A stretch of 64,000 nucleotides of DNA from an uncultured Clostridia bacterium. Its GTDB lineage: Bacteria > Bacillota > Clostridia > Christensenellales > Pumilibacteraceae. The notes beneath the pieces are model-generated. The model did not search any database. It was not told the origin of the DNA and was given only the letters and a program-made list of their open reading frames with translations. The DNA lies in assembly GCA_947589465.1 (NCBI GenBank), contig CANQAE010000002.1:1-64000 (forward strand), given 5' to 3'. Below, one piece after another: positions 1 to 64,000 of this stretch (position 1 is the first letter of the stretch; each line of letters starts with the position of its first letter). A program made the translations under genes and the position numbers.

Positions 1-851
1 CCCTCAACCTTCACACCAACGGCAAAGCCGACTATATCCTTACCGGAAACTTTTCCAGCAAGTCTTACAAGGAAGCGAAAAAGTTTACCGACGCGCGCGC
101 GGCTGCAAGCAGCGAGGATAAGAACTTCACCTATATCCCCGAAACAACTCCCGAGTCTTTTAGACCCGACGCCGACTATGTTCATATCTGCGTAAACAAC
201 ACCATTTTCGGTACCAGATATACCAAGATCCCCGAAACTCCCGCAGGAGTTCCCCTTGTGGGCGACGTTTCTTCCAACATTTTGAGCGAAGAAATGGATG
301 TTTCCAAATTCGGCGTTCTTTACGGCGGCGCTCAAAAGAACGTTGCGCCCGCAGGCGTTACCGTTGTTATCGTACGTAAAGACCTTCAAGAGAAGTTTGT
401 GACTGACCCGAAAGACGGTCCTCTCTGCCCGACCATGCTCAAATGGAAAACTCAAATCGACCAAAAGAGCCTTTACAATACTCCGCCCTGCTGGTCTACC
501 TATGTAGCCATGGAAGTGTTCCGTTACCTCAAAGAGATGGGCGGCGTTTCGGCTATGCAGAAACGCAACGAAGAAAAGGCAAAGATATTGTACGATTATC
601 TCGACAATTCCAAGTTCTTCGTAAACAAAGTCAACAAAAAAGACCGTTCGCTTATGAACGTTCCGTTCTTCTCGCCCTCTCCCGAACTCGACGCGAAATT
701 CATCGCGGAAGCGGCTCAGGAAGGTCTTGTTACCCTCAAAGGTCACAAACTCGTCGGCGGTATGCGCGCAAGTATCTACAACGCTATGCCTATCGAGGGC
801 GTAAAGAAACTCGTCGATTTCATGGCTAAATTCGAAAAAGAAAACAAATAA
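1..851 (+). CDS. serC: Phosphoserine aminotransferase (5' end outside window)
   Basis: PLP enzyme that transaminates 3-phosphohydroxypyruvate to phosphoserine, the second step of serine biosynthesis. The reading frame is open from base 3, so the first ATG inside the window (258) is internal and the true start lies upstream. About 283 of the usual 360 residues are present. The segment VNNTIFGT and the block GGAQKN, whose lysine should form the PLP Schiff base, are both visible, as is the typical acidic C-terminal end. It lies 15 bases before serA on the same strand, the normal serC-serA pairing. Family assignment is secure; only the start is unknown. Confidence 0.95.
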   Translation, partial: LNLHTNGKADYILTGNFSSKSYKEAKKFTDARAAASSEDKNFTYIPETTPESFRPDADYVHICVNNTIFGTRYTKIPETPAGVPLVGDVSSNILSEEMDVSKFGVLYGGAQKNVAPAGVTVVIVRKDLQEKFVTDPKDGPLCPTMLKWKTQIDQKSLYNTPPCWSTYVAMEVFRYLKEMGGVSAMQKRNEEKAKILYDYLDNSKFFVNKVNKKDRSLMNVPFFSPSPELDAKFIAEAAQEGLVTLKGHKLVGGMRASIYNAMPIEGVKKLVDFMAKFEKENK

Positions 852-866
852 TTTAAGGAGTCGTTT

Positions 867-2006
867 ATGGCTAAAATTTTAAAACTTAATAAGATCAGTA
901 AAGTTGCGGACAAGGTTTTCCCCTCGTCTTATACCCTTACCGAGGATTGCGCCGAACCCGACGGAATCATTCTCCGTTCGTTCAAAATGCATGACTATCC
1001 TCTCGCGGATTCTCTCCTCTGCGTCGCAAGAGCGGGCGCAGGCGTAAACAACATTCCGCTTGACAAGTGTGCAGACAAAGGTATCGTAGTATTCAACACG
1101 CCCGGCGCAAATGCCAATGCCGTTAAGGAACTTGCTACTTGTATGTTGTTCATGTGCGGCAGAAGACTCGCCCCCGCTATGGAATGGGCGCAGAGCCTCA
1201 AAGGTACCGAAGATATCGGTAAACAAGTCGAGGACGGCAAAAAGGCGTTTATCGGCGGCGAAGTATTCGGCAAGACTTTGGGTATCGCAGGTCTTGGCGC
1301 TATCGGAAGCAAACTCGCTCAAACCGCTATGGCGCTCGGTATGAAAGTCATCGGTTATGACCCCGGAATTACTCCCGAACGCCTTAAAGCGCTCGGCGAC
1401 GTCAAAATGGTTTCGCTCGAAGATCTTTATCGCGAAGCAGACTTTATTTCGATCCACGTTCCCTACCTTGAAAGCACTAAAAATATGATCAACGCCAATA
1501 CGATCGCTATGATGAAAGACGGCGTAAACATTCTCAACTGCGCTCGCGGAGAACTCGTGGACAACACCGCTATCGTAGCCGCCGTAAAGAGCGGAAAGGT
1601 CAATAGATACGTTACCGACTTCCCGTGCGAAGAAGTGCTCGGCGTAGACGGAATAATCGTTACTCCGCACCTTGGAGCAAGCACTCCCGAAGCAGAGGAC
1701 AACTGCGCTCATATGGCTGCAAAGCAAATGGTTGATTACATCGAAAACGGAAATATCGTAAATTCGGTCAACTACCCCGCCCTCACAAAGGAACGCACAA
1801 ACGGAAAACGCCTTTGCGTTTGCACCAAAGACGTTGCCGATATCAAGAATTTGCTTACCGCAAACGATGTGGACGTTACCGACGTAAAGGAAGCGCACCG
1901 CGGTGCATACGGTTATGCTATTGCAGACGTCAAAGAGATTTGCGGTTGCAAGGCAGACAAACTCATGAAAGTTGCAGGTGTTCTCAAAGCAAGAGTAATA
2001 GGCTAA
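867..2006 (+). CDS. serA: D-3-phosphoglycerate dehydrogenase
   Basis: NAD-dependent oxidation of 3-phosphoglycerate, the first step of serine biosynthesis. The 379-residue protein has the 2-hydroxyacid dehydrogenase layout: a substrate domain (RAGAGVNNIP near residue 55), a Rossmann motif GLGAIGS near residue 142, the NCARGELVD block with the catalytic arginine, and the PHLGAST histidine block. The last 60 residues form a short ACT-like tail, so this is the short SerA type, not the 520-residue form. The ATG follows AAGGAG with 6-base spacing. It forms an operon with serC and is followed by a strong terminator at 2031. Confidence 0.95.
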   Translation: MAKILKLNKISKVADKVFPSSYTLTEDCAEPDGIILRSFKMHDYPLADSLLCVARAGAGVNNIPLDKCADKGIVVFNTPGANANAVKELATCMLFMCGRRLAPAMEWAQSLKGTEDIGKQVEDGKKAFIGGEVFGKTLGIAGLGAIGSKLAQTAMALGMKVIGYDPGITPERLKALGDVKMVSLEDLYREADFISIHVPYLESTKNMINANTIAMMKDGVNILNCARGELVDNTAIVAAVKSGKVNRYVTDFPCEEVLGVDGIIVTPHLGASTPEAEDNCAHMAAKQMVDYIENGNIVNSVNYPALTKERTNGKRLCVCTKDVADIKNLLTANDVDVTDVKEAHRGAYGYAIADVKEICGCKADKLMKVAGVLKARVIG

Positions 2007-2030
2007 ATTCCGAGAATAAATCAAATACAA

Positions 2031-2061
2031 AATGCGTTGCCGTATCGGTAACGCATTTTTT
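2031..2061 (+). terminator. Rho-independent terminator after serA
   Basis: An 11-bp stem with one G-U pair (2031-2041 with 2047-2057) and a 5-base loop, followed by a run of six T. It starts 25 bases after the serA stop codon and ends the serC-serA transcript. Confidence 0.9.
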
Positions 2062-2064
2062 GTA

Positions 2065-2093
2065 CGAAAATGCCGCCGCAAAAACGCGACGGC
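2065..2093 (-). terminator. Probable terminator for the minus-strand membrane genes
   Basis: On the minus strand an 8-bp GC-rich stem (2086-2093 with 2072-2079, one G-U pair) around a loop of mostly T is followed by ATTTTCG. It lies 35 bases past the stop of the gene ending at 2128. The T tract is weak, so this is a moderate call. Confidence 0.5.
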
Positions 2094-2127
2094 TAATTTC
2101 ATAACGAAATTTTCAAATCAAAGTTTT

Positions 2128-3051
2128 TTAATCGAGTTTATCTGTCAAAACTTCCTGTTCGTCTATTATCGTATGCCCGTCGAGATAATAGCGCTTTTTG
2201 TTCCATTTGTAATAAGCCGTCATTTCCAACGTCTTGAAAAACAGCATTGTCATAGGTATGGATATTATGAGCCCGACTCCGAAAGTAAGAAGCGCCATGA
2301 GGCTGTTGAGAACAAGCGCCATAAGGCAACATACGAAATAACTTGAAAAAGTATACCAAAAATGTCCGAATCCGCTCTTTACCGAATCGAAAAACGACGG
2401 AAAGATCTTCTTTTCGCCTATTATTATGTTTTGATTCCAATTGACGGTAAAGCATTTGCGGAAAGATATTAAAATCAAAACAACGAAAACTTCGGCAAAC
2501 GGAATAAGCAGCGGCGCGTCTATCGCGACCATCAATTCGTACACACCCCACATAGCCAAACAAATTATCGAATCGCATATGATCGTGAACAGTAACTTTA
2601 CAAGCACATACAGCGCAGACTTGCCCGACAGCGATATGACATTGCCAATAAGCGAAATTTTCGCATTAGACGACATTCGCGCTTCCAAAACTTTGCATAG
2701 CGGAAGTTCGTACATATTACTGAACAAATTAAATGTCACGAAAAACAAAAACGGCACGATGAAAGTGGAAAATATCACTCCTTCTTTGCCTATGAAAATA
2801 TGCTTTACGAGCAAAAGTATTTCCTTTCCCTTATCTATGATGACGTCCAAAGAACTTTGCGAAAAGATCGAATTTACGAAGTCAAGCAGATATTTGTTCA
2901 AATCAAGGTCGATCGATGCTCTTATTATAGGTTGCACGTAGATTGCCCCCAAGCCGCATACCACAATTGCCAATATCAGCAAAAACAGCAGTATCTCGCC
3001 CACTATCTCGAATCTGTTGAATAAAATTTTCAATGCGTTTTTTATAGACAT
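2128..3051 (-). CDS. Multi-pass membrane protein of unknown function
   Basis: 307 residues with about six hydrophobic segments (roughly residues 17-40, 95-115, 150-180, 185-205, 235-265 and 270-290) separated by short polar loops, ending in a charged cytoplasmic tail. I recognise no catalytic motif. The ATG follows GAGG at 9-base spacing. It begins 4 bases after the stop of the upstream gene, so the two are co-transcribed. The size and layout (N-terminal helix, long middle loop, C-terminal helix pair with an aromatic FF or YY stretch) resemble that neighbour, which suggests distant paralogues. They sit where murG, ftsQ or ftsA would often follow ftsW, but no similarity to those was seen. Confidence 0.75.
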   Translation of the reverse strand: MSIKNALKILFNRFEIVGEILLFLLILAIVVCGLGAIYVQPIIRASIDLDLNKYLLDFVNSIFSQSSLDVIIDKGKEILLLVKHIFIGKEGVIFSTFIVPFLFFVTFNLFSNMYELPLCKVLEARMSSNAKISLIGNVISLSGKSALYVLVKLLFTIICDSIICLAMWGVYELMVAIDAPLLIPFAEVFVVLILISFRKCFTVNWNQNIIIGEKKIFPSFFDSVKSGFGHFWYTFSSYFVCCLMALVLNSLMALLTFGVGLIISIPMTMLFFKTLEMTAYYKWNKKRYYLDGHTIIDEQEVLTDKLD

Positions 3052-3055
3052 AAAA

Positions 3056-3919
3056 TCAGCCTCGGTATTGCTTCAAATCGCGGCGTTCCAACCCGTTCAA
3101 TTCGAAAAAAGTTATCGTATCATAAGAAATTATATAAACTATTACGAGCATATGGAACAACGCGGTTATAGCGTAATCTATCCAATATCTCGCCGTCTGG
3201 TCGATATTCACGAGAGCAGTCAGCAGCGACAATAAGTATTCTATGAGTACAAGCGTCAATATCGGCACGATCAAACCGAAAAACAGCGAACGCAAATTTT
3301 TGTATGTCAGTCGCTGTGACTGAACAAACGATTCGCGCAGTCCGTATCCGTAATTCACCATTATCGGCGGCAAAAACATAAAATGAATAACCAAAAATAT
3401 GTTGAGAGCCAAGATCGCAAGCGCAATAAGCGTACTCAATATGCAATCGAGTACGGACGGGGGCGTTTCGCCGCATACATAATGAATAAGCGAAATAAGC
3501 CCCGATTGAATCACGGTGGACAGCAAATACATAAACGCCCATATTAACAACGTATAAAACATGGGCATAAAATACGAGAAAAATTGATTTTTACTCGGCA
3601 CCGGCGACAATTCGCCCGTTCGCAAATGCTTTTCGACTATGCAAATTCCGCTTACTCCCGCGAGCCAGAGAAAAGCAAAAAACAATATATATCCGACAAA
3701 CCCCACCCAAAAACCGTTACTGTTGAGCGAGGAAAACATATTCATAAATATATCGGTAAAGTTATAGTCAGTCTGCCCCACGAAAAGTGTCGGCAAAACA
3801 GTAATATTCGCAAACGGCCTAACAAAAAACGAGATTATGAGCGACGGCACAATTGCAATCAAAGCAAGTACCGCAAACGACCTCTTTAAATATTGGGCTG
3901 TCTTTTTGAACATTGCCAT
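3056..3919 (-). CDS. Multi-pass membrane protein of unknown function, apparently leaderless
   Basis: 288 residues from the ATG at 3919. An N-terminal basic stretch (FKKTAQYLKRS) and hydrophobic helix are followed by five or more further membrane segments. The frame stays open to 4087, but that extension is basic, lies inside ftsW and is not protein-like. No Shine-Dalgarno sequence precedes the ATG. Instead a TTGCCA-17-TATAAT promoter ends 6 bases before it, so transcription should begin at or next to the start codon. The gene is followed after 4 bases by a similar membrane protein. Function unknown. Confidence 0.75.
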   Translation of the reverse strand: MAMFKKTAQYLKRSFAVLALIAIVPSLIISFFVRPFANITVLPTLFVGQTDYNFTDIFMNMFSSLNSNGFWVGFVGYILFFAFLWLAGVSGICIVEKHLRTGELSPVPSKNQFFSYFMPMFYTLLIWAFMYLLSTVIQSGLISLIHYVCGETPPSVLDCILSTLIALAILALNIFLVIHFMFLPPIMVNYGYGLRESFVQSQRLTYKNLRSLFFGLIVPILTLVLIEYLLSLLTALVNIDQTARYWIDYAITALFHMLVIVYIISYDTITFFELNGLERRDLKQYRG

Positions 3920-3925
3920 AACAAT

Positions 3926-3954
3926 ATTATAATATATAAAATTTTCTTTGGCAA
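3926..3954 (-). promoter_or_regulatory. Promoter abutting the start codon of the 3056-3919 gene
   Basis: On the minus strand: -35 TTGCCA at 3954-3949, a 17-base spacer, -10 TATAAT at 3931-3926, then ATTGTT and ATG. Predicted transcription start is about 3919, which is the A of the ATG. It lies in the 47-base gap after ftsW and gives the two membrane genes their own promoter. Confidence 0.7.
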
Positions 3955-3966
3955 GCGGTCGGAATA

Positions 3967-5166
3967 TTATTTTTTTCGTTTCTTTCCTTTTTTGGTCTTT
4001 TTGCGCTCTTTTTTCAATGATACAAGCACTTCCGTACTCTTGTGACTGCGCAAGGAAATGCTTTCCAAAATTCCTATGCCTGCGCAAAATACTATGAGCG
4101 AAGTCGAGCCTGCGCTAATGAAAGGCAATGGCAATCCCGTGGGCGGAATAGACCCCGTAACCACGGCAATGTTTACAAGCACTTGAATAGCGATTATCGC
4201 GGCTATCCCGCTCGCAAGAAAGCACCCGAATCTGTCGGTAGCCTTTTGCGCGATCAAAACGGCGCGAAAAATCAACAGCATAAACGCGCCCGCCACCAAA
4301 ATACAGCCGAAAAGTCCGAGTTCCTCTCCTATTATACTGAAAATAAAATCGCTTTCGCTAAAAGGCAAAAACAAATATTTTTGTCGCGAATTGAATAGTC
4401 CCAACCCGAACAATCCTCCGCTACCGAGCGAATAAAACGACTGTATCAATTGATATCCTTCGCCGAGCGGAGATTGCCACGGGTCCAAAAACGCCATTAA
4501 TCTATTCAATCTGTATGGTTCGATCAAAATAAGTATCGGTACAAGCGCCACGACCGGTATCGCCATTATGACGAAATGTTTTATTCTCGCCCCGCCTATA
4601 TAAAGCATTGTAAACATGAGCATTATAACGCACAACGTTATCGACATATTCGGTTCAAGAATTATCAGTAGGCAAATTACGCCGCCGACAAGCAATATCG
4701 GCAATATTCCTTTGAAAGTCGTCATCTTTTCGTGATGTTTCGCCATATACGAAGATGCGAAAATTATAAACCCGAATTTGGAAACTTCGCTCGCCTGCAT
4801 CGAAAAAAACGGAAGATTGATCCATCGCCTCGCGCCGTAACTCTCTATTCCTATTCCCGGTATAAATACGAGTACAAGCAAGATGATCGATACGGCAAGT
4901 ATTATGTAACGAATTTTGTCGAGCACCCGATAGTCGGTTATGCTCATAAGCATCAGGACGGCAATACCGAGTACTCCGCCAAAGATCTGCTTGTACATAA
5001 AAAAATATTTATTGCCGTAATTGATCTGCGCGCTGTACGACGACGCCGAATATACCATGACCACTCCGAAGGCGACCAAAATTACCGTGACCGCAAAGAG
5101 TATCCAATCGAATTTTCCTTCCCTCTTAACCACGGATAAGCCTCTCGAAATGTTTGCCACGCTCAT
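3967..5166 (-). CDS. ftsW: FtsW/RodA/SpoVE-family peptidoglycan glycosyltransferase
   Basis: Membrane SEDS protein that polymerises lipid II into glycan strands with a partner class B PBP. About 400 residues with roughly ten membrane helices. Family blocks are visible: VYSASS after the first helix, GARRWI, EPNMS, a long loop with FLDPWQSPLGEGYQLIQS, and GLPLPFISAGSTS near the end, followed by a Lys-rich tail. It overlaps the end of murD. The ATG at 5166 (or 5169) has no clear ribosome site. A GTG at 5133, seven bases after AGAGG and overlapping murD by 8 bases, is an equally good start and would shorten the protein by 11 residues. Last gene of the dcw cluster here. Confidence 0.9.
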   Translation of the reverse strand: MSVANISRGLSVVKREGKFDWILFAVTVILVAFGVVMVYSASSYSAQINYGNKYFFMYKQIFGGVLGIAVLMLMSITDYRVLDKIRYIILAVSIILLVLVFIPGIGIESYGARRWINLPFFSMQASEVSKFGFIIFASSYMAKHHEKMTTFKGILPILLVGGVICLLIILEPNMSITLCVIMLMFTMLYIGGARIKHFVIMAIPVVALVPILILIEPYRLNRLMAFLDPWQSPLGEGYQLIQSFYSLGSGGLFGLGLFNSRQKYLFLPFSESDFIFSIIGEELGLFGCILVAGAFMLLIFRAVLIAQKATDRFGCFLASGIAAIIAIQVLVNIAVVTGSIPPTGLPLPFISAGSTSLIVFCAGIGILESISLRSHKSTEVLVSLKKERKKTKKGKKRKK

Positions 5167-6349
5167 CATAACCGTTGTAGCGATCGAAACTCGCCGCCGC
5201 GGGGGACAAAAGCACATTTTGCACATCGAGTTTTTTAGAGATTTCGACCGCTTCTTCGAGGTCGGCGGACAAAATGAAATTTTCGTAGCCGCACCTCTTT
5301 GCCGCCTCCATCAACTTGTCTTTGACCTCGCCTATGCCTATTACGTATTTTACGTTTGACGGAAGTCCAGAAAAAAGTTCGTCGAATTCATATCCTTTTC
5401 CTCGTCCTCCCGCTATCAATGCGGTAGACGAAGTCATGCTCGCGGCAGCCGCAAGCGACGCGCCTATGTTCGTACCCTTGGAATCGTTAAAATAATTCTT
5501 GCCGCCGAAATTGCCTACGAATTTAAGGCGATGATCGGCAACCTTAAAATTTACGAGCGTTTCGCGAACGCTTTCGTAACTTGCGCCCGAAACGATCGCC
5601 GCCGCCGAAGCAAACAGCGCGTCGGCTATATTATGCTCCTCACGACGCGCAAGTTCCTCTATGCCGACCACCTTTTTGCCGAACACATAGAGCGCGCCGT
5701 CACGGCATACGAGTTCGTCGCCGAGAGTTATTATTTTGCTTTTCGTATTCTCTCGCGCCGGCGTTGCGATCTCCCGCGTCGTTATCAAATATCCGTTCGG
5801 CGACTGCCTGCGGCAAATGTTCATTTTCGCTTCCGTATAACTTTGCATATTGCCGTGCCTGTCCAGATGATCGGCGGTTATGTTCGTTATGACCGCAACT
5901 TGGGGCGCGAATTGTTTTACCGTCAAAAGTTGAAAACTGCTCACTTCGAGTACAGTTATTTCGTGCGGCTCGACTGCGCCTGCGGCATACGACTTGCCTA
6001 TATTTCCGCAAACATTGGTATTAAACCCGCTTCGAGCGAGCATATCGCCTGCGAGCATTGCCACGGTAGTTTTGCCATTTGTACCCGTTATCGCAACTAT
6101 CGGCGCGGGATCGAGCAAAAAGCCGAGTTCTATTTCGCCGATAAGGTCTATATTCTTGCTCTTTGCGTACTCGACGAACTTATCTTCCCGCACGCCCGGA
6201 CTCATTACGATAAGGTCGATGTTTTCGGGAAAGTCGTTTTCGTAAAAATAAATAAGAGCCCCCCGTTTTTTGAGAGCGAGCGCGGCGCCTTTACCGCTTA
6301 TCCCGCTACCGACCACGAGCGCTCTTTTGCCGAAAAAGTTATTGTCCAT
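5126..6349 (-). CDS. murD: UDP-N-acetylmuramoyl-L-alanine-D-glutamate ligase
   Basis: Cytoplasmic ATP-dependent ligase that adds D-glutamate to UDP-MurNAc-L-Ala. 407 residues, shorter than the usual 440-460; the N-terminal Rossmann domain is compact, with the VVGSGISGKG loop followed quickly by LIVMSPGV at 47-53. The ATP loop GTNGKTT is at 89-95, the central DHLDRH block at 160-165, and the C-terminal NDSKGTN motif at 288-294. It lies between mraY (22-base gap) and ftsW (overlapping). The product should be functional, since all ligase motifs remain. Confidence 0.95.
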   Translation of the reverse strand: MDNNFFGKRALVVGSGISGKGAALALKKRGALIYFYENDFPENIDLIVMSPGVREDKFVEYAKSKNIDLIGEIELGFLLDPAPIVAITGTNGKTTVAMLAGDMLARSGFNTNVCGNIGKSYAAGAVEPHEITVLEVSSFQLLTVKQFAPQVAVITNITADHLDRHGNMQSYTEAKMNICRRQSPNGYLITTREIATPARENTKSKIITLGDELVCRDGALYVFGKKVVGIEELARREEHNIADALFASAAAIVSGASYESVRETLVNFKVADHRLKFVGNFGGKNYFNDSKGTNIGASLAAAASMTSSTALIAGGRGKGYEFDELFSGLPSNVKYVIGIGEVKDKLMEAAKRCGYENFILSADLEEAVEISKKLDVQNVLLSPAAASFDRYNGYDERGKHFERLIRG

Positions 6350-6371
6350 ACAATAACTTTATGCTCGCCGC

Positions 6372-7334
6372 TTACAGATTATTACACAATAATACCGCCA
6401 GCAAACAGAGGACCGACACGCCGAAAGTCACCCCCGCATAGATAGCGACTATCTTGCTCTCCTTGATCCCCTTGCGTTCGAGATGATGATGATACGGCGC
6501 CATAAGAAACACTCTGCGCTTTGTCCTCTTGAAGTGCAACACCTGTATTATTACCGATATTGCGCTTACCGCAAACATTATTCCGGTTAGCGCCGCCGCC
6601 GCAACTTGTCCGCTGTAAATCGTTATCGCGGCATACGCACCGCCGAGTGCAAGCGAACCTGTGTCCCCCATAAAAACTGACGCGGGATTGCCGTTATAAA
6701 TCAAAAACGCCATCATTCCTCCCGCTATCGCCGCGCACAAAACGGGTAGCGACGAGGCTTGTCCGCCGACATACTCGCTTATTGCTATGATTGCGCCCAA
6801 AAATACAATGCCTATGAGCATTACCGAGGACGCAAGTCCGTCAAGACCGTCGGTAAGGTTGACCGAATTGGTGAATGAAAGAAAGAGAAAAATATTGAGA
6901 GGGATCGCAAACCAACCGATATCCCAACTGCCGAAGATCAAAGATATTTTGCTCGAATTGTAATACGCGCTCATCGAAACGATGGCGGCGATAAGAAGTT
7001 GAAAAATAATTTTTTGATAAGGTTTCAACCCCTCGTTGCGCTTATAGCGGATCTTGATAAAATCGTCGAGAAACCCGACCACTCCATAGCCGAGCATCAC
7101 GACCGTACATATCAAAGTTATTCTGTCCATCCCGAATATGAATGAAGCCACCGCTATCCCTATCAAAAAGCCTATTCCACCCATGGTGGGGGTGCCACTC
7201 TTTGAGGAATGGTTGTCCACATATCCGAGTATGGGTTGTCCGAATTTGAGCCGCCTTAAAAGTCTTATCAAAAACGGCATAATGCAAGCCGTCAGCAAAA
7301 AAGAAAGGGCGAGCGCTCCTATCGTATTTATCAA
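6372..7334 (-). CDS. mraY: Phospho-N-acetylmuramoyl-pentapeptide transferase
   Basis: Integral membrane enzyme that transfers phospho-MurNAc-pentapeptide to undecaprenyl phosphate to make lipid I. 320 residues with about ten helices. Diagnostic cytoplasmic blocks: SSKSGTPTMGG near residue 44, DDFIKI near 90 with the two aspartates, SVNLTDGLDGLA near 158, and the PYHHHLERKG histidine cluster near 280. The start overlaps the end of murE by 4 bases (ATGA), so the two are translationally coupled. In most Firmicutes murF lies between them; here nothing does. Confidence 0.96.
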   Translation of the reverse strand: MINTIGALALSFLLTACIMPFLIRLLRRLKFGQPILGYVDNHSSKSGTPTMGGIGFLIGIAVASFIFGMDRITLICTVVMLGYGVVGFLDDFIKIRYKRNEGLKPYQKIIFQLLIAAIVSMSAYYNSSKISLIFGSWDIGWFAIPLNIFLFLSFTNSVNLTDGLDGLASSVMLIGIVFLGAIIAISEYVGGQASSLPVLCAAIAGGMMAFLIYNGNPASVFMGDTGSLALGGAYAAITIYSGQVAAAALTGIMFAVSAISVIIQVLHFKRTKRRVFLMAPYHHHLERKGIKESKIVAIYAGVTFGVSVLCLLAVLLCNNL

Positions 7335-8740
7335 ATTCCCTCCTCCGCAACAAGTTGCATAACAAAATCCTCGTCGCTGTAAGGAATTTTTTCACCGCGT
7401 ATTTCCTGATATTTTTCTGCGCCCTTGCCTGCTATAAGTATTATATCGTTCTTTTTTGCCGTCTTTACAGCAAATTTTATCGCTTCTTTTCTGTCCTCTA
7501 TGAGAGTATGCGGACGATCGCCCACTCCTTTTTCCGCCTCGACCATTATTTCCATAGGGTCCTCGAACCGCGGATTGTCCGAAGTGACGATTACAAAGTC
7601 GCTTCCGTTTGCGGCAGCCGCCCCCATTTTCGCCCTTTTCGACCTATCGCGATTGCCGCCGCACCCGAAAACGGTTATTATTTTTCCGCTTGCGAATTCG
7701 CGTATGGCATTGAGCACGTTTTTGAGTCCGTCGTCGGTATGCGCAAAGTCGATTATTATACTGCACAAAGTCGTATTTATAATGTTGAACCTGCCGTCCA
7801 CTTTTTTCAATCGCTTTATCCCGTCCTCGATAACTATGGCGGGTACGCCGAGCGAATAGCAGATCGCCGCCGCGCACATAGTATTGTACATATTGAACCT
7901 ACCCGGCAAACTGAATTTTATATCTATAAGTTCATCCATCAGATTAAGCACATACGACAAGCCATGCTCGCTCATGCAAAGGTCTATGCCGAAAACATCG
8001 GAAGGATTGTCATAGCCATAACTCAAAGCATTGGGAATTTCGCCGAGCAGCCTTAATCCGTAACCGTCGTCGGCATTTATTATGACACGCCTGTTGTTTC
8101 CTTTCAAAAAACTTCTCTTTGCCTCGAAATAATCTTCCATATCTTCGAAATAGTCGAGGTGATCCTGCGTGAGATTCGTAAATGCCGCCGCTTCGAATTT
8201 CAATCCTTCGACCTTTTTGAGTCGCGCCGCGTGTGCGGAAACTTCCATTACCGCATACTCCGCCCCCTTGTCAAGCAACATTGCGAACGTTTCGAACAAT
8301 TCGATCGGATCGGGCGTAGTCAGCGCGGACGGAAAACTTTCGTCCTTGTAAAAAATCCCGTTTGTGCCTATGACCGCAACGTTTTTCTTGTAACTTTCGA
8401 GAATACTTTTCACGATAAAGGAAGTCGTAGTTTTGCCGTTCGTACCCGTTATCCCTATGAGTTTCAGTTTTTCTTGCGGCTCGCCGTAAAAAGCCGCCGC
8501 CGCTTTCGTCATAGTCGCGCGACTATTGTCGCTAATTATCTGCGGAACGTCTATGTCGAGCGGTCTTTGACATACTATCGCGACCGCGCCGTTTGCCACC
8601 GCTTCCTCCGCAAAATCATGACCGTCGCGTGTCCCGACAAGGCAAAAATAAAGCCCGTTGCAAACTTTTTTGCGACTATCGAAAAACAAACTTTCGATCT
8701 CCGTTTCGTAATCACAGTCCAAAATTTCGTTAAGTTTCAT
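7331..8740 (-). CDS. murE: UDP-MurNAc-tripeptide synthetase, meso-DAP type
   Basis: ATP-dependent cytoplasmic ligase adding the third residue of the stem peptide. 469 residues from the ATG at 8740, which follows AGAGG at 5-base spacing; a GTG six bases further up has no room for a ribosome site. Motifs: DSRKV-type N-terminal block (FFDSRKKV), ATP loop GTNGKTT near residue 104, and SDNPR near residue 395, the motif that selects meso-diaminopimelate over lysine. The C-terminal GKGAEKYQ block is present. A dapF gene near the right edge is consistent with DAP peptidoglycan. Confidence 0.95.
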   Translation of the reverse strand: MKLNEILDCDYETEIESLFFDSRKKVCNGLYFCLVGTRDGHDFAEEAVANGAVAIVCQRPLDIDVPQIISDNSRATMTKAAAAFYGEPQEKLKLIGITGTNGKTTTSFIVKSILESYKKNVAVIGTNGIFYKDESFPSALTTPDPIELFETFAMLLDKGAEYAVMEVSAHAARLKKVEGLKFEAAAFTNLTQDHLDYFEDMEDYFEAKRSFLKGNNRRVIINADDGYGLRLLGEIPNALSYGYDNPSDVFGIDLCMSEHGLSYVLNLMDELIDIKFSLPGRFNMYNTMCAAAICYSLGVPAIVIEDGIKRLKKVDGRFNIINTTLCSIIIDFAHTDDGLKNVLNAIREFASGKIITVFGCGGNRDRSKRAKMGAAAANGSDFVIVTSDNPRFEDPMEIMVEAEKGVGDRPHTLIEDRKEAIKFAVKTAKKNDIILIAGKGAEKYQEIRGEKIPYSDEDFVMQLVAEEGI

Positions 8741-8760
8741 AAGCACCTCTTGCTTTTATT

Positions 8761-8789
8761 ATTGTAATCATCATTTCTTCGTTACGCAA
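8761..8789 (-). promoter_or_regulatory. Possible internal promoter before murE
   Basis: In the 100-base gap between the PBP gene and murE, the minus strand has TTGCGT (8789-8784), a 17-base spacer and TACAAT (8766-8761), 20 bases before the murE start. Both boxes deviate from consensus, so this is tentative. No terminator was seen in the gap. Confidence 0.4.
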
Positions 8790-8840
8790 CGGGGCGGTAA
8801 AATAAGACTTTTTTCGCATTATGTAATTTCGCCCTTTTTC

Positions 8841-10706
8841 TCATCCGAGTCGCAAAAGCACCGCGTCGCCTTCGGGAAGCATCGTTCCCGCTACCGGTAC
8901 CGTTCCCACAACTTTCGTGCCTTCGCCCGCCAATTCGTAGTAGAGTCCCCTTCGTTTCAGTTCTTCCAGCGCATCGAGGAGCGCGAAATCGGTAAGTTCG
9001 GGCATCTCGACGGTGGCGGGTTCGTCGCTTACCGTTACACCCATATAGTCTGCTATCTTCTTGAACACCGCGCCCGCATAAGGCGTTGCGGTCATACTGC
9101 CGTAATAGACATAGCCGCCCGGTTCGTCTACTATCATGAGCGCGACGTATTTTGGATCGTTTATGGGAGCCGCGCCTATGAAAGACGAAACGTATTTGCC
9201 CTGAGCGATGCCGCCGCCCTCATATTTTTGCGCAGTTCCCGTTTTGCCGCCAACTTCGAAACCGCAGACCTGAGCCTTTTTCCCGCTTCCTTCGCTTACG
9301 ACAAGACCGAGATAATTTCGCATTTTCGCGCTCGTTTCGCTCGAAATTACGCGGCGAACTTCCTTTTTTCGATGAGTATAGACGTTTTTGCCGTCGTAAC
9401 TGTCTATTTTCTCCACAAAATACGGTTCATACAATATTCCGCCGTTGACAACTGCGCTGAATGCCGTCACCATTTGAAGCGGCGTCACGGCTATCGCCTG
9501 CCCAAAGCCTATTCGAGCAAGATCGACTGTTTTTACGTTTGATTCGTTCATTATAATTCCTCGACTCTCGCCGAAAAAGTCCACGTTTGTCTTTTGCCCG
9601 AATCCGAACGCTTCCAATCCGTCGTACAATCTTTGGGTTCCGAGCGAAAGCGCGAGATCCATAAACACGCAGTTGCATGAATTTTTGAATCCGTCGCCGA
9701 GTTTTTGACTGCCGTGTCCTATGTACTTCCAACATTTTATTCTCTGTCCGTCAACCATATGATATCCGGGGCAGTAATAACTTCTGTCCTCGCCTATGCC
9801 GTTTTCGAGCGCGGTCGCTGCCGTGAACGTTTTGAACGTCGAACCCGGTTCGTAAACGTCAACGATAAGACTGTTCTTCGTAAGAGCGTTGAGTTTATCT
9901 ATGTCGTCGCGCGGAATATTGTTAAGGTCGAATGACGGCGTTATCGCCATAGCCACTATCGCCCCCGACGTACAATCCATAACGAGCATACTCGCCGACT
10001 TACTGTTCCACTCCTGCATTGCGTCCATTACGGCGGACTCGGCAAACGATTGAATGTTCGCGTCTATCGTAAGCGTAAGATCGCAACCGGGAATTCCGGG
10101 AACGTATTTCGTCACGCTGTTTTCGAGTTCTACGCCCTTTATGTCAGTCGCGGTATAAGCGAAACCGTCTACACCCGTAAGGTAGCGGTCGTAATATCCT
10201 TCCAATCCGTTTTGCCCGACGTTGTCTATATTCGTAAATCCCATTACCTGCGACAACAAATTATCTTCGGGATATCTGCGCTTGCTGTCCACGGTAAAGT
10301 ACACGCCGTCAAGCCCGTACTTGCGAATTTTTTCGCCCGTTGCTTTGTCTACTGCACGCTTTACCGTAATTTCGCTCACCTTTTGAGTGGTAATTCGCGT
10401 ATACAACTTTTCGTAACCGAGATCGAGATTTTCGGCTAGCACGGAAGCCGTCTTTTGTGGATCTGTCACGGCGTTCGGGCGAACATAGACCGAATAAACG
10501 TCCTCGTTTTCGGCGAGAATTTTGCCGTTGCGGTCGTAAATCAGTCCCCTCGCTGCTTTTAGCGGCAGATCGCGATACCATTGTTGCGCCGCCTTGACTT
10601 GCAACGAACTGCCTTCTATAACCTGAATATAAAACAATCTGCAAGTCAAAGCGCAAAATAAAAAGGCTATTGTTATAACCATAATCAATAACCTCTTTCG
10701 TGTCAC
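8841..10706 (-). CDS. Class B penicillin-binding protein with PASTA domain (FtsI/SpoVD type)
   Basis: Transpeptidase that cross-links peptidoglycan at the septum or in spore cortex. 621 residues: an N-terminal membrane helix (10-28), dimerisation domain with RGLIYDRNG near 54, transpeptidase domain with the serine in STFK near 290, SCN near 345, KTGT near 500, and one C-terminal PASTA domain (about 565-620). The GTG at 10706 lacks a nearby ribosome site. An ATG 24 bases downstream follows AAGAGG, but starting there would remove the TRKRLL stretch that precedes the helix in the SpoVD family, so GTG is preferred. Its place between ftsL-like and murE fits ftsI or spoVD equally. Confidence 0.92.
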   Translation of the reverse strand: MTRKRLLIMVITIAFLFCALTCRLFYIQVIEGSSLQVKAAQQWYRDLPLKAARGLIYDRNGKILAENEDVYSVYVRPNAVTDPQKTASVLAENLDLGYEKLYTRITTQKVSEITVKRAVDKATGEKIRKYGLDGVYFTVDSKRRYPEDNLLSQVMGFTNIDNVGQNGLEGYYDRYLTGVDGFAYTATDIKGVELENSVTKYVPGIPGCDLTLTIDANIQSFAESAVMDAMQEWNSKSASMLVMDCTSGAIVAMAITPSFDLNNIPRDDIDKLNALTKNSLIVDVYEPGSTFKTFTAATALENGIGEDRSYYCPGYHMVDGQRIKCWKYIGHGSQKLGDGFKNSCNCVFMDLALSLGTQRLYDGLEAFGFGQKTNVDFFGESRGIIMNESNVKTVDLARIGFGQAIAVTPLQMVTAFSAVVNGGILYEPYFVEKIDSYDGKNVYTHRKKEVRRVISSETSAKMRNYLGLVVSEGSGKKAQVCGFEVGGKTGTAQKYEGGGIAQGKYVSSFIGAAPINDPKYVALMIVDEPGGYVYYGSMTATPYAGAVFKKIADYMGVTVSDEPATVEMPELTDFALLDALEELKRRGLYYELAGEGTKVVGTVPVAGTMLPEGDAVLLRLG

Positions 10707-10730
10707 AAATAAATTGTTTGTTTTGATAGA

Positions 10731-11414
10731 TTACCCTCCAAAGACTCCGCTCAGCCAATCGCAAAACGAGTCGAACCAATTAGTTGTTCCTTCGTAAGTC
10801 TTTGCTTCGCCCATGGGGAGCAATTCTATGGATTGCGAAGATTCCACTCTTTCCATTCCGTTCTCGTAAGCCCTGCCTCTTATTGCGTCCTCATCGCTGA
10901 GTCTTGTAAGTTCCTCTATCTGACGAGCAACTATCGCATTTTGAGCATCGAGTTCGCTTTCGAGCGAATCGACTCTCGCCCCCGTGGACGAAAGCGCTAT
11001 TCCCGTTGCAACGACAAGCGCGGACAAAATAAGAATTACGGAAACGTATATGCCGAGCACCAACTTTGTCCTGCTGTCGATCTTTTGCTTCTTGACGGGA
11101 GTTTGTTCCTGCTCTCGCTCCTCCTCGTGCTTCTCGCTGTATATTCGAGGCATAAACTCATCGGGCGTAGGATCGGCAACTTTTTCCGCCGTTTCGGCTT
11201 TCTTTTCGGTAATCGGTTGCTTTTGCGGTGCGGGCGTATGCGGGACCGTCGCGGTAGATGTATAGTTTACGCTTTCTTGCGCTCTTTTGTATTGATAATC
11301 ATTAAAAGAATCACCTATGTCGATAGAGGGATCCGCATCGGGAGTTTTGAGTTCGACTCCATAGCCGCCGTATCTTTCTACATCGTTTTTGATTTTTCTT
11401 TTTACCGTTACCAT
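10731..11414 (-). CDS. FtsL-like bitopic cell-division protein
   Basis: 227 residues: a charged cytoplasmic region (1-115) rich in Glu, Lys and Pro, one membrane helix (117-141), then a short extracytoplasmic coiled coil (147-172) and a tail. This is the FtsL/DivIC layout, and the gene sits exactly where ftsL lies, between rsmH and the PBP. The sequence itself is too divergent to name with certainty, and the cytoplasmic part is much longer than in Bacillus FtsL. The ATG follows AGGAGAGG. The protein would link the PBP and FtsW to the rest of the divisome. Confidence 0.7.
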   Translation of the reverse strand: MVTVKRKIKNDVERYGGYGVELKTPDADPSIDIGDSFNDYQYKRAQESVNYTSTATVPHTPAPQKQPITEKKAETAEKVADPTPDEFMPRIYSEKHEEEREQEQTPVKKQKIDSRTKLVLGIYVSVILILSALVVATGIALSSTGARVDSLESELDAQNAIVARQIEELTRLSDEDAIRGRAYENGMERVESSQSIELLPMGEAKTYEGTTNWFDSFCDWLSGVFGG

Positions 11415-11438
11415 ATTATGTTCCTCTCCTTTTTTTTA

Positions 11439-12344
11439 TTACAGTTTTTCTATAACCCGGAGCGTTGCGCTCGAAGATCTTGAATTTTCTTTTAATTCCT
11501 TTGCTGACGGCTTGACCTTTTTAAGTAATTTGCCTTCCGCCTTGTGCCCGCATACGCAAACGGGCAACGATTTGTCGCAAATGCAATCGGCAGCCAACAG
11601 ATTGAACGTTTGCTTGACTATTCTGTCCTCCAACGAGTGAAATGTTATTACGCACAGTCTTGCTCCGCTCACGAGGTGCCCGAAAATGTCCTTGATCGCT
11701 TTGTCGAGTCCCCTGAGTTCGTTGTTTACCTCTATTCTTATCGCTTGAAATGTTCGTCTTTGCGGAAGTTTCACGCTTTGCGGCACACTCGCCGTAACTA
11801 TTGAAGCAAGTTCCAATGTCGTGCGAATGGGAGATCTTGCTCTGCTCTTAACTATATTGCGCGCTATCTTCCTAGCGAATCTTTCCTCGCCGTATTCGAA
11901 CAGCACTCTTTCGAGTTCGTCTTCCGTGTATTCATTGACCACCATCTCCGCCGTAAGCAGTTGACGCTTGTCCATTCTCATATCGAGCGGCGCATCGAGG
12001 CGATAAGACATCCCCCTTTCGGCGCAGTCGATCTGATGAGAAGAAATTCCGAGATCCATTATCGCGCCATCAAGTTGAACGTTTTCGTTGCAAAGTATTT
12101 CGTCTGCGTTTTTGAAATTCGCCCTAATGATCTTGCACCGATCGCCGTACCCCGCAAGTCGCCTTTCACATTCCTTGATAGCGTCCTCATCGCGGTCTAT
12201 GCCGATAACCTTGCCGCCGAGCGCCAAAATCGCGTTACTGTGACCGCCGCCACCCAAAGTCGCATCCAAATATACTCCGTTTTTTCTAACTCTCAGCGCG
12301 TCTATACTCTCATGTAACAAAACGGGTATATGATATGTCGTCAT
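11439..12344 (-). CDS. rsmH: 16S rRNA (cytosine-1402-N4)-methyltransferase
   Basis: SAM-dependent methylation of C1402 in 16S rRNA. 301 residues, typical length. The start HIPVLLHESIDAL, the SAM loop DATLGGGGHS near residue 27, GIDRDEDAI near 48, MDLGISSHQ near 96 and the C-terminal FHSLEDRIVK block are all diagnostic of MraW/RsmH. It overlaps mraZ by 4 bases (ATGA) and is followed 24 bases later by the ftsL-like gene. Confidence 0.97.
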   Translation of the reverse strand: MTTYHIPVLLHESIDALRVRKNGVYLDATLGGGGHSNAILALGGKVIGIDRDEDAIKECERRLAGYGDRCKIIRANFKNADEILCNENVQLDGAIMDLGISSHQIDCAERGMSYRLDAPLDMRMDKRQLLTAEMVVNEYTEDELERVLFEYGEERFARKIARNIVKSRARSPIRTTLELASIVTASVPQSVKLPQRRTFQAIRIEVNNELRGLDKAIKDIFGHLVSGARLCVITFHSLEDRIVKQTFNLLAADCICDKSLPVCVCGHKAEGKLLKKVKPSAKELKENSRSSSATLRVIEKL

Positions 12345-12766
12345 CCTTGTCTCCTGAATACTTTCAACATATCTGCCATATCGACGCCGTTGTTGAGTTC
12401 ATCCCATCTGCTTTTGTCCCAGATCTCCAAATGATCGACAACGCCTACTACGGCAACTTCTTTCGTGAGTTCGGCAACTTCTATGTGATTGCGAGCGAGC
12501 ATAATTCTGCCCTGCGTGTCAACTTCGGCTACCTCGCATCTCGAACTGAATGTCGATTGTGCCAAGCCGCCGAGTTCGTCGGCAAAATCCACTCTCTGCA
12601 TCAGGTCGTTAAGTATCTCCTCCGCTTTCGACTTGGGATAAACCCTCAACGACTTATTCGGCATTTGCATAACGACGGGATTTGCGCCGAGTTCTTCTTT
12701 GAACTTTGCGGGCAGACGAATTCTGCCTTTTGCGTCTATTTGATGGAATGCTTTCCCTATAAACAC
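12341..12766 (-). CDS. mraZ: Transcriptional regulator MraZ
   Basis: DNA-binding regulator of the dcw cluster, usually a ring of AbrB-like subunits. 141 residues with two SpoVT/AbrB-like repeats; both carry the D-x-K/Q-GR motif (DAKGRIRLP near residue 10 and DTQGRIMLA near 82). The start is GTG, eight bases after AGGAGG. It is the first gene of the cluster, and three direct repeats that match known MraZ boxes lie just upstream, which suggests autoregulation. Confidence 0.95.
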   Translation of the reverse strand: MFIGKAFHQIDAKGRIRLPAKFKEELGANPVVMQMPNKSLRVYPKSKAEEILNDLMQRVDFADELGGLAQSTFSSRCEVAEVDTQGRIMLARNHIEVAELTKEVAVVGVVDHLEIWDKSRWDELNNGVDMADMLKVFRRQG

Positions 12767-12803
12767 AATCCCGACCTCCTATGCAAAATCGAATGGTACA
12801 GAT

Positions 12804-12832
12804 ATAATATCATATAATTTAGGGAAAGTCAA
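12804..12832 (-). promoter_or_regulatory. Promoter of the dcw cluster
   Basis: Minus strand: -35 TTGACT (12832-12827), a 17-base spacer, -10 TATTAT (12809-12804). Predicted start near 12797, giving a leader of about 30 bases with AGGAGG before mraZ. The -35 box directly abuts the MraZ repeats. Confidence 0.8.
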
Positions 12833-12856
12833 CCACTTTGACCCACTTTAATCCAC
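12833..12856 (-). promoter_or_regulatory. MraZ operator: three GTGG repeats at 10-bp period
   Basis: On the minus strand GTGGA, GTGGG and GTGGT start at 12856, 12846 and 12836, exactly one helical turn apart; two of the three read AAAGTGG. Known MraZ boxes are direct repeats with this core and spacing. They lie immediately upstream of the -35 box. Confidence 0.85.
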
Positions 12857-12860
12857 AATT

Positions 12861-13097
12861 TATAATTTTTTTTAAACTTTTTTTGTATTTGACTGTGGCG
12901 AATCTTTTGAAGGTATCAAAAAGGACGCATCCGTAATTCGGTGCGTCCATTTGAAAATGCAAAAAACGAATTTTACCGCTTCCTTTGAAGCGACTAAAAT
13001 AATATTGTCGAACTCGATCTCAATAAGCGACGACCGAATTCTTTTCCTTTATTATATATGGTTTCTTTACAAAAGCGTTTTATAACGAATACATAAA
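12861..13097. other. Intergenic region between dcw promoter and dCMP deaminase
   Basis: AT-rich stretch with no open frame that looks coding. It holds the terminator at 12916-12950 and nothing else that I can identify. No tRNA-like cloverleaf or riboswitch was seen. Confidence 0.6.
12916..12950 (-). terminator. Terminator downstream of dCMP deaminase
   Basis: On the minus strand a GC-rich stem (GGACGCACCG paired with CGGATGCGTCC, one bulged base) is followed by TTTTTG. It lies about 150 bases past the deaminase stop and before the mraZ promoter, separating the two units. Confidence 0.75.
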
Positions 13098-13550
13098 TCA
13101 ATCTTCGTATTTTTCGATCTCGACCTTTGCCTCGTCTAAAAGTTGCATTGCAAAATCGTCGGGATAGCCGTATTTGTAAACGATCCTTTTGATACCCGCA
13201 TTGATTATCATTTTCGCACAGATCACGCACGGTTGATGAGTGCAGTACAAAGTCGCTCCGTCTATGCAGACGCCGAGTTTCGCGGCTTGAATAATCGCGT
13301 TTTGTTCGGCGTGAGTCGCATAGCAGATCTCGTGGCGCGTTCCGCTCGGAATATTGAGTTCGCGGCGCAAACATACTCCCCGTTCTTTGCAACTTTCTAT
13401 GCCGCTGCTCGCTCCGTTGTAACCCGTCGTAAGAACGCGTTTGTTCTTCACGATCACAGCCCCGACCTGCCTGTTTTCCTGAAAACAACTCGACCAAGAC
13501 GAAACAAGTTCGGCAAGGCACATAAATCTTTTATCCCATTTGTTATCCAT
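13098..13550 (-). CDS. Deoxycytidylate deaminase (ComEB-like)
   Basis: Zinc enzyme converting dCMP to dUMP for thymidylate synthesis. 150 residues, the usual size. The zinc and catalytic site is complete: HAEQNAI near residue 80 and QPCVICAKM near 105 (H, C, C ligands with the E proton shuttle). The ATG follows AGAGGTG. It is transcribed away from groES, and the -10 box of its promoter is at 13589. The closest known relatives are the ComEB proteins of Firmicutes; a competence role is not implied here. Confidence 0.93.
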   Translation of the reverse strand: MDNKWDKRFMCLAELVSSWSSCFQENRQVGAVIVKNKRVLTTGYNGASSGIESCKERGVCLRRELNIPSGTRHEICYATHAEQNAIIQAAKLGVCIDGATLYCTHQPCVICAKMIINAGIKRIVYKYGYPDDFAMQLLDEAKVEIEKYED

Positions 13551-13588
13551 AAAACACCTCTCGTTTGTAAAATTCGGTCATTGATTCA

Positions 13589-13617
13589 ATTATAACAAAA
13601 TCGGTTATATTTTGCAA
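13589..13617 (-). promoter_or_regulatory. Promoter of the dCMP deaminase gene
   Basis: Minus strand: TTGCAA (13617-13612), 17 bases, TATAAT (13594-13589). Predicted leader of about 30 bases carrying AGAGG. Confidence 0.75.
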
Positions 13618-13658
13618 GATTTTTGCCCAAAAATTAGCAAAAGATATTGAAATTTTGC

Positions 13659-13687
13659 TTGACTTGCCGTTTATATTGTACTAAAAT
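13659..13687 (+). promoter_or_regulatory. Promoter of groES-groEL
   Basis: Plus strand: TTGACT (13659-13664), 17 bases, TAAAAT (13682-13687). Predicted start near 13694, leaving a leader of about 72 bases. No CIRCE element (the 9-9-9 inverted repeat bound by HrcA) was found. An inverted repeat AGCAAAA-10-TTTTGCT (13636-13659) overlaps the first base of the -35 box. Confidence 0.75.
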
Positions 13688-13765
13688 ATATCGTGGAATA
13701 GCAAATTAACAAATTTTGGTTTTTTTGCCCCATAGAAAAGATTTTTAAGGAGGATCAAATAAAAT

Positions 13766-15699
<1,934 letters not shown>

Positions 15700-15722
15700 G
15701 ATCCAAAAGCGAAGTTATTCGC

Positions 15723-15753
15723 AAAAACCGTCGGCTCAGCCGACGGTTTTTTT
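15723..15753 (+). terminator. Terminator after groEL
   Basis: A perfect 9-bp stem (ACCGTCGGC with its complement, 15727-15735 and 15739-15747) with a 3-base loop, extended by A-T pairs and followed by seven T. Confidence 0.95.
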
Positions 15754-15818
15754 GTTGTATTTTGATTTATTTTGGATATTATTTACTGTTTATGCCAGAC
15801 ATAATCACTTCAAAATTT

Positions 15819-15888
15819 GCTTTTTAAGGATTTTTTTCCTCTTTAAGCATTATCTTGCTTTTTTTAAGGCGTTTTTCGCTCTTTAAGC
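15819..15888. repeat. Two imperfect direct repeats downstream of the V-ATPase operon
   Basis: Two copies of about 31 bp (15819-15848 and 15857-15888), each beginning GCTTTTT and ending CTCTTTAAGC. The inner bases differ but keep complementarity: GGA with TCC in one, GGCG with CGC in the other, around a T-rich loop. The second copy covers the ntpD stop codon (15883-15885). Confidence 0.6.
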
Positions 15889-16515
15889 GTCGTCATTCTT
15901 TTCGAGCATTGTCTTTACTTTCATAAGCCTTATGATTGTTGCTCTTTCGTTTTCATCGAGTTTCATCATGATATACTTTATCGTTTCGTTGAGTTGCGGG
16001 ATCATAATATATTCGAGCGCATTGACGCGACGACGGTTCTTTTCTATTTCGAGGGCGAGCATATTGCACGTCTTCTCCACCTCGGCAAGAAGCAACAGTT
16101 TTTCGGATAGCGCGGTGAGTTTGGAAACGGCAACATCCATATCCGCGGGTACGGAACAAAGTGCATAAGGCAAATCGCCTTCTATACCCGTGATTTTAAG
16201 CATCGGGACGTCTATCCCCATGACGTTTTTTATGCTCGTTTCGACATTGAGTTTGCGTGACGGAACAGCGAAGATCTGCTCGGTGTTCTCCTCGCCCATA
16301 ACCGAACTCGCAAGCATAAAATACTTCAACGCTTCCCTGAGGTCGTCCTCGATTTCCTCCCGAAGCGCTTTGTTTTGCTTTACGAACGACATAAATTGCC
16401 TTATCATTTCGTCCGACTTGTCTTTGAGCAACTTATGACCTCTTACCGCCGTTTTCAATCTGGTTTTGAGGCGTCTAAGTTCCATTCTGGTCGGATTGAC
16501 GTTAAGTCTTGCCAT
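15883..16515 (-). CDS. ntpD: V-type ATP synthase subunit D
   Basis: Central rotor stalk of the V/A-type ATPase. 210 residues, mostly two long antiparallel helices, typical for subunit D. The N-terminal NPTRMELRRLKTRLKTA is the conserved signature. It starts 2 bases after the ntpB stop and is the last gene of the operon. Confidence 0.95.
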   Translation of the reverse strand: MARLNVNPTRMELRRLKTRLKTAVRGHKLLKDKSDEMIRQFMSFVKQNKALREEIEDDLREALKYFMLASSVMGEENTEQIFAVPSRKLNVETSIKNVMGIDVPMLKITGIEGDLPYALCSVPADMDVAVSKLTALSEKLLLLAEVEKTCNMLALEIEKNRRRVNALEYIMIPQLNETIKYIMMKLDENERATIIRLMKVKTMLEKNDDA

Positions 16516-16517
16516 TT

Positions 16518-17891
16518 TTACTCCTTTCCGAGATACTTATCTATAAACTTATCTTTGATACGTTTGAGTTCGCTTCGCGGCAGAAGCGCAAGCAATTTCC
16601 AACCGATATTGAGAGTTTCCTCAATGTTGCGGTTCGTTTCGAATCCTTGCGAAACATATTCCTTTTCGAACTTGTCCGCAAACTCTGCGTAAATTTTGTC
16701 CACCTTACTGAGCGCAGCCTCGCCGAGTATCGCCGAAAGTTCCTTGCACTCTTTTCCGTGCGCGTACGCCGCAAACAATTGGTTCATAGTATCTGCGTGA
16801 TCTTCACGCGTTTTGCCTTCGCCTATGCCCTTGTCTTTAAGTCGCGACAATGACGGCAATACGTCGATGGGCGGCACGCACCCCATTTTGTAAAGTTCGC
16901 GCGACAAAATTATCTGCCCCTCGGTAATATAACCCGTAAGGTCTGGTATCGGATGAGTCTTATCGTCTTCGGGCATCGTCAAAATGGGTATTTGCGTTAT
17001 CGAACCCTCTTTTCCGCGAATCTTGCCCGCGCGCTCATACAAACTCGCAAGGCTCGTATACAAATATCCCGGATATCCTCGTCGTCCCGGAACCTCTCTC
17101 CTGGCTGCCGAGATCTCTCTCAGCGCCTCGGCGTAGTTGGTTATGTCTGTCATAATCACGAGAACGTGCATACCTTTTTCGAATGCAAGGTACTCTGCTG
17201 CGGTAAGCGCCATCTTTGGCGTAGCCACACGCTCGATAGCGGGATCGGACGCGAGATTGATGAACAGCACAGCCCTTTCTATCGCTCCCGTTCGCCTGAA
17301 ATCGTTTATGAAAAAGTCGGCTTCCTCGTAAGTTATTCCTATTGCGGCGAACACAACCGCAAATTTCGATTCTGCGCCGAGAACTTTTGCCTGTCTTGCA
17401 ATCTGCGCCGCGAGTTGCGCGTGCGGCAATCCGCTCATACTGAACACGGGAAGTTTTTGCCCTCTTACGAGCGTATTAAGTCCGTCAATCGCAGATACGC
17501 CCGTCTGTATGAACTCGTCGGGATAATCTCGCGCGGCGGGATTTATAGGTTCGCCGTTTATGTCCATACGACGTTCGGCGATTATTTCCGCGCCGCCGTC
17601 TTTGGGATTTCCCATTCCGTCGAACACTCTGCCAAGCATATCGAGCGATACGCCGAGTTCTATGCCGTGTCCCAAAAATCTCGCTTTTGCACTGCTTATT
17701 TTGAGTCCCTGACTCGGCTCAAACAATTGAACGAGCGCCTTGTCGCGATTGACTTCGAGCACTCTGCCCTGTCGTATTTCGCCGTTTGCCTGTTCTATCT
17801 CGACAAGTTCGTCGTATTTTACTCCGTCTACGCCCTCGACGAGCGCGAGCGGTCCAACAACTTCTTTTATGTTACGGTACTCTTTTTGCAT
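16518..17891 (-). CDS. ntpB: V-type ATP synthase subunit B
   Basis: Non-catalytic nucleotide-binding subunit alternating with A in the hexamer. 457 residues. It lacks a Walker A lysine motif, as expected, and has [16 protein letters not shown] at the equivalent place, plus [22 protein letters not shown] in two conserved segments. The start ATG overlaps the ntpA stop by one base (TAATG). Confidence 0.96.
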
Positions 17892-19654
17892 TAAAAAATC
17901 TCCTTTGCCTTTAATGCCGCCATTTGAGTTTTGAGTTCCGACTCTATTTGAGCGAACTTTTCGTCAACTTCGACTTCTTCGATATATTTGCTTCTGCCTA
18001 TCGATTCGAGTACGGGCAGCGACAAAATATCGTCGAGCGCCTTTCCTTCGCGCAAAGCGTCGATGCCGAGATGATAGCAAGTCAATATAAGTTTAAGCAT
18101 CTTGTTTTGCTTTTTGAGCGAGGCATAAGTATCCACCTCGTGAAAAGCGTTTTGGTGCAAATAGTCCTCACGAATGTTTTTTGCGGCTTCCATAGTCAAT
18201 CTGTCGCGCGGCGAAAGCGCATCCACGCCGACAAGACGAACTATCTCGTCAAGACGCGCTTCTTCTTGCAAAATCCGCATAGTTTCGGCGCGATATTCGT
18301 TCCATTCTTCGCCTACATTTTGGTTGTACCATTCGGATAGATTTTGTGAATACAGCGAGTAACTTACCAGCCAATCTATCGCGGGGAAATGCCTTTTGTA
18401 TGCAAGCGAGGACGAAAGTCCCCAAAAAACTTTTACTATTCTTAGCGTCGCCTGCGAAACGGGCTCGGACATATCTCCGCCCGGAGGCGAAACGGCGCCT
18501 ATTGCGGTTATACTTCCCACGCGATTATCGCTGCCGAGCAATTTGACAACGCCCGCGCGTTCGTAAAATTCGGCAAGGCGGCTCGAAAGATAAGCGGGAT
18601 ATCCTTCTTCGCCCGGCATTTCTTCCAATCTGCCGCTCATCTCGCGCAAGGCTTCCGCCCATCGCGAAGTCGAATCAGCCATTATTGCTACGTCATAGCC
18701 CATATCGCGGAAATATTCGGCTATCGTAATTCCCGTATATATGCTTGCCTCGCGCGCCGCCACGGGCATATCGGACGTATTTGCTATCAAAACTGTACGT
18801 TTCATAAGCGGCTCACCCGTTTTCGGGTCTTTTAGATGCGGGAATTCGTTCAAAACGTCTGTCATTTCGTTACCGCGTTCGCCGCAACCGACATAGACGA
18901 TAATATCGGCGTCCGCCCACTTGGCAAGTTGATGTTGCACGACCGTTTTTCCGCTACCGAACGGTCCCGGAACGGCGGCAACGCCACCCTTCGCTATCGG
19001 AAACAGAGTATCTATTACCCTCTGTCCCGTAACGAGTGGAACGTGCGGCGAAAGTTTTTCTTTGTATTTCCTGCCTATTCGCACAGGCCATTTTTGCAGC
19101 ATTGTAATTTTTTTATCGCCGGAATCGGTGGAAAGAACGGCTATCGTATCTTCAACGGTAAACGATCCCGTCGTAATGCATTTCACTACGCCGCGTTCGC
19201 CTATCGGCACCATAATGCGATGTTCGACGACCTCGTTTTCTTTGACGCAACCCAAAATATCTCCTTCTTCGACCTTGTCGCCGACTTTGACGATGGGAAT
19301 AAAATTCCACTTTTTCTTGTGATCGAGAGCGGTGACCTTGACTCCTCGCGCTATTCTATCTCCGCTTTTTTGAATAAGGACGGGCAAAGGACGCTGTATT
19401 CCGTCGAAAATGCTCTCTATAAGTCCGGGACCGAGTTCTACGCAGAGCGGCTCATCTGTACTTTCGACTTCTTCGCCGGGGCCCAACATACTTGTTTCCT
19501 CATATACCTGTATGGACGCTTTGTCGCCGCGTAATTCTATTACCTCGCCTATAAGTCCGAGCGAAGATACTCTTACCACGTCATACATTTTGACGCCTTC
19601 CATACCCTCCGCCACAATAAGCGGTCCCGAAACTTTGACAATCTTTCCTTTCAT
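17891..19654 (-). CDS. ntpA: V-type ATP synthase catalytic subunit A
   Basis: ATP-hydrolysing or ATP-forming subunit. 587 residues. Walker A GPFGSGKT at 230-237 and the GERGNEM block near 262 carry the catalytic residues; the non-homologous bulge domain (about 115-190) that marks A-type subunits is present. The start overlaps ntpF by 4 bases. Confidence 0.97.
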
Positions 19655-20001
19655 TTGCCACCTCCGTTGCTTGATTCATCTTTATTAAACAATATATCGA
19701 CGCCGACAGCCTTTTCGACGTCCTTCTTGATACACTCCATACCGTAACCGTTTTTTTCGAGCGACGGCAGAGGCACTATTATCGGATACGATCTGCTTTT
19801 CAGAATTTCGAGCGTATCGTGCATTTGCGCGGCTATATCTTCGGTTATGAAGATGACGGCATATTCCCCGCTCTTAACGAGTTCGCGCAAAATATCGGTA
19901 GCCGACGACGGAGCGTCCGCGAAAAATACCGTAAAGCCGACAGCCCTAAACGCCGTAACTATTTGTTTTTCGCCTATTACCGCCACCTTGTTCAAACTCA
20001 T
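19651..20001 (-). CDS. ntpF: V-type ATP synthase subunit F
   Basis: Small rotor-axis subunit. 116 residues with the usual Rossmann-like fold pattern: [18 protein letters not shown] at the N-terminus and VIFITEDIA near residue 53, followed by PIIVPLPS. Both ends overlap neighbours by 4 bases, so translation is coupled to ntpC and ntpA. Confidence 0.93.
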
Positions 20002-20873
20002 AAAATACCTCTGATTCTCGGCTCGATCTCACGTCGCGCACCGCTTTTCAAACATATCAAAATCATTTTTACCGTCTTTAATTCGTCGTACTTGCGATTG
20101 AAATAATACACGAGCGGTCCTACCGAATCCATATTCCCCGCGTCGCTTTGCAATATTCCCAAAAGATAATTTTCGATCTGCGTTTCGAGCCTCGTTATAT
20201 CGCCGAGATCGAACGAATATTCGCCCGTATCGTTCAAGTCGATAGGTTTCGCGAGCGTGCCGCCCTCAATGAAAAGTTCGTCCTTCTCGCTATCCGACAA
20301 GCCGAGTTTTTCTGCCCTGAGTGCCGTAACAATATTTACAGTGTCGATTTCCGCGCGTTCATAACGCATAAGCAAACGATATTTTTTTGCCTTTGCGAGT
20401 CTGTACGCGTACATCGTCTTGGTGAGCGCGAGATCTGTCTTGCGCGGATCGAATTTTTCGCCGTCGAGCGAAACAAGCGCCTTTGCGATATGTTCGTCGA
20501 GCCGCGAATAATCGCCGTCACGAACTCCTTCCGCGCCCTCGACTTCGTACAATCTCGAAGTCGTGCCGCCCGATTTCACCTTATACTCCGCCTTGATATT
20601 GTTGAACAAAAAGGGCGCAAGCACAAAATCCTCGACTTCGGCGGTCGGAGAATACTCTTTTACAAAGCAAATAAGAGCATTTACTTCTCTGCATATAAAA
20701 TCGTCTACGTCGAAATTGCGATCCAAAATTCCGTCGTTGTAACCGTAGTCGTGCAACATTTTGACCGCATCGTCGAATGTGGCGGAAGCAATTCGACTTA
20801 TATATTCGCCGCCGAGCAAACGAACTTCGTTTGCCTTGCATACCGCATTGCAAAAAACCGCGTCCTTTCTCAT
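19998..20873 (-). CDS. ntpC: V-type ATP synthase subunit C (d-type)
   Basis: Socket that joins the rotor stalk to the membrane ring. 291 residues, a little short for the family (about 330), largely helical. Recognised mainly from its place between ntpE and ntpF and from blocks such as the central ETQIENYLLG and the end YYFNRKYDELKTVKMIL, which are typical of C/d subunits. Starts 6 bases after the ntpE stop. Confidence 0.88.
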   Translation of the reverse strand: MRKDAVFCNAVCKANEVRLLGGEYISRIASATFDDAVKMLHDYGYNDGILDRNFDVDDFICREVNALICFVKEYSPTAEVEDFVLAPFLFNNIKAEYKVKSGGTTSRLYEVEGAEGVRDGDYSRLDEHIAKALVSLDGEKFDPRKTDLALTKTMYAYRLAKAKKYRLLMRYERAEIDTVNIVTALRAEKLGLSDSEKDELFIEGGTLAKPIDLNDTGEYSFDLGDITRLETQIENYLLGILQSDAGNMDSVGPLVYYFNRKYDELKTVKMILICLKSGARREIEPRIRGIL

Positions 20874-20879
20874 ACCCTT

Positions 20880-21458
20880 TTACCCGAATAATTTGCGCGC
20901 CGCTTCGCTTTCGGTAAGCGCACGCACCTCGTTTATTATCGCCGAAACGGTCAAATTCTTGTCGTATTTGTCGTTTCGCAAAATAATGCCGCCCACGTCG
21001 CCGTGATATTCGTCGGCAAAACGCAGATCCAACTGCAAATCGAAAGCGAGATCTTCAAGCCAAACCTTGTCGAGCCTCGCAGAATCGGCTTGGCATATAA
21101 TTACCCTATCGCCGTTCTCGGCATATTTTTTTATGAGAGCGGCAATGAATTTACGATAATCGTCGTCGCGGAGCGCCATGATTTTGGTCTTGACGCCAAC
21201 GTAAACGTCGTCGAGAGTCGTGCGTTTAGCGTTGAGTTCGGCCTTTTGAGCGTCAAGCCCCAAAAGCGTCTTTTGCCTGTCCACCGACAATTCCGCCTCC
21301 TCTCCGAGAGAGGCAAGGCGATTTTGGTATTCGACAGACAGATCCGCTTCGGCGGCTTGAATTCGCTTTTTGGCATTTTCCTCGGCGGCGGCGACGATTT
21401 TGTCCGCCTCCGCCTTTGCCTGCACGCCGATCTGTTCGATTATGGATTCCTTGCTCAT
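20880..21458 (-). CDS. ntpE: V-type ATP synthase subunit E
   Basis: Peripheral stator stalk. 192 residues from the ATG at 21458, one base after the ntpK stop (TGAGATG). The frame stays open upstream into ntpK, but that extension is not E-like. A long charged helix (about 5-95) is followed by a globular C-terminal domain, the classic E-subunit layout. It should pair with the small helical protein encoded at the head of the operon. Confidence 0.88.
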   Translation of the reverse strand: MSKESIIEQIGVQAKAEADKIVAAAEENAKKRIQAAEADLSVEYQNRLASLGEEAELSVDRQKTLLGLDAQKAELNAKRTTLDDVYVGVKTKIMALRDDDYRKFIAALIKKYAENGDRVIICQADSARLDKVWLEDLAFDLQLDLRFADEYHGDVGGIILRNDKYDKNLTVSAIINEVRALTESEAARKLFG

Positions 21459-21459
21459 C

Positions 21460-22002
21460 TCAAAGTCCCAACATAGCCAGAACCGCGCCTGTCGTTTCGG
21501 GATCGGGCGCAATTTCCAACGGTTTTTCCACGGGTATTCCGCTTACGCCAAGCACAGCCATAAGCGAAATGACGAATGCGAATATCGCGAAGATCTCGAC
21601 AAGCACAGCCATAAGCAATGCGTGTCCCGTCTGTTTGTCCTGCTTGAAGCACATTTCCATGCCCGCCATAACGACCTTGCCCTGATATATCGCGCTGGTA
21701 AGACCGATAATTCCTATCGGCAAGCAAGCGGCAAGCAAAGCAAGTCCGTGCGAAGTCGTAAACACGAAATCGGTCGTGCCTATGAGTCCCATTTGCGAGA
21801 ACGCCATAAACGCAACTATGAATCCGTACAAACCTTGCGTCGCAGGCAAAAGTTGCAAAATAAGCATTTGGGTGAATTTACTCGGATCTTTACTGAGTAA
21901 GCCGCCCGACATCTGACCTGCCTTGCCCACACCGATACATGATCCGATTGCGGACAACACGATCGCAAGCGCTGCGCCTAAGCAGCCGTAAACAATTCCC
22001 AT
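21460..22002 (-). CDS. ntpK: V-type ATP synthase membrane ring subunit K, with Na+ site
   Basis: Proteolipid of the rotating membrane ring. 180 residues with four helices (two hairpins), as in Enterococcus NtpK. All Na+ ligands known from that protein have counterparts: Leu52, Thr55 and Gln56 in LLPATQGLYG, Gln107 in AIYQGKV, and the carboxylate Glu136 in LVEIFAI. This supports Na+ rather than H+ coupling. About 25 residues follow the last helix (GIPVEKPLEIAPDPE and a hydrophobic end), an extension not usual in the family. Confidence 0.94.
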   Translation of the reverse strand: MGIVYGCLGAALAIVLSAIGSCIGVGKAGQMSGGLLSKDPSKFTQMLILQLLPATQGLYGFIVAFMAFSQMGLIGTTDFVFTTSHGLALLAACLPIGIIGLTSAIYQGKVVMAGMEMCFKQDKQTGHALLMAVLVEIFAIFAFVISLMAVLGVSGIPVEKPLEIAPDPETTGAVLAMLGL

Positions 22003-22044
22003 AACCTAAAATCCTCCTTTTTGTAAAGTCGCTAACTAATGCGA

Positions 22045-24039
22045 CTAATATCTAACGTACCTTGTGTTTTGTCCAATGTACGAAAATTCCCTTCCGTCCC
22101 CAAGTAAAAACTTGCCGTAAAATTCGAGCATCTGCAAGCGCGCATTGTGAACGTATGCGCCGAGTAGCGAAATGGCAAGATTGAATACGTGAAGTACAAG
22201 CGACAATACCGCTCCGATCGCAAACCCGACCGCCGTTCCCGCGCTGAAAAACACGGTCGCCAAAAGCGTATTGAACGCATATGCTATCGCGCCGCCCGCT
22301 AAACCAAGCCCGAACAAACGGCAATATGACAATATATCGGATATAAGATTCACAAGTCCGTACACTCCGTACAGACCGTTGCCGAGTTTGCCGCCTATAC
22401 TTTTGCTTTTTCTGCCCGCCGTAAGAAATATCCCGACGATACAAACAAGCAACAATATGAGTCCCGCTTGCGTGAGCGTCGCCGAAATATCCGTCGGCAA
22501 GACATTCGCGCTCATATTGAATTCGCCGTTCAAGAATATGCCCGCGAATATATTTGCGGTAAGTAGCGATATGGCTACGAGCACAAGCAACATAAGCCCC
22601 ATATCGAATATGGCGCCCATCGGATCGCGCGCGCGCAAACATCTGATTATGCCGAGAACATAACCGTACGCTATTTGCAAAATGCCGAGGACGAGCGAAA
22701 GTCCGAGTAGCAGCATAGGTTTGTCCATGGGCACAAACCAGCCCCAACCTATTCCGTAACCGAGATAACTGTCGAAAGCCACTCCCCATAACGAGGATGA
22801 AATTCCGCAAATGGCAAACATTTTTATCATACTCGCCGTTCCCGCTTCGAATTTTTTGAATTTCAAAAGCAAAATACAGCCGAGCGTAAGCATCAATCCG
22901 TACACAACGTCGCCGCACATTACTCCGAAAAGCAAAAAGTACCATATAGCCATGTGCGGATTCGGGTCTTTTTCAGTGTATGCCGGCACCGTATACATTT
23001 TCGTTATGTTTTCAAAGGGAGCGACAAGCCCGTTATTCACGACGAGCGTCGGCGGTTCTTCGTCCGCGCTCGGCTCGGTAAGCAAACAATGCACACTATA
23101 ATTACGCGAAATTTCGTTCGCTATCGCCTCGCCGTTTTGCTTGGGGACCCAACCGTCGAGCATAAACGTGTAAACAGTCGTTTTGGACTCCGCAAGCGCG
23201 TTTTGCTGTTGAGTTCGAAGCGAAAGCAGGTCGTAATATATCATAAGATCGACCGAATATTTCTCATAACTCAGCCCCTCGACAAAAAGTTCGCGCACCT
23301 TTTCGTCCGTTTTCGATATCTCGTCGTCGCAACGCGCTATTATCTCGCTCACCGAATCGGGCGTATCGAAAATAAATTTCGAAAATCCGTTCTTCATCAT
23401 CGCCGAATTGAATTGCTCGAAATCCTTCTTGAAGCATATCGTCGCGGCGACAGTCCCGCCCTCGACGTCGTAATATTCTATGTGCGCACTTTCAAACTCA
23501 TCTTCTATCTTCGCCTTTTTGGACGAAAAATACAAGGTCGCCGTCGTAAGAGCGGTATCCTTGACTTCGCCGTACGCAAAAGGCAAGCCGACATACGGCA
23601 TAAACGACTTTTTGCGTTCGACGAGTTTGGCTTTTTGCGTCTGCAATTCGAGCCGCTCGAAACTCAACTCTTTGATTTTCTCCACGACAGCCGAAAGTTC
23701 GGCTTTCTTATGTTCGACCTCGTCGAATTTATCGAAAGTAATTATTTTTCGAACGCTTTCCTTTTTAAATGGCACATAGTCGATACTCTCGCATTTGCCT
23801 TTTTTGCTCCTTTTGAGCATCTCACGACCTTCGTCGTTGAGTCTTTGCAAATATTCTATCGCAAAGGCGATGTTCGATTGTTCCACCTTCGCGTTTTCTA
23901 TCTCTTGGGGATCAAAAGAAGTTGCCGAATTTTGAGCAGATCTGTATTCGAACTGTTTACTTTTTGTAAGTATATCTATAACTCCGTCGTAGTCCGCTTT
24001 TAGCCCGACTATACGAATTCTGCTCATTTTTACTATCAT
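22045..24039 (-). CDS. ntpI: V-type ATP synthase subunit I (a-type)
   Basis: Stator membrane subunit that forms the ion half-channels. 664 residues: a soluble N-terminal half (1-340) with coiled coils that bind the stator stalks, then about eight membrane helices. The essential arginine is visible in SYCRLFGLGLAG near residue 575. The ATG at 24039 overlaps the upstream gene by 4 bases. A second ATG lies four codons inside and could also serve. Confidence 0.95.
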   Translation of the reverse strand: MIVKMSRIRIVGLKADYDGVIDILTKSKQFEYRSAQNSATSFDPQEIENAKVEQSNIAFAIEYLQRLNDEGREMLKRSKKGKCESIDYVPFKKESVRKIITFDKFDEVEHKKAELSAVVEKIKELSFERLELQTQKAKLVERKKSFMPYVGLPFAYGEVKDTALTTATLYFSSKKAKIEDEFESAHIEYYDVEGGTVAATICFKKDFEQFNSAMMKNGFSKFIFDTPDSVSEIIARCDDEISKTDEKVRELFVEGLSYEKYSVDLMIYYDLLSLRTQQQNALAESKTTVYTFMLDGWVPKQNGEAIANEISRNYSVHCLLTEPSADEEPPTLVVNNGLVAPFENITKMYTVPAYTEKDPNPHMAIWYFLLFGVMCGDVVYGLMLTLGCILLLKFKKFEAGTASMIKMFAICGISSSLWGVAFDSYLGYGIGWGWFVPMDKPMLLLGLSLVLGILQIAYGYVLGIIRCLRARDPMGAIFDMGLMLLVLVAISLLTANIFAGIFLNGEFNMSANVLPTDISATLTQAGLILLLVCIVGIFLTAGRKSKSIGGKLGNGLYGVYGLVNLISDILSYCRLFGLGLAGGAIAYAFNTLLATVFFSAGTAVGFAIGAVLSLVLHVFNLAISLLGAYVHNARLQMLEFYGKFLLGDGREFSYIGQNTRYVRY

Positions 24040-24356
24040 TCGGCGTATTCCTTCATTATAAAGTCATATACGAAATCGACGCACGGCTTGATCTTTGCGC
24101 TTGCATCCGATTTGATCTTATTGCATTTCGCCTCGGCGATCTTTTCCTGTTCGAGGCGCATCTTGTTTACTCTCGCCTTTGCCGAACTTAGGATCGCGTC
24201 GTAATCGGCTTTGAGTTTTTGCTCGTAAGAATCGCGAAGTTCTTCGAGTTTTCCGTCTATCGAAGCGATTATGCCCGCCGCCTTTGAATTAGCCTCGGCA
24301 ACAAGTTGCGCGGCATCACGTTCGGCGATCTCGATTTGTTTTATGACTTCTTCCAT
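24036..24356 (-). CDS. V-type ATP synthase stator subunit G/H-like
   Basis: 106 residues, almost wholly one charged helix (EIAERDAAQLVAEANSKAAG and similar heptads) with a short end. This is the pattern of the G/H stator subunit that pairs with subunit E. Position at the head of the ATPase genes and a 4-base overlap with ntpI support it. Starts 10 bases after rpiB, so it shares that transcript. The name rests on context and coiled-coil character, since such helices carry little family signal. Confidence 0.8.
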   Translation of the reverse strand: MEEVIKQIEIAERDAAQLVAEANSKAAGIIASIDGKLEELRDSYEQKLKADYDAILSSAKARVNKMRLEQEKIAEAKCNKIKSDASAKIKPCVDFVYDFIMKEYAE

Positions 24357-24366
24357 TGATTTCTTC

Positions 24367-24816
24367 CTATTTGAAATATTTGTTCTCTATTTCGGTTATC
24401 TTGTCTATACGCCTTTTGTGACGCTCCTCGCCCGAAAACGGAGTGTCGACAAAGCAATCAACTATGTCGAGCGCCAACCCGACGCCCGTCACTCTCTCGC
24501 CGAGCGCCAACACGTTTGCGTCGTTGTGCATTCTCGTCGCTTTCGCGCTGAACGTGTCCGCACAGTGCGCGCACCTTATGCCCTTGACCTTGTTTGCGGC
24601 TATCGACATTCCTATCCCCGTTCCGCAAATTAAAATGCCCTTTTCGCATTTGCCTTCCGCGACCTGCTCTGCGACTATGAGCGCATAGTCGGGGTAATCT
24701 ACCGACTTCTCGTCGAAACAACCGAAGTCAATCACTTCGAATCCTCTTTTGCCGAGATGTTCTTTTATCGTATTTTTCAGTACGACCGCCGCGTGGTCGC
24801 AAGCCAATGCTATCAT
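24367..24816 (-). CDS. rpiB: Ribose-5-phosphate isomerase B
   Basis: Interconverts ribose 5-phosphate and ribulose 5-phosphate (or allose phosphate analogues). 149 residues. ALACDHAAV at the start, the catalytic cysteine in LICGTGIGMSIAANK near residue 65, and HNDANVLALG near 98 are diagnostic. GGAGG precedes the ATG. It heads the transcript that continues into the V-ATPase genes, from a good promoter at 24846-24874. The order Sua5, phosphatase, RpiB matches ywlC, ywlE, ywlF of Bacillus. Confidence 0.95.
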   Translation of the reverse strand: MIALACDHAAVVLKNTIKEHLGKRGFEVIDFGCFDEKSVDYPDYALIVAEQVAEGKCEKGILICGTGIGMSIAANKVKGIRCAHCADTFSAKATRMHNDANVLALGERVTGVGLALDIVDCFVDTPFSGEERHKRRIDKITEIENKYFK

Positions 24817-24845
24817 AATTCCTCCGAGCGAATTTGTATATACAT

Positions 24846-24874
24846 ATTATATGTCATCTGCATAAAATAATCAA
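24846..24874 (-). promoter_or_regulatory. Promoter of rpiB and the V-ATPase operon
   Basis: Minus strand: TTGATT (24874-24869), 17 bases, TATAAT (24851-24846). Predicted start near 24839, 23 bases before the rpiB ATG. No other promoter was seen before ntpD, so rpiB and the nine ATPase genes are probably one transcript. Confidence 0.8.
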
Positions 24875-24889
24875 GCGAATTGACCTACT

Positions 24890-25360
24890 TTACTTTCGGG
24901 TTTTTAATTCTTTGTCAAGTATGGCGTCGATCAGCCTTTTAAGTTGCGAAGCCGTATCTTCGTACGCCATCATTCCCATGCCGAACGGATCCATTATCTC
25001 CTCGCCCGTAAATTGCTTTGCGGAAAACACTTTGTCGGCTGTATGTTCCATGAGCGAAACGATCGCCACTCTGTGCTTGTCCGTCATGCAAACTACCAAA
25101 TCTGAATTGTCTACGGCTTCGGGCGTCAATTGAGTGGGCTTAAAAGCGTCAAGTTTAACTTTCATATCTTTTAGTACCTTGACGGCTTCGGGCGTCATTT
25201 CGTCAGAACAAACGTCGAGTCCCGCCGAAGAAACGTCGTACTTACTTAACTTGCGCAATTTTCTCAACTTATCCTTAAACAAAAACTGCGCCATAGGCGA
25301 TCTGCAAGTATTCCCCGTACAAACAAACAGAATTTTTCTTTTTTTTGTTTTTGCAGCCAT
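24890..25360 (-). CDS. Low-molecular-weight protein-tyrosine phosphatase (YwlE-like)
   Basis: 156 residues. The P-loop CTGNTCRSPMA (residues 14-24) holds the nucleophilic Cys and Arg, and the acid loop is DPFGM near residue 121. In Bacillus the protein in this operon position, YwlE, removes phosphate from arginine residues; the CTGNTCRS loop with Thr fits that arginine-phosphatase subgroup, but substrate cannot be settled from sequence alone. The ATG follows AGGAGG, and the gene starts 15 bases after sua5. Confidence 0.88.
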   Translation of the reverse strand: MAAKTKKRKILFVCTGNTCRSPMAQFLFKDKLRKLRKLSKYDVSSAGLDVCSDEMTPEAVKVLKDMKVKLDAFKPTQLTPEAVDNSDLVVCMTDKHRVAIVSLMEHTADKVFSAKQFTGEEIMDPFGMGMMAYEDTASQLKRLIDAILDKELKTRK

Positions 25361-25375
25361 AAAAATTATCCTCCT

Positions 25376-26347
25376 TTATATCGTTTTGCCGCCGCTTGCT
25401 TTAAGCAACCTGTTCATAAGCGCGGCACCGAGTTCGGCTTCGGGTACCCCCTCGCAAATAATACGCTCGAACCCTTGTTCGTCCAAAGTCCGAAAAGCGT
25501 CGAAAAGCATATGGGCGTAATCGTTTAACGATCGCCCGACGTCGAATACGTTTCGGTCGCCGTAATCGCCGCCGCGGGTAATAATAACCGTTTTTTGCGG
25601 CGATTTGTCGTAAAATTGCCTTATTCTGTCACGCATATTTAGCGACGGGAGCGCGAGAATGACCTCTGCGTCCGGGCTGTAATGCTTGTATTTCATTCCC
25701 GGACACAGCGGCACGGGTGAATCGCTAACCGAACCGAGTTTGCCTATTACGCTCTCGATCTTCTCGATCTCCAAACCGCCTTTACGCAAAAGCAGATTGT
25801 TTTCGCAGTCTATTATCGTAGATTCGAGTCCCACTCCGCACTGCCCGCCGTCAAGAATATACCTAATTTTTCCGTCGAGGTCGTGCAAAACGTGTTCAGC
25901 CCTTGTCGGGCTAGGTTTAGTACTCGTATTGGCACTCGGTGCGCAGATCGGGACTCCGCATTCTCTTATGAAATCAAGCGCACATTCGTGAGCGGGCATT
26001 CTTATGCCGACAGTGTCAAGTCCGCCCGTAACAACATTCGGCACGTTCTTTTTTCGCAAGACGACGGTAACGGGACCGGGCATAAAGGCGCGAATTATCT
26101 TCAACGCGCTCGGCGTAACATATGCGATTCTATCTATCTGTTCAGCGTTGGCGACATGGCAAATAAGCGGATTGTCGCTCGGTCTACCCTTTGCGATATA
26201 AATTTTTTTGACCGCTTCCTCATCCAAGGCATTTGCGCCGAGTCCGTAAACCGTTTCGGTCGGAAATGCCACCAGCCCTCCGCCGCGAATTTCTTCGGCG
26301 CAAAGGTGAAGATTGTATTTATTCGGTTGCAAAATTTGTGTTTTCAT
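25376..26347 (-). CDS. L-threonylcarbamoyladenylate synthase (Sua5/YwlC)
   Basis: Makes threonylcarbamoyl-AMP for the t6A modification of tRNAs reading ANN codons. 323 residues: a YrdC domain (1-205) with FPTETVYGLGANA near residue 31 and the KGRPSDNPL ATP and substrate loop near 53, a linker with PGMKYKHYSP near 230, and the C-terminal Sua5 domain. The long form is normal for Firmicutes. No ribosome site is evident before the ATG; the next gene on the plus strand starts only tens of bases away. Confidence 0.94.
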   Translation of the reverse strand: MKTQILQPNKYNLHLCAEEIRGGGLVAFPTETVYGLGANALDEEAVKKIYIAKGRPSDNPLICHVANAEQIDRIAYVTPSALKIIRAFMPGPVTVVLRKKNVPNVVTGGLDTVGIRMPAHECALDFIRECGVPICAPSANTSTKPSPTRAEHVLHDLDGKIRYILDGGQCGVGLESTIIDCENNLLLRKGGLEIEKIESVIGKLGSVSDSPVPLCPGMKYKHYSPDAEVILALPSLNMRDRIRQFYDKSPQKTVIITRGGDYGDRNVFDVGRSLNDYAHMLFDAFRTLDEQGFERIICEGVPEAELGAALMNRLLKASGGKTI

Positions 26348-26384
26348 AAGTTTATCTATGGTATTTCAGGCAATAATATTCGGT

Positions 26385-27110
26385 ATGGAAAAGTCGAAAT
26401 TGGCTTATTTTACCGATGAACTATTGCGCTCCCTCGCGATATGGCTACTCAGCGCGATCACTCTCAGGTATGCAATAAAAGAATTGTATGTAATAATCCT
26501 CGCGGCGACGGCGATAACGCTTCTCGTCACTATGCTTTTGCGCGGCTACTACCGAAAAAAAGATATTACCCGCAAAAAACTCAAACACACCGACGAGGTT
26601 ATGCGCGAATTGATGACCGCGGATCGCACGCTTCTTCTCGAAAAAATCGCAAACGCGATAAACGGTACGGTCGAGCAAGATTGCGTCACTACAAACGGAG
26701 CCGTCGTCTACCCCTATTTCTACGGCAAATTCCCCCTCGAAAAGTTGAACGCCGTTTACAATTTCGCGCTCGGCAAACAGAAAAAACTTATTGTGCTTTG
26801 CGCCGAAATAAGCGCCGACGTAGATAAAAATCTCGAACTTTTCGACGAAACAAAGGTTGCCGTCCTCGATAAGAAAAAAACTTACGAGTTTTTGAAGAAG
26901 CAAAACATACTACCAACGTGCAAAAAGCGAGCAAAACGCAAAAATTCTTTTGTGAGATCGGCACTCAAAAAGTCGCGTATCAAAGGATATTTGTCGGCGG
27001 CTCTCATACTCGTATTCACGGCGTCGTTTTCGCCGTATTCGGTTTTGTGCATTATCGCGGCAGCCGTAAATATTACAATGTCCATTCTTTGCGAAACAAT
27101 CGGAAACTGA
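26385..27110 (+). CDS. Membrane protein of unknown function
   Basis: 241 residues from the ATG at 26385 (an ATG at 26358 in the same frame is possible; neither has a ribosome site). Two membrane helices near the N-terminus (about 12-55), a soluble middle of about 130 residues, a basic stretch (KKRAKRKNSF), and two C-terminal helices. The middle starts with a helix, then alternating strands (AVVYPYFYGKFP, KLIVLCAEIS, TKVAVLDKKK), an alpha/beta pattern like that of small nuclease-fold or sensor domains, but no catalytic set can be pointed to. It is divergent from sua5 and convergent with the gene at 27219. Confidence 0.65.
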   Translation: MEKSKLAYFTDELLRSLAIWLLSAITLRYAIKELYVIILAATAITLLVTMLLRGYYRKKDITRKKLKHTDEVMRELMTADRTLLLEKIANAINGTVEQDCVTTNGAVVYPYFYGKFPLEKLNAVYNFALGKQKKLIVLCAEISADVDKNLELFDETKVAVLDKKKTYEFLKKQNILPTCKKRAKRKNSFVRSALKKSRIKGYLSAALILVFTASFSPYSVLCIIAAAVNITMSILCETIGN

Positions 27111-27195
27111 AAAGCGTGACCGAATTTCATGACCGAATTTCGCGACCGAAAAGCGCGCCCGAATATCGCGCCCGAAAATCATGACTGAAAATCAC
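27105..27195. repeat. Seven tandem copies of a 13-bp repeat
   Basis: Units of exactly 13 bp start at 27105, 27118, 27131, 27144, 27157, 27170 and 27183, with consensus GACCGAAWWTCRY (first base G in six of seven). Copies differ by one to four bases. The first unit covers the stop codon of the upstream gene and the array ends 23 bases before the stop of the convergent gene. Confidence 0.85.
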
Positions 27196-27218
27196 GTCCG
27201 GTCTTTACCGTTCTCCGT

Positions 27219-27644
27219 TTACGAAAGTTCGTCCTCGCCCTCCGAATGTCCTTTTTTCGGCTCGTTTTCGCCGTCCGATTCGACGTTTCCGGCGGCGGTT
27301 TCGCTTTGTTCGTCCTCGTCCGCGCCGTCAGAATTATCGTCTGTTCCATCCGAATTTTCGTCCGCGTCACCCGCTTTTTCGGCGGCGGATTTTTCTTCCG
27401 CTTCTTCCGCCTCTTTGTACAATTTTTCGCGTTCTTCGTCCTTTACCTGTTGCGACGGAAACGAATGGGAAATGTACAACACTGCGGCAAGCAGTATACC
27501 AAAGCAACCCGACCACAACGCCAAATCTCCGATAGCGCCGTTAAGCATATCGGAGTCGAACAAATAGAGTATAAACGTAACGGTAAACACCACTACAAGA
27601 ACGAGCGCTATGATCGCTATAATTCTTTTCAGTTTATTGCTCAT
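27219..27644 (-). CDS. Small membrane protein with acidic tail, leaderless
   Basis: 141 residues from the ATG at 27644: basic start (SNKLKR), two hydrophobic helices (about 8-30 and 43-62), then a charged segment and a very acidic low-complexity tail (residues 80-141; Asp, Glu, Ser, Gly). The frame stays open upstream to 27707, but a perfect promoter occupies that stretch, so the extension is not translated. There is no Shine-Dalgarno sequence. Function unknown. Confidence 0.7.
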   Translation of the reverse strand: MSNKLKRIIAIIALVLVVVFTVTFILYLFDSDMLNGAIGDLALWSGCFGILLAAVLYISHSFPSQQVKDEEREKLYKEAEEAEEKSAAEKAGDADENSDGTDDNSDGADEDEQSETAAGNVESDGENEPKKGHSEGEDELS

Positions 27645-27650
27645 AGCAAT

Positions 27651-27679
27651 ATTATAGCAAACCCGTCGGCAAATGTCAA
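27651..27679 (-). promoter_or_regulatory. Consensus promoter abutting the start codon
   Basis: Minus strand: TTGACA (27679-27674), a 17-base spacer, TATAAT (27656-27651), then ATTGCT and ATG. Predicted transcription start is at or within a base or two of the ATG at 27644. The ten bases TATAATATTG are identical to those before the gene starting at 3919. Confidence 0.8.
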
Positions 27680-27730
27680 TTACATAAGGCGATTTTGTCG
27701 CCCACAACGACTTATTATCAAGAAAAAGAT

Positions 27731-29053
27731 TTATTCGTCGTCATCGTCCGAAGCAGCCTCGACCTGAACTTTGGGCACTATTTCGCCCGCTTTCGTAAGA
27801 GCGAGTTTCGTGAGCATCGGTCCGATAAGTTCGTAAATAAGCACGGCGAACAAAGTTATATTTTGAACAAGTTCTCCCGAAGTAGCGTCTATCGTCCCCG
27901 CGTGTACCGCTTCCGCAACTATCGCCGACATACCGAGCGCCACGCCCGCCTGCGGAAACAGCGTTATACCGAGATATTTTTTTATCGTAGGTTCGCATTT
28001 CATAAGCGCAGAACTGCCGAGCGCACCGACATACTTGCCCGCCGCTCGCACAAGAACATAAACTATACCGATAACGACGATCTGCCATTGCGCAAATACG
28101 TCAAGCGCCAATTGCGCGCCCGAAATTACGAAGAACAGCACGAATAGCGGCGCTGTCCATTTGTCCGTTTTTTCCATGATCTCGGCTTGTTCTTTGCAAA
28201 GGTTGCAGAACATAGAACCGAGCATCATGCACACGAGTAACGACGAAAAACCTATTTCGACGGAACCGATCTTCACTTTCAGCGAAGAAACAGCCACGGC
28301 AAAAAGCACAAAAGTTATCGCAAGACACAATCTTTTCGAATTGGACTTGAAGCATTTTTCTATAAGACTGAACAGCCAGCCGAAAAGCGCGCCTACACCG
28401 ACCGACAAAACGACTTCGATTATCGGGTTGAGAATTACCGACACGACGTCGAGGTTGCCGCTCCAAATCGTCCTCGCCACGCCGAACGATATCGAGAATA
28501 CGACAAGACCGACCGCGTCGTCGAGCGCTACAACAGGCAACAACATATCGGTTACGGGACCTTTCGCCTTGTATTGCCTTACGACCATAAGGGTCGCGGC
28601 AGGTGCCGTCGCCGTCGCTACCGCTCCGAGCAATATGGCGGACGGCAAAGGCAGGCTTTCGGGCATTATGAAATGCAACGCTATCATGACCACATCGACG
28701 AAAACCGTCGCGGTAATCGCCTGCAAAATGGCTATGACGGTCGCTTTTTTGCCTATGTGTCTTATTTCTTCGAGCCTGAACTCCGTTCCTATCGAAAAGG
28801 CAATGAATCCGAGCGCAACGTCACAGATTATCCCGAACGAGTTGGCAACGTCTTTCGAAACAAATCCCAGCCCGTCAATTCCCGCAAGTCTGCCGAGCGC
28901 ACCCAAACAGAACGGTCCTATTAAAACGCCTGCGATAAGGTAGCCGGTAACGGCGGGCAATTTGACGAGTTTTACGATTCGCGACAAGACCAGACCGGCT
29001 ATCATCGCGATTGCAAGGCTCATAAGCGTAGCATTCAAAGATTGTTCAAGCAT
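27731..29053 (-). CDS. Cation:proton antiporter, CPA2 family
   Basis: Inner-membrane exchanger of Na+ or K+ for H+. 440 residues from the ATG at 29053, which follows AAGAGG at 8-base spacing; an earlier in-frame start lacks one. Twelve or thirteen membrane helices. The substrate-site aspartates of the family are seen in VALDDAVGL near residue 178. The C-terminus is a short acidic tail (ASDDDDE) with no TrkA-type regulatory domain, so it is a minimal KefB/NapA-like protein. In a cell that may run on Na+ (see ntpK), an Na+/H+ exchanger would link the two gradients. Confidence 0.88.
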   Translation of the reverse strand: MLEQSLNATLMSLAIAMIAGLVLSRIVKLVKLPAVTGYLIAGVLIGPFCLGALGRLAGIDGLGFVSKDVANSFGIICDVALGFIAFSIGTEFRLEEIRHIGKKATVIAILQAITATVFVDVVMIALHFIMPESLPLPSAILLGAVATATAPAATLMVVRQYKAKGPVTDMLLPVVALDDAVGLVVFSISFGVARTIWSGNLDVVSVILNPIIEVVLSVGVGALFGWLFSLIEKCFKSNSKRLCLAITFVLFAVAVSSLKVKIGSVEIGFSSLLVCMMLGSMFCNLCKEQAEIMEKTDKWTAPLFVLFFVISGAQLALDVFAQWQIVVIGIVYVLVRAAGKYVGALGSSALMKCEPTIKKYLGITLFPQAGVALGMSAIVAEAVHAGTIDATSGELVQNITLFAVLIYELIGPMLTKLALTKAGEIVPKVQVEAASDDDDE

Positions 29054-29095
29054 AAAATTAACCTCTTTAAGTTGCCTTTTTTCGACAACCACTGA

Positions 29096-29125
29096 ATTTT
29101 ACCACTAAGGCTTGATTTAAGTCAA
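29096..29125 (-). promoter_or_regulatory. Promoter of the antiporter gene with overlapping palindrome
   Basis: Minus strand: TTGACT (29125-29120), 18 bases, TAAAAT (29101-29096). A 16-bp near-palindrome CTTGATTTAAGTCAAG (29111-29126, one mismatched pair) covers the -35 box and could bind a dimeric regulator. The rest of the 263-base gap (29054-29316) has no coding potential. Confidence 0.6.
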
Positions 29126-29170
29126 GCATAAATATTGTCATAATCCCGAAAAATCAAAATTTTACAACAC

Positions 29171-29197
29171 AAAAGATCCGCCCTTTCGAAACGGACC
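29171..29197 (-). terminator. Weak terminator at the end of the ESCRT/BrxL-like operon
   Basis: Minus strand: 6-bp stem GGTCCG with CGGATC (29197-29192 and 29180-29175) with an 11-base loop, followed by TTTTG. It lies about 120 bases past the lipoprotein stop. Weak by stem and T tract. Confidence 0.4.
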
Positions 29198-29316
29198 TTT
29201 CGTACTTCTTAACAATATTTATTTCGAAATAACGGCGAGGGCAAATTGCCAAATCTAATAGCCTAAACCAAGCGGACAAATTTCAACGCCTCACTGACGA
29301 AACCGCACGAAAAAAA

Positions 29317-29649
29317 TCAATTGCCGTATCCGGGAGTCATCGGAGTATACACGCTTATTTTGCCGTACAACTTCATATCCTTGTCGACATAATAAGAATT
29401 GAGTTTTTCGGTAAGTTCCTTATCGAGATACCAACCCAAAAACGTTACTATTTTACCCGAATTTTCTTCGCTGCTATATTCGTAATCGAATCTGCCGTTC
29501 ACCGTTCGTTCGGTATGGACGAGTTTGTCGCCTATATAAAATTCCACAGTATGCTCTCCGTCGCCGCACGCAGTCATGAAGATCGCGCCCAAAAGTACCG
29601 AAATCGCAAGAAGTAAACAACAAATTCTTTTCATTCCTTTGGTCTTCAA
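29317..29649 (-). CDS. Small lipoprotein with one InlB-type repeat
   Basis: 110 residues. Basic start, hydrophobic core and the lipobox FMTAC, with Cys28 as the lipidated residue, give a membrane-anchored exported protein. The mature part of 80 residues matches the Listeria-Bacteroides (InlB B) repeat pattern: strands around VEFYIGDKLVHTE, then FLGWYLDKELTEKL, then KDMKLYGKI. The start is TTG at 29649, two bases after the stop of the BrxL-like gene; an ATG five codons in (29634) is the alternative. Last gene of the operon, so possibly its surface component; that role is inferred from position only. Confidence 0.75.
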   Translation of the reverse strand: MKTKGMKRICCLLLAISVLLGAIFMTACGDGEHTVEFYIGDKLVHTERTVNGRFDYEYSSEENSGKIVTFLGWYLDKELTEKLNSYYVDKDMKLYGKISVYTPMTPGYGN

Positions 29650-29651
29650 AA

Positions 29652-31088
29652 TTACTCTCTATACCCCTTTATACCGAATTCGGGCATATCTTTTTTGTAT
29701 TCCGTGTCCAAAATTGAGAGTTGCTTGCGAATTATGTCACGCATACTTACGGCTGGCGTCAAACAATATTTGTCGAAAAGTTCTTTGTCCACATCGTCCG
29801 AAGTTCGATAATGCGGAAACAAAAGTTTGAGAAAGGCGGTCGCTATTCTCTTTACGGCAGTAACGTCGCGCGTATCCGCATTGCGCTCCACGAGTACGAT
29901 ATCGTCCACTATTGCGCGATAAGAAATATCGCTTCTCAGTTCGTGCATTATCTCAGCGAAATATTCGCAGTTCAGCGCCCAACCCTTCACCTTCTTGCTT
30001 TCGTTCATACGCGGGATCTTCCACCCCTCTATAAAGCCGTGGAATCTGTCGAGCAAAGCCGATTCGCGGAAAATTTCGGGAAGTCTATCGAACATATTTT
30101 CGTTTACGTCCATTTTGCTATTTGGGATATTGCCGAGAAGCACAACGCCCGCATCGCCGCTACCCGACTTTACGCCGACGCTGTACTTGCCGCTTTCCAA
30201 AAATCCTTTCATAGCGCCCTGCATTTCGGCGGCGTCGGGAAATTTGATAGTGGCGATCTCGTCGAGTGCGACAAAGTCATAATTCATAACGAGCCCTTCG
30301 GTTTTGAGCCTCATATCGTAAAACATTTTCGCACGCGTCATAACTCCGCCGCTGCTGAGCCAACCGCGACGGCTGATTTGCGAAAAGAGGTACGATTTGC
30401 CCGTTCCCTTCGGGGCAAGTTCGATAAGATTCAATCGCTTTTCGACGAACGGCAACAATCTCCTCAGCATCATAAATTTCTCATCGTTTTCGAAGCCGTC
30501 GGCATTATAGTCGATAGCGCCGAGCAAAACGTCTATCCATTCGTCAAGTTCGAAATGCGCTCTCGCCCTCTTGTAATATTCGGTATCTATTTTGTAAGGA
30601 CGAAAAGATTTGAAACTTTTCAATTTGATTTTTCCCATTTCGTTTTTGCCTACGGTGACTTTGCCGTAATAAAATTCGGCTATTCCCCACACCGCTCCGT
30701 TGCAATCGAGAAAATCATCCTTGACTTCCGCCCAAACGGTGGGATCGATACGTGTATCCGAACCCGTCACACCGAAGTCGGGCAACTCGAACGTGACAAC
30801 CGACGTACCGATGTCTATATCGACTTTTATCTTCGCCATAAACTTTACGGTCGAACCCGTGTTTATCATTTTGTCGAGAAGCGCGTTCCAATCATCTTTG
30901 CGCGGCAAAATTGCCTTTATTCTGTCGGCAACGAAAGCGGGATCGACGTTCCCCTCCGAATCCGCGTATTTTCGAATAAACCAGTCGCGAATAAACGACG
31001 GAATACTGAGAGAGGCGAACTGTTCCGCCACAGTGTCTTTTTTGACGATCATATTACCGAAATATTCGGCAAGTTTAGAATTTTCCAT
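29652..31088 (-). CDS. BrxL-like AAA+ ATPase (short form, no Lon protease domain)
   Basis: 478 residues. An N-terminal helical part (1-75), a beta-rich OB-like region (80-165), then an AAA+ core: Walker A APKGTGKS at 225-232, Walker B DFVALDEI at 271-278, sensor LLGNIPNS at 317-324, and arginine-finger block LLDRFHGFIEGW at 346-357. The sequence around Walker A (EKRLNLIELAPKGTGKSYLF) and SSGGVMTRAKMFYD is characteristic of BrxL, the Lon-related ATPase of BREX defence. BREX BrxL proteins are about 200 residues longer and end in a Lon-like domain, which is missing here. No pglX, pglZ, brxC or other BREX gene is nearby. ATG follows GGAGG. Confidence 0.85.
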   Translation of the reverse strand: MENSKLAEYFGNMIVKKDTVAEQFASLSIPSFIRDWFIRKYADSEGNVDPAFVADRIKAILPRKDDWNALLDKMINTGSTVKFMAKIKVDIDIGTSVVTFELPDFGVTGSDTRIDPTVWAEVKDDFLDCNGAVWGIAEFYYGKVTVGKNEMGKIKLKSFKSFRPYKIDTEYYKRARAHFELDEWIDVLLGAIDYNADGFENDEKFMMLRRLLPFVEKRLNLIELAPKGTGKSYLFSQISRRGWLSSGGVMTRAKMFYDMRLKTEGLVMNYDFVALDEIATIKFPDAAEMQGAMKGFLESGKYSVGVKSGSGDAGVVLLGNIPNSKMDVNENMFDRLPEIFRESALLDRFHGFIEGWKIPRMNESKKVKGWALNCEYFAEIMHELRSDISYRAIVDDIVLVERNADTRDVTAVKRIATAFLKLLFPHYRTSDDVDKELFDKYCLTPAVSMRDIIRKQLSILDTEYKKDMPEFGIKGYRE

Positions 31089-31098
31089 TTATCCTCCG

Positions 31099-31133
31099 CA
31101 AAAACAATTCCGGACTGAAAAGCATCCGGAATC
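31099..31133 (-). terminator. Hairpin plus T run between the AAA genes (attenuator-like)
   Basis: Minus strand: an 8-bp perfect stem ATTCCGGA/TCCGGAAT (31132-31125 with 31114-31107) with a 10-base loop, followed by TGTTTTTG. The ribosome site of the BrxL-like gene begins right after. It has the form of an intrinsic terminator inside the operon, so it may lower expression of the two distal genes. Confidence 0.7.
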
Positions 31134-31138
31134 GTTTG

Positions 31139-32695
31139 TCAAATATCGTAATCTTCTTCCTGAATTCCGCCCGTAAAACGAACGGTAAATTGCCCTATCT
31201 TTTTGCCCGCAAAGACTTCGACGACGTACTCGCCCGGATTAACATCAAGTTCGGCGCTCACCCAATTGAAAATATTCGGCGTACAAACGTAATTATGCGT
31301 ATTCAACCTGATGTAGATCGAATCGTATTTTTGCGGAATAAAAAATTCTATATGCGGTTTTTCGTCCGGCAAAAGTTTTATTTCCGTTTCTTTTACGATT
31401 ATAGTTTGTTCTTTTTCGTCTTTTATTTCGGGTTTTGTTTCTTTCGGCGCGGGTTCGGGTTCGTTCGGAGCAGATTCGGTCGTTTTCGGCGCAGGTTCGG
31501 GCTCTTTCGGAGCGGGACTCGTCGGTTTGTCGTAAGAACGATCGTCCCGATTCTTTTCCTCTTTTACGCCGTTTTCGCGGTTATACTGCTCGAATCTCAG
31601 CATTTCCTGCGGATTTATCGTGCTCGGTACGTTTTTGAGCGCGTATTCGAAGTCATCTTTCGTAAGTTTCACCAATTCGCCGCTGTCTATGCTTTTGAGA
31701 AGCGGTTCATCTTTGGCTCTGTCGCAAAGTTCTTCGAGATCGGCGCCGCTGTACCCTTCGGTGCGCCTTACGAGTTCGGCTATATCGACGTCATCGGCGA
31801 GGGGTACGTTCTTCAAATATTTGCGTATAAGAAATTCTCTTGCGGGCGCATCTGGCAAAGACACGTAGATCTTTTGCGAAAAACGTCCCGACCTTGTTGC
31901 GGCACTGTCTATATCCCACGGTCTGTTGGTCGCGCCGAGCAACAAAAGATTGGGGTTACGCCCCACAAATCCGTCTATCTGTTGCAAAAATTCGTTTACG
32001 CGTTTATCGTTATGCTGATCGACGCCGCGCATTCCTATAAGGCTATCCATTTCGTCGATAAAAATTATCGCGAGTTTTTCTTTGCGAGCGGCTTCGAAAA
32101 GCGAACTTATGTTCTTTTCGCTCTCGCCCACCCACTTGCTGACGATGTCCGAGCCTTTTATCGCATAAAAGGTTGCGCCCACTTCGCAAGCAATGGCTTT
32201 GGCTATCATGGTTTTGCCCGTTCCCGGAGGTCCGTACAAAAGCACGCCGCCGCCGGTGGCCTTGTTGTATGCTTTATAAGTATCGGGATGGCGCAAGGGA
32301 TTGATCATTCTTATGGTGATCGTGCGTTTTACCGATTCGAGCCCCGCTATGTCCGAAAAATGAATGTCGGGGATCGTCGCGCCTTGCCACTCTTTGCCGT
32401 CGTCGCCCTCGTCGTTTTGCGGTTTGTTTACGGGTTGCTGTTTGGGCGCAGGCTTCGGCAAAGAATCGGACGGATCGCAATCGAGCGATTCGGCTATTTC
32501 GACAAGTCTGTGCGCTCTGTCCATTCGCGCCTTTTTGAGTTCTTTCGTGCTTTGAGCCGCAAGTTTCATCATCATTTCGGCGGCAAGCAAATAGTTGCGA
32601 CGAGCAAGAGTGTTTTTCCCCGCAGCCTGCAACTCCTTGGCTTTACCGTAATACATATCGAAACGCTCTGCAAGATAATTTACGGAATCCGCCAT
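31139..32695 (-). CDS. MIT-AAA+ ATPase, Vps4-like, with C-terminal beta domain
   Basis: 518 residues. Residues 1-73 form three helices with the MIT pattern (FDMYYGKAKELQAAG, NYLLAAEMMMKLA, DRAHRLVEIAESL). A Gln/Pro linker follows, then a Vps4/katanin-class AAA+ core: DIAGLESVK 115-123, Walker A GPPGTGKT 155-162, pore loop SKWVGESE 186-193 with the Vps4 tryptophan, Walker B IIFIDEMDSL 210-219, sensor GATNRP 254-259, and arginine finger near SGRF 269-272. A Pro/Glu repeat linker (390-425) leads to a beta-sandwich-like domain (445-510). In eukaryotes and archaea such enzymes disassemble ESCRT-III polymers by gripping their tails with the MIT domain. The neighbouring genes encode candidate substrates. 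ATG follows GAGG; the upstream stop is 2 bases away. Confidence 0.85.
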   Translation of the reverse strand: MADSVNYLAERFDMYYGKAKELQAAGKNTLARRNYLLAAEMMMKLAAQSTKELKKARMDRAHRLVEIAESLDCDPSDSLPKPAPKQQPVNKPQNDEGDDGKEWQGATIPDIHFSDIAGLESVKRTITIRMINPLRHPDTYKAYNKATGGGVLLYGPPGTGKTMIAKAIACEVGATFYAIKGSDIVSKWVGESEKNISSLFEAARKEKLAIIFIDEMDSLIGMRGVDQHNDKRVNEFLQQIDGFVGRNPNLLLLGATNRPWDIDSAATRSGRFSQKIYVSLPDAPAREFLIRKYLKNVPLADDVDIAELVRRTEGYSGADLEELCDRAKDEPLLKSIDSGELVKLTKDDFEYALKNVPSTINPQEMLRFEQYNRENGVKEEKNRDDRSYDKPTSPAPKEPEPAPKTTESAPNEPEPAPKETKPEIKDEKEQTIIVKETEIKLLPDEKPHIEFFIPQKYDSIYIRLNTHNYVCTPNIFNWVSAELDVNPGEYVVEVFAGKKIGQFTVRFTGGIQEEDYDI

Positions 32696-32696
32696 A

Positions 32697-33278
32697 TCAA
32701 ACCTCGCTGTCTATTTTCTTCCTGATCTCGGCGAGTTCTTTGTCGATATCGTCGCTGCTCATTTCGTCCTGCGATGTTTCCTCGTTCACAATGGCGGCAA
32801 ACTGTTCGTCGGTAATGCTCTTGTCCGCGGACGCCTGCGACGAGAAGGACGATTGGCTCATATCCATAAATACGTCCATCTGCTCGGTCTGCGTTTCCAC
32901 GCCCGCCATAGCCTTTTCGAACTCGGCTTGGACCTTCAAAAATTCCTTGCTGTCGGTAAGTTTTGCCATTTCTTTGCTCAAAACGCTCATTCCGCCGAGG
33001 AACTGAGAAGTCATCATGCTCATATCCTTCATTTGCGAAGTGATCTCGAAATTCAATAGCATTTCCTGAGCGCGCTTTTGCTGAGCGAGCGTCATCTTGT
33101 AACCGGTGAGCGCAAGGTTATACTGAGAATCGAGTCCTTTCTTTTTCGCCTCTTTTGCTTTTTCTATAAAGACTTTCTTTTGCTCCTCCAAAAGGTCTAT
33201 CTGCTTATTCATCGCATTGATGGTCCTGCGAATGAGCATCTTTTTTTCGATTTCTTTCTGGCTTTTGCTCTTAAACAT
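32697..33278 (-). CDS. ESCRT-III/Snf7-like helical protein with MIM1-like tail
   Basis: 193 residues from the ATG at 33278, seven bases after AGGAG; a longer in-frame start lies inside the upstream gene. Composition follows ESCRT-III: short basic N-terminus (FKSKSQKEIEKKM), a long helical hairpin (about 8-85) rich in Lys and Gln, a Met-rich helix region (80-140; SKEMAKLTDSKEFLKVQAEF then TEQMDVFMDM), an acidic Ser-rich linker, and a final helix DDIDKELAEIRKKI (177-190) resembling the MIM1 motif that binds MIT domains. The next gene encodes the MIT ATPase. No enzyme motif. The assignment is by pattern, not by search. Confidence 0.7.
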   Translation of the reverse strand: MFKSKSQKEIEKKMLIRRTINAMNKQIDLLEEQKKVFIEKAKEAKKKGLDSQYNLALTGYKMTLAQQKRAQEMLLNFEITSQMKDMSMMTSQFLGGMSVLSKEMAKLTDSKEFLKVQAEFEKAMAGVETQTEQMDVFMDMSQSSFSSQASADKSITDEQFAAIVNEETSQDEMSSDDIDKELAEIRKKIDSEV

Positions 33279-33282
33279 AAAC

Positions 33283-33876
33283 TTACTCCTGTAAACCGGC
33301 GGGTTTAGCCGCATTGGATTCGCTGTCCGCTCCGACTTCTTCGTCGAGTTGACTTCCCGTTTCGAAGATAGCGAGCAATTGATCGTCGTTGTCGTTCACG
33401 CCGTAAATAGTTTGGTTTTCTTCGTACGAGCCCTGAATCTCGGCGAAAGTTTCGTCGGCGGATGTCAAAACATCTTCGGCACGGACCTTTGTGTTGAGCG
33501 CCTTGTTTAGGAATTTCGCAAGTCCCTTTTGATCGCCCAAGAGGTTGCCGAGCGAAACTTTGCCCGCATTGACGAAGAATTGATTGTCGTCGATGGCGTC
33601 CTTCAACTTTTTCATAAGGCGTATGTTGTAAAGCAGATACATACCCCTTTTGACGTCGTTTTCTTTTTCTTCTTTCAAATGATTGAGTTTTTTCGCATAA
33701 AAAAGTTTCAAATCGCGATTCGGTTCGTTTTTGCCCTTTTCCATAAGATCGTTGATCTGCTGGATCTTGCTCATTATCGTTTCTTCAAGATCTGATTCTT
33801 GTTTTTCCAAGTCGATAATAGCGGCGACAACGTCCTCGCGTTTCAACTTATCGTATTTACTTTTAAACGGCCACAT
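33283..33876 (-). CDS. Second ESCRT-III-like helical protein
   Basis: 197 residues. It begins MWPFKSKYDKLKRED, the Trp-Phe-basic start often seen in Snf7/CHMP proteins, where it inserts into membranes. Two long charged helices (about 15-48 and 53-98) form a hairpin, followed by shorter helices (105-150) and an acidic, disordered C-terminus. Charge shifts from basic to acidic along the chain as in ESCRT-III. The short region QTIYGVNDNDDQLLAIFE (155-172) might be a tail motif. It ends 4 bases before its paralogue-like neighbour. GGAG precedes the ATG by 8 bases. Confidence 0.65.
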   Translation of the reverse strand: MWPFKSKYDKLKREDVVAAIIDLEKQESDLEETIMSKIQQINDLMEKGKNEPNRDLKLFYAKKLNHLKEEKENDVKRGMYLLYNIRLMKKLKDAIDDNQFFVNAGKVSLGNLLGDQKGLAKFLNKALNTKVRAEDVLTSADETFAEIQGSYEENQTIYGVNDNDDQLLAIFETGSQLDEEVGADSESNAAKPAGLQE

Positions 33877-33890
33877 AGTTTATTCTCCGC

Positions 33891-34226
33891 TCAGCGCTCT
33901 CTCACGTTCTTTCGTTCAACGGCAAGATATTTGATTTCCTTGACCATATCGTAAGCCTTTGTAAAATCTTCCTTCTTTTCCGCTTTGTTGAGGGCGATTT
34001 TGGTGTCGCCGATAAGACCCGCTATCTTCTTGTCGAATTTTACCGCGTCGTCGTTGACGGTGGGATTCAAATATTTGAGGATCTCCTGTATGTCGTCAAG
34101 TTGCGCTACGAGATCGGGCTCGGAGGACGCGAGTTCTTTCAAAACATTGATTTGATTGGCGTTGTCCGCAATGGTCTGCTTGTTGTCAAGCAACTTTTGC
34201 CTTTCGCCTTTACGACTGAAACACAT
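33891..34226 (-). CDS. Small helical protein of the ESCRT/BrxL-like operon
   Basis: 111 residues, all helical, no hydrophobic segment. Basic at both ends (CFSRKGERQK at the start, ERKNVRER at the end) with an acidic middle (ASSEPDLVAQLDDIQEIL). I recognise no family. Start follows AAGGAG. Tight spacing to both neighbours (14 and 25 bases) makes it part of the operon. It could be an adaptor or a third, minimal helical-hairpin subunit. Confidence 0.65.
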   Translation of the reverse strand: MCFSRKGERQKLLDNKQTIADNANQINVLKELASSEPDLVAQLDDIQEILKYLNPTVNDDAVKFDKKIAGLIGDTKIALNKAEKKEDFTKAYDMVKEIKYLAVERKNVRER

Positions 34227-34251
34227 AATTTATTTTCTCCTTAAATAAAGA

Positions 34252-35322
34252 TTAAAGTTTTTGTCCGCAGTTAGAGCAAAAAGCGGCTCCTGGTGCAACG
34301 GGCTTACGGCAGTGCGGGCAAACGGCGGGTTCGTCGCTCACCTTTTTGCCGCAACCGGGGCAGAACTTTGCTCCGTGTTCGTAACTGTGTCCGCAGTTAG
34401 GACAGAAATTGGCTCCGCGAGGACCTTCGCCTTTATGTCCCGAATTTTCCCAACCGACTATCTCGACGGCACGCAAATACTTTTCGTAATTTTGCGCTTT
34501 GAGTTCTTCGAGCCACTTTTGTCTTTCGAAATCCACGTCGCCCGCGGCTTTGTTGAGTTTGATGAGTTCGTATTCTTTGCGTATCTGTTCGTCGAATGCG
34601 CGACGCTTTTCTTCTTCCTCTTTCGCCTTCATCTCATCGCGACGTCTTTCTTCCTTTTCGCGGTTGAGTTCGTGCTCGATTTTTTGAATATCTTCATCGT
34701 CGATCATAATGGCGTCGATCACGAACGAGAACAATGTAAGTCCGTAATCGCGACGGAACATCTTCTCCATTTCGGGCTTTATCAAATCGGCAATTTCCTT
34801 GCTGTTTTGCGTGATGCGATCGTATGTAAGGTTGCGCTCCTGCATTACGCGAGCGATTATCGGCTGGATCTCGCTGCACATACGACTTCGCAATCTCTCT
34901 TGAAGTTTTGCGATCGTGTATGTCTTGTCTGCGCCTATCAGTTCGAGATATGCTTTGCGCGGATCGCCGATCTGTACTTCGAACGTCCCTCTTACGCCTA
35001 TCTTGATGGGTATATCGGTCTGCGGATCGCGCATATCGAATCTGTTGGGAGTCCCCCACTTTACTTCGACTTTGCAGGTCTTGGAAACATAAATGAATTC
35101 GACCTTGTCCACGTTTTTGTCGTCTTTATTAAGAACCGGATATTTGCCGGCTTCGAGAGTATTGAGATATGCACCGTCCTTAATAAATATGGCGTTATGA
35201 GTATCGTTCACTATTACCATAGTTTTTTTACTCGGATTTAAGACTTCCTTACGAACGAACAGGTCGTTGTTTGTAAGTTCTAGATTATTAAGAGTTATGA
35301 ACTCCGGTTTTGCAAACAGCAT
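34252..35322 (-). CDS. SPFH-domain protein with two double zinc ribbons (YdjI-like)
   Basis: 356 residues. A SPFH/band-7 domain (about 25-205) is followed by a long charged coiled coil (210-285) and a C-terminal region with four CxxC pairs (C307/C310, C321/C324, C335/C338, C349/C352), enough for two zinc sites. There is no N-terminal membrane helix, so it is cytosolic or peripherally attached, like YdjI of Bacillus subtilis. There the ydjI gene lies in an operon with pspA, whose product belongs to the ESCRT-III superfamily, a striking parallel with this operon. First gene of the operon; AGGAGG precedes the ATG. Confidence 0.85.
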   Translation of the reverse strand: MLFAKPEFITLNNLELTNNDLFVRKEVLNPSKKTMVIVNDTHNAIFIKDGAYLNTLEAGKYPVLNKDDKNVDKVEFIYVSKTCKVEVKWGTPNRFDMRDPQTDIPIKIGVRGTFEVQIGDPRKAYLELIGADKTYTIAKLQERLRSRMCSEIQPIIARVMQERNLTYDRITQNSKEIADLIKPEMEKMFRRDYGLTLFSFVIDAIMIDDEDIQKIEHELNREKEERRRDEMKAKEEEEKRRAFDEQIRKEYELIKLNKAAGDVDFERQKWLEELKAQNYEKYLRAVEIVGWENSGHKGEGPRGANFCPNCGHSYEHGAKFCPGCGKKVSDEPAVCPHCRKPVAPGAAFCSNCGQKL

Positions 35323-35363
35323 TTTCTTTTATCCTCCTGACCCAAAATGAGTATATCAATATA

Positions 35364-35392
35364 ATTATATATATAATTGTAATAAATGTCAA
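35364..35392 (-). promoter_or_regulatory. Consensus promoter of the ESCRT/BrxL-like operon
   Basis: Minus strand: TTGACA (35392-35387), 17 bases, TATAAT (35369-35364), both perfect, in a very AT-rich setting. Predicted start near 35357 gives a 35-base leader with AGGAGG. Such a strong unregulated-looking promoter suggests steady expression unless a repressor binds the AT-rich flank. Confidence 0.85.
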
Positions 35393-35489
35393 TAAATTAT
35401 TACCTTTTTTTCGAAAATTATACTAAATTTAAATATTTTTGTTGCCGTTTCCACCGAAAAATTCCGCATAAACGCTTATTGACTAACCG

Positions 35490-35984
35490 TTACTTTAACG
35501 TTATTACGGTAAAGATCATAAGTCCTATTACAAACAACAAGACGACAATGCGCGAAATCACATACGGCACGATAATCTTTTTTGCGGACGCGCGCTTATA
35601 ACGCGGCTTGGAAAGCAATCCAAAAACTATGTATAAGACGGCGGCTATCGCTCCGCCGACAGTAAAATACGGTTGAACAAGAAAATACGCAAGCAAAGTA
35701 AAAGCCACCGAAACGACAAGAAAGCCGATCGCTATGAGGTACATAAGTCTTGCCTTTTTTTCGTCAAGCAATCTTTTCGTTTCGACGTCGCTGTCCGAAA
35801 TCAAATCGTCGATACCGACATGGAAAAAATTTGAAATAAGTTTCAGGCTGTCGATGGACGGAAAACCATTGCCTGTTTCCCATTTCGAAATTGCCGTGCG
35901 TGTGACATAAATTTTGTCCGCCAAATCTTCTTGTGTAAGATCATTAGCCTTTCTCAGTTGTTTAAGTTTTTCGCCGAATGTCAT
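35490..35984 (-). CDS. XRE-family regulator with membrane C-terminus
   Basis: 164 residues from the ATG at 35984, seven bases after AAGGAGG. Residues 3-65 are a Cro/CI helix-turn-helix (LTQEDLADKIYVTRTAISKW). The rest has three hydrophobic helices (about 80-100, 105-125, 140-162), making a membrane-tethered DNA-binding protein. Such XRE-membrane proteins often sense membrane state. It stands directly upstream of the ESCRT-like operon and in the same direction, so it is a candidate regulator, though the operon has its own promoter. Confidence 0.85.
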   Translation of the reverse strand: MTFGEKLKQLRKANDLTQEDLADKIYVTRTAISKWETGNGFPSIDSLKLISNFFHVGIDDLISDSDVETKRLLDEKKARLMYLIAIGFLVVSVAFTLLAYFLVQPYFTVGGAIAAVLYIVFGLLSKPRYKRASAKKIIVPYVISRIVVLLFVIGLMIFTVITLK

Positions 35985-36029
35985 TTTCGTGCCTCCTTGC
36001 GCTCGCAATCCTTGCAAGCAAGTTTTTTC

Positions 36030-36073
36030 GCTTAAAGTATATTATATCTCGCGCAAAAAGTCACGACACTCTT
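36030..36073 (-). promoter_or_regulatory. Possible promoter of the XRE gene
   Basis: Minus strand: GTGACT, 17 bases, TATACT (a TATAAT lies 5 bases before it), about 55-60 bases before the XRE ribosome site. The double -10 makes the exact start uncertain. Confidence 0.4.
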
Positions 36074-36161
36074 GTTCACATTTGCCTTTTTTGGGGCTTG
36101 ATTAATGGGTATTTTCGTTACACTAACGTTTTTTGGGGTTAAATAGGAATTTTGGAGCACG

Positions 36162-39100
36162 CTACTTGACACGGCGGACGATAATTTCCTTTTTATCTAT
36201 ACCGTCGGTCAACGCAATGGTATTGACATTGTAACTTCTGCCGCCGACATAAAAGCACCAATTTCCCTCTTTTTCGCTGTTGTCAATCTTGAAATAAACG
36301 GTTATATCGTTTCTCGTCACCGTAAAAGACGCTTCTTTCAGCGATTCGGGCATTTTCGGCGCGACGGTTATCGCATCTCCGCGAAAACTAATGCCGAAAA
36401 GATATTTTATTATAACATGGTAATACCACGCCGCCGCGCCCGTATACCAACTCCATCCCCCTTTTCCTGCGGGCAATGAATAGACGTCGCCGCTCAAAAC
36501 ATACGGTTCGACCTCGTATTTTGCGACGTCGGCGGCATTGCGGCTGTGATTAACGGGGTTTATCATATTCAAAAGCGAATAAGCATACTCGAATTCGCCG
36601 GCCTCGAAAAGGCTCATGATAAACCACACCGCGCCGTGGGTATATTGACCGCCGTTCTCCCTTACTCCCTTCGGATATTCGCCGATATATCCCACCTTTA
36701 TGTTTTGCAAAGGCGGAGTGAGTAACTTTATCAGTCCGTTTTCGGTGTCCACAAGTTTGCGTGCGGCGGATAAAAGCGCCAACTTCCCTCTTTTCTCGGT
36801 CGTACAACCAGAAATCACCGCGAAACTTTGCGTGATAAGATCTATATTACATTCGGCGCTGTCCTTACTGCCGAGCACCGTTCCGTCGTCGCAGTACGCA
36901 CGTACAAACCACTCGCCGTCCCAGGCATTTGCAATGGCGTCACTCAAAACGGTCTTTAATGAATAAAGCGGCTTCTTGTTCTTTACGTACGGCATAAATT
37001 TGTCGATCACGTAGTACAGGAACATACTGCCCCATACGGTCGTGCCTTTGCCCTCCGCTCCAACCTTATCCATGGCGTCGTTCCAATCACCGCCGCCCAT
37101 AAGCATAAGTCCGTTTTTTCCGAGTTTCGCCGAAGCCTTGATCGCTTTAAGGCAATGTTCGAGTAAAGTTCCCGTACGCACCGTTTCGGCGGGCGATCCG
37201 TAATAGTCCTTGCCGACTATCTTTACGTCTTCAAGGTACGGAACGCGCTCGTTCAAAATATTTTTGTCGCCGGTGAATTCGATATATTCTGCGGTTATAT
37301 AAGGCAGAAACAGTCTGTCGTCGGTTATCTTCGTCCGCACGCCCGTTCGCGGCGGATGCCACCAATGCTGAACGTCACCCGCCTCGAATTGATGCGCGGC
37401 ACAATCGAGAATATGCTTCCTTACAAGTCGCGGGTCTATATACAATACGGCAAGGCAATCCTGCAATTGATCGCGAAATCCTATCGCTCCACCCGCTTGA
37501 TAAAAGCCCGTCCTGCCGAAAAATCTGCTCGTCAGCACTTGATAAGGCAGCCACTTCGCAAGATAATCGAGAGCGGCGTTCCCCGTCGAAACGGACACGC
37601 ACGAAAGCGAAGAATATTTCTTTATGCAGTTTCGAATTATTAATTCGCTGTCAAACGAAACATTGCCGTCAACGCTCAAATAGAAAACAGCCCTGACATA
37701 TCCCTTGGGCGGGACAGCAAGTTTGATTTTTATCGCAGGTTTGAATTCATAACCGAAATCGCCGTTTGGAACAAAAAAATTGCCGTTTTTATCAACATAC
37801 GATTGTTTATGACAGACATAATCAACGATTTTTTTGTCTGAACCCATAAAGAAACTTGTTCCCGAAATCAAATTCTTTACAAGTAATCTGCCGTCGAATT
37901 CCGCCGACAAGTTGCGCGAAGTCTTGAACGCGAAGTCGCCGATAACAGGCGAAACGAAAAACATTACTTCCACTTCCCGCTCGAAGTCCATGGATGAAAC
38001 GAGAGTTATTTCGTAATATTTTGTATTGTTTTTTATAAACTCCCGTTCGCGCGAATAAAAACCGTTGTAGTCGCAAGCGAACTCGCTGTAACCGAATCCA
38101 TGCAAGACGCGATAATCCGCGTCGGCTTTAACCGGCAAATACGTCGGGCTCCAAGCCACACCGTTTTCGAAAAGTACGACTCCTTCCGAACAGCCGTCGC
38201 ATACTGGGTCGTTGCTCCACTCCGTCAGTTTGCACTCGCGCGAATTGCCGTAGTAGGTATATCCTCCTCCGCTTTCGGTAATAAGAGTTCCGAACTTTTC
38301 GTTTGCGATTATATTGCTCCACGGACGCGGCGGCAACTTGTTTTTGCCGACGGGCAAAACATAAGAGCCGTCCTGCAAAAATCCGCCTTTGCCGAGCGCG
38401 AACGCGTAACTTACGGGCGGCAGTTCTGCGCGAGGGTACGGCGAACCGAAAATTTTGCGTTCGGGCAACTTCTCCACCGTAATTTCGTCTATATCGGTCG
38501 CCGACCTTTTCGCGAGCGCGGCAAACGCCTCGTCCTCAAACCTATTTATAAGCATAAGCATACTCATATCGGCGATCGGCGCAAGGGTGTCGTAAAGCCT
38601 CTGGCGCAAAAAGCCGCTTTCGTCGTAAAACACAAAGGCAACTTTGCATTTCATTCCCCACAGAGCGAGATTTTTCAGCATTTTCAGTCTGCCGACAATG
38701 CGCCCTGTAACCGCATTCGATTCGATATAAACAAGCGGATATTCGCCGCCCGTAAAGTTCGGCGACGAGCCGTAAAGCAATTTGCTCATGACGCGACACA
38801 TTCTCGCATTTATGCCGAGTCCCTTGGTGACAACGGACGAACCCGACAATATTTTACGGTAAAATCCTTCCGTTTTGGTCAATTTGATCTGCTTTGCGAG
38901 TTTGTTTTCTTCGCCTACAAGGTTGTACAGTTTGAATTCGCGCCTTTCGTACGCCGACAAACGCAAATCGACTTTACCACTAACTATCGGGTCGAGCACT
39001 CTGCCGAAACTTTCGCCCTTGCTTCGACCGACAAAAACAGCCCTATTGCTTTGATACTTTGCAGGCACGTCAAAATAATGTTTGAGCACGAACGACTTTC

Positions 39101-42100
39101 GTCGTGCTGTAAGCACTTCTCCGTCGCAATAAGTCGATACAAACATTCCCGAAAAAGTTTTGTGCGCCAGATCCTCGTAAAGCGGACTGAGCGCGATCTC
39201 CATATACGACTCGATACAGAGTGTAAGGTCGGAAGTCGTAAGATTTTTGACCTCGATATTTCGCACTTCACCGTCCATAGTCGGCAGAACGGAAACGCGC
39301 TGTCTTATTTCGCATTTGCCGTCGTTATACACAAATTCCGCCGCTCCGTCGTAAAAATATGCCGAACGTTGTAAATTTATCCGCTCGCCGCCGAACGACG
39401 CGAAAAGTTTCAATCCGCCGTCGAAATTGTAAAATCTCGATACGTACTTGTCGCCGAATATCGAATAGCCGTTCCCATTGCCGTCTATAAGCACCGAATA
39501 TCTTCCGTTGCTCATAAGGCTTACCGTCGGCGGCGAAGTTTGTTCGACACATTCGGCGCATACGGGCGTCGGCGGAAGGATCTCGTATCTGTGTTTTACG
39601 GCGGCTTTCGGCATTTCGAAAGCGGTTATAAGCAGCGACGCGGCTTTCATATCGGGAGAAGCCATGAGCGACGCTATGTCGTTGCCGTAAAAATAATCGT
39701 ATATGCTCGCCAAGATCATACCCTGATGATGACACATATAAGTTTTGATCACTCCGTCGTCGTAAGCCTCGTATAAGCCGTCCTCGCCTTTCATTCCGCT
39801 CTTGTACATCTTCGAAATATTTTCGGCAACGGCCTTCGGGGCAAGCGGCAAAAACAAAAGCGACGCATACGGACTAGCGACCGCTCGTCTTCTCTCGTTA
39901 GAGAGCGCTATGTCGGGTACGCCGAACGCCTTGTATTGATAGTTACCCTCGCCGTCAACCTCGTTGTATTGCGATTCGGATACGCCCCAAAAAGGCAATT
40001 TGTGCTTTTTTGCGTATGCTATGTTCGCTTTCAAGACAGATCTTGCGGAGGTATACAGCAGTCCGCCCTTGCAATATTCAAAAAAGATATTGCTCATCAT
40101 ATATTCAAAAGCGCCGCCCGTCCAAGAATACAACGACGTGCCTTTGTATTTGACGCACTCGGCGGCGAGATTTTTGAAGCAACCGCTTTTGAGTTTGCCC
40201 GTTCCTATCCCTACGAGATAAGTAAGCATTGCCTCGCTCCCCAATAGGTCGTAATGATTGCGGTCGTAACGCTTGCCGTCGTTGTCGTAACCGATAAACA
40301 ATAGGCCTCGGCTTTCATCGAAAAACGCTCCTATATCTGTCGTCAAAACCAATTTTTCGGCTCTCGAAGCCAATTTTCCGCTTGAAGTATTTCGAAGCAA
40401 CACGAGAGCGGCAAGCAAGTTTCCGCTGTCCACAGACGACACATAGCCGTTGCATCTCCTCAGCGAGTACACATCCAGCCAATTGTACAAATTTCCGCGC
40501 CATTTGTCAGCCCGTTCGATCGAATCGAGAATTTTATTGCCGTAAAAATCGAAGTCGAGCGAAGTTATAAATTCCATTTTTCGGGCGCACACGAGCGAAG
40601 TCAACATAAACGCTATGTCGGTCGGCGAAGTCCTCGGCGCGTATCCGACGCCGCCGTCCTCCTGATAGTTGTCGAACGGCAAATAGTTATTTTCTCTTGT
40701 CAGTTGTTTTTCGAAATATAACCAAGTGTCCGCCGCTATTTTTCTCAGCGTCGCCTCCTCGTCGCCTTTGAGTTTATTCTTGTTCTTTCGCTCTCTGCCG
40801 AGCAAAAACGCAAGCAAGATCCCGAACGCGAACAGCGTCGCCATAACGACATAAGTCCATTTGAACGAAACAAATATCGCAAAAGCCGCATAGACCGCAG
40901 TCGCTATCACATTAGGCAAAAAGGAAACCTTCCCGCCCGAATGTGCGAACACTTTCCAATCGAGCAAGTTCTTCTTGACCGCAAGTCTGTATAAAGTCAC
41001 GATTATCGCTTTCGTATAATTATACGCGACGACCGGCAAACACGCCGCCGCGAGAAGTTGCCGCACAAACTCGTACCACAATTTTTTCGGTTCGGTAAAA
41101 AGCAGTCTAAGCGAGCCGAACAGTACAAACAAGTTATACGCAAACGCCACAGCGGTCAACCAAAAGGGCGCTTTTGCAAATAATGACAGACATAACAAGA
41201 GCGCCGAACTCAAAGGAATGAGTCCGAGCAAGATATTATTGAGAATATGGAGCCTTCCTATTATGGGTATGGGGTTGCGCCTATAATCCCCCTTTGCGTC
41301 CTTTATGCGCGTAAAAAGAAAGGGTAAAAGTTGATAATCTCCGCGTAGCCACCTTATGTTGCGGCATAGGTACGACGAAAAATTTTTCGGGTATGATTCG
41401 AGCGCGCTTTCGCCGCTGTTCCCGCAACCCGATATGGCACCCTCAACGAAATCATGAGATAGGACGCGATTTTCCATAAAGACGTCCCCCACTTTCTGTG
41501 TAAATTCTTTTACTCTGTAAATGCCCTTGCCCGTATAGTTGCCGCTGCCGAAAATGTCGTAATTCGCGTCCGCAATGAAGTTGCCGTAACTGTTGAGTCC
41601 TACGCTGTCGCACATATATTCCGCAAAAGGAGTTCGAAGCGAATCGGGCGACGTCTTGACATTCAGCGAAACGACAGACTTGTCCGCGTTGAAAGGATGC
41701 TCCATTATCTCGACGAGTTCGCGCGCGCAATTTATCATCGTGTCGCTGTCGAGAGTTATGACGTATTTTACCCCTGTATATCCGCTACCGAGTATAAGTT
41801 CGAAGGCGCTTTTCTCGCCTGCGAGAATAAGATTATTGAGCGCAAGCAACGCGCCTCGCTTTTTTTCCCAACCTTGAAATTTGTCCTCACCCTTTACTTT
41901 GCTTCGACGACGAATAAAAATATTGTATCGTGAGCCGAGGGTTTCCATTCTCTTTATGGCGGCGGAGGTTATCTCCTCGTCATCCGTCGCCACTCCGTTT
42001 GCCGTCGCGGGAAGGTCGATAAGCAGCGCGTACGAAAAAATTTCTTCATTATTAGCGCAACTTACGGTAAGCATCTTGTCTATCATTTCGTCGAGTTCGC

Positions 42101-43397
42101 GGACGGAATATATAAGGACGGGAAAAACTATCATGGTTTTCGCGCCTTCGCAAGAATGAAGCCTCGGCATAAATCTGCGTTTAAAGATCCGCACGTTAAA
42201 TCCCGTTACAAACATAAGCACGAGCGCAAGAGATATGGGGGTGAAAATTATCGCCGCCGCCCATTTGAACTGCGGAATATACATAAATACCGTCAAATTG
42301 TTGCTTATCGTATAGCCTATCAAAACCAAAATATATACGATGAGCGCAAACTTCCCCATCGGGCGAGGCAAAATAAAATAAGCGATATCCTTGCCCTGTT
42401 CTTTCGCCTTGTTTACAAGTTCGCCCGCATAAGAAATTTCGTTCTTTTCTTTCGCTTTTTTAGCAATACGGCGCAAGTAAACGAACTTTGTGTCCACCGT
42501 ACACTGCTTGTAAACTATATCGTCGCAACTTTCCAAAAAGCGATTGAGCGGACATATGCCGAGTACGAACGTTTCGTCGAGTTTGGGCGGGAGTTCGAAA
42601 AGCGAGTTCACGGCGCTCTCCACCGCGCCCGAATAGCGCGAACACGCCGCCAAAAAATTGTCGGCGCGTTTATATGCGCTTATTCCGTTGTCGTTGCAAA
42701 TTCGGTCGAAGCGTTTAAGCAAATTCCCGTCCGCATACTTAACGAACGCATACGCATAACTGTTGTACGAAAGTAACGAAAAATCTATTTTGTTACATTC
42801 GATATCGCTCCGCGCCCGCTCGAACTTGTCATTTATGACAGTCGAACGCGCGCAAAAAATCGCTATATATTCGAGCAAGGCAAGGTTGATGACGTCGGGT
42901 AGCATTGCCGTTTCCTCGAATTTGAGCGGCAAAACTTCGTTGAAAGCCTCCACACATTCCCTTACCGTGTTTGCGTCCACCGCTCCGCCGCAACCTTTTA
43001 CTATCAAGTCGGCGATATGGTATATGCGCGGCAGGTTATTGTAACCGGGTAGTTTATTGTAAGCCGCAGTCAACTTTTTTTGTCTTTCGGCAATTTCGGC
43101 TATCTTGTAGTAATTGTCGAAGATACGCTTTTCGAAATCGAGGCATTTCTTTTGCCCGACTTTACGGCACAAAAGTTTATACGTCTTTTTTATCGTCGTT
43201 CTTATCAAATGCGACGACAAAGACGAGTCGCTTTGCGAAGAACTCATCTTTAAGGCGATATCCACCGCCCTTGCCTTTATTTCGTCGAGCGACATTACGC
43301 CCGTAAGTTCCATATTCGGCTCGGCTACGGGCATAAATACCTTGAAAAGTATTATTATCCCGATAAGCAATAACAGAGCGCTAAAAAAATACAGCAT
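36162..43397 (-). CDS. Cyclic beta-glucan-synthase-like giant glycosyltransferase/phosphorylase
   Basis: 2,411 residues, a membrane enzyme of the NdvB/Cgs type. N-terminal helix (1-20), helical soluble part, two membrane helices (about 350-410), a GT84-like transferase with VITLDSDTMIN near 550 and RNIRWLRGDYQ near 682, then about five membrane helices (730-860). Next comes a glycoamylase-like domain (FDNYQEDGGVGYAPRTSPTD near 912) and a C-terminal GH94-like phosphorylase (GFRDQLQDCLAV near 1980, GGGDWNDAMD near 2102, NGGQYTHGAVW near 2255). Such enzymes start, elongate and cyclise a beta-1,2-glucan. The alpha-proteobacterial proteins have about 2,800 residues, so this one is compact. ATG follows AAGAGG by 5 bases. 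Stands alone. Confidence 0.88.
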   Translation of the reverse strand: MLYFFSALLLLIGIIILFKVFMPVAEPNMELTGVMSLDEIKARAVDIALKMSSSQSDSSLSSHLIRTTIKKTYKLLCRKVGQKKCLDFEKRIFDNYYKIAEIAERQKKLTAAYNKLPGYNNLPRIYHIADLIVKGCGGAVDANTVRECVEAFNEVLPLKFEETAMLPDVINLALLEYIAIFCARSTVINDKFERARSDIECNKIDFSLLSYNSYAYAFVKYADGNLLKRFDRICNDNGISAYKRADNFLAACSRYSGAVESAVNSLFELPPKLDETFVLGICPLNRFLESCDDIVYKQCTVDTKFVYLRRIAKKAKEKNEISYAGELVNKAKEQGKDIAYFILPRPMGKFALIVYILVLIGYTISNNLTVFMYIPQFKWAAAIIFTPISLALVLMFVTGFNVRIFKRRFMPRLHSCEGAKTMIVFPVLIYSVRELDEMIDKMLTVSCANNEEIFSYALLIDLPATANGVATDDEEITSAAIKRMETLGSRYNIFIRRRSKVKGEDKFQGWEKKRGALLALNNLILAGEKSAFELILGSGYTGVKYVITLDSDTMINCARELVEIMEHPFNADKSVVSLNVKTSPDSLRTPFAEYMCDSVGLNSYGNFIADANYDIFGSGNYTGKGIYRVKEFTQKVGDVFMENRVLSHDFVEGAISGCGNSGESALESYPKNFSSYLCRNIRWLRGDYQLLPFLFTRIKDAKGDYRRNPIPIIGRLHILNNILLGLIPLSSALLLCLSLFAKAPFWLTAVAFAYNLFVLFGSLRLLFTEPKKLWYEFVRQLLAAACLPVVAYNYTKAIIVTLYRLAVKKNLLDWKVFAHSGGKVSFLPNVIATAVYAAFAIFVSFKWTYVVMATLFAFGILLAFLLGRERKNKNKLKGDEEATLRKIAADTWLYFEKQLTRENNYLPFDNYQEDGGVGYAPRTSPTDIAFMLTSLVCARKMEFITSLDFDFYGNKILDSIERADKWRGNLYNWLDVYSLRRCNGYVSSVDSGNLLAALVLLRNTSSGKLASRAEKLVLTTDIGAFFDESRGLLFIGYDNDGKRYDRNHYDLLGSEAMLTYLVGIGTGKLKSGCFKNLAAECVKYKGTSLYSWTGGAFEYMMSNIFFEYCKGGLLYTSARSVLKANIAYAKKHKLPFWGVSESQYNEVDGEGNYQYKAFGVPDIALSNERRRAVASPYASLLFLPLAPKAVAENISKMYKSGMKGEDGLYEAYDDGVIKTYMCHHQGMILASIYDYFYGNDIASLMASPDMKAASLLITAFEMPKAAVKHRYEILPPTPVCAECVEQTSPPTVSLMSNGRYSVLIDGNGNGYSIFGDKYVSRFYNFDGGLKLFASFGGERINLQRSAYFYDGAAEFVYNDGKCEIRQRVSVLPTMDGEVRNIEVKNLTTSDLTLCIESYMEIALSPLYEDLAHKTFSGMFVSTYCDGEVLTARRKSFVLKHYFDVPAKYQSNRAVFVGRSKGESFGRVLDPIVSGKVDLRLSAYERREFKLYNLVGEENKLAKQIKLTKTEGFYRKILSGSSVVTKGLGINARMCRVMSKLLYGSSPNFTGGEYPLVYIESNAVTGRIVGRLKMLKNLALWGMKCKVAFVFYDESGFLRQRLYDTLAPIADMSMLMLINRFEDEAFAALAKRSATDIDEITVEKLPERKIFGSPYPRAELPPVSYAFALGKGGFLQDGSYVLPVGKNKLPPRPWSNIIANEKFGTLITESGGGYTYYGNSRECKLTEWSNDPVCDGCSEGVVLFENGVAWSPTYLPVKADADYRVLHGFGYSEFACDYNGFYSREREFIKNNTKYYEITLVSSMDFEREVEVMFFVSPVIGDFAFKTSRNLSAEFDGRLLVKNLISGTSFFMGSDKKIVDYVCHKQSYVDKNGNFFVPNGDFGYEFKPAIKIKLAVPPKGYVRAVFYLSVDGNVSFDSELIIRNCIKKYSSLSCVSVSTGNAALDYLAKWLPYQVLTSRFFGRTGFYQAGGAIGFRDQLQDCLAVLYIDPRLVRKHILDCAAHQFEAGDVQHWWHPPRTGVRTKITDDRLFLPYITAEYIEFTGDKNILNERVPYLEDVKIVGKDYYGSPAETVRTGTLLEHCLKAIKASAKLGKNGLMLMGGGDWNDAMDKVGAEGKGTTVWGSMFLYYVIDKFMPYVKNKKPLYSLKTVLSDAIANAWDGEWFVRAYCDDGTVLGSKDSAECNIDLITQSFAVISGCTTEKRGKLALLSAARKLVDTENGLIKLLTPPLQNIKVGYIGEYPKGVRENGGQYTHGAVWFIMSLFEAGEFEYAYSLLNMINPVNHSRNAADVAKYEVEPYVLSGDVYSLPAGKGGWSWYTGAAAWYYHVIIKYLFGISFRGDAITVAPKMPESLKEASFTVTRNDITVYFKIDNSEKEGNWCFYVGGRSYNVNTIALTDGIDKKEIIVRRVK

Positions 43398-43466
43398 CTG
43401 AACCTCTTGAACAAAACGATTATGTCCAAAATACGCTTTTTTATGCGCTTTGATGCTGTGGTATGT

Positions 43467-44798
43467 TTAGAGAAGTTCTTCGTCCTCGACAGGCGGTTCG
43501 CTCTCCCCTTTTTCTTTACGATTGTCTATGATTTTATCCAAAGATTCGTCGTATATGGATTTGCCGCCGCACAAATACGAAACAAAATATGCTACGGCGA
43601 CGGCTATCATCGCCGCAAAAAACGTGTTCGCGCTCCCGCCCATCTCGACGACCAAAATTACAGACATTATCGGTGCTTTGAGCGCCGCTCCCAAAAAGGC
43701 GCACATCGAGATCAGCACGAGCGTCGAATAATACGTTGCGCTCATTCCGCATGCCATTGCTATATTGCCAACCAAACCGCCGACAAGCGCGCCTATGCAC
43801 ATTAACGGAATAAACATTCCGCCCGTCACCTCGGCAGAAGAACACAAGGTCACGAAAACAAGTTTAAGTATAAGCATTGCCAAAAGGATCTGCCACTCAA
43901 CTTCCATTGCGCCGATCTTGCGGATGAGCGACGCGCCGCCGCCTATGAAATCGGCAAAAAACAGGCAAACTATGCCGCTGAGTACGAACGCCGACGCTAT
44001 CTTCGCAAAACGAGGAATCTTTATCTTGTTCATAAGCGACGACGAATATTTGAGCATGAGCGCAAAAGCGACCGCGACTGCGCCCGCCGCCACTCCTATT
44101 ATGAGCGGCAAATACATTTCTCCTACGTTTAGTTCGGCTGTTTCGAATTCAAATAGCGCGTGTCCGTACCCCGTCCACAATCCGAGCAACTTGGATGCGA
44201 CGGTGGCGAAGATCACCGAAACGGACGAAGTTACTATAAGCGAAGGCGAAAAATCCTTTCTACATTCTTCCAAAGCGAAAATTATTCCCGCAAACGGCGC
44301 ACCCACAGCCGTAGCAAAGCCGGCGCACGCTCCCCCCGTCGCGATAACGCTTTCCCATTCGCCCTTTTTCGAACCGATCTTGCTCACGCCGCTACCTATC
44401 GCGCCGCCCAAAAGCACAGACGGTCCTTCGCTGCCGAGCGGCAATCCGCTCACGAATGTGACGCAACTGCCGAGTATTTCGGCGGGCAAAGCCTTGTACC
44501 AACATATCGGCAACTTTTTACGCGATACGCCCTCTATGTACGGAACTCCGCCGCCCCGCGCTTCGGCGACATATTTGCTGTTGATGTGACCGATAAAAGC
44601 CGCTATGACGAGTCCGCCAATGAGCAACGGCAAAAATGCGAGATGATTATGTACAAAAGCATATACCGCTTCGCTCGCTTCGAGAAGATTCTCGACGACG
44701 AAAATAAATCCCCATACGACGCAACCGGTAATAACGCCCGTCAACGCTCCGTACCCTATACATTCCAACAGATTTATTATCTTTCGCTTTTTCGTCAT
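43467..44798 (-). CDS. CLC-family chloride channel or Cl-/H+ exchanger
   Basis: 443 residues from the ATG at 44798, eight bases after GAGGG; a longer TTG start is less likely. About 18 membrane segments in the double CLC repeat. The gating glutamate is in PLGSEGPSV near residue 120 and the inner proton-path pair in FALEECRKDF near 175, which favours an exchanger. The first selectivity loop reads GGGVP where most have GSGIP, so the chloride-coordinating serine is replaced by glycine. No CBS domains. Starts 11 bases after the PAP2 gene. Confidence 0.9.
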   Translation of the reverse strand: MTKKRKIINLLECIGYGALTGVITGCVVWGFIFVVENLLEASEAVYAFVHNHLAFLPLLIGGLVIAAFIGHINSKYVAEARGGGVPYIEGVSRKKLPICWYKALPAEILGSCVTFVSGLPLGSEGPSVLLGGAIGSGVSKIGSKKGEWESVIATGGACAGFATAVGAPFAGIIFALEECRKDFSPSLIVTSSVSVIFATVASKLLGLWTGYGHALFEFETAELNVGEMYLPLIIGVAAGAVAVAFALMLKYSSSLMNKIKIPRFAKIASAFVLSGIVCLFFADFIGGGASLIRKIGAMEVEWQILLAMLILKLVFVTLCSSAEVTGGMFIPLMCIGALVGGLVGNIAMACGMSATYYSTLVLISMCAFLGAALKAPIMSVILVVEMGGSANTFFAAMIAVAVAYFVSYLCGGKSIYDESLDKIIDNRKEKGESEPPVEDEELL

Positions 44799-44809
44799 AA
44801 CGTCGTCCC

Positions 44810-45703
44810 TCAAATTTTTAACTTCTTAAACAGCACAGGTGCGCACAACGTCACCCAAATGCCTATCGCAAAATACCTTATTAGGTCGAAAAACATTCTT
44901 GCCCAAGCGTTGTCCCACAGCGCAAAGAGATATTTGAGTCCCTCTTTGAGCGCAAGAAGCACGACCGCGCCGACAAGAACGCGAACGGGATATTTCCACT
45001 TCTTGTCTGCCTTGATTTCGTATTTAACGTGTTTTTTTTCGATATAATATCCTATTGCCGCCGCCGAATAGGTGCCTGCGATATCTACGAGCGTTCCGAA
45101 CACTTCGCCTTTGACCGCAAAAATCACGAGCGCAACGGCAAACAATACAACGCAAGCGGGCGCTATTCCGTAAACGGCCTTTTCTTCGTTTTCGCCGAAC
45201 AGGTCGAAAAGCCTATACCCCAAACATCCCACAGCGGCTCCTATCGCCGCGCCTGTGATAACGTCGGTCAAATAATGCTGACCGAGATACATTCTCGAAA
45301 TCATCACCATAGCGGTGGCGACGCAACAAATCGGCAAAATCGCCTTAAACCCCTTTGTCCTATGCGAATACATTGAAAGATGCGCCGAGATCACGGCTAT
45401 ATTGTTGCTGTGTCCGCTCGGAAACGAATATCCGCCCGTTCTTTCCATGATCGCTTTCGCGCCTGCTTTGTACGGGCGCGTTCGCTTTACCGCCGTCTTT
45501 ATCGTTCCCACGAATATCTGCGACGCCATAAACAGATTTACGAGGACAAATCCTTCGCGTTTGTTTACGCACCAATAGACGACCACGACTACCGCCATAA
45601 AGAACAGTTCGGTCCCCATCTGCGTCAAAATGTAAAAGAAGTAATCTGTAAACGGATTGCTCGCCTTTTGAAGAAAGTTTATTATGTCGAGTTCGAATCC
45701 CAT
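44810..45703 (-). CDS. PAP2-superfamily membrane phosphatase
   Basis: 297 residues from the ATG at 45703, which overlaps the rsfS stop by one base (TAATG) and follows GAGAG. Seven or so membrane helices. The three phosphatase motifs are present: KTAVKRTRP near 70, SFPSGHS near 95, and SRMYLGQHYLTD near 135. Members dephosphorylate phosphatidic acid, undecaprenyl pyrophosphate or similar lipids; the C-terminal extra helices are not diagnostic. Confidence 0.88.
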   Translation of the reverse strand: MGFELDIINFLQKASNPFTDYFFYILTQMGTELFFMAVVVVVYWCVNKREGFVLVNLFMASQIFVGTIKTAVKRTRPYKAGAKAIMERTGGYSFPSGHSNNIAVISAHLSMYSHRTKGFKAILPICCVATAMVMISRMYLGQHYLTDVITGAAIGAAVGCLGYRLFDLFGENEEKAVYGIAPACVVLFAVALVIFAVKGEVFGTLVDIAGTYSAAAIGYYIEKKHVKYEIKADKKWKYPVRVLVGAVVLLALKEGLKYLFALWDNAWARMFFDLIRYFAIGIWVTLCAPVLFKKLKI

Positions 45704-46065
45704 TACATTCTCTCTATATTGTCGCCGTCGTCCCAAAGACGTTCCAATTTATAAAATTCGCGCGCGTCCTCGTGGAAAATATGAAGTATAACGCAACCGT
45801 AATCGATCGCGACCCACTTCGGATCGACATCTCTGCCGCGAGGCTCTATGCCGTTTTCCTTACTCAGTTTCTCGTCAACATAATCGGCAAGGGCGCGGAC
45901 GGCAACGGTAGATTTTGCCGAGGCTATAACAAAATAGTCGGCAATGACCGTCTTGCCTTTGAGGTCTATCACCATTATGTCCTTGCCCTTCTTTTCGTCC
46001 AAAAAACCGGCGATCTTCTTCGCGAGTTCCTTCGACGACAACAAATTATCTGTTTCAAGACTCAT
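45703..46065 (-). CDS. rsfS: Ribosomal silencing factor RsfS
   Basis: Binds ribosomal protein uL14 and blocks subunit joining in starvation. 120 residues from the ATG at 46065, which overlaps the upstream stop as ATGA; an in-frame ATG five codons earlier also exists. LKGKTVIADYFVIASAKST near residue 36 and the C-terminal DYGCVILHIFHEDAREFY are diagnostic. Follows nadD-yqeK as in many Firmicutes. Confidence 0.95.
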   Translation of the reverse strand: MSLETDNLLSSKELAKKIAGFLDEKKGKDIMVIDLKGKTVIADYFVIASAKSTVAVRALADYVDEKLSKENGIEPRGRDVDPKWVAIDYGCVILHIFHEDAREFYKLERLWDDGDNIERM

Positions 46066-47189
46066 TTTTTTGATTTCCATAATTCGAATTTTCCTTTATT
46101 TTTTTCCGCGTATTTGCGGTATACGTCGATAGTGATAGGCACGATATATTTATTGTACCTTTGGAGATATTTTATCGTGTTTCCGAGCATCTTCTCGATG
46201 GCAAGACCGAGATCGATCGCCGCCGCCGCGCGTACCTCATCTATGCCGACGAATTTGCGTGCGGGTTCTATATAATCGGCGAGCGCGACGATTTCGGCGA
46301 GTGCGTCCATATTCATTCCGCAAGTCGTATGTGTGCGCACCGCTTCGACTATTTCCTTTTTCAGCCCGAAATATTTCGAACAAATTTCTGCGCCGTATTC
46401 GGCATGGCGGCAAGGCGGCGGCAAGGACTCGCAACTCACATGAATACCCATTTTTTCGAGTTTTTCTTCGGTGACGTACTTGCCTATGTCATGCATAATA
46501 AGCGCGATGATGCAATCATCTATGTTTACATCGTACCTTTTTGCGAGTTTTATCCCCTCTACCGTAGCACGATAAGTATGCTCAATACGTTCGCTTTTCA
46601 TATCGAAAAGCGGATAAGTGTCCGTAAACTTTTTGTAGTCGCGGTACAATTCATTTTTGTCTATAATAGACGCGACGGCGGCGTTTACGAGCGTATCATG
46701 TTTGCCGAATGCGACTGCCGCCTTGACTTCGCTCGACGAAACGTCCATTCCAACGAAATCGGCATAAGTCAGTCCCTCGACGATCGTTTTGTCGTATCCC
46801 GGACGAGGTATGACGTAGAACTCGCACAACTTTTTAAGTTCGTCCGCCATAAACCATTTGTCGAGAGTCCTCGCTCCCTCACTTCCTATTGCGAAATACA
46901 ATTTTCGATTCGGCGACGAGAAATGACGCACGGTATCTATCGAGTAACTGCATTTGTTGCGTCTGACCTCGAACGTCGAAATTTTAACATTCGGCTTAAA
47001 TTCGCAACTTTTGAGCATTTTGATGCGCAGTTTCGGGCTTGCGGTCTTGTTGCCCGCCTTGAAGGGCGAAATGTATGTGGGGACAACCAGAACTTCGTCG
47101 AATCTGTCCGCGAGATTGTTTATTATATTTTCGTGTCCCTTATGAACGGGATCGAAACTTCCGCCGTAAATAACAGTTCTTTTCATCAT
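46062..47189 (-). CDS. Nicotinate-nucleotide adenylyltransferase fused to YqeK HD phosphohydrolase
   Basis: 375 residues with two domains. Residues 1-185 are NadD: GGSFDPVHKGHENI at 9-22 is the nucleotidyltransferase motif and DVSSSEVKAA near 150 the C-terminal signature. Residues 195-365 are YqeK, an HD-domain Ap4A hydrolase: H...HDIGK near 232-236, CRHAEYGAEI near 262 and ALADYIEPARK near 305. In Bacillus nadD and yqeK are adjacent separate genes; here they are one reading frame with no stop or restart between. The start overlaps obg by 4 bases. Confidence 0.93.
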   Translation of the reverse strand: MMKRTVIYGGSFDPVHKGHENIINNLADRFDEVLVVPTYISPFKAGNKTASPKLRIKMLKSCEFKPNVKISTFEVRRNKCSYSIDTVRHFSSPNRKLYFAIGSEGARTLDKWFMADELKKLCEFYVIPRPGYDKTIVEGLTYADFVGMDVSSSEVKAAVAFGKHDTLVNAAVASIIDKNELYRDYKKFTDTYPLFDMKSERIEHTYRATVEGIKLAKRYDVNIDDCIIALIMHDIGKYVTEEKLEKMGIHVSCESLPPPCRHAEYGAEICSKYFGLKKEIVEAVRTHTTCGMNMDALAEIVALADYIEPARKFVGIDEVRAAAAIDLGLAIEKMLGNTIKYLQRYNKYIVPITIDVYRKYAEKNKGKFELWKSKK

Positions 47190-48445
47190 TCCACAAACTC
47201 GAATTCGAAATCGAGTATCCTCACTATGTCGCCGTCTTTCGCGCCGCGATTACGCAACTCTTTTATTATGCCCTTCTCTTTCAACGCTTTTTGGAAGTAG
47301 TTGAAACTGTCGTAGTCGTCGAGAACTACTCCGCGCGCAATTTCATCTATAAATCCGCCACTTAGCCCGAAACTTCCGTCGTCATATCTCTCGATCGTAT
47401 AGTCACGCGTACCTATTACGCCGAATTCGAACGGCTCGTATTCTATGGGCGCAGGCGGCGGCAGCGTATCGAGTTTTTGCACAATGGCTTTTACTAGTTC
47501 GTCTGTGCCTTTGTGCGTCAGTCCGCTTATTTCGACAATGCGTTTGCCTCGCACCTTTTTTCTAAAATTCTCTATATTTTCCAAAGGCGCTATATCGCAT
47601 TTATTGAGCGCTATTATCTGCGGCAAACTCGAAATGTTTCCGCCGTACGAACGAAGTTCCTTGTTTATTTTTTTGTAATCCTCGTACGGATCTCTGCCTT
47701 CGTAGCCCGAAATATCTATTACGTGTACAATAAGTCGCGTCCTGTCTATGTGACGCAAAAAGTCGTGTCCGAGCCCGACGCCTTCGCTCGCCCCCTCTAT
47801 AAGTCCCGGAATGTCCGCCACCACGAAACTGCGATCGTAATACGACACTACGCCGAGATTGGGGCTGAGCGTCGTGAAATGATAATCGGCTATTTTCGGC
47901 TTTGCGTTGGTTATGACAGACAAAAGAGTGCTTTTGCCGACATTGGGATAACCGACAAGCCCCACGTCCGCAATCGTCATAAGTTCGAGTATGACCGAAT
48001 GTTCTTCGGTGAGTTGCCCTTTTTGCGAAAAGTGCGGAGCCTGTCTGCGCGACGACTTGAAACGCGCGTTGCCTTTTCCGCCCTGTCCGCCCGTAAGCAC
48101 CGTTACAGTCTGCCCTTCTTCGTACATATCGGCGACGATCCTGCCCGATTCTTCGTCGCGTATGACCGTACCGCGCGGAACGGAAACAACGAGAGGTTCG
48201 CCCTGCTTGCCGTTGCAATATTTGGGCGAGCCGTTTTCGCCGTCGGGCGCGCGGAAATGCTGAGCGAACTTGAAATCGGCAAGCGAATTCTTTCGGTCGT
48301 CGGCGCGGAAAATAATGTCGCCGCCCTTGCCGCCGTCGCCGCCGTCCGGTCCGCCGTTCGCCACGTACTTTTCGGTATAAAACGACGTGCAACCGTTGCC
48401 GCCGTTACCTGCTTTTATGAAAATCTTGACTTTGTCTACAAACAT
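47186..48445 (-). CDS. obg: Obg/CgtA GTPase
   Basis: Essential ribosome-associated GTPase. 419 residues: glycine-rich Obg fold (1-158; GGNGGNGCTSF), G domain (160-330) with GYPNVGKST, DIPGLIEGASEG and NKCD motifs, and a C-terminal OCT domain (about 340-419). The presence of OCT is typical for Firmicutes. Starts 3 bases after nth with GAGAG before the ATG. Confidence 0.97.
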   Translation of the reverse strand: MFVDKVKIFIKAGNGGNGCTSFYTEKYVANGGPDGGDGGKGGDIIFRADDRKNSLADFKFAQHFRAPDGENGSPKYCNGKQGEPLVVSVPRGTVIRDEESGRIVADMYEEGQTVTVLTGGQGGKGNARFKSSRRQAPHFSQKGQLTEEHSVILELMTIADVGLVGYPNVGKSTLLSVITNAKPKIADYHFTTLSPNLGVVSYYDRSFVVADIPGLIEGASEGVGLGHDFLRHIDRTRLIVHVIDISGYEGRDPYEDYKKINKELRSYGGNISSLPQIIALNKCDIAPLENIENFRKKVRGKRIVEISGLTHKGTDELVKAIVQKLDTLPPPAPIEYEPFEFGVIGTRDYTIERYDDGSFGLSGGFIDEIARGVVLDDYDSFNYFQKALKEKGIIKELRNRGAKDGDIVRILDFEFEFVE

Positions 48446-48448
48446 AAT

Positions 48449-49090
48449 TTATCTCTCTTTATTTTGCATAATGCGTGGATATTCTACGCACAAATCGGTC
48501 AGCGGGCATCTGTCGCATTGCGGATTGAGTGATTTGCAGCAATATCTGCCGTGAAAAATCAACAAATGGTGAACGTTCGGCTTTATTTCGTCGGGGATCG
48601 TCCTCAAAAGGTCGGCTTCAACGTCATTCGGCGTTTTGCCGTCCGACAGTCCGAGCCTGTGACTTACCCTGAAAACGTGAGTATCGACCGCGATGGTCGT
48701 CTGCCCGAAAGCGACGCTTAACACAACGTTGGCGGTTTTGCGTCCCACTCCGCCGAGCGAAAGCAGTTCGTTCATTTCAGACGGGACTTTGCCGCCGAAT
48801 TTTTCGCAAATATCTTTGGACGCGGCTATAATGTTTTTCGCCTTGTTCCTGTAAAAGCCGCAAGAAAAGATGAGTTCTTCGAGCCTGCTTTGTTCCATAG
48901 CCGCAAACTCCCATGGAGTATCCGCCACGCGAAAGAGCGTTTTCGTAACTTCGTTTACGCGTTTATCTGTGCATTGAGCAGACAAAATGACGGCGACGAG
49001 CAATTCGAACGGGGTCTTGTAACTCAACTCACATTCGGCTTGCGGATATTCTGCGGCAAGACGCGAGAAAATTTGTTCTATCCTATTCAT
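48449..49090 (-). CDS. nth: Endonuclease III
   Basis: Base-excision repair glycosylase/AP lyase for oxidised pyrimidines. 213 residues. Helix-hairpin-helix with catalytic lysine in LGGVGRKTANVV near residue 115, catalytic Asp in VDTHVFRV near 135, and a [4Fe-4S] cluster C-x6-C-x2-C-x5-C (CKSLNPQC, DRC, PLTDLC) near 185-201. The ATG directly follows the MFS stop (TAAATG). Confidence 0.96.
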   Translation of the reverse strand: MNRIEQIFSRLAAEYPQAECELSYKTPFELLVAVILSAQCTDKRVNEVTKTLFRVADTPWEFAAMEQSRLEELIFSCGFYRNKAKNIIAASKDICEKFGGKVPSEMNELLSLGGVGRKTANVVLSVAFGQTTIAVDTHVFRVSHRLGLSDGKTPNDVEADLLRTIPDEIKPNVHHLLIFHGRYCCKSLNPQCDRCPLTDLCVEYPRIMQNKER

Positions 49091-50545
49091 TTATTCCGCC
49101 TTTTCCTCTTTTTTATTCGAATCTTCATTTGCGATCGCCTTTACGTTTCCGTGTCGAACGAAACTCATGGTGACGAGCGCGAGCAAACTGAACACCGCCG
49201 CGTAAACGAGCAAACTGCGCGAATCTATAAATTGCATACACGCGCCCGCAAGTATGGGAGTTATTATTTGCGCCGCCATCGAAAACGAATAGTACATTCC
49301 CGTAAACACTCCCGTCGTACTTTCGCTTGCCATTTCGACGCTCATAACGAACGAATGGACGTTGATCGTCGCCCAACCTGCGCCCACAAGTATGAACACA
49401 GGGTACATTATGTATTTAAGCAATTCGACGTCGCTCACGGCATAAATGAGTATCGCTCCCAGCCCGAAGCCGGCGAGCATAAGCCCAACGCCGAGCATAA
49501 CCGTCTTTTTTCGTCCTATCTTTTCGCCGATCTTCCCCGCGGGAACGAAGAACACGAACGCCGCCGCCTGCGCAACGATGAGCGCAATCGAAAACTTCGG
49601 CATTTTGAGAACGTCGAGCGCAAACGCCGAAAAATGAGAAGTGACGCCGTTATACGCAAAGTACCATAACGCTACCGAAAGCAGAATGAACAAAAGGCTC
49701 TTTCGCTCCCCTTTGCCGAGCGCCTTAAAACCTTTTATTATCGAAATGCGCTGTTCGGCTTGCGGCTCGTCGTCCTCGACGATCCCCATTTCTTCGAGCA
49801 ATTTTTTCTTTTCTTCGACGAATTTGTTTTCCCTGACTTTGAGAACGAGTACGAGAGTGGCAAGCGCCATAAGTCCCGCGATAACGCCTACCAAAAGCCA
49901 GTTGTTGCCTACAAGCCTGTCCACCGTTTCGGGTATAAGCGTCGTTTCGCCGTTTTCGCCTACGACCTCTATCAACCTGCCCGTTTCTTCGGGCTTTATT
50001 GTCAAAAATGCGTCGAACATCATCAGCACGGTAGGAATTACGCCGCCTATCGTACCCATAATGTTGATTATCGTATTACCTTGACTTCTGAGTTGTTTGG
50101 GCGTCACGTCGGGCATGAGCGCAACCGCCGGCGTGCGATAAAGGCACATCGAAATAAGCAAAAACGCCGTCGTCACCATCATGACGGCAAGCCAACCCGA
50201 ATTGACGTTCTCGCCTTTCACCGCCATATTGTAACTCAAATTGACGAGCAAAAAGAAAAACGCGCCGAGAAGCGAGCCGACAACGATAAAAGGCATTCTT
50301 CTGCCGAACTTATCGCGCAAACGTCCTTTGAGATTATCCGACCATAGCCCCATAAACGGGAGCAAAAGCAGAGCCACTACGTTGTCGGCAGCCATAACCA
50401 ATCCGCGCAACGTTTCGCTTAATCCGAGTTCCCGAAGCATCAACGGCATAAGGTTATCGTAAACTTGCCAGAACATGGTTATCGCCATAAACGCAAGCCC
50501 TATCGTTACCGTGCGCTTTATATTCAATTTAGGTTGTGTCGCCAT
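49091..50545 (-). CDS. MFS transporter, SLC45/sugar-symporter-like
   Basis: 484 residues from the ATG at 50545, which has GGAG nine bases before it; an ATG five codons earlier lacks a site. Twelve membrane helices with a long cytoplasmic loop in the middle. KFGRRMPFIVVG after helix 2 and GEKIGRKKTVMLG after helix 8 are the paired MFS motifs. The order and the N-terminal VYDNLMPLMLRE are like sucrose or maltose symporters of the SLC45-like group; substrate unknown. Confidence 0.85.
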   Translation of the reverse strand: MATQPKLNIKRTVTIGLAFMAITMFWQVYDNLMPLMLRELGLSETLRGLVMAADNVVALLLLPFMGLWSDNLKGRLRDKFGRRMPFIVVGSLLGAFFFLLVNLSYNMAVKGENVNSGWLAVMMVTTAFLLISMCLYRTPAVALMPDVTPKQLRSQGNTIINIMGTIGGVIPTVLMMFDAFLTIKPEETGRLIEVVGENGETTLIPETVDRLVGNNWLLVGVIAGLMALATLVLVLKVRENKFVEEKKKLLEEMGIVEDDEPQAEQRISIIKGFKALGKGERKSLLFILLSVALWYFAYNGVTSHFSAFALDVLKMPKFSIALIVAQAAAFVFFVPAGKIGEKIGRKKTVMLGVGLMLAGFGLGAILIYAVSDVELLKYIMYPVFILVGAGWATINVHSFVMSVEMASESTTGVFTGMYYSFSMAAQIITPILAGACMQFIDSRSLLVYAAVFSLLALVTMSFVRHGNVKAIANEDSNKKEEKAE

Positions 50546-50599
50546 TTTATTTTGCTCCATAGGAAGTTTTTCGTTCGTAAAGGCAAATTTGCCCAATAC

Positions 50600-50628
50600 A
50601 GTATAACATAAAACGGCGAATAAGACAA
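50600..50628 (-). promoter_or_regulatory. Promoter of the MFS-nth unit
   Basis: Minus strand: TTGTCT (50628-50623), 17 bases, TATACT (50605-50600). Start near 50593, about 48 bases before the ATG. obg and downstream genes may be read from here as well, as the gaps are only a few bases. Confidence 0.6.
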
Positions 50629-50649
50629 CCAAAAGTCAATCGGGAAATG

Positions 50650-50898
50650 CTATTTTTTTGTAATATTAAGCGTCCCGTTGTAATCTTTTACGAGGTAAAC
50701 GCCCTTGAATGACGAATATTTGTCGTAGGAAAGCACTCTTTTGCCTATCGTCGGGTCATCGACCTTTACCGACAGCCCGCACCCGCTCCCTATGCTTTGC
50801 GGAGTGGAAACAAGTTCCGCGCGCTGTCCTTCGCGCCTTACCGCGTCCTTAAACTTGATAGCATTCGTTCTCGACCCGAAAGTAAAAATATAGTACAT
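50650..50898 (-). CDS. DUF3343-like small protein (putative S/Se carrier)
   Basis: 82 residues from the ATG at 50898, eight bases after GGAG; a much longer open frame upstream covers the opposite gene and is not coding. YYIFTFGSRTNAIKFKDA at the start and STPQSIGSGCGLSVKV with a lone cysteine (about residue 41) fit the DUF3343 family of small sulfur- or selenium-related proteins, which occur beside NifS-like desulfurases. The divergent neighbour is such a desulfurase, which strengthens the call. Confidence 0.75.
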   Translation of the reverse strand: MYYIFTFGSRTNAIKFKDAVRREGQRAELVSTPQSIGSGCGLSVKVDDPTIGKRVLSYDKYSSFKGVYLVKDYNGTLNITKK

Positions 50899-50940
50899 AA
50901 AAATTTCTCCGTTTGTGTGTAATCGTGTCCCCATCATCCG

Positions 50941-50970
50941 TATAATGTAATGTAGAACTACTACATTATA
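50941..50970. promoter_or_regulatory. Divergent promoters around a palindromic operator
   Basis: Two TATAAT boxes face each other: plus strand at 50941-50946 for the desulfurase gene, minus strand at 50970-50965 for the DUF3343 gene. Between and overlapping them is an inverted repeat TAATGTAG-5-CTACATTA (50948-50955 and 50961-50968). Matching -35 boxes are weak on both sides. One regulator bound here could control both genes. Confidence 0.65.
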
Positions 50971-50992
50971 TTTTCTTACTGCAAGGTATGTT

Positions 50993-52108
50993 ATGATATA
51001 TTTCGACAATTCAAGCACAACTTTCTTCAAACCGCCCGAAGTCATCGGCAGCGTGGGCGCGGCGCTGAAATTTCTGTCCGTGAACGCGGGCAGATCGGGA
51101 CACAAATACGCCATAAAAGCGGCTACCGCACTTAACAATACGCGTCTATCTGCGGCTAAACTTTTCGATTGCGAACCCGAAAGAACTATATTCACTTACG
51201 GCTGTACAGACAGTCTTAATCTCGCCGTTTTCGGCTCGGCTAAACGCGGCGGACACGTCGTCACAACTGCATTCGAGCATAACAGCGTGCTTCGACCTCT
51301 TTACAGATTGTACGGCGACGGAATAATCGACCTCACTGTCGTTTATCCGCAAAAAGACGGTTTTATCCACGCGCAAGACGTCCTGAACGCCGTCCGCCGC
51401 AACACTTACCTCGTGGCAATGAACAGCGTAAGCAATGTGACGGGCGCACCGCTCCCCGTGGAAGAAGTCGGGTCGGCGCTCAAATCGACAAACGTGCTGT
51501 TTCTCGTTGACGGGGCGCAAAGCGCGGGTTATCGCAAATACGACTATTCGAACTTCGATATGTTCGCCGTCGCACCGCACAAAGGTTTGCACGCGCCGCA
51601 AGGTGTGGGCTTGCTTTTGCTCGGCGAAAAAGCGCGTCTTAAACCCGTGCGGCTCGGCGGCACAGGCACTATGTCGAACAGCACCGTTCAACCTACCGAA
51701 CTCCCCGAAGCGCTCGAATCGGGCACTTTGCCTCTCCCGAATATCCTCGGTTTGAACGCCGCGGTGCATTATACGGAGCGCGAAGGCGAAAATAACGCGC
51801 GGAAAATTTCCTTGCTCGGCGAATATATGTTCGACAGGCTCAAATCGCTTACGGGCGTTACGGTCTATACCCAAAACCCCGACGCGGGAATAATCGCCTT
51901 TAACGTCGGTGACAAAGATTCGTCGGAAGTGGGCGACGAACTCGACAAACACGGATTTTGCGTTCGCAGCGGTCTGCACTGCGCTCCCCTGCTTCACAAA
52001 AGTTTCGGCACTGCCGATCGAGGTATGGTCCGCGCCTCTCTCGGCGTAGACAACACTTTCAAAGACGTGGACCTGTTTATCCAAACTTTGGAGGAGCATA
52101 TTTGTTGA
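50993..52108 (+). CDS. Cysteine-desulfurase-family PLP enzyme
   Basis: 371 residues, class V aminotransferase fold. YFDNSSTTFFKPP at the start, HNSVLRPL near 97, VDGAQSAGY near 175 and the PLP lysine in APHKGLHAPQG near 199. The catalytic cysteine is Cys330 in RSGLHCAPL, in the SufS-like (group II) position. This subgroup (EGC-type NifS homologues) often lies beside DUF3343 and has been linked to selenium or sulfur mobilisation. No selD, selA, selB or yedF gene is in the window, so the selenium role is inference. AAGG precedes the ATG. Confidence 0.88.
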   Translation: MIYFDNSSTTFFKPPEVIGSVGAALKFLSVNAGRSGHKYAIKAATALNNTRLSAAKLFDCEPERTIFTYGCTDSLNLAVFGSAKRGGHVVTTAFEHNSVLRPLYRLYGDGIIDLTVVYPQKDGFIHAQDVLNAVRRNTYLVAMNSVSNVTGAPLPVEEVGSALKSTNVLFLVDGAQSAGYRKYDYSNFDMFAVAPHKGLHAPQGVGLLLLGEKARLKPVRLGGTGTMSNSTVQPTELPEALESGTLPLPNILGLNAAVHYTEREGENNARKISLLGEYMFDRLKSLTGVTVYTQNPDAGIIAFNVGDKDSSEVGDELDKHGFCVRSGLHCAPLLHKSFGTADRGMVRASLGVDNTFKDVDLFIQTLEEHIC

Positions 52109-52200
52109 TCGCTTAATCCCGCCCGTCATTGGTCTTTTTTGTGACAAAAATTGACGGACTTTTTGCGAATATCGCTTTCGTTACATTTAGTTTAACCTTA

Positions 52201-52350
52201 TGTTCTTGGCATACCCTCCAAAAGGATATGCCAAGTTTATAAGTTATGGCATCGTCCCTTTTGGTAAGGGTAGGACAAGATTAAAGGCGGCTACTGCCGC
52301 TTTTATAGGGACGCCTTCAAAAGGTCAAATTTATAATTTGTCCCTATCCG
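52201..52350 (+). other. Structured non-coding stretch with four hairpins
   Basis: In the 250-base gap after the desulfurase gene: stem 1, 9 bp, 52205-52213 with 52227-52235; stem 2, CCCTT/AAGGG, 52256-52270; stem 3, AAAGGCGGC with GCCGCTTT, 52283-52302, followed by TTTTAT and terminator-like; stem 4, 8 bp ATAGGGAC/GTCCCTAT, 52305-52312 with 52340-52347. Stems 1 and 4 enclose related loops (CCnTCnAAAAGG and TTTATAA). An open frame across it looks non-coding. It may be a small RNA, a dispersed repeat, or a terminator cluster. Confidence 0.5.
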
Positions 52351-52358
52351 CCATTGTA

Positions 52359-52619
52359 CTATTTGCTTTCTATGACGGCGATAAGGTTGTCGAGTTTTTC
52401 TCTTTGTTCGTCGCTGAGGTACGGCGAAACGAGCCGAGCGAAATTGTCGATAGCCTCTCGATCGAACGAACCGTCCGCTTTGGCGCGCGCAACCGCTTTT
52501 TCGAGTTCGGAAACGAGTTCGAGTTCGTCCTTGTCTTTGTACTTATTCACCGCCTGCTCCACGACGTCCCTATCGGTAATGTCGCCATTCTCGGCTGAAA
52601 AATTTTTCAATTCCTTCAT
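52359..52619 (-). CDS. Small helical protein of unknown function (86 residues)
   Basis: Starts at the ATG at 52619, six bases after AAGGAG. Charged and wholly helical: KELKNFSAENGDITDRDVVE, then EKAVARAKADGSFDREAIDN, then LSDEQREKLDNLIAVIE. No membrane segment. The helix-turn pattern suggests a small helical bundle. Divergent from another 86-residue gene at 52702. Family not recognised. Confidence 0.7.
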   Translation of the reverse strand: MKELKNFSAENGDITDRDVVEQAVNKYKDKDELELVSELEKAVARAKADGSFDREAIDNFARLVSPYLSDEQREKLDNLIAVIESK

Positions 52620-52701
52620 ACACATCTCCTTAAAATTCGAGTTACTATATTTTTTATGCCCGAATATAATAATTAGTGTAATAATTTCGGGGAGAATCTT
52701 A

Positions 52702-52962
52702 ATGAATATTGACGCATTATTGCCGTTGCTGCTCAAAGGCAACAACAGCGAACTTATTAAAATTCTAACCGCTGTCAAATGCGGCGACAAAAATAAGGCG
52801 CTCGAAGCCATTTTGCCCAAAACCAAAGAGAGCGAACAGATCCTGAACATTATGAAAATGGCAAACAAAAAACCCGCTACGGCAGGTCTTGGAGCCATAG
52901 AGGGTTTCGCGTCGAATGAAATTTTGGGTGTTCTCGTTAAATATTATTCTCTTTCGCGCTGA
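52702..52962 (+). CDS. Small protein of unknown function (86 residues)
   Basis: Starts at the ATG at 52702 after GGGGAG. A helical N-terminal part (NIDALLPLLLKGNNSELI), a lysine-rich middle (CGDKNKALEAILPKTKE) and a glycine-containing C-terminus ending in VKYYSLSR. No motif recognised. Its last 19 bases overlap the end of the convergent malic enzyme gene. A TATAAT lies about 45 bases upstream. Confidence 0.65.
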   Translation: MNIDALLPLLLKGNNSELIKILTAVKCGDKNKALEAILPKTKESEQILNIMKMANKKPATAGLGAIEGFASNEILGVLVKYYSLSR

Positions 52963-54104
52963 GCGCAGTCCATTACGCTCTTTGCTATCGTAGGCGCGAC
53001 GCGTTCGTCAAACGCCCCCGGCAGTACATAATCGGGGCTGAGTTTATCGCCAACAAGACCCGCAAGCGCATATGCCGCGCTTATTTTCATTTTTTCGGTG
53101 ATCCGCTTTGCGCGCACGTCGAGCGCACCGCGGAATATGCCCGGAAAAGCAAGCACGTTGTTGACCTGATTGGGATAATCGCTTCTCCCCGTTCCGACTA
53201 CCAAAGCACCGTTCTTCTTCGCTTCGTCGGGGAAAATTTCGGGCATGGGGTTCGCCATTGCAAAAACGATTGCGTCGCGAGCCATCGACCTTACCATTTC
53301 GCCCGTCACGAGTCCGCCCTTGCTTACGCCGATAAACACGTCCGCGCCTTTCATTGCGTCCGCAAGATTACCTCTTATGCCGCGTTTGTTGGTGACTTCG
53401 GCAAGTTCTTTCTTGTTGAAGTCGAGTCCGTCCATTCCCTTGTAAATTATACCCTTACTGCAAGTGAGCAAAACGTCCTTTACGCCGACGCTTAAAAGCA
53501 ATCTGCATATCGCGCTGCCCGCCGCGCCCGCGCCCGAAATGCTCACCGTAACGTCTTTAAGTTCCTTTTTAGCGAGTTTGAGGGCGTTTATCATGGCGGC
53601 GAGAACGACTATTGCCGTTCCGTGCTGGTCGTCGTGAAATACGGGAATGTCGAGTTTTTCTATCAGGGCGCGTTCGATCGTAAAGCACCTCGGCGCAGAA
53701 ATGTCTTCGAGGTTGATTCCGCCGAAGCAAGGCGCGATATTGACTATCGTGTTTATTATCTCGTCCTCGTCCTGCGTGTCAAGGCAAATCGGAAATGCGT
53801 CCACGCCGCCGAACCTTTTGAAAAGTATGCTCTTGCCTTCCATTACCGGCATTCCCGCAAGTCCGCCGATATTGCCGAGTCCGAGTACCGCGCTTCCGTC
53901 GCTTATTACGGCAACGAGATTGCCCTTACGGGTGTATGTATACGCCGTTTCGGGATCTTTCGCTATTTCGAGGCACGGCTGGGCTACGCCCGGAGTGTAT
54001 GCCGTCGAAAGATCGTCTTTCGTATCGAGAGGCGCGCGCGAAACAACTTCGATTTTGCCGCGCCATTCGCTGTGTTTTTCCAAAGCCTGTTGTTTGTAAT
54101 CCAT
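52944..54104 (-). CDS. NAD(P)-dependent malic enzyme, near-leaderless
   Basis: Oxidative decarboxylation of malate to pyruvate. 386 residues, the short bacterial form without a phosphotransacetylase domain. YTPGVAQPC near 38, GNIGGLAGMPVMEGK near 78 with the catalytic lysine, HDDQHGTAIV near 157 for metal binding, and SGAGAAGSA near 193 for the nucleotide. There is no ribosome site; a TTGACA-17-TAAGAT promoter ends 9 bases before the ATG, so the leader would be about 3 bases. Confidence 0.93.
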   Translation of the reverse strand: MDYKQQALEKHSEWRGKIEVVSRAPLDTKDDLSTAYTPGVAQPCLEIAKDPETAYTYTRKGNLVAVISDGSAVLGLGNIGGLAGMPVMEGKSILFKRFGGVDAFPICLDTQDEDEIINTIVNIAPCFGGINLEDISAPRCFTIERALIEKLDIPVFHDDQHGTAIVVLAAMINALKLAKKELKDVTVSISGAGAAGSAICRLLLSVGVKDVLLTCSKGIIYKGMDGLDFNKKELAEVTNKRGIRGNLADAMKGADVFIGVSKGGLVTGEMVRSMARDAIVFAMANPMPEIFPDEAKKNGALVVGTGRSDYPNQVNNVLAFPGIFRGALDVRAKRITEKMKISAAYALAGLVGDKLSPDYVLPGAFDERVAPTIAKSVMDCAQRERE

Positions 54105-54113
54105 AATGTAAAT

Positions 54114-54142
54114 ATCTTAACATATTCTTCCCCGTTTGTCAA
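54114..54142 (-). promoter_or_regulatory. Promoter next to the malic enzyme start codon
   Basis: Minus strand: TTGACA (54142-54137), 17 bases, TAAGAT (54119-54114), then nine bases and the ATG at 54104. Predicted start near 54107. Confidence 0.7.
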
Positions 54143-54204
54143 AGGTTCGAAAGCCCCTTCGGTCTTGAATTTTTTATTGCGACGCGACGACCCCGCAAGT
54201 TCTT

Positions 54205-54263
54205 TGAGATTGCCTTATTGCCGCATGGCAATGACAAAGGCGATGACTAATGCCACCGCCTTT
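54205..54263. repeat. Palindromic element between ilvE and malic enzyme genes
   Basis: Two inverted repeats in a row: ATTGCC-GCAT-GGCAAT (54217-54232), and a 10-bp stem AAAGGCGATG with CACCGCCTTT (54236-54245 and 54254-54263, one G-U on the transcript). The stretch GAGATTGCCTTATTGCCGC followed by ATGGCAATGACA resembles the dispersed attgc...gcaatgaca palindromes common downstream of genes in Firmicutes. It may also end the ilvE transcript, although no T tract follows. Confidence 0.5.
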
Positions 54264-54290
54264 ACATAAGAAAGAATATTTATGATGAAA

Positions 54291-55352
54291 TTATTTCTTG
54301 ATAATATCCACCCAATGCTTCTTGTCGGGATATTTGCCTGTCTGAATTCCCGTAAGTTCGTCGTAGATCTGCTTGCTGATCGCGCCCATTTCTCCGCCGT
54401 TTACCACGTAGTCTTTGCCTTGATAGCCGAACATTCCCACGGGCGAAATTACCGCGGCTGTGCCTGTGCCGAATATCTCGTTAAGCGTTCCGTTTTCTGC
54501 GGCGGCGGCAACCTTGCGTATATCGACGTTACATTCGCGAACCTTGATCTTGTGCGATTTCAAAAGCGCGATAACGCTCCTGCGCGTAATTCCCGGCAAA
54601 ATGCTGCCTCGCAACGCGGGAGTGTACGCAACGCCGTCTATAACGAAGAATATGTTCATTGCGCCGACTTCCTCGACGTAACGATGATATTTCGCGTCGA
54701 GCCACATTGCTTGGTCGTATCCTTTCGCCTGCGCGTTCTCGCCCGCTTTCATGCTCGCGGCATAGTTGCCTATTACCTTGTGTCCGCCCGTGCCGCCCTT
54801 GGCTGCCCTGACGTAATTTTCTTCCACCAAAAGTTTGACGGGAGCAAGTCCGTGCGCATAGTACGCGCCGACGGGACTGAGTATAACGTACATCAAATAT
54901 TTCTTGGACGCGTGAACGCCGAGCGCCGCTTCGGTCGCTATCATCGTGGGACGTATGTAGAGCGCGGTGCCGTCGTCGGTGGGGATCCAATCTTCGTCAA
55001 CGAATATGAGTTGCTTAATGGCGTCATACACGAACTTTTTGTCGAACGTCGGCATGCAAAGCCTTTCGGCGCTGTCGCACATTCTGTCGAGGTTGTCGCC
55101 GAGTCTGAACAAGCGGATCTCGCCCTTCTTGTTTTTGTAAGCCTTCGCTCCTTCGAACACGCCCTGCGCATAATGCAACACCGACGCCGAGGGCGCAAGA
55201 TTCAAATCTTGATAAGGTTGAATCCTCGCGTTCTTCCACTCGCCGCCGTCATATTCCATAATGAACATATGGTCGGTAAAATACTTGCCGAATCCCAACG
55301 CGCCTTGCGGCTTTTGCTTTTTGTTTTCCGTCCTTATAATTTTGAGTTCCAT
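54291..55352 (-). CDS. ilvE: Branched-chain amino acid aminotransferase
   Basis: PLP enzyme of fold type IV that transfers the amino group to and from Leu, Ile and Val. 353 residues, the long bacterial type. HYAQGVFEGAKAY near 60, GNYAASMKAGENAQ near 185 with the PLP lysine, and the phosphate loop GTGTAAVISPVG near 300. AAAGGAG lies upstream of the ATG at 11-base spacing. Alone in its transcript. Confidence 0.95.
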   Translation of the reverse strand: MELKIIRTENKKQKPQGALGFGKYFTDHMFIMEYDGGEWKNARIQPYQDLNLAPSASVLHYAQGVFEGAKAYKNKKGEIRLFRLGDNLDRMCDSAERLCMPTFDKKFVYDAIKQLIFVDEDWIPTDDGTALYIRPTMIATEAALGVHASKKYLMYVILSPVGAYYAHGLAPVKLLVEENYVRAAKGGTGGHKVIGNYAASMKAGENAQAKGYDQAMWLDAKYHRYVEEVGAMNIFFVIDGVAYTPALRGSILPGITRRSVIALLKSHKIKVRECNVDIRKVAAAAENGTLNEIFGTGTAAVISPVGMFGYQGKDYVVNGGEMGAISKQIYDELTGIQTGKYPDKKHWVDIIKK

Positions 55353-55383
55353 ATAAGAATATCTCCTTTACGCTTTTTGCGTT

Positions 55384-55980
55384 TTATTCGATTTGTTTGT
55401 ATTGCGGCAAAAGTTTTTGCATTTTGACTTTGCCGCCCGCTCTGTCGACAAGCGCGGAAACGTCCTCGCCTACGGGACAGGCATAAACAAATTCCACGTC
55501 TGTCCCATAAACGATTTGTTCGATACCGTTCATGCCGTTAAGCCTTTTGAAGACCGAAAAGTCCGCGTTACACCTGTATATGTCACACATAACATAGTCA
55601 ATCTTCTTGCTTTTTGCTATACAATCGGCGGTTACCGACGAATATGCACGCGTAAGTCCGCCCGTGCCGAGTTTCGTTCCGCCGAAATATCGTACTACCG
55701 CCACCACGCATTTTTTGAGGTTCGCGCCTTTTATTGCTTCCAATATCGGAGCGCCCGCCGTCCCGTTCGGCTCGCCGTCGTCGCTAAATCGCGACAGTTT
55801 GCCGTACTCGTCCCATATCGCGGCATAACAGACGTGCGTCGCGTCATAATAGGTCTTACGCAACGACTTTACAAATTGCAAAACTTCGTCGTCGCTTCCT
55901 ACTCCCTTCGCAAACGCCATAAACCGCGAGCGCGAAACGACAAGTTCGGCATAACCTTCGGTAAGCGTGGTATATCTCAT
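55384..55980 (-). CDS. YigZ/IMPACT-family protein
   Basis: 198 residues. SRFMAFAKGV near residue 16, the conserved DATHVCYAAIW near 47, FSDDGEPNGTAGAPIL near 65 and VVRYFGGTKLGTGGLTRAY near 92 define the UPF0029 family. The C-terminal 70 residues are the DUF1949 domain. Bacterial members have no settled function; the eukaryotic IMPACT relative regulates translation. The ATG overlaps the tyrS stop as ATGA. Confidence 0.92.
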   Translation of the reverse strand: MRYTTLTEGYAELVVSRSRFMAFAKGVGSDDEVLQFVKSLRKTYYDATHVCYAAIWDEYGKLSRFSDDGEPNGTAGAPILEAIKGANLKKCVVAVVRYFGGTKLGTGGLTRAYSSVTADCIAKSKKIDYVMCDIYRCNADFSVFKRLNGMNGIEQIVYGTDVEFVYACPVGEDVSALVDRAGGKVKMQKLLPQYKQIE

Positions 55981-57185
55981 TCTATTATTATTTTAATGTG
56001 CGTTTTTTTGCCCTTGTGCAGTACGAACTCCTTTTCGGTCGTAAATTCGCTTAACGTCGAATTTACGTTTCCCACTTTGAGTTCGTTTATCTTAACGCCG
56101 CCGCCCTCAATGAGTCTACGCGCCTCGCTTTTCGAAGCCGCAGCCGAAACCATAACCATTATGTCGGTCACGGGGACGGAAGGATCTATGCATAGGCGAG
56201 CCGTGGGCATTTCGCCGCCGCCGCCGAACGCGCCTTTGGCTTGTTCCATCGCCTTTTTTGCCTCTTGCTCGCCGTGGACCAAAGCGGTCACTTCGTAAGC
56301 AAGCCTTATTTTTGCGTCGTTTATTCGTTCGTCCTTATATTTGCAAAGTTCGCTTATTTCGTCGAGTTCGACAAACGTAAGCAGTTTAAGACACTCCTCT
56401 ACCTTTTGATCCTCTACGTTGCGGAAGAATTGGAAGAATTCATAAGGCGAAGTTTTGTTTGCGTCGAGCCACAGCGCGCCTTTCGCCGTCTTGCCCATTT
56501 TACGTCCATCGGAAGTTTCGAGCAAAGAGAACGTCATGGCGTAAGCGTCGTCGCCGCATTTGCGCCTTATGAGATCTGCGCCCGCAAGCATATTGCTCCA
56601 TTGGTCGTTGCCGCCCACTTGAAGTTTTACGCCGTATTTTTCGTGCAGCATATAAAAATCGTACGCCTGCATCAACATATAGTTGAACTCCAAGAAACTC
56701 AGTCCCTTTTCCATACGAGCCTTGTAACATTCGGCGGTGAGCATCTTGTTTACCGAGAAAGCAGTCCCAACTTCGCGCAAAAAACCGACATAATTTAGCC
56801 CCATAAGCCAATCGGCGTTATTGAGCATGAGCGCCGCGTTTTCCCCGTCGAAACGAATGAACCTTTTCAACTGACTACGAAACGCTTCGCAGTTGCGCTC
56901 GACCGTTTCTTCGGTGAGCATACTGCGCATATCTGTCCTGCCCGAAGGGTCGCCCACCATGGCGGTGCCGCCGCCTATAAGCGCGATAGGTTTGTGTCCC
57001 GCGCGTTGCAAGTGCGCCATTGCCATAATGGGAATATAGTGACCTATATGCAAACTGTCCGCCGTCGGGTCGAAACCTACGTAAAACGCCACGCTTTCGC
57101 TGCCGAGCAACTTGCGCAGATCTTCTTCGTATACCGTTTGTTTGACAAACCCTCTTTCGTACAATGTGTCTAAAACGTTTTTCAT
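55977..57185 (-). CDS. tyrS: Tyrosyl-tRNA synthetase
   Basis: Class I synthetase. 402 residues from the ATG at 57185, seven bases after AAGGA. The HIGH motif is SLHIGHYIP near 45, the KMSKS counterpart is RKMGKT near 228, and an S4 RNA-binding domain forms the C-terminus (EARRLIEGGGVKINE near 355). No T-box leader was seen: the gene starts only 17 bases after the aminotransferase upstream. Confidence 0.96.
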   Translation of the reverse strand: MKNVLDTLYERGFVKQTVYEEDLRKLLGSESVAFYVGFDPTADSLHIGHYIPIMAMAHLQRAGHKPIALIGGGTAMVGDPSGRTDMRSMLTEETVERNCEAFRSQLKRFIRFDGENAALMLNNADWLMGLNYVGFLREVGTAFSVNKMLTAECYKARMEKGLSFLEFNYMLMQAYDFYMLHEKYGVKLQVGGNDQWSNMLAGADLIRRKCGDDAYAMTFSLLETSDGRKMGKTAKGALWLDANKTSPYEFFQFFRNVEDQKVEECLKLLTFVELDEISELCKYKDERINDAKIRLAYEVTALVHGEQEAKKAMEQAKGAFGGGGEMPTARLCIDPSVPVTDIMVMVSAAASKSEARRLIEGGGVKINELKVGNVNSTLSEFTTEKEFVLHKGKKTHIKIIIE

Positions 57186-57202
57186 CAAAATGTCCTTAAA
57201 AT

Positions 57203-58399
57203 TTATTTTACCTTGGCTATCTCCGCCTTGAACATATCGCCGAGCCTATGGATACCGAGATCTATACGTTCTACCGACGCATTGGAGAAGTTAAGACGGA
57301 TCATATTCGTTACGTCGCCGCACGGATAGAATACCTGACCTTGTATATATGCGACGTCGTGCTTGATCGCTTCGGGAGCAAGCGTCGTCGTATTGATGGG
57401 CGCGTCGAAACCGCCCCAAATGAACAAGCCGCCTTCCGCATTGATATAACTGAATTCGTCGGGCATATATTTGTTTATTGCGTCGATCATCGCGTTCTTG
57501 CGCTCTCTGTATATCGGCAAACTCTTGTTGATGTTGGGGAATAAATAGCCGCGTTTGAGATATTCGCAAACGATAAGTTGGGACAAATTGGATGTGCTTA
57601 CGTCCACGCCCTGTTTGCATATCGTGAGTTTGCGAATAACTTCTTTATTGCCGATAGCCACACCCATTCTGAGTCCGGGCGACAAAACTTTGGAGAAACT
57701 CGTGACGTAAACCACATTTCCCTGCGTATCGAAACTCTTTATGCTCGGTACCGGTTCGCCCTCGAATCTGAGTTTGCTGTACGGATCGTCTTCGAGTACC
57801 ATAACATTGTATTTTGCCGTTACGGAAGCGATCTGTCTGCGGTTCGCTATGGAATAAGTCTTGCCCGTCGGGTTGGAGAAAGTGGAAACGCAATAAATGA
57901 ATTTGGGCTTGTATTGTATGATCTTGTTTTCGAGGTCCTCGATATCAAGACCGTTCTTGTCGGCATTGACGCCTATTATTTTAGCCTGATACGAATCGAA
58001 TATCTGCAAAGCCGTAAGATATGTAGGATTTTCGACCAAAACCACATCTCCCTTGTCGAGGAACGCTTTGCTCATAAGATCTATTCCCTGCTGACCGCCG
58101 CTTATTACAAGTGTTTGATCAAGTTCGACGTTTTCGATCCCGGCGGTTTTGACGTATTCGATAAGTTGTTGCCTGAGAGAAACAAATCCCTCGGTCGTGC
58201 CGTATTGCAACACCTCGGTAGCGCGTCCTTCGCTCAATAACTCGTTGGCTATCTCCTGAACTTCCTTTTGAGGAAGGCATTGAGTGGCGGGAAAGCCGCC
58301 CGCGAACGAAATAATTTCGGGTCTTGTAAGCAACTTCAAAATTTCTCGCGTAGCCGCTCCGTTGAGTTTGCTCATTCTTTCACTGTAATTGTAATCCAT
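57203..58399 (-). CDS. PLP-dependent aminotransferase, 2-aminoadipate/LysN-like
   Basis: 398 residues from the ATG at 58399, after AAGGAGAG. Fold type I: ISFAGGFPATQCLP near 30, YGTTEGFVSLR near 68, SGGQQGIDL near 100, and the PLP lysine in TSFSKVLSPGLRMG near 240. This is the MocR-like or LysN group, active on aromatic or 2-aminoadipate-type substrates, without the GntR domain. Shares a transcript with tyrS; substrate unknown. Confidence 0.88.
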   Translation of the reverse strand: MDYNYSERMSKLNGAATREILKLLTRPEIISFAGGFPATQCLPQKEVQEIANELLSEGRATEVLQYGTTEGFVSLRQQLIEYVKTAGIENVELDQTLVISGGQQGIDLMSKAFLDKGDVVLVENPTYLTALQIFDSYQAKIIGVNADKNGLDIEDLENKIIQYKPKFIYCVSTFSNPTGKTYSIANRRQIASVTAKYNVMVLEDDPYSKLRFEGEPVPSIKSFDTQGNVVYVTSFSKVLSPGLRMGVAIGNKEVIRKLTICKQGVDVSTSNLSQLIVCEYLKRGYLFPNINKSLPIYRERKNAMIDAINKYMPDEFSYINAEGGLFIWGGFDAPINTTTLAPEAIKHDVAYIQGQVFYPCGDVTNMIRLNFSNASVERIDLGIHRLGDMFKAEIAKVK

Positions 58400-58429
58400 T
58401 ATATCTCTCCTTACACAAAATGTAATCAT

Positions 58430-58442
58430 CGCGCTCAGCGCG
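58430..58442. other. Short GC hairpin before the aminotransferase gene
   Basis: Perfect CGCGC-3-GCGCG inverted repeat in the 71-base gap between degV and the aminotransferase, with no T run on either side. Could pause transcription or stabilise an mRNA end. Confidence 0.5.
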
Positions 58443-58470
58443 TTAATCCCTGAAAATCAAGTTCGACCTT

Positions 58471-59322
58471 CTACTTCGATACGTAAACTATGCCTATCGT
58501 ATCGGGACCGCAATGACAACCTATTACGGGACCGACTTCGTAATCCACGATTTTCGCTTCCGAAAATTTTTCCTTGATAAGGTCGGCAATGTAATCTCTG
58601 TCATCTTTGCAGTCGGCATTTAGAAGAATTATCGGATAATCTTTGTCTATTCCCGACTGTTCCATATAGTCGATTATGGTATGCAACGCCTTTTTGCGTC
58701 CCTTTACGGTCGCGACGTCTGTGAGTTTGCCGTCGCGAATACTCAAAATAGGCTTTATGCCGAGCAATTGTCCCATCCCCGCTTTGAGCGCAGATAATCT
58801 GCCACCGCGTTTGAGATAGACAAGATCGTCCACGGTAAAATAAACGACTGTGCGTTTCTTGAAACTTTCGACAAATTCGGCTACCTGCTCGTCCGTCGCA
58901 CCTTCGTTATGGAGTTTTGCGGCATAATAAACGATTATGCCCGCTCCCATACTTATGCTTTCGGTGTCGATTATCGTACACTTTCGGTCGGGATATTTTT
59001 CTTTCAGTTCTTGTAGTGCCTTGTCGAGCGACAAGAACGTGCCGCTCATCTTGTGCGAAAAACTTACGTAAATTACGTCCTCGCCCGCCGCAAATATCGG
59101 CTCGAAATATTGTATATAATCAAATTCGTTGAGCGCCTGAGTCTTTACCTGAGCGCCCGCACGCATTTTATCAAAAAAGCCCTTGAAATCGGTCGTTTCG
59201 CCGCAATCGAACAAAGCCTGTTCGCCGTCCACGGTATACGGCATCTTTATCAAACCGATATTTAACTCTCTTATCTTTCTGTAATCTAATTCACAATCCG
59301 CGTCACAAAAGAATTTACTCAT
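58471..59322 (-). CDS. DegV-family fatty-acid-binding protein
   Basis: 283 residues. DegV/FakB proteins bind a fatty acid and present it to a kinase. KMPYTVDGEQ near 27, FSHKMSGTFLS near 88 with the serine that coordinates the lipid, TESISMGAG near 120, YLKRGGRLS near 170 and the C-terminal GPVIGCHCGPDTIG are all typical. AGGGGG lies upstream of the ATG. No dak-type kinase gene is nearby. Confidence 0.93.
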   Translation of the reverse strand: MSKFFCDADCELDYRKIRELNIGLIKMPYTVDGEQALFDCGETTDFKGFFDKMRAGAQVKTQALNEFDYIQYFEPIFAAGEDVIYVSFSHKMSGTFLSLDKALQELKEKYPDRKCTIIDTESISMGAGIIVYYAAKLHNEGATDEQVAEFVESFKKRTVVYFTVDDLVYLKRGGRLSALKAGMGQLLGIKPILSIRDGKLTDVATVKGRKKALHTIIDYMEQSGIDKDYPIILLNADCKDDRDYIADLIKEKFSEAKIVDYEVGPVIGCHCGPDTIGIVYVSK

Positions 59323-59394
59323 AATATCGAAGTTCCCCCTGTGCTTAAAATATTAACGTTTGAATTTCGAATACTCTCATATTATTACTCTTAA

Positions 59395-59423
59395 AGTATA
59401 TCATCAATATCAATAAAAATCAA
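59395..59423 (-). promoter_or_regulatory. Promoter of the degV gene
   Basis: Minus strand: TTGATT (59423-59418), 17 bases, TATACT (59400-59395). Start near 59388, leader about 65 bases with a G-rich ribosome site. Confidence 0.7.
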
Positions 59424-59433
59424 GCGATTTTCC

Positions 59434-60702
59434 TTATATTCTCAAACCTTTGGGATAAAGGTTTTTGTATCGTCCGTCCACTCCCTTAAAACCGCCGAGA
59501 GGAGCGCTGAGAACGGTCACCGCGCCGTAGCCGATATGCTCGCCTTCGAGTTCTTCGCCGTGCAAAAATTTAAGCAATTGCATCTCGCTCGGCTCAAAAC
59601 AAAACATTTTCTTCCCGAAAGCCGAAAAGAAGCAGTGATCGGGCTTAAACGCCTTTTCGATCTTGCCTATTCGCACACCGCCCGACACGATCTTACTGAG
59701 CGGCAGTTCGAAATCAAGCGCAGGCACATAAAAAATGTCGTTTACGCCGCAATATTTCATTCCGCCCGTCGTCGAATCGAGAAAAGCGTCCACGGCTTTG
59801 TTCGAAGCGAATTTTATCGCCTTTTTTCGCTCGTTTATGCCGCCGTCGTTTTTTACCATAGCGGCGAAAAATTGCCCTTCGCCCTTTGCGAGGTGCGGAT
59901 AAAATCTGCGCATATGCTTGTCCGTCAAAAACACCGTCTGCGCCTCCGCTTCGCTTTTCGGCATGACGAGAGAGTAATCGCGACGCGAAAGAAAGTCGTT
60001 TACCACGTCCTCGTTCTCGCGTTTAGAAAAAGTACACGTAGAATATATCAACATTCCGCCTCGCTTCAATACCTTGTCCGCGCTTTCGAGTATGGCGATT
60101 TGACGCAACGCGCAACTTTTGGAATGTTCTTCGCTCCATTCGCCTATCGCGGTTTCGTCTTTGCGAAACATTCCCTCGCCCGAACATGGCGCGTCAACAA
60201 GCACGAGGTCGAATATTTCGCCGAGCGGTTCGAAGTCGGTCGGAAAATGATTTGTTACCGCCACGTTGGTGCAACCCATTCGCTCGATATTACCTTTTAG
60301 AACAGCCGCGCGCGACGGATTGACCTCGTTTGCGACAAGACGCCCCACCTTTTCGGCAAGCCATATCGCTTTTCCGCCCGGAGCGGCGCACATATCAAGC
60401 GCAAGGTCGGCGGTAATGTCGTACGCGTTTATCGCCGCCATGGCGGACGGCTCCTGAAAGTACATTAGTCCCGCGTGGTGAAACGGATGACGTCCCCACT
60501 TCCTTTCGTCCGCATAGTACGCGTGCGCGGCGAACGGCACGGGGCAATGCTCCCCCATCGCGTTAAGCAACGTATCGTCGTCTATCTTCAAAGTATTGAC
60601 CTTGAACGCTTTGACGGGCGGCTCGTCGTACGAGCGCAAAAATTCGGGAAACGAAGGAACTATCTCTTTCATTTCGTCTAAATATCGTTTAGGCAGATCC
60701 AT
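59434..60702 (-). CDS. NOL1/NOP2/Sun (RsmF-like) rRNA m5C methyltransferase, leaderless
   Basis: 422 residues. Methylates cytosine C5 in 16S rRNA. SAM loop LDMCAAPGGKAIWLAE near 100, catalytic cysteines in DAPCSGEGMF near 175 and YSTCTFSKRENED near 220. The C-terminal 140 residues are the extra RsmF-type RNA-binding domain. There is no ribosome site; a TTGATT-18-TAGAAT promoter ends six bases before the ATG. Confidence 0.9.
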   Translation of the reverse strand: MDLPKRYLDEMKEIVPSFPEFLRSYDEPPVKAFKVNTLKIDDDTLLNAMGEHCPVPFAAHAYYADERKWGRHPFHHAGLMYFQEPSAMAAINAYDITADLALDMCAAPGGKAIWLAEKVGRLVANEVNPSRAAVLKGNIERMGCTNVAVTNHFPTDFEPLGEIFDLVLVDAPCSGEGMFRKDETAIGEWSEEHSKSCALRQIAILESADKVLKRGGMLIYSTCTFSKRENEDVVNDFLSRRDYSLVMPKSEAEAQTVFLTDKHMRRFYPHLAKGEGQFFAAMVKNDGGINERKKAIKFASNKAVDAFLDSTTGGMKYCGVNDIFYVPALDFELPLSKIVSGGVRIGKIEKAFKPDHCFFSAFGKKMFCFEPSEMQLLKFLHGEELEGEHIGYGAVTVLSAPLGGFKGVDGRYKNLYPKGLRI

Positions 60703-60708
60703 ACGACT

Positions 60709-60738
60709 ATTCTAACATAATCGGCATAAAAAAATCAA
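60709..60738 (-). promoter_or_regulatory. Promoter abutting the RsmF-like start codon
   Basis: Minus strand: TTGATT (60738-60733), 18 bases, TAGAAT (60714-60709), six bases, ATG at 60702. Predicted start at or within 1-2 bases of the ATG. Confidence 0.6.
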
Positions 60739-60794
60739 CAAAACAAATCGCGACTTCCGCAAAACGATAAGACAAATCATTTGTGCGATATGCC

Positions 60795-60830
60795 GAAAAA
60801 AAACAAAACCCCGAAATTTTACTTTCGGGG
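60795..60830 (-). terminator. Terminator after pyrG
   Basis: Minus strand: 8-bp stem CCCCGAAA/TTTCGGGG (60830-60823 with 60816-60809), 6-base loop, followed by TTTTGTTTTTTT. Strong intrinsic terminator between pyrG and the next promoter. Confidence 0.92.
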
Positions 60831-60868
60831 CAAACATATGAATTTCGTCTGTTAAATTTTTTCGCAAC

Positions 60869-62479
60869 TTACTTTTTGGATCTCTTTTCGGCAAGCGCTT
60901 GCCTGATAAAGAGTACGAACAGCGGGTGCGGTTTATGTGGTCTTGACTTAAATTCGGGGTGATATTGAACTCCGAGGTGGAAAAGTTTGTCGCTCAGTTC
61001 CACCGCTTCGACAAGGCTGCCGTCGGGCGACGTGCCGCAAACGGTAAGTCCGCACTTTTCGAGCATTTCGCGATAATCGTTATTGAACTCGTACCTGTGC
61101 CTGTGTCTTTCGAAAATGGATTTCGAGCGATAAGCCTCATACATTTTCGTGTTTTCTTTTATGACACACTCGTATGCGCCGAGCCTCATGCTTCCGCCGG
61201 TGTTTTGCAATCCTATCTGACTGTTCATTATGTCGATGACCTTGTTTGGCGAACCGGGATTGAATTCTCTGCTGTTCGCGTCTTCGAGTTTTGCCACGTT
61301 GCGGGCAAATTCTATCGTAAGGATCTGCATACCGAGGCATATCCCGAAATAAGGTTTGTTGTTTTCTCTGCAATACTTCGCCGCAAGAATCATACCTTCC
61401 ACGCCCCTGTCGCCGAAGCCGCCCGGCAAAATTATGCCGTCGCAATCTTTGAGTTGTGATTTGACAGTGGACGAAGTCAATTCTTCGCTGTCTATCCATT
61501 TCAAATCTATGTTGGCGCCGTTTTCGATACCCGCGTGAGTGAGCGCTTCGACCACCGAAAGATAGGTGTCGTACATCTTGACGTATTTACCCACCAACCC
61601 GATGCGCACCGATTCGGTACGATTATGCGCCTTTTCGAGCATATTTTTCCAAGCCGAAAGGTCGGGTTCGTTGTCGGGCAGCCCCAATTCGCGCGAAACT
61701 ATTTTGGTGAAATTGCTCTTTTCGAGCATGAGCGGGGCTTCGTACAAAAGCGGCACGTCGAGATTGTCAATAACGCAATCGGGTTTTACGTTGCAAAACA
61801 ACGATATCTTGTTTCGCGCCGACTGGGTCAACGGATATTCGCTTCGAATGACTATAATGTTCGGGAAAATACCTTTGGATTGCAATTCGGCGACCGAATG
61901 TTGCGTCGGCTTCGTTTTGATCTCGCCCGAAACGCGAATGTACGGAGCAAGCGTAACGTGAATAAACAGGCAGTTTTCCCTGCCCACCTCGTTCGCTACC
62001 TGCCTTATCGATTCGAGGAACGGCAACCCTTCGATATCGCCCGTCGTTCCGCCTATTTCGGTGATGACGATATCGGCGTCGCTCTTTTTGCCCACCGAGT
62101 AAATAAACTTCTTTATTTCGCCCGTTATGTGGGGAATGACTTGCACGGTCACGCCGTTATACACGCCGTTACGTTCGTTGTTCAAAACGTTCCAATACAC
62201 CTTGCCCGTCGTAAGGTTGGAATACTTATTGAGATTTTCGTCTATGAAACGTTCGTAATGACCAAGATCGAGGTCGGTTTCGCATCCGTCTTCGGTCACG
62301 TAAACCTCTCCGTGCTGATACGGACTCATAGTTCCGGGATCGATATTTATGTACGGATCGAGTTTTTGCGCGATAACTTTAAGTCCCTTTGCTTTGAGCA
62401 TCATACCCAAAGACGCCGCGGTAATACCTTTACCGAGCCCGCTTACTACACCGCCTGTCACAAAAATGTATTTGGTCAT
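60869..62479 (-). CDS. pyrG: CTP synthase
   Basis: Glutamine-dependent amination of UTP to CTP. 536 residues. Synthetase domain with [17 protein letters not shown] at 9-25 and [11 protein letters not shown]-type block ([16 protein letters not shown] near 140); glutamine amidotransferase domain with the oxyanion loop LPGGFGDRG near 352, nucleophile in FGICLGMQ near 379, and [10 protein letters not shown] near 513. GAAGGAG lies 7 bases before the ATG, inside the end of dapF. Confidence 0.97.
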
Positions 62480-63242
62480 AATATTCTCCTTCGTATACTT
62501 TCACCGCATTGCCGGTCAAAAATACCTTTTTATCGTAAATTACGGCGAGATCCCCGCCTTTAAGTTTAACGAGCATATCTTTTCGGTCGCACCTGCCCGT
62601 TGCCGTCGCCGCAACCGCCGTAGCGCAAGCGCCCGTACCGCAAGACAAAGTTTCGCCGCTTCCGCGTTCCCAAACTTTGACGTGCAAAATGTTTCCGTCC
62701 GCCTCCGCGAATTCCGCGTTTATCCCGCCCGTAAAAAACGAATGATGCTCGACGGCATCCATAATTTCCGGCGAAATACGAGTAATGTCCTCGCAAAAAA
62801 TAACGCAGTGCGGATTGCCCATGGAAACGTACGTATATTCGAATTGCTTTCCGCAAACGAATATCGGCTTATTTATTTCGCCGATAACAGGCTCTCCCAT
62901 ATCGACGGTGATGAGGTCGCTTTCGCTGTTCCAAACCGCGCTCCTTATGCCCGCCGCCGTTTCGACCGAAATTTCGGTTTTGCCCGTGCGTTCGAGCCAC
63001 AACCTCGCGATACATCTCACGGCGTTGCCGCACATTGCCCCTTCGCTCCCGTCCGCATTGAACATACGCATTCTTACGTCCGCCGCAAACGACGGGTACA
63101 AATACACTACGCCGTCGCCGCCTATGCCGAAATGCCTATCCGAAAGTTCGGCGGCAAGCGAACCCATATCCTCTATCGAACGATCGAAGCAGTCTACGAA
63201 AATATAATCGTTGCCCGCTCCGTGCATTTTTACGAACTTCAT
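62430..63242 (-). CDS. dapF: Diaminopimelate epimerase
   Basis: Converts LL- to meso-diaminopimelate for lysine and peptidoglycan. 270 residues from the ATG at 63242, after GGGAGGG. The two catalytic cysteines are in [12 protein letters not shown] near 73 and [12 protein letters not shown] near 210; [11 protein letters not shown] is at the start. The reading frame runs 50 bases into pyrG, adding about 18 residues ([14 protein letters not shown]) after the usual C-terminal end of the family. Consistent with the DAP-type MurE in this window. Confidence 0.93.
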
Positions 63243-63290
63243 ATTGCCCTCCCTCATAATATTTATGAGCGAAAAGGCAGAGCCGACACC

Positions 63291-64000
63291 CTAAAAGAAA
63301 AGTTTGTCGAACTGATTTTTTACGAGCGAAAAGATTTTTACGTTTTCCGCCCTGTTCGTGTGTGCGCAAATGTAAATTTTTATGAGCGGTTCGGTGCCCG
63401 ACGGACGAATTATGACGTTGCCGCCCGGAAAATCGTATTTGAGCATATCTATGGGCTTATTATCGAAGGTCCCGTCCATATAATCTTTGTACGACGTGAC
63501 AGCCGAACCCGCTATCGACGTTATCGGATTTTCTCTCAATCCGTCCAAAATGGTCCGCATTTTGAGTTCTCCGTCTTGATTCTCGAATCTGTACGAGATC
63601 TGCTTGTTTTCGTACCAACCGTATTTCTCGTAGATCTCGCTGAGTTTGTCGCCGAAAGTCTTGCCCTGCTTTTTGAGCGAATCGGCGATCAAAACCATTA
63701 TTTTCGAGGCAATGACCGCGTCCTTATCTCTAACGTGCGTACCGACGAGATAGCCTTGACTTTCTTCGAAGCCGAGCAAAAATCTGTTTTCTTCACCCAA
63801 AACTTTGAGCCTGTTTATTACTTCGCCTATATACTTGAATCCCGTGGGAACTACCATCGTTTCCGCGCCGTGATCCGCCGCTATCTTGTCTACGAGTTCG
63901 GTGCTGACGAGCGTCCTTACTATAATCGGATTCTGTATTTTGAGCGTCGAAAGCAAATAATCGCACATGAGAATACCCATTTCGTTTCCGCTGAGGATCT
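63291..64000 (-). CDS. Phosphoglucomutase/phosphomannomutase, C-terminal part
   Basis: Alpha-D-phosphohexomutase family; the 5' half lies beyond the right edge. The frame is open to base 64000, where it reads ILSGNEMG, the sugar-binding GNE block of domain 3. GFEESQGYL near 63770 is the second substrate block, and RPSGTEPLIKIY near the end is the phosphate-binding loop of domain 4. About 236 of roughly 570 residues are present. The ATG at 63980 is internal. Confidence 0.93.
   Translation of the reverse strand, partial: ILSGNEMGILMCDYLLSTLKIQNPIIVRTLVSTELVDKIAADHGAETMVVPTGFKYIGEVINRLKVLGEENRFLLGFEESQGYLVGTHVRDKDAVIASKIMVLIADSLKKQGKTFGDKLSEIYEKYGWYENKQISYRFENQDGELKMRTILDGLRENPITSIAGSAVTSYKDYMDGTFDNKPIDMLKYDFPGGNVIIRPSGTEPLIKIYICAHTNRAENVKIFSLVKNQFDKLFF

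What the first reader, a model, noticed from the sequence alone, without database searches (positions are those of the whole stretch)
29317..35322. Candidate bacterial ESCRT-III/Vps4-like operon joined to a BrxL-type ATPase
Seven tightly spaced genes read as one unit: SPFH-zinc-ribbon protein, small helical protein, two ESCRT-III-like helical proteins, MIT-AAA+ Vps4-like ATPase, short BrxL-like AAA+ ATPase, lipoprotein. ESCRT-III, MIT domain and Vps4 core together form the known membrane-remodelling toolkit of eukaryotes and archaea; in bacteria the recognised ESCRT-III relatives (PspA, Vipp1) work without a Vps4-MIT partner in the same operon. The addition of SPFH and BrxL-like proteins is, as far as I know, not a described system. 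Gene calls and motifs are seen in the sequence; the joint function (membrane repair, vesicle budding, envelope stress or phage defence) is inference.
Basis: partly seen in the sequence, partly recalled or inferred. Interest (0 to 1): 0.93.

Follow-up and report, generated by a model that had tools for sequence, protein, structure and literature searches.

The report
Archaeal-type ESCRT machinery in gut bacteria
Uncultured gut Clostridia carry a conserved operon for a membrane-remodelling machine (two ESCRT-III-like proteins, a Vps4-like motor with an MIT-like domain and an SPFH scaffold) that published surveys confine to archaea and eukaryotes, and the genes attached to it look like exchangeable immune effectors, so bacteria may use ESCRT for defence.

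Summary
Window 29317-35322 (minus strand) is a tight operon: SPFH-zinc-ribbon, small helical protein, E1, E2, Vps4-like AAA+, short BrxL, lipoprotein.

E2 is an ESCRT-III (Snf7) relative. Profile-profile probability against human/yeast ESCRT-III is 96-98% (score 63, controls at most 17), some relatives hit Pfam Snf7 directly (best 4e-6), the predicted fold has the ESCRT-III layout, and the tail carries a MIM1-like motif. E1 is most likely a second ESCRT-III-like subunit. The ATPase has an MIT-like N-terminus and groups with Vps4/CdvC/katanin, not Cdc48/PAN/FtsH. Both helical proteins have counterparts in a Thermococcus plasmid operon that also encodes a Vps4: archaeal-type ESCRT, not PspA.

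The five-gene core recurs in about 70 of 80 named loci. E2 occurs in 43 of 396 genomes of the order and nowhere else in the Clostridia or Bacillota sampled. BrxL is one of several exchangeable tail genes; others are TIR-TPR, trypsin-like protease, RelA/SpoT, TIR-NB-ARC and RuvB-TnsA. The same chromosomal slot holds AbiH or an OLD-like ATPase in sister species.

Most likely function (inferred): SPFH-anchored ESCRT-III polymer, recycled by the Vps4-like motor, guarding the membrane and coupled to defence effectors. Nothing has been tested experimentally.

The parts
34252..35322 (-). SPFH (band-7) protein with a C-terminal double zinc ribbon, 356 aa; first gene; probable membrane scaffold/recruiter
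   Evidence: Pfam Band_7_1 2.5e-17, DZR 1.5e-11; present in the same-strand run of 68 of 79 named loci
33891..34226 (-). small helical protein, 111 aa (cluster c4), conserved core gene of unknown role
   Evidence: no Pfam hit; in 69 of 79 named loci
33283..33876 (-). E1: ESCRT-III-like helical protein, 197 aa, predicted long alpha1-alpha2 hairpin
   Evidence: AlphaFold model, helices 13-50 and 54-96; Foldseek top 7 all CdvB2, prob up to 0.98; profile match to Thermococcus ESCRT-operon proteins, prob 82, score 42.6 vs controls at most 16.3
32697..33278 (-). E2: ESCRT-III (Snf7-type) protein, 193 aa, with MIM1-like C-terminal helix DDIDKELAEIRKKI
   Evidence: hhalign to CHMP/Snf7 prob 95.9-97.5; Pfam Snf7 in 3 of 18 relatives, best 3.9e-6; AlphaFold layout and Foldseek CdvB/CHMP; MIM1-like motif in 48 of 59 relatives vs 6.7 expected
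31139..32695 (-). Vps4-like AAA+ ATPase, 518 aa: MIT-like domain (about 1-70), AAA core, Vps4_C-like helix, extra C-terminal domain
   Evidence: Pfam AAA 1.7e-40, Vps4_C 6e-4; MIT hhalign score 29.1 vs controls at most 18.9; tree with Vps4/CdvC/katanin/spastin 99/95-96; SKWVGESEK pore loop, ATNRPW
29652..31088 (-). short BrxL (N-terminal and MCM-like AAA+ domains, no C-terminal Lon-like domain), 478 aa; variable tail gene
   Evidence: TIGR02688 422 bits, cut-off 329; PADLOC BrxL 1.5e-196; next to the core in 5 of 23 BrxL genomes of the order
29317..29634 (-). lipoprotein with a Flg_new-like repeat, 105 aa; local, not conserved with the core
   Evidence: sequence; weak Flg_new 0.0018; not found in the other operon maps
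35364..35392 (-). consensus promoter TTGACA-17-TATAAT upstream of the operon
   Evidence: 12 of 12 match; pattern only

Best explanation
This is a bacterial ESCRT system of archaeal type. The SPFH-zinc-ribbon protein marks or senses a patch of the cytoplasmic membrane and recruits the two ESCRT-III-like proteins. E1 and E2 co-polymerise there. The acidic C-terminal MIM1-like helix of E2 docks on the MIT domain of the Vps4-like hexamer, which threads and extracts subunits with its SKWxGESEK pore loops and so remodels or resets the polymer. The variable gene or genes at the end of the operon (BrxL here; elsewhere a TIR-TPR protein, trypsin-like protease, RelA/SpoT enzyme or nuclease) act as the output when the membrane is breached, most likely by phage entry or lysis proteins. 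Here BrxL would be loaded on invading DNA at the membrane. Shown by computation: identity of E2, the ATPase, SPFH and BrxL, operon conservation, variable tails. Well supported: E1, MIT, MIM1. Inferred: polymerisation, membrane recruitment, coupling of the tail, phage trigger.
For: E2 vs human/yeast ESCRT-III: hhalign prob 95.9-97.5, score 62.8 vs 15.3 reversed and 16.5 best of 40 column shuffles. Pfam Snf7 in E2 relatives. Bacterial E2 profile hits a Thermococcus plasmid protein at 1.6e-19; that operon encodes a Vps4 (Vps4_C 7.7e-9), kinase and PP2C. Bacterial E1 vs the two other helical proteins of that operon: prob 82. ATPase tree. MIT; MIM1-like motif 48 of 59 vs 6.7 expected. Core conserved. 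Tails: TIR_2 in 23 of 39, best 2.3e-13; Trypsin_2 1.5e-24 and RelA_SpoT 9e-11; NB-ARC plus TIR; RuvB-TnsA. Sister species carry AbiH (1.8e-42) plus HNH, or an OLD-like ATPase, in the same slot. YdjI recruiting PspA in B. subtilis is the precedent for SPFH-zinc-finger plus ESCRT-III (PMC8581546).
Against: No experiment. E2 finds no PDB chain by plain HMMER, and a single-sequence test against CHMP1 was not significant. Foldseek E-values are weak (0.11 and 0.06), and VIA Z-scores tie with generic coiled coils. The E1 link is indirect (Pfam none). MIT probability is only 61%. The defence role rests on gene context. In one large clade the TPR/TIR-like tail is nearly constant, which is less typical of arms-race effectors.
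Confidence: 0.6

Rival explanations
1. A housekeeping envelope-stress or membrane-repair machine, a functional replacement for PspA in genomes that lack it. Tail genes are quality-control enzymes (protease, TPR proteins) or neighbours, and BrxL is incidental.
For: No PspA (PF04012) in the window's genome. SPFH-zinc-finger YdjI recruits PspA in B. subtilis. Trypsin-like protease and TPR tails would suit quality control.
Against: Patchy presence (43 of 396 genomes; absent from several sister species). TIR, NB-ARC, RelA/SpoT, nuclease and BrxL tails are typical immune effectors. The slot holds AbiH or OLD-like genes in sister species.
Confidence: 0.25
2. A cell-division or vesicle-budding machine, as the Cdv system in TACK archaea.
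For: Homology to CdvB/CdvC-type proteins. E2 fused to FtsK-type translocases in some relatives.
Against: Present in only about 11% of genomes of the order, so not essential for division. SPFH and effector-like tails are not part of Cdv.
Confidence: 0.08
3. Chance resemblance: E1 and E2 are generic coiled-coil adaptors and the ATPase is a Cdc48-like unfoldase that removes them from effectors.
For: Weak Foldseek E-values and tied VIA scores. Other coiled-coil Pfam families reach 5e-5 in the same set.
Against: Profile-profile scores far above reversed and shuffled controls. Match to an archaeal Snf7 protein encoded beside a Vps4. Tree groups the ATPase with Vps4/katanin. MIM1-like motif.
Confidence: 0.06
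4. A BREX-derived defence locus in which BrxL is the main part and the ESCRT-like genes are accessory.
For: BrxL is genuine and recurs beside the core in several families.
Against: No PglZ in the genome (only phosphoglycerate mutase, below cut-off). Most operons lack BrxL. A 2026 survey of BREX does not mention ESCRT, Vps4 or SPFH (PMC12839542).
Confidence: 0.02

Closest known systems
Archaeal ESCRT systems of the euryarchaeal 'Main' clade (Makarova et al. 2024, PMC10936438), here seen on the Thermococcus peptonophilus plasmid NZ_CP014751.1
   Same: ESCRT-III protein, Vps4 with MIT-like N-terminus, further helical proteins in one operon; kinase and PP2C also occur in one bacterial variant (L032)
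   Different: Bacterial host; SPFH-zinc-ribbon in place of the kinase/wH/Cas2-like proteins; exchangeable effector-like tails. [quoted passage not shown]
Methanobacteriales 'Meth_adaptin' ESCRT loci (same paper)
   Same: SPFH protein with coiled coil and zinc ribbon beside ESCRT-III and Vps4
   Different: Archaeal; adaptin-appendage and GOLD proteins, which were not recognised in the Pfam scans of bacterial loci made here
Bacillus subtilis PspA-YdjGHI
   Same: SPFH-zinc-finger protein needed to bring an ESCRT-III-superfamily protein to the membrane (PMC8581546)
   Different: PspA instead of Snf7-type proteins, no Vps4, membrane proteins YdjG and YdjH
Bacterial PspA/Snf7 plus AAA+ neighbourhoods listed by Ravi et al. 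2024 (PMC11237479)
   Same: Bacterial PspA/Snf7-superfamily genes near AAA+ ATPases; Vps4-like genes transferred to bacteria
   Different: With the Vps4-like transfers Snf7 is said to be displaced; the other AAA+ has two AAA domains; no MIT/MIM pair, SPFH-E1-E2 core or effector tails described
BREX BrxL
   Same: BrxL N-terminal and ATPase domains; short form without C-terminal domain, as described for Type-4 BREX (PMC12839542)
   Different: No BREX partners; used as a tail gene of an ESCRT operon

Membership tests
ESCRT-III superfamily (E2) | Sequence profile relationship to Snf7/CHMP | tested here: met
   hhalign prob 95.9-97.5 with controls; Pfam Snf7 3.9e-6 in relatives; the window protein itself has no Pfam hit
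ESCRT-III superfamily (E2) | Fold: alpha1-alpha2 hairpin followed by alpha3-alpha5 | tested here: inconclusive
   Model shows the layout and CdvB/CHMP lead Foldseek, but E is 0.11 and VIA ties with generic helices
ESCRT-III superfamily (E2) | C-terminal MIM that binds the MIT of Vps4 | tested here: inconclusive
   MIM1-like spacing in 48 of 59 vs 6.7 expected by shuffling, but the strict MIM1 consensus in only 1 of 59; binding not testable here
ESCRT-III superfamily (E2) | Polymerises on membranes | not testable with these tools
   needs biochemistry
ESCRT-III superfamily (E1) | Sequence and fold relationship | tested here: inconclusive
   Foldseek top 7 CdvB2, prob up to 0.98 but E 0.06; hhalign to Thermococcus ESCRT-operon proteins prob 82, to E2 prob 56, to CHMP weak
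Vps4 ATPases | AAA core grouping with Vps4/CdvC rather than Cdc48, PAN or FtsH | tested here: met
   trees 99/96 and 99/95, but only 11-12 references, and the bacterial clade is sister to Vps4, katanin and spastin together
Vps4 ATPases | N-terminal MIT domain | tested here: met
   hhalign prob 61, score 29.1 vs shuffles at most 15.7 and reversed 18.9; moderate
Vps4 ATPases | Vps4_C oligomerisation helix | tested here: inconclusive
   Pfam Vps4_C 6e-4, 20.2 bits, cut-off 21.3
PspA/Vipp1 (PF04012) | PspA profile match | tested here: not met
   no PF04012 in the genome; E2 vs E. coli PspA score 19.9, near background
BREX system | PglZ, PglX and BrxC beside BrxL | tested here: not met
   PglZ absent from the genome; no such genes in the locus
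BrxL protein family | BrxL N-terminal and ATPase domains above curated cut-off | tested here: met
   TIGR02688 422 bits, cut-off 329
IetAS defence system | IetA ATPase above the equivalog cut-off, with IetS protease | tested here: not met
   NCBIfam IteA 113 bits, cut-off 510; PADLOC IetA 1.3e-38 is general AAA similarity
Euryarchaeal 'Main' ESCRT clade | arCOG09748 and arCOG08177 partners | not tested
   no profiles for these were searched in the bacterial loci

The most novel reading that the evidence does not exclude
Bacteria possess a complete archaeal-type ESCRT-III/Vps4 machine used as the core of a modular immune system: the ESCRT polymer senses membrane breach and licenses exchangeable effectors (TIR, protease, BrxL, RelA/SpoT, nuclease).
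Probability: 0.42. Interest if true: 0.95.

Novelty: new variant of a known kind. Interest (0 to 1): 0.87.

Why it matters
[quoted passage not shown] A conserved bacterial operon with two ESCRT-III-like subunits, a MIM1-like motif and an MIT-like Vps4 relative contradicts that. It gives a compact, bacterially encoded ESCRT set for reconstitution, and raises a testable link between ESCRT membrane surveillance and immune effectors such as TIR domains and BrxL.

Tried and rejected
Plain hmmsearch of the E2 profile against PDB sequences: nothing relevant. E2 profile against single CHMP1 sequences: best of about 2000 sequences for one profile but not significant, so profile-profile comparison was used instead. 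PspA identity: rejected. BREX: rejected. IetAS: rejected. Search for the system on viruses and phages: none found. Search of the rest of the class and phylum: no hit outside the order. Pfam on 42 E1 proteins: no Snf7. Contamination as explanation: rejected, since the loci come from many independent assemblies on contigs up to 824 kb.
Full report
Observation. Seven genes on the minus strand, 35322 down to 29317, with gaps of 1 to 50 bp, start behind a perfect sigma-70-type consensus.

Genome and spread. The window lies in a 1.3 Mb draft genome. E2 is found in 14 of 61 genomes of the window's own species and its relatives and 43 of 396 genomes of the order, but in no genome outside the order in samples of the class and phylum. 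A scan of named genomes gave 80 loci, nearly all labelled uncultured Clostridia, Clostridiales or Eubacteriales, including Christensenella sp. UBA3700, Ca. Coproplasma and Ca. Caccovivens, and one labelled Bacilli (L179). Operon maps show the constant order SPFH, small, (TPR-like c9), E1, E2, AAA in the large majority: among 79 named loci the same-strand run holds AAA in 78, E1 in 73, small in 69 and SPFH in 68, with a median E1-E2 gap of 4 bp.

E2 is ESCRT-III. The window protein alone has no Pfam hit, but its relatives do: Snf7 in 3 of 18 with best E 3.9e-6, and over almost the full profile in a fused relative. Profile-profile alignment of 59 E2 proteins with six human and yeast ESCRT-III proteins gives probability 95.9-97.5% and score 62.8, against 15.3 for the reversed profile and 16.5 for the best of 40 column shuffles; the Vps2/CHMP1-3 type fits better than the Snf7/CHMP4 type. 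Against E. coli PspA (from memory) there is no signal. The AlphaFold model has helices 5-46, 50-105, 110-147, 157-172 and 175-192. Foldseek ranks CdvB first and places CHMP1B/IST1, CHMP2A-CHMP3, Vipp1 and PspA in its list, though with weak E-values, and VIA-align scores tie with unrelated long helices. The last helix carries L/I-x-x-x-L-x-x-L/I in 48 of 59 proteins against 6.7 expected, the MIM1 spacing, although the strict MIM1 consensus is met by only one.

E1. Its predicted structure is a long hairpin with short distal helices (pLDDT 68). The seven best Foldseek matches are CdvB2 filaments (prob up to 0.98, E 0.06), and Asgard ESCRT-IIIB, CHMP1B and Snf7 are near the top by VIA, among some unrelated helical proteins. 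By sequence it is related to E2 (prob 56, score 36.6) and to helical proteins of a Thermococcus ESCRT operon (prob 82, score 42.6, controls at most 16.3), not convincingly to CHMP directly.

The archaeal link. A search of 72,556 plasmids with the window E2 gave one hit, on a Thermococcus peptonophilus plasmid (E 4e-7). Its operon encodes two E1-like proteins, a membrane-associated kinase, a Vps4 with Vps4_C (7.7e-9), a PP2C phosphatase and the E2 homologue, which itself hits Pfam Snf7 (4.2e-4) and the bacterial E2 profile (1.6e-19). The make-up fits the archaeal 'Main' ESCRT clade of PMC10936438. A bacterial variant (L032) also has kinase, PP2C and VWA genes.

The ATPase. Trees with 11 to 12 references place the bacterial ATPases as one clade next to Vps4, CdvC, katanin and spastin, apart from p97, PAN and FtsH (99/96 and 99/95). 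The N-terminal 70 residues match MIT domains (score 29.1, shuffles at most 15.7, reversed 18.9). The pore loop SKWVGESEK and ATNRPW are of Vps4/katanin type (established motif knowledge).

BrxL and the tails. BrxL is genuine by curated cut-off, short as in Type-4 BREX (PMC12839542), and without PglZ in the genome. It is next to the core in 5 of 23 BrxL-bearing genomes of the order, spread over several families, and in 7 of 79 named loci, so the association is real but optional. Other tails are zinc-ribbon/TPR/TIR proteins (TIR_2 in 23 of 39), zinc-ribbon trypsin-like proteases and RelA/SpoT, TIR-NB-ARC-APAF1_C, MIT-like-RuvB-TnsA and SNF2-type helicases. In some relatives E2 itself is fused to FtsK- or RuvB-type ATPases.

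Genomic slot. In sister species of the genus the antiporter gene beside the operon is kept, while the neighbouring slot holds HNH plus AbiH (1.8e-42) and a truncated SPFH gene, or an OLD/AbiEii-like ATPase. This looks like a defence slot in which the ESCRT operon comes and goes.

Mechanism. Shown: homologies, operon, exchangeable tails. Inferred: SPFH recruits an E1/E2 polymer to the membrane (precedent: YdjI and PspA, PMC8581546), the Vps4-like hexamer recycles it through MIT-MIM contact, and tails are outputs triggered by membrane breach. The immune reading rests on context only.

Known versus new. [quoted passage not shown] PMC11237479 lists Vps4-like transfers to bacteria without Snf7, and Snf7/PspA with other AAA+ proteins. 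No held paper found here describes the present set; the library is limited to openly licensed papers, so prior description elsewhere is not excluded. I file it as a new variant of a known kind (ESCRT); the immune use, if shown, would be a new kind of system.

Noticed in passing
L031:10506-12419, L033:876-2798, L092:7719-9254: E2 ESCRT-III domain fused in one protein to FtsK/SpoIIIE-type translocases (FtsK_SpoIIIE 1.6e-45 in L031); meaning unexplained, perhaps septum- or DNA-linked ESCRT.
   Followed up: partly
L034:1301-4186, L028:8156-10468, L097:5966-7633: RuvB-like ATPases fused either to an E2 domain (L034, L097) or to an MIT-like N-terminus (L028), with a TnsA-like nuclease domain in L034 and L028: the ESCRT-III and MIT-like modules seem to be exchanged on a nuclease-helicase protein.
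   Followed up: partly
L192:1-3015, L184:296-871, L191:11116-14014; window 29317-35322: Slot beside the antiporter gene holds AbiH/HNH, a truncated SPFH gene or an OLD-like ATPase in sister species: a candidate defence hotspot.
   Followed up: partly
L206 (NZ_CP014751.1 9067-27471): Plasmid-borne archaeal ESCRT operon in Thermococcus peptonophilus, so ESCRT systems can travel on plasmids.
   Followed up: partly
L092:11390-14713: TIR-NB-ARC-APAF1_C-beta-propeller protein (apoptosome-like architecture) encoded close downstream of an E2-FtsK fusion, E2 and AAA operon.
   Followed up: no
L032:1700-5436: VWA, PP2C and protein kinase genes downstream of E2-AAA, parallel to the kinase/phosphatase pair of archaeal ESCRT loci.
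   Followed up: partly
window 35490-36017: RstR-like HTH regulator with apparent C-terminal membrane segments, same strand, directly upstream of the operon promoter; possible regulator.
   Followed up: no
L025:7606-8811, L024:3661-5091: RelA/SpoT-domain proteins next to E2 in several variant operons, a further effector-like tail.
   Followed up: no
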